Below, in pieces: positions 1 to 22,170 of a DNA stretch of 22,170 nt (within the stretch, counting starts at the first letter, position 1; every line of letters starts with the position of its first letter). The stretch comes from a virus. Where the stretch lies: IMG/VR virus record IMGVR_UViG_3300050821_003438, positions 1-22,170 of that record; one strand, given 5' to 3'. Position numbers and translations under genes: made by a program. The notes beneath the pieces are model-generated. The model did no database searches. It was not told where the DNA came from and saw only the letters and a program-made list of their open reading frames with translations.

Positions 1-762
1 GTGGTGATGGTAGCGGCCATATCTCCAGGTCAGCCGGCACACGTCAGGATGCAACGCCACGATCATGCGAGACTTGGCAAGCGTGCCGTTGCCATACAAC
101 GCGGTGGTGTTGCCGCCCTTCGTCACCTGGGTCTGTATTTTCTTCTGGAGGAACGCATTGAACAGGACAGTGCATAGCCCTGCCTTCAACATGCGTAGCG
201 ACAGGTCCAGGTCTTCATTGTAGCGGGCACGCCACCGGAACGGCAGATCGCAGCGGATCAGATTGCACGAGAATATGCGGGTATTCAGCGTGAACGGTGC
301 CTTGCGGTCCTTTTTAGGCACGAAGAAATCGTAATTCGGGCCGGCCATGGCCACGTTCTCGTAGCGTAATACGAAGTCTTCCATGCAACGGAAGATCGTG
401 CCGTCCATCACCTGATATTTAGTGTTGCGGTTCACGCGGTAGAAGCCGGAGATATTGTCATCCATGATCCAATGCCACGGCGCGCCTGATGCCATGGCAT
501 GCTGCCAGATGAAATTGCGGGCAGGTCCTGATCCTTTGCTGCGGGCCGGGTCCCAGTCGTCACAAGTCTCGTATCCACGCTTGTATGCTTCGTCCAGGAT
601 CAACAGCCGGTCTTCCGGTATCACGGCGGCATAGTTGTCGTATTCCTGTTCCTCGACCACGACCGTATACGGCACATGCATGTGGTCCAGGTAGCGCATG
701 GTGGTGCGCGTCTCGTGCCGGCCCTTGCTGGGGATGTAGATCGGAAATCTAGGGTTCGTCAC
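1..762 (-). CDS. TET-associated glycosyltransferase (TAGT), C-terminus cut by window edge
   Basis: A GT-A-like glycosyltransferase of the phage TAGT family, which is thought to add sugars to oxidised 5-methylcytosine (hydroxymethylcytosine-type bases) in phage DNA. I translated it by hand from a GTG at 762; 254 codons are open to the window edge. Visible family landmarks are IYIPSKGR at residues 8-15, PYTVVVEEQEYDNYAA at 31-46, GPARN at 79-83, the metal/sugar-site-like WIMDDN at 98-103, YNEDLDLSLR at 181-190 and KGGNT at 215-219. The ending WRYGRYHHH resembles the family C-terminus, so probably only some 10-20 residues are missing. The start overlaps the end of the ParB-like gene by 14 bp, which suggests co-translation. 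The cognate TET/JBP oxygenase and C5-methyltransferase are not in this window. Family assignment is from remembered sequence patterns; the sugar and target base are inferred. Confidence 0.85.
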   Translation of the reverse strand, partial: MTNPRFPIYIPSKGRHETRTTMRYLDHMHVPYTVVVEEQEYDNYAAVIPEDRLLILDEAYKRGYETCDDWDPARSKGSGPARNFIWQHAMASGAPWHWIMDDNISGFYRVNRNTKYQVMDGTIFRCMEDFVLRYENVAMAGPNYDFFVPKKDRKAPFTLNTRIFSCNLIRCDLPFRWRARYNEDLDLSLRMLKAGLCTVLFNAFLQKKIQTQVTKGGNTTALYGNGTLAKSRMIVALHPDVCRLTWRYGRYHHH

Positions 763-1420
763 TGACGTATGCCTTGTCGCCTGGATCACGCTCGATGAAC
801 GGGAACCACAGGAAACGTGCCTTCTCGCTGATAGTCTGGCCGATCACCCTGGCAAACTCGTTGACGCCATCCTGATCCACGAAGTGGACCATGATCGACC
901 GGAAGGCCGATGCGTCCTGCTGATTGAATTCGGGCATATCCTGCCATTCGCTGTCAGGATGTTCCACGCCCAGACCAAGCAGCGACTTGACTTCGTAATC
1001 CTCGAAACCGACCAGTCCCAGGTCGATGCCTTGCAGCTTCAGGTCTGCCACTTCCAGTTTCAGCATGGCAGGGTCCCATCCGCTGTTAAGTGCCAACTTA
1101 TTGTCGGCCAGCGTGTAAGCGCGGCGCTGTGCATCAGTCCAGCCGTGCGCAACCATAACCGGAACTGATTGCAGCCCGAGCTTGTGTGCTGCCAGGACGC
1201 GGCCATGACCTGCAATGATAGTGCCGGCTTCATCGACCAGCACCGGCATGGTCCAGCCCCATTCGCGGATGCTCGCGGCGATCTGACTGACCTGGACCTC
1301 ATTGTGCGTGCGGGCGTTCCTGGCATACGGCACCAGCTTGTCAATCGGCCACCGCTCAATCTTGTCAGCCGGCCACTGCGGCGGCTTCGGCGCTACCTGG
1401 ACGGCTTGCTTGCGCGCCAT
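749..1420 (-). CDS. ParB/sulfiredoxin-fold nuclease-like protein
   Basis: 223 aa. The N-terminal half is a ParB N-terminal-like (ParB/Srx) domain: IDKLVPYARNARTH at about residues 26-39, a GHGR box at 71-74 and ADNKLA at 105-110. There is no ParB helix-turn-helix or CTP-clamp dimer domain, so this is not a partition ParB. The C-terminal part (about 155-223, with EWQDMPEF and FLWFPF) is a module I associate with phage ParB-like proteins encoded just before a TAGT gene. In phages these proteins sit beside DNA methylases, HNH nucleases and terminases. A role in DNA modification or in processing modified DNA is inferred from that context. Its stop lies inside the TAGT start region. Confidence 0.85.
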   Translation of the reverse strand: MARKQAVQVAPKPPQWPADKIERWPIDKLVPYARNARTHNEVQVSQIAASIREWGWTMPVLVDEAGTIIAGHGRVLAAHKLGLQSVPVMVAHGWTDAQRRAYTLADNKLALNSGWDPAMLKLEVADLKLQGIDLGLVGFEDYEVKSLLGLGVEHPDSEWQDMPEFNQQDASAFRSIMVHFVDQDGVNEFARVIGQTISEKARFLWFPFIERDPGDKAYVSDEP

Positions 1421-1515
1421 CGGTCAAATTCGCTGGGATTGAAATCTAAAAATAACGCTTGGGGCACGGTCTGCACGAGATCGCAATTCGGGTTTGGGAC
1501 CCCCTACCCCGATGC

Positions 1516-1683
1516 TCACCAGAACCTGCCGCCGCCGAACAGCAGCACGAGCACGAGGATCAGCAGGACGAGGCCGATGACGCTGATGCCACCGTGGCCA
1601 TAGTAGCCTGATTGATACCCATACCAACCACCACCACCACCGAACAGCACGAGCACAATGATGATGATCAATATCAGGTTCAT
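1516..1683 (-). CDS. small glycine-rich hydrophobic protein (DUF3309-like)
   Basis: 55 aa, translated by hand. Two hydrophobic segments (residues 3-14, Leu/Ile/Val-rich, and 33-49) flank a Gly/Trp/Tyr-rich middle with five consecutive glycines and the pattern WYGYQSGYYGHGG. The C-terminus is GGGRFW. This layout resembles the short DUF3309-type membrane proteins common in proteobacteria and their phages. The ATG overlaps the HNH gene stop. Its two-helix plan would fit a small membrane protein, but no function can be assigned. Confidence 0.7.
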   Translation of the reverse strand: MNLILIIIIVLVLFGGGGGWYGYQSGYYGHGGISVIGLVLLILVLVLLFGGGRFW

Positions 1684-2009
1684 CGTGCATGCCTCATTGG
1701 ATTGCCGAAACCACCATCATGCGTTGCAGTCTTGCGATCATGACAACGCTTGGTCATAGAGCGCAGATTGTCCCAGTCATACATCAACGCATCATTGCCA
1801 AGGTGTGGGCGACGATGATCCACAACGGTTGCAATGCCGCCGCAGTTGTCATCGCATTCACATATCGGATGCGTGGCAAGGTATGCATTGCGAAGGTGTT
1901 GCCAGCGCCGATTGTTATAGGGGCGCGCCTTGGTCTGATCGTATGCCTTGGCGCGTTCTGCCGGCGACTGCCATCCAGCAGGAACATGCAGCGGCGCGCT
2001 TACCGGCAT
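1680..2009 (-). CDS. HNH endonuclease
   Basis: 109 aa. The HNH fold is clear: zinc-binding cysteines at residues 50, 52 and 56 (CECDDNC), DH at 64-65 followed by RRPHLGN, DWDNL at 78-82, and CHDRKT at 89-94, which supplies the last ligand and histidine. Small HNH proteins of this size often lie beside the terminase in tailed phages and assist DNA packaging cleavage. The position upstream of the ParB-like and TAGT genes fits this. The start ATG at 2009 overlaps the stop of the upstream ORF; its stop overlaps the next small gene. Confidence 0.85.
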   Translation of the reverse strand: MPVSAPLHVPAGWQSPAERAKAYDQTKARPYNNRRWQHLRNAYLATHPICECDDNCGGIATVVDHRRPHLGNDALMYDWDNLRSMTKRCHDRKTATHDGGFGNPMRHAR

Positions 2010-2353
2010 TGCGTCATCGCCTTCTCGAAGGCTGCTGCGTGACGCGCCCGCATGATGGTCCTGGCGATGTCTGCCACCAGCGCATCGTCGGCATGGCCGA
2101 GAAGCTGCGGCATGTCGTCCAGGTAGACCATGACATCCTCGGTCTGGATGACTGATGCGCGAGGCTTCAGGCCGAGCACGCCAGCTTGGAACGGGGGAAT
2201 GGGAACATGCGAGCGATGGCGTGGACCTGTCTGCGGTCTGACAGGAATGCCCAGCGGCATGCCGGCGCTGTCAATCTCCCACACGATCAGGACATGATCA
2301 GCGAGGCGAACCACGTCGCCGCGCCGCAGTTGATTGGACAGTCGATCCCCCAA
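2000..2353 (-). CDS. hypothetical protein, uncertain start
   Basis: About 117 aa if started at the TTG at 2353. The sequence looks coding (LRRGDVVRLADHVLIVWEID near the N-terminus, a helical C-terminus) and its stop overlaps the HNH start by 10 bp. No recognisable family. The start is a problem: the open frame reaches back to about 2436 with no in-frame ATG or GTG and no good Shine-Dalgarno before the TTG. An N-terminal CTG start, or a frameshift from the overlapping frame that has an ATG near 2421, are alternatives. Confidence 0.5.
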   Translation of the reverse strand: MGDRLSNQLRRGDVVRLADHVLIVWEIDSAGMPLGIPVRPQTGPRHRSHVPIPPFQAGVLGLKPRASVIQTEDVMVYLDDMPQLLGHADDALVADIARTIMRARHAAAFEKAMTQCR

Positions 2354-2485
2354 AAAGATGCTGGACGTTGGGGAGAAACCGACGCCCAGCGAGTGCAGGT
2401 TGGTTGGCTCGTCATCGCCGCCCCCGGTAGCTGGCAGTCACGCCACTGGCGACGATGACGCAATCTGTAGACCAACTGCGCGCGA

Positions 2486-2923
2486 CTACGCAACCATTGG
2501 TGGTGTTCGTCTTCTGTTTCCGCCCCGAGTCGGCCCGATTCGTTCGTCGGACGTTCCACGTGGAACATCCAGCCGCCAGCCGAAGCCGATCCGGTTGGTG
2601 ATCTGAACGGTTGATCCTGCCTGCTTCAACCGGCCCCGGAGGACTGACATGCCGGCCCGCACGTTCTCGTTCGATACCTCGGGATGCCGGTCTGACTTGC
2701 GCATCGCCGCCCTGATCCGCTCGAGCGTCACCGTCTGGCCATTGGCAGCGATCAGGACCTGGAGCAGCCGCCCGATCCCGAGACTGACGTTGACCTGCCT
2801 GGACCCGACCACGATCACGCCATTGGTCATGTCCAGGCCGACGTCGCCAAACCGCTGAAGCTGGACCGCCACGCCACGAGCCTCAGAAGGCCGCTGGCGG
2901 GGTCCAGGTCCTGGCCGGTCCAT
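2486..2923 (-). CDS. winged-helix (OmpR/PhoB-type) DNA-binding protein
   Basis: 145 aa. Residues about 33-115 match the Trans_reg_C winged helix: a beta-rich start with GVIVVGSRQVNVSLG, a helix LLQVLIAANGQTV, then ERIRAAM, a recognition-helix region ending VRAGMSVLRGRLKQAG, and the wing hairpin VQITNRIGFGWRLD. There is no receiver domain, so it is a stand-alone DNA-binding protein, probably a phage transcription regulator. The last 25 residues look disordered, and the parS-like palindrome lies within their coding sequence. The true start could be the GTG at 2872, because the first 17 residues are low-complexity and poorly supported. Confidence 0.7.
   Translation of the reverse strand: MDRPGPGPRQRPSEARGVAVQLQRFGDVGLDMTNGVIVVGSRQVNVSLGIGRLLQVLIAANGQTVTLERIRAAMRKSDRHPEVSNENVRAGMSVLRGRLKQAGSTVQITNRIGFGWRLDVPRGTSDERIGPTRGGNRRRTPPMVA
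2553..2566. other. parS-like centromere palindrome
   Basis: GTTCCACGTGGAAC is a perfect 14-bp palindrome identical to the core of bacterial chromosomal parS sites (consensus around GTTNCACGTGNAAC). With one mismatched pair per half it extends to 22 bp (2549-2570). It lies inside the 3' end of the winged-helix gene. Read in another minus-strand frame it gives a MFHVE start, the same peptide seen where parS overlaps coding starts in alphaproteobacteria. Confidence 0.75.
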
Positions 2924-2956
2924 CCAGCCGGCCAGGAGGCCAGACGCCCCAGGCGA

Positions 2957-3409
2957 TCATCCTGGCCAGCCGGCGAGGCGATCCAGCGCCTGGATGGTCC
3001 AGCGGCGGACAGTCATCCGGTCGACATGGTGCTGGCGCGCCATTTCTGACCATGACAGGTCCTGGACCACATGCGCCTGGAGCAGCCGGCAATGGAACGG
3101 CCCGAGGGCGTCCGCCAGCCGGCGCAGCCGTCCGACCGCATCCAGCCGCGTCAGGGCAGCGCCTCCAGGCGTGCCGGCTCCCCGCTGGACCATCAATGGC
3201 GGACCACGCTGCGGCAGCGTCATGGCAAGCTCCCAGGTCTGCCGGAAGGTGACCGCTGCGGACCATGCCAGCAGGTCAATCGCGCCATCGGCCAGCAGAC
3301 CATCGAGCCGCGTGACGATCCGCCAGCCTTGCCGGAAGACGGTTGCATCCACGCGCGGCGCTTCCAGGTCCTGGCGATGCTGGCGGGCGAACCGGCTGGG
3401 TTCCATCAC
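2957..3409 (-). CDS. helix-turn-helix protein, sigma-like C-terminus
   Basis: 150 aa. The C-terminal 50 residues (from RLADALGPFHCRLLQAHVVQDLSWSEMARQHHVDRMTVRRWTIQALDRLA, quoted here only as its span) form a helix-turn-helix of the sigma-70 region 4/RinA type: WSEMARQHHVDRMTVRRW is the HTH. The N-terminal 90 residues are basic and hydrophobic without a known motif. Such proteins often control late genes in phages, and this is inferred here. Start is GTG at 3409 or ATG at 3406, overlapping the stop of the upstream 55-aa gene. Confidence 0.65.
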   Translation of the reverse strand: MMEPSRFARQHRQDLEAPRVDATVFRQGWRIVTRLDGLLADGAIDLLAWSAAVTFRQTWELAMTLPQRGPPLMVQRGAGTPGGAALTRLDAVGRLRRLADALGPFHCRLLQAHVVQDLSWSEMARQHHVDRMTVRRWTIQALDRLAGWPG

Positions 3410-3573
3410 CAGAAATCCGGCGCAGGCATGATCCGGCTGGCGAAGGCTTCGATCTCCCGTTCCAGGATGATCCGCTGGTGGATGGTCAGCGGCGGAAGCT
3501 CGTGCACGAGGATGTCCACGGTTCGGTCGAGCTCAACGTGGCGCTTGGCTTCCTGTTCGATGCGCTCGCTCAC
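3406..3573 (-). CDS. small helical hypothetical protein
   Basis: 55 aa, translated by hand from GTG at 3573, preceded by a GGGGA Shine-Dalgarno-like stretch. It is charged and almost all helical (SERIEQEAKRHVELDRTV, then RIILEREIEAFASRIM) and ends in PAPDFW. Its stop overlaps the next gene start, which supports it as a cistron in the leftward operon. Function unknown. Confidence 0.55.
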   Translation of the reverse strand: MSERIEQEAKRHVELDRTVDILVHELPPLTIHQRIILEREIEAFASRIMPAPDFW

Positions 3574-3672
3574 CGGCTGATCCCCAGCCAGGACCTAACC
3601 TGCGCACACAGCCGGCATGGCTTGCGCGGCCGCAGCGGCTTCTGGACCTGGAAGGCTGGACCACGCCACGCA

Positions 3673-4287
3673 CTAGGCGGCGGGGGGATGCTGGGGACTG
3701 TCCGGGACATTGGACGCGGCGGTGGCTTCTGGCGCATGGCGTTTCACTCCCCCAGGTAGCGGATTGATCCGGTCCAGTTGTTCAGGTGATGCGTATCGCG
3801 GCGTGAAGCCGACAACGGTAGCAGTCGGCGGCGCATCATCCCCTCGCTCGATTGCCTCGATGATGTGCGGCGGCAGGTAGCCCAGGTGCTGCGGTGCCCA
3901 TTGCCTGACCAGCAATGCCAGCAGTCGCAGCAGGCGCACGTCACCGCCGCATGCATGAACCTTGCGCATGATGCCGGCGGCATCGTCCCAATCCTGGCGC
4001 AGCCACGCCTTGCGATCTTCCCAGGCTTCCGCCTCGCGCTGCTGTTCCGGCACTGCCTGCCGGCTCTGCTGGCGTGCATGGAATAAGCGCAGCACTGCGC
4101 GGACACGATCCGCGCTGTTCAGGCTTCGCAGGTCACGCCAGATGCCCTCGATTGCTTCCTCGGTGAACCATGCTGGCGGCAGGTCGCCCAGGCGTGGCAG
4201 CAGGTATTCGACCGTGCGTCTGCTGTTCCTTCCAGCCGGCAATACCCTGTCACCAAGCGCAGCGATCCAGTCATCAAGGGGCATCAT
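3673..4287 (-). CDS. hypothetical protein downstream of replication protein
   Basis: 204 aa with a helical, Arg/Trp-rich body (PPAWFTEEAIEGIWRDLRSL; REAEAWEDRKAWLRQDWDD) and a Pro/Ala-rich tail. The ATG overlaps the stop of the replication-protein gene by 4 bp (ATGA), so the two are translationally coupled. By position it could be a replication partner or helicase loader, but I see no Walker motif and no recognisable domain. Confidence 0.6.
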   Translation of the reverse strand: MMPLDDWIAALGDRVLPAGRNSRRTVEYLLPRLGDLPPAWFTEEAIEGIWRDLRSLNSADRVRAVLRLFHARQQSRQAVPEQQREAEAWEDRKAWLRQDWDDAAGIMRKVHACGGDVRLLRLLALLVRQWAPQHLGYLPPHIIEAIERGDDAPPTATVVGFTPRYASPEQLDRINPLPGGVKRHAPEATAASNVPDSPQHPPAA

Positions 4288-4847
4288 TCCTTGCCTTCCT
4301 TCCTGGCGAAATTTGCAACGACTAAAGCCTCCCCGCCCAGCGGGGAGGTTGGAGGGGTTCTTTTTTTCGGGGGTCGAAGGGGGTGTCCCCCTTCTACTGC
4401 TTCTGCTTCTGCTTCTGCTTCTACTAATAGGTCCCCTATTAGGTGCGAGCCGTTTGACCTATTAGGTAACCTATTAGGTGACCTATTAGGTTCACCCCAC
4501 CGCTTGGCGATGTGAATGCGGCCTTCCTGGCTGCGTTCAGCGTCACGGATCATTCGTCTACAGATGATGATCCCCTCGTTGTTCCTACTGAAGACCCCCA
4601 TGCTTTCAAGCTCGCGGATCAGGGGGAGCACTTGCCTCGCATCTGCTTTGCACATGCGTCCCACTTGCTTGGCTTCTGTCTCGCTCTTGCGTCGCGGCGG
4701 CAGGATCAAGTGGCCGACCGGATCAGCAACGGCCATGTTGCAAAGCATTTCCATCCACAGCCCGCGCGCCGCGAGTGAACAGGCTTGCAGGTTCAGGTCT
4801 GTTTGCCAGTCACGCCAAAAGAATTTGCCCCAATGAAATCCCTTCAT
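4284..4847 (-). CDS. phage replication-initiator-like protein (DUF1376/YdaU-like N-terminus)
   Basis: 187 aa. The N-terminus (HWGKFFWRDWQTDLNLQACS, then LAARGLWMEMLCNMA) matches the start of phage replisome-organiser or DUF1376-type proteins, which carry a winged helix that binds the phage origin. The middle (CKADARQVLPLIRELESMGV...CRRMIRD) fits the rest of that domain. The C-terminus is low complexity: PNR(S/L) repeats encoded by 12-bp iterons, then four Glu-Ala repeats, then a tail that includes a REP-like palindrome. Lambda O shows the same principle, with origin iterons inside the initiator gene. It overlaps the VRR-NUC gene and the 204-aa gene by ATGA junctions. The role as initiator is inferred. 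Confidence 0.65.
   Translation of the reverse strand: MKGFHWGKFFWRDWQTDLNLQACSLAARGLWMEMLCNMAVADPVGHLILPPRRKSETEAKQVGRMCKADARQVLPLIRELESMGVFSRNNEGIIICRRMIRDAERSQEGRIHIAKRWGEPNRSPNRLPNRSNGSHLIGDLLVEAEAEAEAVEGGHPLRPPKKRTPPTSPLGGEALVVANFARKEGKE
4328..4348. repeat. REP-like GC-rich palindrome inside the replication gene
   Basis: CCTCCCCGC, a 3-nt loop (CCA), then GCGGGGAGG: a perfect 9-bp inverted repeat. It is translated in frame as part of TSPLGGEA. Palindromes of this composition are common dispersed elements in alphaproteobacteria, so this tail may be an inserted element that stayed in frame. A T-run follows on the plus strand only after a 12-nt gap, so it is not a convincing terminator. Confidence 0.5.
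4423..4491. repeat. 12-bp iterons, candidate replication origin
   Basis: Three exact copies of ACCTATTAGGT start at 4457, 4469 and 4481 (period 12 bp), each a 5-bp inverted repeat around one base. A close copy, CCCTATTAGGT, starts at 4434 and a diverged one, ACTAATAGGT, at 4423. They encode the PNRS/PNRL peptide repeats of the replication protein. A (GAAGCA)n tract (plus strand TGCTTC, about 4397-4420) adjoins them. Iterons in an initiator gene are a classic phage origin layout. Confidence 0.6.
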
Positions 4848-5257
4848 AGGGGCTCCCTCACGCGACGGTTGCGGGGGATGTTCCAGGCATCAATACACGC
4901 CAGCACTTCTGTCGCATCGCGCGCCACGCCAGCGCGGCCGCCGGCTGCCAGGACGGCTGCAATGACTGACCGCTGCGCATCTGACAGCACGCCGTCTTCG
5001 GCTTTAATCTCGCAGACGTGGGCAAGGCCACGGTACAGCAGGAACAGGTCAGGCACGCCGGCAACAATGCCGCGCCCGATCCGCACGCCGGGGACTTCGC
5101 CGGCATAATTTGCATGATCAATGCTGAACCAGCAGACGCCGAACCGGCTGACCTTTCCAGGCGGCGCGAGTTCGATTGTAAGTGTAGAGGCAATCTGTCG
5201 CTGGAGCGGATGTTCGCGGACGACAGGCGCGGTCAGCCTGAAGGTTGACCGCTTCAT
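4844..5257 (-). CDS. VRR-NUC domain nuclease
   Basis: 137 aa from the ATG at 5257. The open frame extends upstream into the preceding gene; this ATG is preferred because it follows an AGGTGG sequence and falls just after the preceding stop at 5262. The VRR-NUC (PD-(D/E)XK-like) core is present: RGIVAGVPDLFLL at about 62-74 (D70 as the metal-binding Asp), EIKAEDG at 83-89 (the E-x-K motif) and LSDAQRSVIAAVLAAGG at 91-107. Phage VRR-NUC proteins are small stand-alone nucleases often encoded near replication genes and thought to act on branched DNA. It couples to the replication gene by an ATGA overlap. Confidence 0.8.
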   Translation of the reverse strand: MKRSTFRLTAPVVREHPLQRQIASTLTIELAPPGKVSRFGVCWFSIDHANYAGEVPGVRIGRGIVAGVPDLFLLYRGLAHVCEIKAEDGVLSDAQRSVIAAVLAAGGRAGVARDATEVLACIDAWNIPRNRRVREPL

Positions 5258-5261
5258 CCAC

Positions 5262-5558
5262 CTAGCTCGCCTGCTGACGTATGACCTTTTTAGCCTGGAC
5301 AGTGGCGCGCGGCGGGCTGCGTTCCGGCAGAAGCAAGACTTGCCCGACTGCCTGCTTGCCGTGGCGCGGATGTCCTGCGGCAAGCTGCGCCATGGTCAGG
5401 CGGATGCCCAAATCATCCGCGAGTGCGATCAGGCTGGCATAATACCCGGATGGAATGCCGAACGTGGCCCAGCGTGACACGCTGGTGCGATGCAGGCCGA
5501 GACGTTCCCCCACGTAGGTATTCCCGCCCAGGCGTTGGATGATGGCGGCGTGATCCAT
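5262..5558 (-). CDS. Cro/YdaS-like helix-turn-helix repressor
   Basis: 98 aa. The N-terminal 50 residues form a Cro/YdaS-type HTH: IIQRLGGNTYVGERLGLHRTSVSRWATFGIP, with the recognition helix at HRTSVSRWA. The C-terminal 40 residues are basic and unstructured. It is the first gene of the leftward operon and faces the rightward operon across a 250-bp control region, the normal place for a phage Cro. The second repressor lies far away, downstream of the integrase. Confidence 0.75.
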   Translation of the reverse strand: MDHAAIIQRLGGNTYVGERLGLHRTSVSRWATFGIPSGYYASLIALADDLGIRLTMAQLAAGHPRHGKQAVGQVLLLPERSPPRATVQAKKVIRQQAS

Positions 5559-5814
5559 CGGCCGACGCTACTGCGGTTCACGTTCTCCTGACAAGTCTGT
5601 GATGGTAGTTTTACGCTGCAATCACAGTTGGCGGGGTTTTTATACTTGCTGACGCCCAGGCACAACCACAGAGTACTAGGCGCAGTGCTTTGTATATACG
5701 AAATCTGCATTAAAAATCGCTATTGCCCTGCATGCAGTCCTACGCTACGTTTTTCCCTGACGAGAAATCTGCCAGTTGACAGATCGGCCAGCGCATCACG
5801 ACCAGGAGGTGCGA
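5559..5814. promoter_or_regulatory. divergent early control region
   Basis: The 256-bp gap between the Cro-like gene and the rightward operon is more AT-rich than its surroundings. A perfect 7-bp inverted repeat, CTGTGAT (5597-5603) and ATCACAG (5621-5627), is a likely operator pair. A leftward promoter can be drawn as TTGTGC (minus strand, 5665-5660), 17 bp, TAAAAA (5642-5637). For the rightward side, TATATA and TAAAAAT stretches near 5693-5718 are possible -10 boxes without a good -35. A weaker palindrome CTGCCAGTTGACAG lies at about 5769-5782. All promoter calls are by eye. Confidence 0.5.
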
Positions 5815-6381
5815 GTGAGCGAACGTGCGCCAGGACCATCGACCATCGAGCGGTGCATTGCAGCATATCAGCGCGTCAGGGCATTGCTGGAAGCCGATCC
5901 GAATATTGAGATGGACGAGCAGGCGATTAAGACCGCGCTTGATGCTGATCCTTCAGTTGTGCAACCGGATGAATTGCTGCGGCGCATTGTCGCGGCGATC
6001 GTGTTCTCGGAAGCACGCGAAGCAGAGTCCAAGACCATCGCAGCATCCATGACGGCACGCCAGCAACGCTATGGGCTACGGTCTTCCTGGCTGCGCGAAC
6101 TGCTGTTCGATGTCATGGCTGCCTTGGAACGCCGCAGCTTCGCCGCGCCGCTGGCAATGGTCAGCATCCGTGCCGGCAAGGCGAGCGTGGTCATCACCGA
6201 CGAGCAGGCGTTACCGGATGCATACATACGAACGAAGCGGGAACCTGACCGGGTGGCCCTGCTGGCAGACTTGATGCAAGGGGAGATCATACCGGGCGCT
6301 GTTCTGTCCAATCCTGTGCCTGTTGTGGCTCTAATCAAACCGAAACCGAAACTTGAAAGGGAATTGTTGGATGGCCGCTGA
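5815..6381 (+). CDS. Siphovirus Gp157-like protein
   Basis: 188 aa from the GTG at 5815, preceded by a strong AGGAGGT Shine-Dalgarno; an upstream in-frame TTG at 5776 lacks one. The C-terminal half has the Gp157 signature: an aromatic/Arg-rich helix, then SIRAGKASVVITDEQALPDAYI, then REPDRVALLADLMQGEIIPGAVL. Gp157 proteins are found in early gene clusters next to recombination genes; one homologue has been linked to phage resistance when expressed in the host. The exact biochemical role is unknown. It is the first gene of the rightward operon. Confidence 0.75.
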   Translation: MSERAPGPSTIERCIAAYQRVRALLEADPNIEMDEQAIKTALDADPSVVQPDELLRRIVAAIVFSEAREAESKTIAASMTARQQRYGLRSSWLRELLFDVMAALERRSFAAPLAMVSIRAGKASVVITDEQALPDAYIRTKREPDRVALLADLMQGEIIPGAVLSNPVPVVALIKPKPKLERELLDGR

Positions 6382-6628
6382 GAATACCGCCATGTCCATT
6401 AGGCTCGCGCATCGGTTCGCCGAGGTCCTGCGAGAGTCTGGCATGCCAGGACCTGACGGCTGCGCCACGCTGGCGCTTTGCTATGGAATTTGGATCGAGG
6501 CCCAGGAACGGGCCGACGCCGGCCACTGCATCGACATGATGGAAGCCGGCAAGCAGCACGCATTGGAAGCCTACCAACGATTGCGCGCCTACCGGCTGAT
6601 CGACAACCAACTGGACGCGGGGATCTGA
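6371..6628 (+). CDS. hypothetical protein between Gp157 and RecT
   Basis: 85 aa from the ATG at 6371, with an AGGGAA Shine-Dalgarno upstream; it overlaps the end of the Gp157-like gene by 11 bp and ends 1 bp before RecT. It is helical and carries five cysteines, including CATLALCYG. No domain recognised. The tight packing points to a role with the recombination genes. Confidence 0.65.
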   Translation: MAAENTAMSIRLAHRFAEVLRESGMPGPDGCATLALCYGIWIEAQERADAGHCIDMMEAGKQHALEAYQRLRAYRLIDNQLDAGI

Positions 6629-6629
6629 C

Positions 6630-7772
6630 ATGGCACGCGAAGCACAAGCATTGACGGTTGCGCCGCGCTACCAGAAGCCACCCGGCTTCAGCGGAACAGA
6701 CATCGCATGGCGTGCCCTCTGCGAATGCTATCCAAACGCCGAGACGCCCGAGGTCGTCATGGCTGTGATGGAATACTGCGCGGTGCGCCGGCTCGATCCT
6801 TACAAGCGGCCAGTCCATGTCGTGCCGATGTGGAACAGCCGACTTCGCCGCAAGGTGCAGGTTGTCATGCAAGGCATCAACGAGGTTGAGATAACCGCCG
6901 CACGCACACAGAAGTGGGCCGGCATGGACCTGCCAGTGTGGGGGCCTGACATCGAGCACACTTTCCGAGGCAGCTTCGAGAACGATGACGGCAGCGTGCG
7001 TGAAACCAGCATCACCATGCGCTTTCCGGCTTGGTGTGCTGTCACGGTCTACAGGATCGTTGCCGGCGAGCGCCGTGCATTCACCGAACAGTTGCATTGG
7101 ATGGAATGCTACGGGCGCGCCGGCTTCCGCAGCGAATTGCCGAACGAACGATGGACCAAGGCCCCGCGCCAGATGCTGCATAAGTGCGTCAAGTCTGCCG
7201 TTCTGCGTGCTGCCTTCCCCGAGGAAGGTCTGGACTACACCGCCGAGGAAATGGAAGGCCGAGAGACTGAGGCCGGCGGCGTCATCATCGACGGCAAGGC
7301 TGAACAGCCGGCAGACCAGACGGCGCAGGACAGGCTGGCCGATCAGGCATACGGCAGGACCGAGCAGGACGAGGCTCCAGCCGGTCCTGATCCTCTCCAG
7401 GAACAGAACGGCACCAAGTGGCTCGCGAACCTCCAGGACCTGCTGAAGCGGGCAGAGAGTGCCGCAGCCGTTGCCGACATTGGCGGACATCCAGCCGTGC
7501 GCCGCGTACTGCGGGAAGCGCCGACGACGTACCGCGCCCTGGTCAATGATGCCTTGCGAGACGCCCACCAGCGGCTGGCAGTCCAGGAAGATGACGACGG
7601 GCTGTCCGACCTGCTGGCCGAGGTTGAGGCGATGGACCTGTACAGCCTGACGAACCTTCACACCAATGCGCAATGGGTGGCCAGGATACGCAAGCTGATC
7701 CCGCCAGACGCAGACCGGCTGGACGAAGCAATCGAGGCACGCAAAGCAGCATTGAGGGGGAACGGTCAATGA
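6630..7772 (+). CDS. RecT/Bet-family single-strand annealing recombinase
   Basis: 380 aa. Residues about 20-215 match the Bet (RecT) family: VMAVMEYCAVRRLDPYKRP, the conserved IHVVPMWN-like strand (here VHVVPMWNSRLRRKVQVV), QGINEVEITAARTQKWAG, and the helix KAPRQMLHKCVKSAVLRAAFPEE. The family anneals complementary single strands during phage recombination. The C-terminal 165 residues are an acidic, partly disordered extension longer than lambda Bet (261 aa). I see no partner RecE/Exo exonuclease in this operon; the VRR-NUC protein across the control region is the only nuclease near it. Confidence 0.85.
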   Translation: MAREAQALTVAPRYQKPPGFSGTDIAWRALCECYPNAETPEVVMAVMEYCAVRRLDPYKRPVHVVPMWNSRLRRKVQVVMQGINEVEITAARTQKWAGMDLPVWGPDIEHTFRGSFENDDGSVRETSITMRFPAWCAVTVYRIVAGERRAFTEQLHWMECYGRAGFRSELPNERWTKAPRQMLHKCVKSAVLRAAFPEEGLDYTAEEMEGRETEAGGVIIDGKAEQPADQTAQDRLADQAYGRTEQDEAPAGPDPLQEQNGTKWLANLQDLLKRAESAAAVADIGGHPAVRRVLREAPTTYRALVNDALRDAHQRLAVQEDDDGLSDLLAEVEAMDLYSLTNLHTNAQWVARIRKLIPPDADRLDEAIEARKAALRGNGQ

Positions 7773-8047
7773 AGCCTAACGACAACGAGATGGCGGTACT
7801 GGGAAGGGGCATTCGTGACCTTGCCAGTCTCGCGCCACCGGCACGCCGGCGTGTCCTGGCATATTGGTGCGCGCGTGTTGATTCACTGCCAGTCATAGCC
7901 GCTGTGGGAGGGGGAACGGAAGACGACGAACAGGATTTGCCGATGATGCCATTGTTGCAAGGAGCCAAGACAGATGGCGCGACCGAAAATAACCGGGGCA
8001 GCGATACTACAGCGGGCGGTGCCGCCGCCGCAGGTCCTGCTGTCTAA
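7769..8047 (+). CDS. hypothetical protein
   Basis: 92 aa. The ATG overlaps the RecT stop (ATGA). The first half looks folded (VLGRGIRDLASLAPPARRRVLAYW); the rest is acidic and then Ala/Gly-rich. Its last 74 bp overlap the AlpA-like gene in another frame, which is a long overlap, so the C-terminus may not be under selection for this frame. Confidence 0.55.
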   Translation: MKPNDNEMAVLGRGIRDLASLAPPARRRVLAYWCARVDSLPVIAAVGGGTEDDEQDLPMMPLLQGAKTDGATENNRGSDTTAGGAAAAGPAV

Positions 8048-8240
8048 CTCGGTTGACGAAGACGACCGGCTGCTGGATGTCAAAACGCTGGTCGCGATGC
8101 TGAGTTGTTCCGAGTCATTGATTTACCGGATGATCCGCGATGGTGAATTTCCGGCGCCCATCAGGCTTGGCAAGCTGACGCGGTGGCGGCTGCGGGACTA
8201 CCGCAAGTGGATGGCTCGTTCCATCAAAAAGGGGATGTGA
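7974..8240 (+). CDS. AlpA/excisionase-like winged-helix regulator
   Basis: 88 aa with an AAGGAG Shine-Dalgarno. Residues about 32-82 match the AlpA/MerR-like excisionase family: LLDVKTLVAMLSCSESLIYRMIRDG, then FPAPIRLGKLTRWR and DYRKWMA. Proteins of this family bind DNA to assist excision or to activate integrase expression. Here it lies 8 kb from the integrase in the early operon, so a regulatory or Xis-like role is inferred. Confidence 0.8.
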   Translation: MARPKITGAAILQRAVPPPQVLLSNSVDEDDRLLDVKTLVAMLSCSESLIYRMIRDGEFPAPIRLGKLTRWRLRDYRKWMARSIKKGM

Positions 8241-8241
8241 C

Positions 8242-8484
8242 ATGGGCGACGACCTGTTGCCGGTTGATCTGCAAGACATGATCATCGAGGCAAAGCAGGA
8301 AGCGCGCATGAAGCGGGACGTATACGGTCGAATGTGTAAGCAAGGCACGATGAACCGGCGGCGCGCTGACCGAAAAATCGACGTGCAGGATGCAATCGTC
8401 AAATTGCTGGAGGGGATCAGAGATGGCAGACCGCTGGACGAACTCATTGCGCAGCGACGGGCTGAAGGTCATGCGGACCTGTGA
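8242..8484 (+). CDS. small charged hypothetical protein
   Basis: 80 aa, starting 1 bp after the AlpA-like stop. Highly charged and helical (MIIEAKQEARMKRDVYGRM, then DVQDAIVKLLEGIRDG). No family recognised. The 62-bp overlap with the next gene is in a different frame. Confidence 0.55.
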   Translation: MGDDLLPVDLQDMIIEAKQEARMKRDVYGRMCKQGTMNRRRADRKIDVQDAIVKLLEGIRDGRPLDELIAQRRAEGHADL

Positions 8485-8623
8485 GAATACGTGGCTGATC
8501 ATGCCGCGCAGTGAAGGCTTGCCAGTGGCCGAATGCCCCTGCTGCTTTAAGCCATTCGCCACGCAGAAGGCAGCGATACACGCTGCTGACATCCTGTTCC
8601 CTGAACTCGGTGAACCGGCATGA
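8423..8623 (+). CDS. small cysteine-motif hypothetical protein
   Basis: 66 aa from the ATG at 8423, preceded by GAGGGG. It contains CPCC in AECPCCFKPFATQKAAIHAAD, which with the nearby His could be half of a zinc site. The stop overlaps the next start (ATGA). Function unknown. Confidence 0.55.
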   Translation: MADRWTNSLRSDGLKVMRTCENTWLIMPRSEGLPVAECPCCFKPFATQKAAIHAADILFPELGEPA

Positions 8624-8955
8624 CCAATATCAGCGACGGCGCGCAAAGCGGCACGGCTGGACTCAATGCATTGTTCGATGCCTTCAGGCAGCAGGACAGG
8701 ACCGAAGACCTGCTGATCACTGCAACGGCAGGCGATACGCCAGACCTGAAGCATGAGGTCCTGATGATCCGCATCGGGGATGCCAAGTTCCTGACCAGCG
8801 AGAAGCAGGCAATCAGTCTTGCACGCGCGATCATGCTGCAAGCTCCCCGGATGGGTTCCGTCCAGGATGCAATGATCCTTGGCGAGTTCGCCGGAGCATT
8901 GGTGTCAGCCGTTGACGCCATCCGGGCAGCCAAGCGTCAGACCAAGGTGCATTGA
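8620..8955 (+). CDS. hypothetical protein
   Basis: 111 aa. A disordered first 15 residues, then alternating strands and helices (EDLLITATAGDTPDLKHEVLMIRIGD, here given as a span) and a C-terminal helix pair ending AIRAAKRQTKVH. Coupled to the previous gene by ATGA and to the following one by TGATG. Not recognised. Confidence 0.6.
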   Translation: MTNISDGAQSGTAGLNALFDAFRQQDRTEDLLITATAGDTPDLKHEVLMIRIGDAKFLTSEKQAISLARAIMLQAPRMGSVQDAMILGEFAGALVSAVDAIRAAKRQTKVH

Positions 8956-9278
8956 TGATCCCTCGCTGTCGATGCGGACGGAAGGCAATCGCCGTCTCGC
9001 CCGGTAGCGAGGCGATCTATGCCCCTGGTCATATCCTGGTCACACGCGCCAAGCCTGCCAAGGCATGGTGCAAGCTGCACTGGCTTCCGCCGCCCCGCAC
9101 CTCAGCACCGCGCTACGCATCTCGTCTCACCGCGCCGCAACGCCTCGCAACGCCCTGCATCACCTCACAACGCCCCGCTGCGCTGCACGACACCACGCAT
9201 CGCTGCGCCACGCTTCGCTCCGCCCCGCAACTCGGCTCGACTCCCCGCAACGCAACGCCTGAAAGGAAAGTAAGATGA
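8955..9278 (+). CDS. zinc-ribbon-like small protein fused to pentamer array 1
   Basis: 107 aa. The first ~45 residues look like a real small protein with CRCGRKA near the start and WCKLHW at about 38-43, a possible zinc site. From codon 46 the frame enters pentamer array 1 and reads it as a basic five-residue quasi-repeat (for example SRLTA, PQRLA, TPRNA), because three 5-nt units equal five codons. The stop TGA overlaps the start of the next gene by 4 bp (ATGA). So the array is translated if this gene is expressed, and the ribosome ends exactly at the next start. No known family for either part. Confidence 0.55.
   Translation: MIPRCRCGRKAIAVSPGSEAIYAPGHILVTRAKPAKAWCKLHWLPPPRTSAPRYASRLTAPQRLATPCITSQRPAALHDTTHRCATLRSAPQLGSTPRNATPERKVR
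9091..9260 (+). repeat. pentamer array 1 (CNCNN, 34 units)
   Basis: 34 consecutive 5-nt units with no insertion or deletion: the triplet starts at every position 9091 + 5n. By hand count 22 triplets are CGC, 6 CTC, 5 CAC and 1 TGC. The two spacer bases are nearly free (cc, ac, ta, at, gc, aa, ct, tg and others). The array ends 15 nt before the start of the 195-aa gene, just ahead of its Shine-Dalgarno AAAGGAAAG. Confidence 0.9.
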
Positions 9279-9862
9279 AACTGTGCAAGGTCCACATCGA
9301 AGGCATCCCTGGCTCGCCATACTCACAGTCGGCGCAGCACGAGGAACCAAAGCTGGAACGTGAGTCGCATGACGACTACGACGAGCGCACTTGGCGCAGT
9401 AAATGCACAACCAATGACAAGGGACAGGTCTGCATTCCGGCCATGGCATTGAAGCAGGCTATCGATCTTGCAGCGCAGAAGCTGGGCGAGAAGATCGCAG
9501 GCAGGCGCGGTGCAACCTACAAGACGTTTTTCACCAGCGGCGTTATCTGCAATGGCGATGTGCCGATTGCCAATGGCAAGCCATTGACGCCCAAGGATGC
9601 TGCGATGGTGAAGATCAATGCCAACAGCGACGGCGTGCGCGGATCAGGTAAGCGGGTAAAGCGCCGCTTTCCGGTCTTCGACAAGTGGCATGGCATTGCC
9701 GAGTTCACCATTGTCGATGACATCGTGACGACAGAAGTGTTCGAGCACCACCTGAAGTCTGCCGGCATGATCTGCGGCATCGGACGGTATCGACCTGCAA
9801 ACGGCGGCAGCAATGGTCGCTTCCGCGTCACCAAGGTCGAATGGCAGGACATGAGCATGTAA
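9275..9862 (+). CDS. conserved phage protein of unknown function
   Basis: 195 aa with a clear AAGGAAAG Shine-Dalgarno. The N-terminal VHIEGIPGSPYSQS, a central DYDERTWRSKC, a GVRGSGKRVKRRFPVF box (about residues 122-137) and the C-terminal GIGRYRPANGGSNGRF (about 169-184) form a pattern I associate with a family recurring in tailed phages near recombination genes, but no function is known to me. The Gly/Arg-rich C-terminal loop suggests nucleic-acid binding, which is inference. It sits between pentamer arrays 1 and 2; its own codons show no period-5 pattern. Confidence 0.75.
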   Translation: MKLCKVHIEGIPGSPYSQSAQHEEPKLERESHDDYDERTWRSKCTTNDKGQVCIPAMALKQAIDLAAQKLGEKIAGRRGATYKTFFTSGVICNGDVPIANGKPLTPKDAAMVKINANSDGVRGSGKRVKRRFPVFDKWHGIAEFTIVDDIVTTEVFEHHLKSAGMICGIGRYRPANGGSNGRFRVTKVEWQDMSM

Positions 9863-9873
9863 AAGGTTTCCGC

Positions 9874-10013
9874 CGCCGCGCCGCGCTCTGCAACGCTCCA
9901 CTCCGCATCGCGTCTCGCCGCGTCGCCGCGCTTCGCATCGCTTCGCTCCGAGTCTTGGCGCACCGCGCCGCATCGCCCCGCTCCGCATCGCCGTGCCTCG
10001 CATCGCAACGCAA
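9874..10013 (+). repeat. pentamer array 2 (CNCNN, 28 units)
   Basis: 28 uninterrupted units at 9874 + 5n: 22 CGC, and single or double variants TGC (2), CAC, CTC, CGA and CTT. It begins 11 bp after the previous stop and ends 22 bp before the next start, with GAAGGAACG Shine-Dalgarno between. An ORF in the +1 frame (from an ATG at 9841 inside the previous gene to the TGA at 10036-10038) crosses the whole array and stops on the next start codon (ATGA). Confidence 0.9.
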
Positions 10014-10034
10014 TGGTTTCAGAAGGAACGAACT

Positions 10035-10544
10035 ATGAAGGCTTATGAACGGTCGGAAGTGACCAGCAGTCTTGTCCGGTATCTGTCGCAGCATGATAAG
10101 GGGACGCGCATCCCCTATGATGAACTGACCAAGGTGGCCGGCATCAGCGTGACATCACGCACGACCTATTTGACATCGGCCCGCAAGATACTGGAGCGTG
10201 ACCACGCCCAGGTGTGGATATGCATCATGCCGAAGGTCTGTATATACCGGCTGAATGATCCCGAGATTGCAGACCGGCAACGCAATTGGTTCCTATACGG
10301 TGCAAGGAATAAGCTGGTGGCAGGATCACGACAGGCCGATGTCGTTGAACTGGACAACCTGGACCTGACGCAACAGGCACGCTTCGCAACTGACAGCATC
10401 ATCCGCGAGATTGCCGGCGAAGCCTTGGCACGCGCGACCAGACGGAAGGTCGAGAAGGTTGCGCGCGGCTCATCCAATGATCTGCCGTCATTCAATGCTG
10501 TCGAATGGATGATCAGCCTATCGCCACGAAGGGCTGCCAAATGA
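10035..10544 (+). CDS. winged-helix-like hypothetical protein
   Basis: 169 aa from the ATG at 10035 behind GAAGGAACG; an open extension into array 2 lacks a comparable start. The first 85 residues look like a winged helix (SLVRYLSQHDKGTRIPYDEL, then VTSRTTYLTSARKILERD as likely recognition helix, then a strand-rich wing with ICIMPKVCIYRL). The rest is helical and basic. A DNA-binding role is inferred. Confidence 0.65.
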   Translation: MKAYERSEVTSSLVRYLSQHDKGTRIPYDELTKVAGISVTSRTTYLTSARKILERDHAQVWICIMPKVCIYRLNDPEIADRQRNWFLYGARNKLVAGSRQADVVELDNLDLTQQARFATDSIIREIAGEALARATRRKVEKVARGSSNDLPSFNAVEWMISLSPRRAAK

Positions 10545-10780
10545 ACCACGACGCCGCGCCTCGCGACGCCACGCTGCACTTCGCGCCTCGTCGCAACGTT
10601 TCGCAGCGCAACGCTTCTCCCCGCTGCGCAACGCCCCGCCCCGCTACGCTACGTTCCTCGGCGCAGCACTTCTCTCCGCATCGCCCCGCGCCGCATCGCA
10701 ACTCCTCGCGCCGCGTCGCACCTCGTCGCAACGCTACGCCGCACCCCGCAACGCATCGCCTGGGAGGAAGCCATGACTGA
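10541..10780 (+). CDS. possible array-encoded peptide (array 3)
   Basis: 79 codons. The ATG overlaps the stop of the previous gene (ATGA), and the frame then runs through all of array 3 and stops at 10778-10780, 8 nt past the next start at 10773. The product would be a basic His/Arg/Pro/Ala-rich peptide with no fold. It may exist only as a consequence of the array being stop-free, so translation itself rather than the peptide may matter. Not a recognisable protein. Confidence 0.3.
   Translation: MNHDAAPRDATLHFAPRRNVSQRNASPRCATPRPATLRSSAQHFSPHRPAPHRNSSRRVAPRRNATPHPATHRLGGSHD
10547..10761 (+). repeat. pentamer array 3 (CNCNN, 43 units)
   Basis: The longest array: 43 uninterrupted units at 10547 + 5n, with 31 CGC, 6 CTC, 4 CAC and 2 CGT by hand count. 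It fills the gap between the 169-aa and 91-aa genes and ends 12 nt before the next ATG, immediately ahead of GGGAGGA. Confidence 0.9.
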
Positions 10781-11048
10781 TCGTGTATCAGGTGGCGTCG
10801 GTTCCAACATCAAGCAGCCATCCGATACGCCGCAGGCAGACCGGGTGGAACAGGACGAATTCGCCCTTCTGGCCAATGAATACCGCTCGCGAGCCGCCCG
10901 GTTTCGCGAAAGCGCCGATGCCTTCCGGCTGACTGGCCGGCCATCCCTTGCCATCAGATACGAGACACGCGCCTGGGTCGCTGCGCAGGCTGGACTCTTC
11001 TGTGAACAGAAGCTGGAGGAAATACGACGTGAGCGTGAAGCAGGTTGA
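10773..11048 (+). CDS. helical hypothetical protein
   Basis: 91 aa with a strong GGGAGGA Shine-Dalgarno directly after array 3. A disordered first 25 residues is followed by an Arg/Ala-rich helical hairpin (LLANEYRSRAARFRESADAF and RYETRAWVAAQAGLFCEQKL). Probably an oligomerising coiled-coil protein. No family recognised. Confidence 0.65.
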   Translation: MTDRVSGGVGSNIKQPSDTPQADRVEQDEFALLANEYRSRAARFRESADAFRLTGRPSLAIRYETRAWVAAQAGLFCEQKLEEIRREREAG

Positions 11049-11166
11049 ATTCGCCCTGGCGCATCCGGTCTTCGATCCACAACGTCAGATCGTGGCCGGT
11101 CATTACTGGTGGATCGGTAGTTCCAGTATCAGCGCATGCCTAAGTTGTAACATCGGAATGGAATGA
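11029..11166 (+). CDS. small hypothetical protein
   Basis: 45 aa from the GTG at 11029 with GGAGGA 8 nt upstream; it overlaps the end of the preceding gene by 20 bp. Contains GHYWWIGSSSISACLSC. Function unknown. Confidence 0.45.
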   Translation: MSVKQVEFALAHPVFDPQRQIVAGHYWWIGSSSISACLSCNIGME

Positions 11167-11276
11167 ACGCGCTACGCTGGTGGACGCCCGCTATGGCAAC
11201 TGTCGCTAAGTCATCAGCGGCGCGGCAAGCCGGCCCCAGTGCTCAGTTGGAGCCTGAAGATGCATCGCGAGATTGA
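11163..11276 (+). CDS. very small hypothetical protein
   Basis: 37 aa, coupled by an ATGA overlap to the previous stop and overlapping the next gene start by 17 bp. MNALRWWTPAM start, then Ala/Ser-rich. Support comes only from the overlap geometry. Confidence 0.35.
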   Translation: MNALRWWTPAMATVAKSSAARQAGPSAQLEPEDASRD

Positions 11277-11460
11277 AGCTGCACGAGATCGGATATTCGC
11301 CCGCTGCGGGACGGATGAACCGCTTTACGAGTCAGGTCCTGATGAATGGCCGCTGGGCCATATGCCGGTCACGCGGCAATGGCGCAAGCCGTTGACCATC
11401 ACTGAAGTGGCGCGCATGGCCCCTACGGTTGAAGTACGCGCACGACAGGGCAGACCGTGA
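11260..11460 (+). CDS. small hypothetical protein
   Basis: 66 aa from the ATG at 11260 with TTGGAG upstream. It starts with a helix (REIEAARDRIFARCG) and contains YESGPDEWPLGH. The last codons lead straight into pentamer array 4, and a GTG overlapping its stop opens the frame that crosses the array. Not recognised. Confidence 0.55.
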   Translation: MHREIEAARDRIFARCGTDEPLYESGPDEWPLGHMPVTRQWRKPLTITEVARMAPTVEVRARQGRP

Positions 11461-11473
11461 AAGGTCTGCCCAT

Positions 11474-11588
11474 ACGTTGCGTTGCGTCGAGGGGCGTGGC
11501 GCTGAGACGCGTTGCGAAGCGATGCGGGGCGCTGCGGAGAGTGGCGGCGCGTCGCGGGGCGCGGCGATGCGTGGCAGGGCGCGGCGTT
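11474..11588 (-). repeat. pentamer array 4 (inverted: GNGNN on plus strand, 23 units)
   Basis: 23 uninterrupted units at 11474 + 5n on the plus strand, 18 GCG, 3 GAG, 1 ACG and 1 GCA. This is the same element as arrays 1-3 on the opposite strand: GCG and GAG are the complements of CGC and CTC. It ends 55 bp before the start of the 86-aa gene. Confidence 0.85.
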
Positions 11589-11597
11589 GGTAGCGGC

Positions 11598-11618
11598 ATG
11601 ATGCAACCACTGCATCAT
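11598..11618. promoter_or_regulatory. palindrome A (GATGCA-N5-TGCATC)
   Basis: 8-bp arms ATGATGCA and TGCATCAT around ACCAC. The core GATGCA-N5-TGCATC recurs at 13389-13405 and 14654-14670 with the same 5-bp gap. It lies 25 bp before the start of the 86-aa gene, next to GGGAGG. It could be a protein operator or an mRNA hairpin. Confidence 0.6.
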
Positions 11619-11643
11619 CCATCAGTCAAGGGAGGGTTAATCA

Positions 11644-11904
11644 ATGGCGACGGCGCAATACTGGATGGCAGAAGCAACCGGCGTGCTGCGTCCTGTCTTG
11701 GCTGCCTATTTCAACAACGAAGACCTGTCGGTGTATCAGATCGCAGTCATGCGGGCTTACCTGTCGCAATGGATCATGGACCCCAGGTGGGCAGATACCG
11801 CGAACCTTGGCTTGTTGCGGTCCACCGTGCCCTACCTGAAGACACGCCAGGATTTGGACCGCTGGATCGATACGGCATTGGAAGACGGCATCGAGCCGCT
11901 TTGA
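11644..11904 (+). CDS. hypothetical protein
   Basis: 86 aa with GGGAGG upstream. All-helical with YWMAEATGVLRPVLAAYF and MRAYLSQWIMDPRWAD. Array 4 and palindrome A form its leader. The 112-bp gap after it holds a GCCACG-N10-CGTGGC hairpin at 11978-11999. No family recognised. Confidence 0.6.
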   Translation: MATAQYWMAEATGVLRPVLAAYFNNEDLSVYQIAVMRAYLSQWIMDPRWADTANLGLLRSTVPYLKTRQDLDRWIDTALEDGIEPL

Positions 11905-12016
11905 CCTGGGGTTAAATTCCCATTCCCTTATGAGAACCATCTGTGGCATATGACCGGGCCGGCTTGCCGGTCCCGTTGCCACGGCGGGCCCCTCGTGGCG
12001 TTTCCAGGAGTCCACG

Positions 12017-12400
12017 ATGATCAAGTCCGCTCTATTCACGAGTGCCGCTCTGGCCGTGTCCATCCTTGCTGCGCCTGCGGTCACGCTGGCAGCCAGTGTA
12101 GACGGCACTTCCTCGAATGAGACAAGCACCACAACGGCTTCTGAAAGCAGCAATTCGGGGAGCTTCGGCACCGGCACTGACAAGGCCGGCGCAACGGTGA
12201 CGGCAACCAACATGGCGTTCGACCACAGCTTGGCGAACATCGTGGGGGCCAAGGATACGACCGACACGAACGGCGGCGACCAAGGCACCATCACTGGCAG
12301 CAGCTTCAGCATGGGGACCGGCTTCAACTTCGGCTCTTCCAAGCAGACCGGCACCAGCACTGGCAGCGATACCGGCCACGCCTTCACCTTCCACAAGTAA
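12017..12400 (+). CDS. secreted Ser/Thr/Gly-rich protein
   Basis: 127 aa with AGGA before the ATG. A signal peptide is clear: MIK, a hydrophobic ALFTSAALAVSILAAPAV stretch, and an Ala cleavage site near residue 26 (LAAS). The mature part is almost only Ser, Thr, Gly, Asn and Asp, with no cysteine, suggesting a flexible exported or surface protein. Possible roles include superinfection exclusion or host-surface change, both speculative. The next gene has a similar design. Confidence 0.65.
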   Translation: MIKSALFTSAALAVSILAAPAVTLAASVDGTSSNETSTTTASESSNSGSFGTGTDKAGATVTATNMAFDHSLANIVGAKDTTDTNGGDQGTITGSSFSMGTGFNFGSSKQTGTSTGSDTGHAFTFHK

Positions 12401-12414
12401 CGCTTCGCAATACT

Positions 12415-12441
12415 AGGCGGGGGGCGAATAGCCTCCCGCCT
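12415..12441 (+). terminator. hairpin between the two secreted-protein genes
   Basis: AGGCGGG (12415-12421) and CCCGCCT (12435-12441) pair perfectly, with two further G-C pairs inside. The following GTTCCTT is only weakly T-rich, so this may be a partial terminator or an mRNA processing hairpin that separates expression of the two genes. Confidence 0.45.
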
Positions 12442-12461
12442 GTTCCTTGGGGGTATCATCC

Positions 12462-13358
12462 ATGCGTCATGTCATCCTGGCCGGTCTGATCCTGCTGGCA
12501 GCGCCGGCCATGGCGCAGACCGTCAACGACACGTCAGGCAGCAACAGCGGCAGCACGTCGACGGCTGGCAGCCAGTCGACCAACACCAACCACCTGACCA
12601 ATGTGGGCAATCAGTCTGCAACCGGGGCCATTGCCGGAACGCAGGTCAACGCGCCGATCAGCTCCAGGTCTGGGTCGCGGTCTGGATCGGCCTCGACGTC
12701 AGGTTCCACCTCGAGCGCGCAGTCAGGCACCTCGACGGTCAGCGTCGGCCCGCAGCGGACCAGCAGCAGCGTCAAGGTGGTGAACGTCACCGGATACGGC
12801 AGCGGGACCAATGGCACGAATGGCACGAATGCGACTGATCCGGCTGGAGCCAATGGCACGAACGGGGCGAATTCGGCTGATCCACCGGCACTTGGTTCAG
12901 CAGGCAATCCGCTCACCGAGAACATCGGCGGGACCACGACCTTGCGGAACACGCCGGAAATCATCGCGCCCAACATCAGCGGCGGCAATCCTTGCCTCGT
13001 CGGGATCAGCGGCGGTGGTGCCGGTCCAGGCATCGGCATCACCTTGGGCATCGGCTACTCGGACAAAGGATGCGAGCGCCGGAATAGTGCAGCGTTGCTG
13101 TCCAATATTGGCCAGCGTGACGTGGCAATCGAACTGATGTGTGACGACCAAGCCGTGCGCGAAGCCATGGCACGCAGCGGACATCCATGCGCGGCTGATC
13201 GTGCCGTCGCCGCGCCGGTTGCTGCGGTTGATCCTGCTGTCGTGCGCAGGCAGCAGGACGCCGCCACGCCGGTCCAGGTTGCTACCAAGCCTGCCAGACC
13301 TGATTGGTGTCAGACGGCCTCTGCCGCAGAGCTACGCACGCATCCGGCTTGCGATTGA
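12462..13358 (+). CDS. secreted low-complexity protein with Cys-containing C-terminal domain
   Basis: 298 aa from the ATG at 12462, behind a GGGGG stretch. Signal peptide MRHVILAGLILLAAPAMA is followed by a Ser/Thr/Gly/Asn-rich region with Ser-Arg and Gly-Thr-Asn repeats (residues about 20-145). The folded C-terminal part has NPCLVGISGGGAGPGIGITLG, a DKGCERR motif, SNIGQRDVAIELMC and SGHPC: a set of cysteines likely in disulphides. I have seen similar C-terminal segments in phage-encoded exported proteins, but no function is established. Together with the preceding gene it forms a secreted pair in the middle of the early operon. Confidence 0.7.
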   Translation: MRHVILAGLILLAAPAMAQTVNDTSGSNSGSTSTAGSQSTNTNHLTNVGNQSATGAIAGTQVNAPISSRSGSRSGSASTSGSTSSAQSGTSTVSVGPQRTSSSVKVVNVTGYGSGTNGTNGTNATDPAGANGTNGANSADPPALGSAGNPLTENIGGTTTLRNTPEIIAPNISGGNPCLVGISGGGAGPGIGITLGIGYSDKGCERRNSAALLSNIGQRDVAIELMCDDQAVREAMARSGHPCAADRAVAAPVAAVDPAVVRRQQDAATPVQVATKPARPDWCQTASAAELRTHPACD

Positions 13359-13386
13359 CGACACACGGATCAGCCGGCCAGGATAC

Positions 13387-13407
13387 CTGATGCAACCATT
13401 GCATCAG
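13387..13407. promoter_or_regulatory. palindrome B (GATGCA-N5-TGCATC)
   Basis: Perfect 9-bp arms CTGATGCAA and TTGCATCAG around CCA. Same core and spacing as the palindromes at 11598 and 14654. It ends 11 bp before the ATG at 13419, so it would also fold in the mRNA beside the GAGGA Shine-Dalgarno. Confidence 0.6.
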
Positions 13408-13418
13408 AGGAATTGCCC

Positions 13419-13664
13419 ATGTCGGTCCGTGTCCCGCCGCTCGACTACCGCATCACCGATCCCGCGCAACGCGCTGCTTGGGACCTACTGGGCGTTCTGA
13501 TCACCACCGCTCGCGCACAGATGGGCGACGACGCAGCGTTCTCGGTCATTCTATCCCGCGTGACGCGCGAGCTTCGGCGCGTCGTTGGACCTGATGAAGC
13601 TGCGGCCATCCTGAACGGTCTGGCCGATACCCAGCACGAAGCCGCCAAGGCCGATCTACCATGA
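13419..13664 (+). CDS. helical hypothetical protein
   Basis: 81 aa from the ATG at 13419 after GAGGA; an in-frame TTG two codons earlier is less likely. Contains AQRAAWDLLGVLITTARAQM and SRVTRELRRVVGPDEAAAIL. Overlaps the next gene by ATGA. No family recognised. Confidence 0.6.
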   Translation: MSVRVPPLDYRITDPAQRAAWDLLGVLITTARAQMGDDAAFSVILSRVTRELRRVVGPDEAAAILNGLADTQHEAAKADLP

Positions 13665-13846
13665 CGGCGAACTACCGGCTGACTGACGGCGAGCGGACAA
13701 GCCTGCTGCTTGCCGCGCTCTGCGCTTGTCCTGCCCTGAATCCACCGGCTGACCTGATCAACGCCATCGCCAAGCTGGAAGGCGTCGATACCGTCGTGAC
13801 TGCCTGTCGTGCATACCCGCCGAGGATGGTGATGACGGATGACTGA
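13661..13846 (+). CDS. small hypothetical protein
   Basis: 61 aa; ATGA overlap with the previous gene, 8-bp overlap with the next. Hydrophobic helix LLLAALCACPAL near residues 15-26, then LINAIAKLEGVDTVVTACRA. Function unknown. Confidence 0.5.
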   Translation: MTANYRLTDGERTSLLLAALCACPALNPPADLINAIAKLEGVDTVVTACRAYPPRMVMTDD

Positions 13847-14120
13847 GCCGCGAATGGTCGGCAACAGGCCGACGCCAGGACAGAAGATCACCGAGCTTCA
13901 TTGCTGGGTAGCGACCTATGCTGACGGAACGGAAGGCATCCTCGCAGGCGGCATTAAGGGACTCGGCATTGTCACGCTGATGAGTTCCAAGCGCAGCCAC
14001 GCCGAGAAGATGGCAGGGGCCGCACGCGAGGCGCAGCAGTTGACGAACAACCGGACCATCCATCGCGTCGTCAACGTGCGGCTCGTGACCTTCACGACAA
14101 CGGAAGGCACGCGGCAATGA
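13839..14120 (+). CDS. hypothetical protein
   Basis: 93 aa. Beta-strand-like N-terminal half (HCWVATYADGTEGILAGG), a central helix (RSHAEKMAGAAREAQQL) and a final strand (HRVVNVRLVTFT), suggesting a small alpha/beta fold. Coupled by overlaps on both sides. Not recognised. Confidence 0.55.
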   Translation: MTEPRMVGNRPTPGQKITELHCWVATYADGTEGILAGGIKGLGIVTLMSSKRSHAEKMAGAAREAQQLTNNRTIHRVVNVRLVTFTTTEGTRQ

Positions 14121-14380
14121 CGGTGGTATATGCCTTGCGGCTTGCGGACCTGTCCTGGCTGCGGCTGCGGCTGCAACCGCCTGAAGTCGTGCGGGCGTGT
14201 TCCAGGTGCGGCGAAACGGTCGGCATCCTTCCGGCAGGTCAGCAGGACCTGCATGCTGATCCGGCTGCGATCATCGTCTGCTCGCGTTGCATCACGGCAG
14301 ACGAGAAGCAGCGGGCATCGGCCAGGACCTATGAACTCGGCGCGGCATTCCGGCGCATGTGGTGGAACCTTCAACGATGA
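14117..14380 (+). CDS. zinc-ribbon-like small protein
   Basis: 87 aa. Two knuckles, CSRCGE at about 28-33 and CSRC at about 55-58, form a plausible Cys4 zinc ribbon. The C-terminus is Trp/Arg-rich (FRRMWWNLQR). A nucleic-acid or protein-interaction adaptor is inferred. ATGA overlap with the first of three tiny membrane ORFs. Confidence 0.6.
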   Translation: MTVVYALRLADLSWLRLRLQPPEVVRACSRCGETVGILPAGQQDLHADPAAIIVCSRCITADEKQRASARTYELGAAFRRMWWNLQR

Positions 14381-14496
14381 TCTTCGTCAAGGTCCTGGTC
14401 GGCTGGCTGATGCTGTCCTTCCTGGCGTTGATCTTCTGGCAATGGTTGCTCGCCAAGCGGGACCGCGACTGGCGGAACAGCAGGCGGCGGTGGTGA
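14377..14496 (+). CDS. micro-membrane protein 1
   Basis: 39 aa translated by hand. One hydrophobic helix (residues 2-26, ending FWQWLLAK), followed by a strongly basic tail (RDRDWRNSRRRW). The start overlaps the previous stop (ATGA) and its stop overlaps the next start (GTGA). Size and topology fit a small holin, Rz-like or toxin-type peptide, with no further proof. Confidence 0.5.
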   Translation: MIFVKVLVGWLMLSFLALIFWQWLLAKRDRDWRNSRRRW

Positions 14497-14564
14497 TCTT
14501 CTGGCTGCTGGTCAGCCTGTCAGTGGTCCTGGTCGTCCATCTGATCCGGCATGGCCGGCTGTGA
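14493..14564 (+). CDS. micro-membrane protein 2
   Basis: 23 aa: VIFWLLVSLSVVLVVHLIRH plus GRL, one transmembrane helix and a short basic end. GTG start overlapping the previous TGA. The first 16 nt repeat those of the next ORF, suggesting local duplication. Confidence 0.4.
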   Translation: MIFWLLVSLSVVLVVHLIRHGRL

Positions 14565-14641
14565 TCTTCTGGCTGATCCTGGCTGGCTGGGCCGGCTGGC
14601 TGATCCTGGCCGGCTGGCTTGTCTGGATGCTGCGACGGTGA
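14561..14641 (+). CDS. micro-membrane protein 3
   Basis: 26 aa: VIFWLILAGWAGWLILAGWL then VWMLRR. The Trp-Leu-Ile-Leu-Ala-Gly repeat gives a Trp/Gly-rich transmembrane helix. GTG start overlapping the previous TGA; the start sequence GTGATCTTCTGGCTG is shared with the ORF at 14493. Confidence 0.4.
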   Translation: MIFWLILAGWAGWLILAGWLVWMLRR

Positions 14642-14944
14642 CGAAATCCCCAGGATGCAAGCCATGCATCAGACGGTCAGCAGACCTGCCAACCTTATAT
14701 CAGACCTTATATACTGCGGGCCGATCTTCGGCCTAACACGCTGAGTCCGTTGGGCTATTCCCGGATTTCTGCGTTATTCACCACAACGCCGGCGCTTCTG
14801 CGCATGGTATTGCCTGACCGTCTAGGGCATTGAAAACCCACATTTAACGCCGTAAAGAATGCACCGGGGCATGCCTCGGCCTGCCTGCACACCTGATTGA
14901 CCTTATACGACCCTTATACGACCACCCACCAAGGAGCCTAGACC
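14642..14944. promoter_or_regulatory. 303-bp non-coding region with paired CCTTATA repeats
   Basis: No convincing gene. It holds palindrome C (14654-14670), a pair ACCTTATAT (14692-14700 and 14704-14712, period 12), a hairpin GGCCGA-TCT-TCGGCC (14719-14733) and a tandem CCTTATACGACC (14901-14912 and 14912-14923, period 11) just before AAGGAG. The CTTATA elements could be -10 boxes or operator half-sites; I see no strong -35. The region probably starts a new transcript for the 91-aa, H1-like and integrase genes. Confidence 0.5.
14654..14670. promoter_or_regulatory. palindrome C (GATGCA-N5-TGCATC)
   Basis: 6-bp arms GATGCA and TGCATC around AGCCA, 13 bp after the last micro-ORF. It is not close to a start codon, unlike copies A and B, which favours a DNA operator over an mRNA hairpin for the family. 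Confidence 0.55.
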
Positions 14945-15220
14945 ATGACTGACCAGACCATGACTGATCGCTTCGTTGATGATGTCCTGTCCTGCCTGCG
15001 GGGGACCTATCAGGCAGAAGACGGCAAGCTGTTTCAGGGGGCATCAATCAGCTTCCTGCTCAGTGAGATGCATGACAAGCGGTGGACCGGACTCGGCAAC
15101 TTGAATGACTTCGAGAACCTGCTGGAACAGCAAGGCTTCGTGGTCCGTCAAGGCAAGCCGGGGCGTTGGTATCGGACCGGCTGGAAATATGCCGGTCATG
15201 CCCGCGTCGTGACTGTCTGA
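14945..15220 (+). CDS. hypothetical protein
   Basis: 91 aa with AAGGAG 8 nt upstream. It looks like a small winged helix or nucleic-acid-binding fold: SISFLLSEMHDKRW, then NDFENLLEQQGFVVRQGKPGRWYRTGW. First gene after the 303-bp control region. No family recognised. Confidence 0.6.
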   Translation: MTDQTMTDRFVDDVLSCLRGTYQAEDGKLFQGASISFLLSEMHDKRWTGLGNLNDFENLLEQQGFVVRQGKPGRWYRTGWKYAGHARVVTV

Positions 15221-15257
15221 CGTGCCTGCAACCTTCAACAATCCCACCAAGGAAACC

Positions 15258-16049
15258 ATGACCATGACCAAGTTTTACCAAGCTACAGACGGCAAGATCA
15301 CCGTGTTTCGGGCAACTGCCTCGGGCCGTGCCTACCAGTCAGCCCTGAAGCTGCGGAACGGCGTCAGCTTCAGTGCCACCCCGGCAAACCTGATGGAAGG
15401 GGCAATGCCAGCCGTGGAAATCACCAAGGGTGAGTATGATGCCCTGGTGGCTCTGAAGGCAGAACGGCTGAGGGCTTCTGGCACCAAGGGATACACCAAG
15501 CCGTCAGATAGCTGGGTCTTCAATGCCAGCCTGCCGGCAACTGAGAAGCAACTGAAGGGGGCAGCCGCCAACCTGTCGGCGGTGATCAACAAGCCCTTTC
15601 GGGACGTTGCCAAGGCTGCCAAGGTCCTGACCGGCGCTCGCGGTCGCGTCCAGGCTGCCAAGGCGGCTGCGGCTGCCAAGCCGGCTGTGCTGCCCCTGAC
15701 CGCTGCCGAGAAGGCTGCCAGCAAGGCACGGAAGACCTATGCCAAGCTGACCGCCAAGGCCGAGAAGGTTGCGGCCAAGGCTGCCAAGGTCAACGGCAAG
15801 CCGGCACCCCGCGAAGGGTCCTTCCAGGCTGCCATGGTGAAGGTGCTGGTCAGGCCGCAGGGTGCGACCCGGCCCGAGATGCAGAAGGCAGCCGGATCGA
15901 AGACCATGCCGAACGCCCACTTCCTGAACTTGATGGCGGATCGGTTCGGCTACGAGTGCTACGCCGACAAGGCCGACCGGTCGGATGTCCTGGTCTACCA
16001 GTTCGTCCTGCCCGGTGCGAAGCCGACCGCCTATGGGGAGGAAGGCTGA
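15258..16049 (+). CDS. histone-H1-like Lys/Ala-rich protein with C-terminal winged-helix-like domain
   Basis: 263 aa from the ATG at 15258 (ATG 15264 also possible) with AAGGAAA upstream. Residues about 1-125 are an unrecognised folded domain. Residues about 126-195 are very rich in Lys and Ala (VQAAKAAAAAKPAV, KAEKVAAKAAKVNGKPAP), like eukaryotic H1 tails and bacterial Hc1/AlgP-type proteins. The final 65 residues (SFQAAMVKVLVRPQGATRPE, then MPNAHFLNLMADRFGYEC) resemble a winged helix. Nucleoid binding or DNA compaction is inferred. A strong terminator follows 34 bp after the stop. Confidence 0.7.
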   Translation: MTMTKFYQATDGKITVFRATASGRAYQSALKLRNGVSFSATPANLMEGAMPAVEITKGEYDALVALKAERLRASGTKGYTKPSDSWVFNASLPATEKQLKGAAANLSAVINKPFRDVAKAAKVLTGARGRVQAAKAAAAAKPAVLPLTAAEKAASKARKTYAKLTAKAEKVAAKAAKVNGKPAPREGSFQAAMVKVLVRPQGATRPEMQKAAGSKTMPNAHFLNLMADRFGYECYADKADRSDVLVYQFVLPGAKPTAYGEEG

Positions 16050-16083
16050 TCAGGACTGGCCGGAAGACCTGGACCAAAACACG

Positions 16084-16120
16084 AACGGCGCGACCCCGGC
16101 CAGGGCGCGCCGTTCTTTTC
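16084..16120 (+). terminator. rho-independent terminator after the H1-like gene
   Basis: AACGGCGCG (16084-16092) pairs perfectly with CGCGCCGTT (16106-16114), followed by CTTTTC. It separates the H1-like gene from the integrase block. Confidence 0.8.
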
Positions 16121-16149
16121 ATTCCCACTACCCACCAAGGATTGCCGAA

Positions 16150-16335
16150 ATGAAGACCATCACCACAGCAGTTTCTGCCATCGAGCGCAAGGTTCGTGAC
16201 TCGCTGGCATTGTTGCAGGAAGTGCCGGCTCCCGTCTTGCGGTTGCCGGTCATATCGCATGAAGACGTTCTGCACATTCTGGATTGCGAAATGCCGGCAT
16301 CGTGCGAAACTTGCATCAGGAGGGCCGCGCGATGA
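16150..16335 (+). CDS. small cysteine-containing hypothetical protein
   Basis: 61 aa from the ATG at 16150 with AAGGA upstream. Helical first half (VSAIERKVRDSLALLQEV), and a C-terminal DCEMPASCETCIRR with three cysteines. ATGA overlap with the integrase suggests co-translation and perhaps a role as an integrase partner. Not recognised. Confidence 0.55.
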   Translation: MKTITTAVSAIERKVRDSLALLQEVPAPVLRLPVISHEDVLHILDCEMPASCETCIRRAAR

Positions 16336-17630
16336 GCAAAGGATCAGACGTTAACCTGCGTGCCAGGAACGCCAAGGCACCGTCCAGAGTGTCCTTCAAC
16401 GACTACTGCGGCGGACTGTTCCTGAACACCAGCAAGGCCGGAACCAAGTCATGGCGTGTCGGCTATTTCTTCAACCGGCAATTCCGCATGGCGGTGCTCG
16501 GCTACTATCCCGAGATGACGCCAAGCGAAGCCAGGACCGCACGGCTGGACATCCGCGCCAAGGTCAGCGCGGGCGTCGATCCTGTCCTGGCGCAACGGGT
16601 CCAGAAGGCAGCCACGATGGCCAAGCAGGGCAACACGGTGAAGCTGGTAGCGGCTGACTGGCTGGCATGGGGCAAGTCGAAAGGCGGCGGCGGCTGGTCG
16701 GACAACTACACGCCCCAGGTTGAACGCCGGCTGGCAAAGCATGTCTTCCCGAAGATTGGCGACCTGCCGGTTGCCATGGTCACCGAACAGGACATCAAGG
16801 GAGTCATTGACCGGCTGGAAAAGGAACTCGATCAGCATGCGCAGGCGGTCCATGTCAGGCAGCACCTGCAATGCCTGTTCGACTACGCACGCGACCACAA
16901 GTTCGTTCCCGAGAACATTGTCAGGACCATCGGTCGTTGGCTGCCGCAACGGAAGCGCGGCGACGTGCGTGAAAAGAAACAGCCGCGCGTCGGGACCATC
17001 GAGGAAGCAAGGCAGGTCTTGCAAGCCATGGAGGCCGCGACTGCAAGCCCCTTCCTGAAGCTCGCGCATCGGCTGATTGCCTTAACAGCGGTTCGCAAGA
17101 TGGAAGCGGTGGACGCGACCTGGAGCGAGTTTGACGAGGCAATGAAGACCTGGACCATACCGGGCGAACGGATGAAGGGCCGGCGCGGACACAAGGAGGA
17201 CCATGTGATCCCGCTGACCTTCCAGGCATTGCAGGTCTTCCAGGCGGCTCGCGCCCTGGCTGACGTTCAAGGCATCAAATCGGAAAGGGTTTTTCCGGTC
17301 ATGAATCGCACGTCGCTCAACGACATGATGGAACGGGTCCTTCCCCGCATCGGTCTTGACGGCAAGCATACTCTCCACGGGTGGCGTGGAACCTTCTCGA
17401 CAATCCAGAACACGGAGGACCCTGGAGCCGAGATGCTGATCGAAGTGATGCTGGCGCATCGAACCAAGTCATATGTCGCCAGTCGCTATGACGACTCGAA
17501 ACACCTTGCAGCGCGGCTGGAGATCGCGCGCAAGTGGGCTGACAAGTTACTCGACGGCATGCCTTCAGCCTTCCAGGTTGCCGGCATCAAGCAGCAAGGC
17601 AACGTCGTGCCATTCCGGCAGGTTGCCTGA
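16332..17630 (+). CDS. int: tyrosine-type (P4-like) integrase
   Basis: 432 aa from the ATG at 16332, coupled to the upstream gene by ATGA. The N-terminus has the arm-type DUF4102 domain (GGLFLNTSKAGTKSWRVGYF, then LGYYPEMTPSEARTARL). The core-binding domain spans about 105-200. The catalytic set is complete by my count: Arg255 (TAVRKMEA), His349 and Arg352 (LHGWRGTFST), His376 (LAHRTKS) and the nucleophile Tyr386 (ASRYDDS). It integrates and, with an accessory factor, excises the phage genome by site-specific recombination. No tRNA gene or att core is evident beside it. Confidence 0.92.
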   Translation: MSKGSDVNLRARNAKAPSRVSFNDYCGGLFLNTSKAGTKSWRVGYFFNRQFRMAVLGYYPEMTPSEARTARLDIRAKVSAGVDPVLAQRVQKAATMAKQGNTVKLVAADWLAWGKSKGGGGWSDNYTPQVERRLAKHVFPKIGDLPVAMVTEQDIKGVIDRLEKELDQHAQAVHVRQHLQCLFDYARDHKFVPENIVRTIGRWLPQRKRGDVREKKQPRVGTIEEARQVLQAMEAATASPFLKLAHRLIALTAVRKMEAVDATWSEFDEAMKTWTIPGERMKGRRGHKEDHVIPLTFQALQVFQAARALADVQGIKSERVFPVMNRTSLNDMMERVLPRIGLDGKHTLHGWRGTFSTIQNTEDPGAEMLIEVMLAHRTKSYVASRYDDSKHLAARLEIARKWADKLLDGMPSAFQVAGIKQQGNVVPFRQVA

Positions 17631-17647
17631 AACACAGAAAGGACACG

Positions 17648-17947
17648 GTGCTTAAAATGTGGATCAAGAATGACATGCAGCAAGCCATCGAAAAGGTTGC
17701 TCGCATCTTCTACGTCGACTCGTCGATGACGAAAGCCTGGAACGAGCACAGGAAGGAAGGCGAGCCGCGCCTGATGACTGGCTGGTGCTGGGAAGCCAAG
17801 ACTGGCGGACGGCATCAGGCAGGCTTTAAGACGCCGACAGTCGCATACATCGACTGCTGGTATCACCTCGTCGCTGAAGCTGAACCGCCAAAGATCAGCC
17901 GCAGCCGCGCCAGACTCAACGTCGTTTCAGATAGGAAGGCCGCATAA
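17648..17947 (+). CDS. hypothetical protein downstream of integrase
   Basis: 99 aa from the GTG at 17648 behind AAAGGA (ATG at 17657 also possible). Contains EKVARIFYVDSSMTKAWNEH and a Trp/Cys-rich MTGWCWEAKTGGRHQAGFK. Basic tail. Ends directly before the repressor gene. No family recognised. Confidence 0.6.
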   Translation: MLKMWIKNDMQQAIEKVARIFYVDSSMTKAWNEHRKEGEPRLMTGWCWEAKTGGRHQAGFKTPTVAYIDCWYHLVAEAEPPKISRSRARLNVVSDRKAA

Positions 17948-18427
17948 ATGCCTGAAGCAACCCCGGCCCAGATTGCTTCGCTTGGTCATGTCGCTGCACT
18001 GCTACGCCGCGAACTGGAAAAGCGGGAGTGGTCTGTCGCCGACTTCCATCGTGCCATTGGCGAGGATGTCAAAAGCACGCGCGCCTATGCCTGGATGAAT
18101 TGCCGCTCCAGGATCACGGATCAATACCGTCCGAAGATCGCCAAGGCCCTTGGCGTGAAGGAGTCAGACCTGATGCCGCGCGAGCTTACCCAGGCAGTCA
18201 TCACCGCGCCGGTATCTGAAGCCAAGCTGCGGGCCGTCCAGGTAGCGTCAAGCATGCCGGCACGCACGCTGGCACCGAGCGGCGATGTCCTGGCGTTCAA
18301 CGTCAATGCAGACGGCAATGCGCGGCTGCGCCTGGATGTCACGCTACCGCTGGAGCAGGGGAGCAAGGTCCTGCGGCTGCTGCTGGACCACATCAGCCTA
18401 TCTGCAACGGCTGGAGATGAAGCATGA
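17948..18427 (+). CDS. Cro/C1-type HTH regulator
   Basis: 159 aa. HTH_XRE-like N-terminus: LGHVAALLRRELEKREWSVA, DFHRAIGEDVKSTRAYAWMN, then KIAKALGVKESDLMP, where the usual second helix is partly atypical. The C-terminal half has strands (VLAFNVNADGNARLRLDVTL) that could dimerise; there is no LexA-type protease. Possibly the lysogeny repressor, placed after the integrase instead of opposite Cro. Overlaps the next gene by ATGA. Confidence 0.7.
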   Translation: MPEATPAQIASLGHVAALLRRELEKREWSVADFHRAIGEDVKSTRAYAWMNCRSRITDQYRPKIAKALGVKESDLMPRELTQAVITAPVSEAKLRAVQVASSMPARTLAPSGDVLAFNVNADGNARLRLDVTLPLEQGSKVLRLLLDHISLSATAGDEA

Positions 18428-18657
18428 GCGCGACGTCGCCTCTCCCCACGGCTGAACAGGTCCAGCGTGCGAAATGGGACCTGCTGCTGACTGACCTGGA
18501 ATACCGAGCCGAACAGGTCCGCCAGATCAAAGCGACGCCGGCCAGGATCGAGGTGCTGAAACTGGCGCTAACCGCCATCACGTCTGCCGTTGCATTGATT
18601 GGCGGCATAGCTGGCGGGACGGTCTGGCTGCTGCACGCCATCGGCTATCTTCACTGA
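18424..18657 (+). CDS. small single-pass membrane protein
   Basis: 77 aa. A charged helix (residues about 8-45, coiled-coil-like, EYRAEQVRQIKATPARIEVL) precedes one hydrophobic segment (ALTAITSAVALIGGIAGGTV, about 48-70). The last gene of the rightward operon, 20 bp before the terminator. It could be a superinfection-exclusion or lysis-related protein; not recognised. Confidence 0.6.
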   Translation: MSATSPLPTAEQVQRAKWDLLLTDLEYRAEQVRQIKATPARIEVLKLALTAITSAVALIGGIAGGTVWLLHAIGYLH

Positions 18658-18677
18658 ACCTGCAAGACTGACTGCCA

Positions 18678-18709
18678 GGGGGCGGGGAGCAATCCTTGCC
18701 CCCTTTTTT
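18678..18709 (+). terminator. terminator ending the rightward operon
   Basis: GGGGGC (18678-18683) and GCCCCC (18698-18703) form the stem, followed by six T residues. The stop of the leftward lysis operon falls within the T run, so the two operons converge here. Confidence 0.8.
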
Positions 18710-18965
18710 ATTCTCGCGGCTGGCGCGGCTGGCCCATGACGATGGCGACCAGCACGGGGATGGTTTCCGCCAGGAATTCGCGGAAGACCATCGGCCATGG
18801 CCGGTCCAGGCATTCGGGGATGATCCAGATCGCGCAGCGGATTGCCGTCACGCCAGCCGCGAGGCACGGCACCACGATCAGGATTGCCAGCAACACCATC
18901 GCCCATCGGGCAGGATCGAACGGCGGTCTAGGCGGTGGGGGCGGGGTCGGCGGTGACGATGACAT
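18708..18965 (-). CDS. candidate holin, two membrane segments
   Basis: 85 aa from the ATG at 18965. A Pro-rich N-terminus (SPPTPPPPPRPP) precedes hydrophobic segments at about 21-42 (WAMVLLAILIVVPCLAAG) and about 64-79 (FLAETIPVLVAIVMG). Downstream of the lysin-like gene in the same operon and overlapping it by 38 bp; this position and topology fit a holin. No sequence family recognised. Confidence 0.55.
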   Translation of the reverse strand: MSSSPPTPPPPPRPPFDPARWAMVLLAILIVVPCLAAGVTAIRCAIWIIPECLDRPWPMVFREFLAETIPVLVAIVMGQPRQPRE

Positions 18966-19320
18966 GATACGCATCACCATCATTGACCGGCTGACCCTTG
19001 CCGGCGCGGTAGCGGATCACCCGCTGCTGGACAGGATGCCCCAGCCACTGATCGTAGACCAGCAAGCCGTCGCTATGCCGCGCGATCAGGATGGCAGCAT
19101 GGGACCTGCCGTCTGTGTGGTTGCCGTAGCGGTCGTCGGCGTCGTTGAAGGTCGCAATGGCCAGACCTGCCTGCGAGGCGTCCATGGTCCTGACCTTCTG
19201 GCCACGCCGCCAGCCTGACGTGTGGGGCGCGCCGGATGCCTGACGGACGAAGGCCACGCAATGGCCGTCGCCCACGACCTGGAAGATGAAGGCTTCGGGC
19301 CGGCTTGCCGTCCAGATCAT
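18928..19320 (-). CDS. BPSL0067-family (NlpC/CHAP-like) peptidase, probable lysin
   Basis: 130 aa from the ATG at 19320; the longer open frame upstream overlaps other genes. Family features are GDGHCVAFVRQASGAPHTSG at about 17-36 with the likely nucleophile Cys21, GWRRGQKV, LAIATFNDADDRYGN at about 53-67, the second catalytic residue His74 (RSHAAILI) and VYDQWLGHPV. These small cysteine-peptidase or amidase-like proteins occur in phages and type VI secretion loci and are thought to cut peptidoglycan. No signal peptide, so release would need a holin, for which the next gene is a candidate. Confidence 0.75.
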   Translation of the reverse strand: MIWTASRPEAFIFQVVGDGHCVAFVRQASGAPHTSGWRRGQKVRTMDASQAGLAIATFNDADDRYGNHTDGRSHAAILIARHSDGLLVYDQWLGHPVQQRVIRYRAGKGQPVNDGDAYHVIVTADPAPTA

Positions 19321-19439
19321 GGCCGGGTCCTGGCAGCGCCTGGAGGCCGGCTGGAGCCGTCCAGGTCCAGGTATGGCCGGCCAGGACCTGGAAGCCCTGG
19401 AGCGCAGCCGGAGGCCGGCCAGGACCCCGATTCGATCAT
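19317..19439 (-). CDS. bridging Pro/Gly-rich ORF in CCWGG-rich DNA
   Basis: 40 aa (MIESGSWPASGCAPGLPGPG at its start, then Arg/Pro-rich). Both ends are ATGA overlaps with the neighbouring genes, so ribosomes could pass continuously from the 74-aa gene to the lysin. The DNA contains eight CCWGG sites in about 110 bp. The peptide itself may not matter. Confidence 0.35.
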   Translation of the reverse strand: MIESGSWPASGCAPGLPGPGRPYLDLDGSSRPPGAARTRP

Positions 19440-19660
19440 GCCGCGTCGTCCCGCTCCAGGCTTTCCCGCAGGATGGCTTCCTGGACCAGCCGCAGGCGGG
19501 CCCGAGCGATCCGTCTGGTCTGCCAGATCGCCTCGACCCTGGTGCGGTCATTCCTGGCCACGCCTGCCTGATCAACGGCTGCCAGCAGGTCCAGCAGGTC
19601 TGACCGCTGCATGGCCGGCAGGCTATGCCACCAGCCGGGAACCTGACCCATCTTGCTCAT
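19436..19660 (-). CDS. small hypothetical protein after the tail fibre
   Basis: 74 aa. Helical and Arg-rich (SDLLDLLAAVDQAGVARNDR, then TRRIARARLRLVQEAILRES). The start overlaps the tail-fibre stop (ATGA). It may be a fibre assembly or lysis-accessory protein by position; no family recognised. Confidence 0.6.
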   Translation of the reverse strand: MSKMGQVPGWWHSLPAMQRSDLLDLLAAVDQAGVARNDRTRVEAIWQTRRIARARLRLVQEAILRESLERDDAA

Positions 19661-21237
19661 GCCCGAGCACCTTCCAGGACATCCAGCCGACCGGCGATTT
19701 CCTTTATCGCGTTCAGGCAGGCATAGAAGATCGTATTCGCCTCCACTGCCAAGACCTCGGTGGGCACCTCGTTGGGGTCATTGGTCAGGTAGCGTTTCAT
19801 GGGCACCACCGCTTCCGGCAGGACTGCTTGCACATCCTGCGCCGTCACGCCGTAGTGCGGAACTCCCGGCGGGCCGAGCTTTGATTCCTCGGTGAACTCG
19901 TAGCTTATCGGATTGATCTGCAAGACCACCGCGAGTCCTGGCGTCCACGCTGCGCTGTTGGTCTTCAGGCTCGCGTCGGATGGTCCTGGATATGCCGTCG
20001 CAATGCACGCCCCGGCTTGCGTGGTATTACCATTGATGTCGCAGCACCATGCGCCGCCACCGTCAGGATAGGACTGTGTATTGTATGAGAGAACGGCACC
20101 CCACCCATTGATGCCGAGTTGCTGGTATTGCGGATAGGTCCCCATGAACCGGAATGCGGCATGATCGGGCGTGCAGAAAAGATTGCCCGGTCCATTGGTG
20201 CCCTGCGCACCGGAAAACGAGACAGCCTGATGCACCGTTATATTGCCAGCAATGGCCATGAAGCCCGTATAGTCGATGGTCATTGCGGTGCCGTTGTTCG
20301 CCACGTAAGACAGCATGCCATCTGACGTGCGCCATATGAACGCATATCCACCCTGGAAGTTTAGGACGTTCTGCGATCCATCACCGTTCAGGTAGAAAGC
20401 CGGCGCGAGCGGATACGAGGCATAGATTGGCCCGCTCGACATGATCTGCGCGCCGTTGATGCTGCCGGATGCACCGATGGCCGCTGCATTGATGGTGCCG
20501 CTTGCGGCAATTGTATTGACGTTTAGCTGACCGGCTGGCGTCAGCCACATCAGTTGCCCAATTGCGCCGCCGTTGCCGTCAGCACTCCCCCAGCCGAGGT
20601 TGCTGCTAGGATCAGACCACATGCCCCAGGCAACGCCGCGCGTCGTATCGTAGACCGTCACGCTTGGATAGCTGGGACCATGGGAGATGATCCGGCCATT
20701 GAGCGACACCACCGTTGTGGTGCCAGTCAGCGCGCCAAACGATGTCAGACCGCCAGCATTCGCACCGATCCATGCGGCGATCGAATTACCATTGCCGTCA
20801 GCCTGCCCGAGATAGATCGTCCCGTTTGGATCGATCCACATACCAGCACCATGGGCGGCATCGGCCAGCGTGACGGATGGCTGGCTTGCAGTTTGGCTGA
20901 TGATCCTGCCGGTATTGGATGTCAGCTTCGGCGTGATCAGCGGGCCGGTCATCGTGTCGCCCGCTTTGAGCACGAACATGTCCAGATTGACGCCAGTTAC
21001 CCCTTCGATCATGGCGTGAATGGCTTGCAGCAACTGCGAGTCGTTCTGCTTGTCAGGCACCAGCCCGCCTGCAAGCACGACGTTCAGGATTTCGGCCTGG
21101 ATGGTGTTCGCCCAGTCAAAATCGACAATAGTTGCCAGCAGGTCAGGCGGCGCGCCCTTCTGGAACCACCCAGGACTGCCGACCGGCTGCGCTATGGGCT
21201 TGGCGGTGACTGCCCACGGATTATCAATCTGGTGCAT
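19657..21237 (-). CDS. tail fibre/spike protein with C-terminal S74 chaperone
   Basis: 526 aa. The N-terminus (to about 150) includes KAGDTMTGPLITPKL, a phage fibre repeat that attaches to the baseplate. The middle is Gly/Asn/Ser-rich with repeats such as GRIISxxxSxPSVT (at about 110-124 and 181-193) and a glycine-rich shaft. The C-terminal 107 residues are an intramolecular chaperone/autoprotease of the peptidase S74 family: SDASLK with the Ser420/Lys425 dyad, then NPISYEFTEES, HYGVTAQDVQAVLPEAV and a final helix. The domain trimerises the fibre and is then cleaved off. It decides host attachment. Confidence 0.85.
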   Translation of the reverse strand: MHQIDNPWAVTAKPIAQPVGSPGWFQKGAPPDLLATIVDFDWANTIQAEILNVVLAGGLVPDKQNDSQLLQAIHAMIEGVTGVNLDMFVLKAGDTMTGPLITPKLTSNTGRIISQTASQPSVTLADAAHGAGMWIDPNGTIYLGQADGNGNSIAAWIGANAGGLTSFGALTGTTTVVSLNGRIISHGPSYPSVTVYDTTRGVAWGMWSDPSSNLGWGSADGNGGAIGQLMWLTPAGQLNVNTIAASGTINAAAIGASGSINGAQIMSSGPIYASYPLAPAFYLNGDGSQNVLNFQGGYAFIWRTSDGMLSYVANNGTAMTIDYTGFMAIAGNITVHQAVSFSGAQGTNGPGNLFCTPDHAAFRFMGTYPQYQQLGINGWGAVLSYNTQSYPDGGGAWCCDINGNTTQAGACIATAYPGPSDASLKTNSAAWTPGLAVVLQINPISYEFTEESKLGPPGVPHYGVTAQDVQAVLPEAVVPMKRYLTNDPNEVPTEVLAVEANTIFYACLNAIKEIAGRLDVLEGARA

Positions 21238-21430
21238 GGGTGGCGTCCCCGTTGGGTCGTGCCGGCATCAGTGGCGGCTGCTGCATTGGCTGCTGTGCGC
21301 GTGCCTGTTCACCGATCTTCTGAATCAGCGGCGCGACCACGCGATAGGGTGCTTCAATCAGCAGACTCAGCAACTGCTGCAATTCCTGGCTGGTCAGAGA
21401 CAGATTCACTTGGTCTGGAAGTTGGTTCAT
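21224..21430 (-). CDS. small protein between YmfQ and tail fibre
   Basis: 68 aa with a Gln/Leu-rich helix (LTSQELQQLLSLLIEAPYRV) and a Pro-rich tail. Starts within the YmfQ-like gene (77-bp overlap in another frame) and overlaps the fibre start by 14 bp. Small connectors of this kind occur before tail fibres. Not recognised. Confidence 0.6.
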   Translation of the reverse strand: MNQLPDQVNLSLTSQELQQLLSLLIEAPYRVVAPLIQKIGEQARAQQPMQQPPLMPARPNGDATHAPD

Positions 21431-21995
21431 GTGGTTCGACTCCTGGTGAATAAATCCAGATGATCTGCGTATGCGCCGGCTTGATCGTCTCGAACATGCA
21501 GACGATCACCTGGGCGTCAGCCGGATCAGTGCCAGGGGGAAAGGTGACAACCCACCACCATGCGGCATCCTCGTTCCATATGCGGTCGCCTACGCGGTTG
21601 CGGTCAGTGCGGAACGGCGCAAGTTCCTCGATGGTGATGGTGATGCCGGCTGCTTCAGCAAGCCGCAGGAAATACGCCACCGACGAGCCGCCGCGTGCCA
21701 CGAACTTTGCGCAGACCGCAGCCTGTCTGGCTTCAATGGTATCGAGTGGACCTGTGCATGGATCAGGCAGCCCGAGCGTTGCTTCCCACTCAGGTAGCAA
21801 TTCATTCGTTGAGCATGGGAACTCATCGACCAGCAGATTGTTGGCGCGTTCATGCAAGCGCACCCACGTCGGCATCAGCGTCAGCAGGTATTGCGCTTGC
21901 AGCGTGCCCCAGCCGCGATGCCAGATGCGGCCACGCGGGAGCAACCGTTGAAACTGCCGCAGGTAGTCAAAAGCGCCGTAGACAGGGGCAAGCAT
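21354..21995 (-). CDS. YmfQ-like (DUF2313) baseplate protein
   Basis: 213 aa. Typical of the DUF2313/YmfQ family (Mu gp48 type): YLRQFQRLLPRGRIWHRGWG at the N-terminus, LLVDEFPCSTNELLPEWEATLGLPDPC (here a span from about 54), then RQAAVCAKFVARGGSS and a C-terminal WWWVVTF and FETIKPAHTQI. The family follows baseplate J in Mu- and P2-like baseplates and helps attach the tail tube to fibres. The last 30 residues look disordered. Its ATG overlaps the baseplate J stop (TGATG). Confidence 0.85.
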   Translation of the reverse strand: MLAPVYGAFDYLRQFQRLLPRGRIWHRGWGTLQAQYLLTLMPTWVRLHERANNLLVDEFPCSTNELLPEWEATLGLPDPCTGPLDTIEARQAAVCAKFVARGGSSVAYFLRLAEAAGITITIEELAPFRTDRNRVGDRIWNEDAAWWWVVTFPPGTDPADAQVIVCMFETIKPAHTQIIWIYSPGVEPHEPTSRPSESVSDQPGIAAVAESAD

Positions 21996-22170
21996 CAGGG
22001 CGGCGTCGGCGCTGTCAGGATGCCCATCACCGGCAACTGACCGATACCGGCTTGCACTGGACCTGCCGGCAGGGTCATCACGAAGTGCTCGATGTTCGGC
22101 GTGGCAAGGATGGCTTCGTAAAGGTCTGATGGGTAGATCGTGCCGCCTGCCTCGGCAGTCATCAGGAACA
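21995..22170 (-). CDS. baseplate J-like protein (gp47), C-terminal end only
   Basis: 58 codons to the window edge, translated by hand. GGTIYPSDLYEAILATPNIE, then HFVMTLPAGP and LPVMGILTAP match the C-terminal end of baseplate J proteins, which form the baseplate wedge. The N-terminal part lies outside the window. It precedes YmfQ as is usual. Confidence 0.75.
   Translation of the reverse strand, partial: FLMTAEAGGTIYPSDLYEAILATPNIEHFVMTLPAGPVQAGIGQLPVMGILTAPTPP

What the first reader, a model, noticed from the sequence alone, without database searches (positions are those of the whole stretch)
9091..11588. Four arrays of an indel-free degenerate pentamer (CNCNN)
In 2.5 kb of the early operon, four gene leaders consist of a strict 5-nt period: 34, 28, 43 and 23 units. 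By hand count, 128 units include 93 exact CGC and 119 with C at triplet positions 1 and 3, while the two spacer bases are close to free. Not one phase slip occurs within any array. Slippage-grown microsatellites normally show indels and identical units; here the frame is rigid and the spacer diverges, which suggests the period and the C-N-C triplet are selected. A known parallel for triplet-plus-2-nt spacing is the (G/U)AGNN RNA target of the TRAP protein; this is only an analogy. CpG placed every half helical turn in DNA is the alternative. Each array ends 12-55 nt before a gene start. I know no named element like it.
Basis: seen in the sequence. Interest (0 to 1): 0.9.

Follow-up and report, generated by a model that had tools for sequence, protein, structure and literature searches.

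The report
Phage guide-RNA arrays with gapped code
The strict five-base repeats are guide-RNA arrays of a VIPR system, a phage relative of CRISPR described in a 2026 preprint, here with the spelling C-N-C instead of GGY; the two 'free' bases of each unit carry the target address, read with one base skipped in the target.

Summary
The arrays are real and far beyond chance, with two corrections: the fourth has 22 units, not 23, and lies on the minus strand, so it is not a gene leader. They surround gene 9275-9862. Its homologs' profile has one hit in the whole PDB, SUSP1 Vipr (E=1.8e-8), and its AlphaFold model (pLDDT 94.6) matches CRISPR RAMP proteins (Cas7/Csm3). The next gene is homologous to SUSP1 vap1. 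In loci fetched by the Vipr protein alone, 80 of 85 carry C-N-C/NN arrays beside vipr (301 near, 1 far). The NN pairs read with a one-base skip in the target match other phages' genes far more often than other skips, reversed guides or shuffled guides. So this is a VIPR locus with CNC/NN repeats (CAC or CGA in relatives) instead of the published GGY/NN. One window guide (array 4) matches a close relative's VIPR locus at 19 of 20 positions; another phage's guide matches the window at 20 of 20. The preprint mentions an unseen 'related consensus', so how new the CNC spelling is remains open. No expression data exist.

The parts
9091..9260 (+). array 1, 34 CNC/NN units, upstream of vipr
   Evidence: ends CGCAACGCAACGCCT 14 nt before the vipr ATG
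9275..9862 (+). vipr homolog, 195 aa RAMP (Cas7-like) protein
   Evidence: only PDB hit SUSP1 Vipr, E=1.8e-8; pLDDT 94.6; Foldseek: CRISPR type VII Cas7, Csm3
9874..10013 (+). array 2, 28 units, between vipr and vap
   Evidence: degenerate units CGAGT CTTGG at units 16-17 may divide two guides (inference)
10035..10544 (+). vap (accessory) homolog, 169 aa, probable winged-helix DNA-binding protein
   Evidence: homolog in 144 loci, 141 with vipr; SUSP1 vap1 E=6.2e-6; fold matches weak
10547..10761 (+). array 3, 43 units, starts at the vap stop codon; a block of about 13 units is shared with relative L021
10773..11048 (+). small ORF (91 aa) after array 3, function unknown, found in only 3 loci
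11477..11586 (-). array 4, 22 units, opposite strand; units 9-18 match relative L021/L141 with a one-base skip (19/20)
11448..11471 (-). 9-bp hairpin directly 3' of array 4, candidate structured tail
   Evidence: MFE -23.9, z=-4.2
11136..11165 (+). window's own copy of the site that array 4 matches in L021; own copy 17/20
5094..5123 (+). site in the window matched 20/20 by a guide of another phage (L066); lies in a VRR-NUC-like gene (4844-5383, minus strand)

Best explanation
The locus is a VIPR (Viral Interference Programmable Repeat) system of an uncultivated, probably temperate phage: vipr (RAMP) + vap + vrRNA arrays. Each array is transcribed into an RNA whose C-N-C triplets are held by successive Vipr subunits, while each NN pair is presented to the target. 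DNA is recognised by successive NN pairs separated by ONE skipped target base, usually the codon wobble position. A guide is about 10-14 units followed by 2-4 constant terminal units (CGCAA CGCAA CG); arrays of 22-43 units appear to be several guides fused or overlapping. Targets are genes of competing related phages, often their own VIPR loci; the likely outcome is transcriptional repression, as shown for SUSP1. Shown here: protein homology, association, predicted fold, code statistics, candidate targets. Inferred: expression, RNP formation, C-N-C contacts, repression.
For: Vipr: an HMM without SUSP1 finds SUSP1 Vipr, E=1.7e-11; the profile against the whole PDB gives that chain only; predicted fold matches Cas7/Csm3. 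Vap: E=6.2e-6 to SUSP1 vap1. Association: 80/85 Vipr-fetched loci have arrays within 1.5 kb on the same strand, 301 arrays near vs 1 far. Code: guides with hits scoring >=19: 8 observed vs mean 0.2, max 1 in 20 unit-shuffles; in the larger set, guides scoring >=18: 17 for skip 1 vs 1, 2, 1, 0 for skips 0, 2, 3, 4. Skip base at codon position 3 for 13 of 20 guides. Many of the best hits start at unit 0 of the array. Targets in rival VIPR loci: L170->L048, L173->L172, L158->L151/L126, window array 4->L021. Mechanism model: PMC13142463.
Against: The triplet is CNC, not the published GGY. Arrays 1-3 lack the structured 3' tail of SUSP1 vrRNAs, and 22-43 units exceed the published 9-16. Arrays 1-3 have no convincing target in IMG/VR at the seeds tried. 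The window's array-4 hit uses units 9-18, not the 5' end, and has one mismatch. Several hits come from related phages, so they are not fully independent. No RNA data.
Confidence: 0.9

Rival explanations
1. The arrays are protein-binding leaders: Vipr or another protein coats C-N-C RNA in its own mRNA leaders and regulates translation (TRAP-like autoregulation), with no guide function.
For: Arrays 1-3 sit directly upstream of vipr, vap and a third gene, 11-21 nt before the start codons.
Against: NN pairs match other phages' genes with a specific one-base skip; array 4 is antisense and not a leader; NN vary almost freely while the C's do not. Autoregulation could coexist with guiding.
Confidence: 0.05
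2. DNA element: CpG every half helical turn, or a binding array for a DNA protein (partition, packaging, nucleoid).
For: High CpG content; period 5.
Against: In relatives the triplet is CAC or CGA, which removes or moves the CpG while the 5-nt period stays; arrays are tied to a RAMP gene; guide matches.
Confidence: 0.02
3. Slippage-grown microsatellite or assembly artefact.
For: Tandem period.
Against: No indels, near-maximal entropy at two of five positions, many independent assemblies with the same feature beside the same gene.
Confidence: 0.01

Closest known systems
VIPR system of Escherichia phage SUSP1 (type II; PMC13142463, PDB 36pp)
   Same: RAMP gene homologous over its C-terminal part, vap1 homolog as next gene, arrays upstream and downstream, pentamer units of triplet + hypervariable NN on the vipr strand, one-base-skip matching to rival mobile elements
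   Different: triplet CNC (CGC) instead of GGY; arrays 22-43 units instead of 9-16; one array inverted; arrays 1-3 without structured tail; constant CGCAA CGCAA end; CGC-group Viprs separated from the GGC Viprs by a long branch
CRISPR class 1 effectors (Csm3, Cas7, type VII Cas7)
   Same: RAMP fold; RNA-guided recognition
   Different: no CRISPR repeats or spacers, no cas genes found, guide not contiguous, period 5 rather than 6
TRAP and its (G/U)AGNN RNA targets
   Same: triplet + 2 nt spacing in RNA read by a repeated protein
   Different: no homologous protein found; spacers carry target information; up to 43 units

Membership tests
VIPR | Vipr protein of the RAMP fold | tested here: met
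VIPR | vap accessory gene beside vipr | tested here: met
   homologous to SUSP1 vap1, E=6.2e-6; 141 of its 144 loci also have vipr
VIPR | tandem pentamer arrays, constant triplet alternating with hypervariable NN, beside vipr | tested here: met
VIPR | triplet is GGY (or a related consensus, fig. S17, not readable here) | tested here: inconclusive
   GGY not met: CGC 73%, CTC 13%, CAC 8% in the window; SUSP1 GGT and distant alphaproteobacterial relatives GGC seen with the same method; the paper allows a 'related consensus'
VIPR | 9-16 repeats per vrRNA | tested here: inconclusive
   commonest array lengths in relatives 10-16; window arrays 22-43, probably fused guides
VIPR | structured 3' tail | tested here: inconclusive
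   hairpin after array 4 only
VIPR | one-base-skip recognition of competing mobile elements | tested here: met
   computational only:
VIPR | vrRNA expressed and bound by Vipr; target repression | not testable with these tools
   needs wet-lab work
CRISPR-Cas | identical repeats with contiguous spacers; cas1/cas2 or Cas effector genes | tested here: not met
TRAP-regulated leader | TRAP (MtrB) gene and (G/U)AGNN units | tested here: not met
   units are CNCNN; no Pfam, NCBIfam or PADLOC hit for the neighbouring genes tested

The most novel reading that the evidence does not exclude
This is a VIPR clade outside the published set with its own scaffold spelling. Within it the middle base, and once the third base, has changed repeatedly (CGC, CAC, CGA) while the 5-nt frame and the one-base-skip code stay fixed. 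Several guides are fused into indel-free arrays that double as mRNA leaders and are aimed at rival VIPR loci.
Probability: 0.45. Interest if true: 0.85.

Novelty: new variant of a known kind. Interest (0 to 1): 0.75.

Why it matters
It is independent computational support for a new RNA-guided code in a clade with a different repeat triplet, so the code does not depend on GGY. The clade is practically absent from 50,697 deposited phage records by the three Vipr queries tried, yet common in uncultivated phages. It shows phages aiming at each other's VIPR loci and offers a natural set (GGY, CGC, CAC, CGA) for learning how Vipr reads its scaffold.

Tried and rejected
Rfam on ten loci: no hit, so no known hammerhead there. 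Pfam, NCBIfam, PADLOC: nothing for vipr or vap; PHROG gives only unknown family 4652. Promoter and terminator scans at chance level. Exact seeds of eight or more units from arrays 1, 2 and 3 in IMG/VR gave no convincing target. A seed from array 4 found L306 with 20/20, but about one such seed hit is expected by chance (my arithmetic) and its skip is not at the wobble position, so I give it no weight; L306 and L226-L305 were fetched with window guides, so window hits in them are circular (the clean tests are). Shared array-3 guide against 385 alphaproteobacterial genomes: chance level. Skip-3 hits were homologous arrays not fully masked and nearly vanished with stricter masking. Fold search of vap: only weak DNA-binding-domain matches. 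No CNC-clade Vipr in phage or plasmid collections beyond one weak Pseudomonas phage hit.

Full report
OBSERVATION. The window (a whole IMG/VR virus record of 22,170 bp) holds four indel-free arrays: + 9091-9260 (34 units), + 9874-10013 (28), + 10547-10761 (43) and minus 11477-11586 (22). Scores of 88-163 compare with a maximum of 20 in resampled sequence. Positions 1 and 3 are nearly fixed C (entropy 0.20 and 0.23 bits), position 2 is mostly G (0.95), positions 4 and 5 are near maximal entropy (1.97, 1.98).

SPREAD. Most fetched loci hold several arrays, mostly on one strand, separated by short constant spacers or by genes. A gene like window 9275-9862 was found in 78 of 122 loci, although many are fragments (the set includes SUSP1 itself).

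THE NEIGHBOURING PROTEIN. A phmmer search of this 195-aa protein against the PDB gave SUSP1 Vipr as a weak lead (E=0.025). This led to PMC13142463, which describes VIPR: a RAMP protein, a vap gene, and vrRNAs made of GGY triplets alternating with NN pairs, recognising DNA with a one-nucleotide skip. I then tested membership. A profile of homologs that excludes SUSP1 finds the SUSP1 vipr ORF at E=1.7e-11. Alignment A1 against the whole PDB returns that chain only (E=1.8e-8). AlphaFold2 gives pLDDT 94.6, and Foldseek returns 140 matches with E below 1e-3; the 50 listed are CRISPR effector entries headed by type VII complexes and Csm. The second gene (10035-10544) belongs to a family present in 144 loci, 141 of them with vipr, and its profile finds SUSP1 vap1 at E=6.2e-6.

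ASSOCIATION WITHOUT CIRCULARITY. Loci fetched by the Vipr protein alone carry CNC arrays within 1.5 kb on the vipr strand in 80 of 85 cases; there are 301 arrays in 235 kb near vipr and 1 in 570 kb further away.

THE CODE. For 469 distinct arrays I took the NN pairs and searched all fetched loci (arrays masked) with gaps of 0-4 bases between pairs. With a gap of one base there is a clear excess: guides with a hit scoring >=17 number 16, against 1, 3, 9 and 4 for gaps of 0, 2, 3, 4 and 1-3 for reversed or complemented guides; the gap-3 hits were incompletely masked homologous arrays and fall to one with stricter masking. Shuffling the unit order leaves a mean of 0.2 guides at score >=19 (maximum 1 in 20 shuffles) against 8 observed. 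Many of the best hits begin at unit 0 of the array and run 10-14 units, leaving the last units (often CGCAA CGCAA) unmatched; I read these as a constant 3' handle (inference). For one hit per guide, the skipped base is at codon position 3 in 13 of 20, as the paper reports for GGY systems. Some guides come from related phages and are not independent.

TARGETS. Several guides hit the VIPR loci of other phages: L170 hits L048/L172 about 1.4 kb downstream of the vipr start, L173 hits L172 about 1.8 kb downstream, L158 hits the vap side of L151 and L126, and an L124 guide matches its own vipr gene at 22/24. For the window: array 4 units 9-18 match 19/20 in relative L021/L141 (vipr 93% identical) at L021:8130-8159, downstream of L021's vap, with skips at the wobble positions of the ORF that starts at GTG 11029 in the window; the window's own copy matches 17/20. 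By my arithmetic about 0.03 such hits are expected for all window guides in the loci searched. In reverse, a guide of phage L066 matches the window at 5094-5123 (20/20), inside a VRR-NUC-like gene, and the same gene in L021 and, with 9 units, L168. Arrays 1-3 have no convincing target yet.

EVOLUTION. Between the window and L021 the flanking genes are 84-86% identical, but arrays 1, 2 and 4 are no more alike in NN than shuffled units. Array 3 shares a block of about 13 units in register: over 37 aligned units position 1 is identical in 37, position 3 in 35, positions 4 and 5 in 17 and 20. In L142 one 13-unit block occurs twice in tandem, so long arrays are probably fused guides. Calling triplets without presupposing them gives CGC in 139 Vipr loci, CAC in 6, CGA in 1, and GGT in SUSP1 and GGC in distant alphaproteobacterial relatives. 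On the tree CAC appears several separate times inside the CGC group, and the CGC group is separated from the GGC Viprs by a long branch. The CAC cases argue against the CpG hypothesis.

DIFFERENCES FROM PUBLISHED VIPR. The triplet, the longer arrays, one inverted array, and no structured tail after arrays 1-3 (array 4 is followed by a 9-bp hairpin). The preprint says the types use GGY/NN 'or a related consensus (fig. S17)', which I could not read, so I call this a new variant rather than a new kind. The CNC clade is known here from uncultivated phages and a few bacterial genomes (Roseomonas MAG, Hyphomicrobiales MAG, an alphaproteobacterial MAG, Ancylobacter); Rhizobium leguminosarum Vaf-46 has the protein but only one weak array. 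Three Vipr queries found none in 50,697 deposited phage records apart from one weak Pseudomonas phage hit. In 385 alphaproteobacterial genomes 4 had a Vipr match.

VERDICT. VIPR membership is well supported; the guide code is supported statistically; expression, RNA binding and repression in this clade are inferred from SUSP1.

Noticed in passing
window 11164-11166; L021:8158-8160: An in-frame TGA splits an otherwise continuous frame (11029-11460). The same TGA is in relative L021, and substitutions favour codon position 3 on both sides (15 of 31 before, 40 of 62 after), with no ATG, GTG or TTG for about 70 nt after it: possible read-through or unusual restart.
   Followed up: partly
L139:8004-8048 (EBPR siphovirus 2, JF412297): A 9-unit CNC array between gp59 and gp60 of a deposited phage record, with no Vipr found nearby: perhaps a stand-alone guide.
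   Followed up: partly
L189, about 130 nt upstream of vipr: Array with triplet CGA instead of CNC.
   Followed up: partly
L023, L104, L134, L148 spacers between arrays: Clade-specific, apparently structured spacers recur after each array; no Rfam match in L023, L104 or L134.
   Followed up: no
L124:2854-2889: An L124 guide matches its own vipr gene at 22/24: self-targeting, autoregulation or a guide against a sister phage.
   Followed up: no
window 6630-7772, 7974-8240, 16284-17630, 749-1420: RecT-like annealing protein, AlpA-like excisionase, tyrosine integrase and ParB-like protein: the window looks like a temperate phage.
   Followed up: partly
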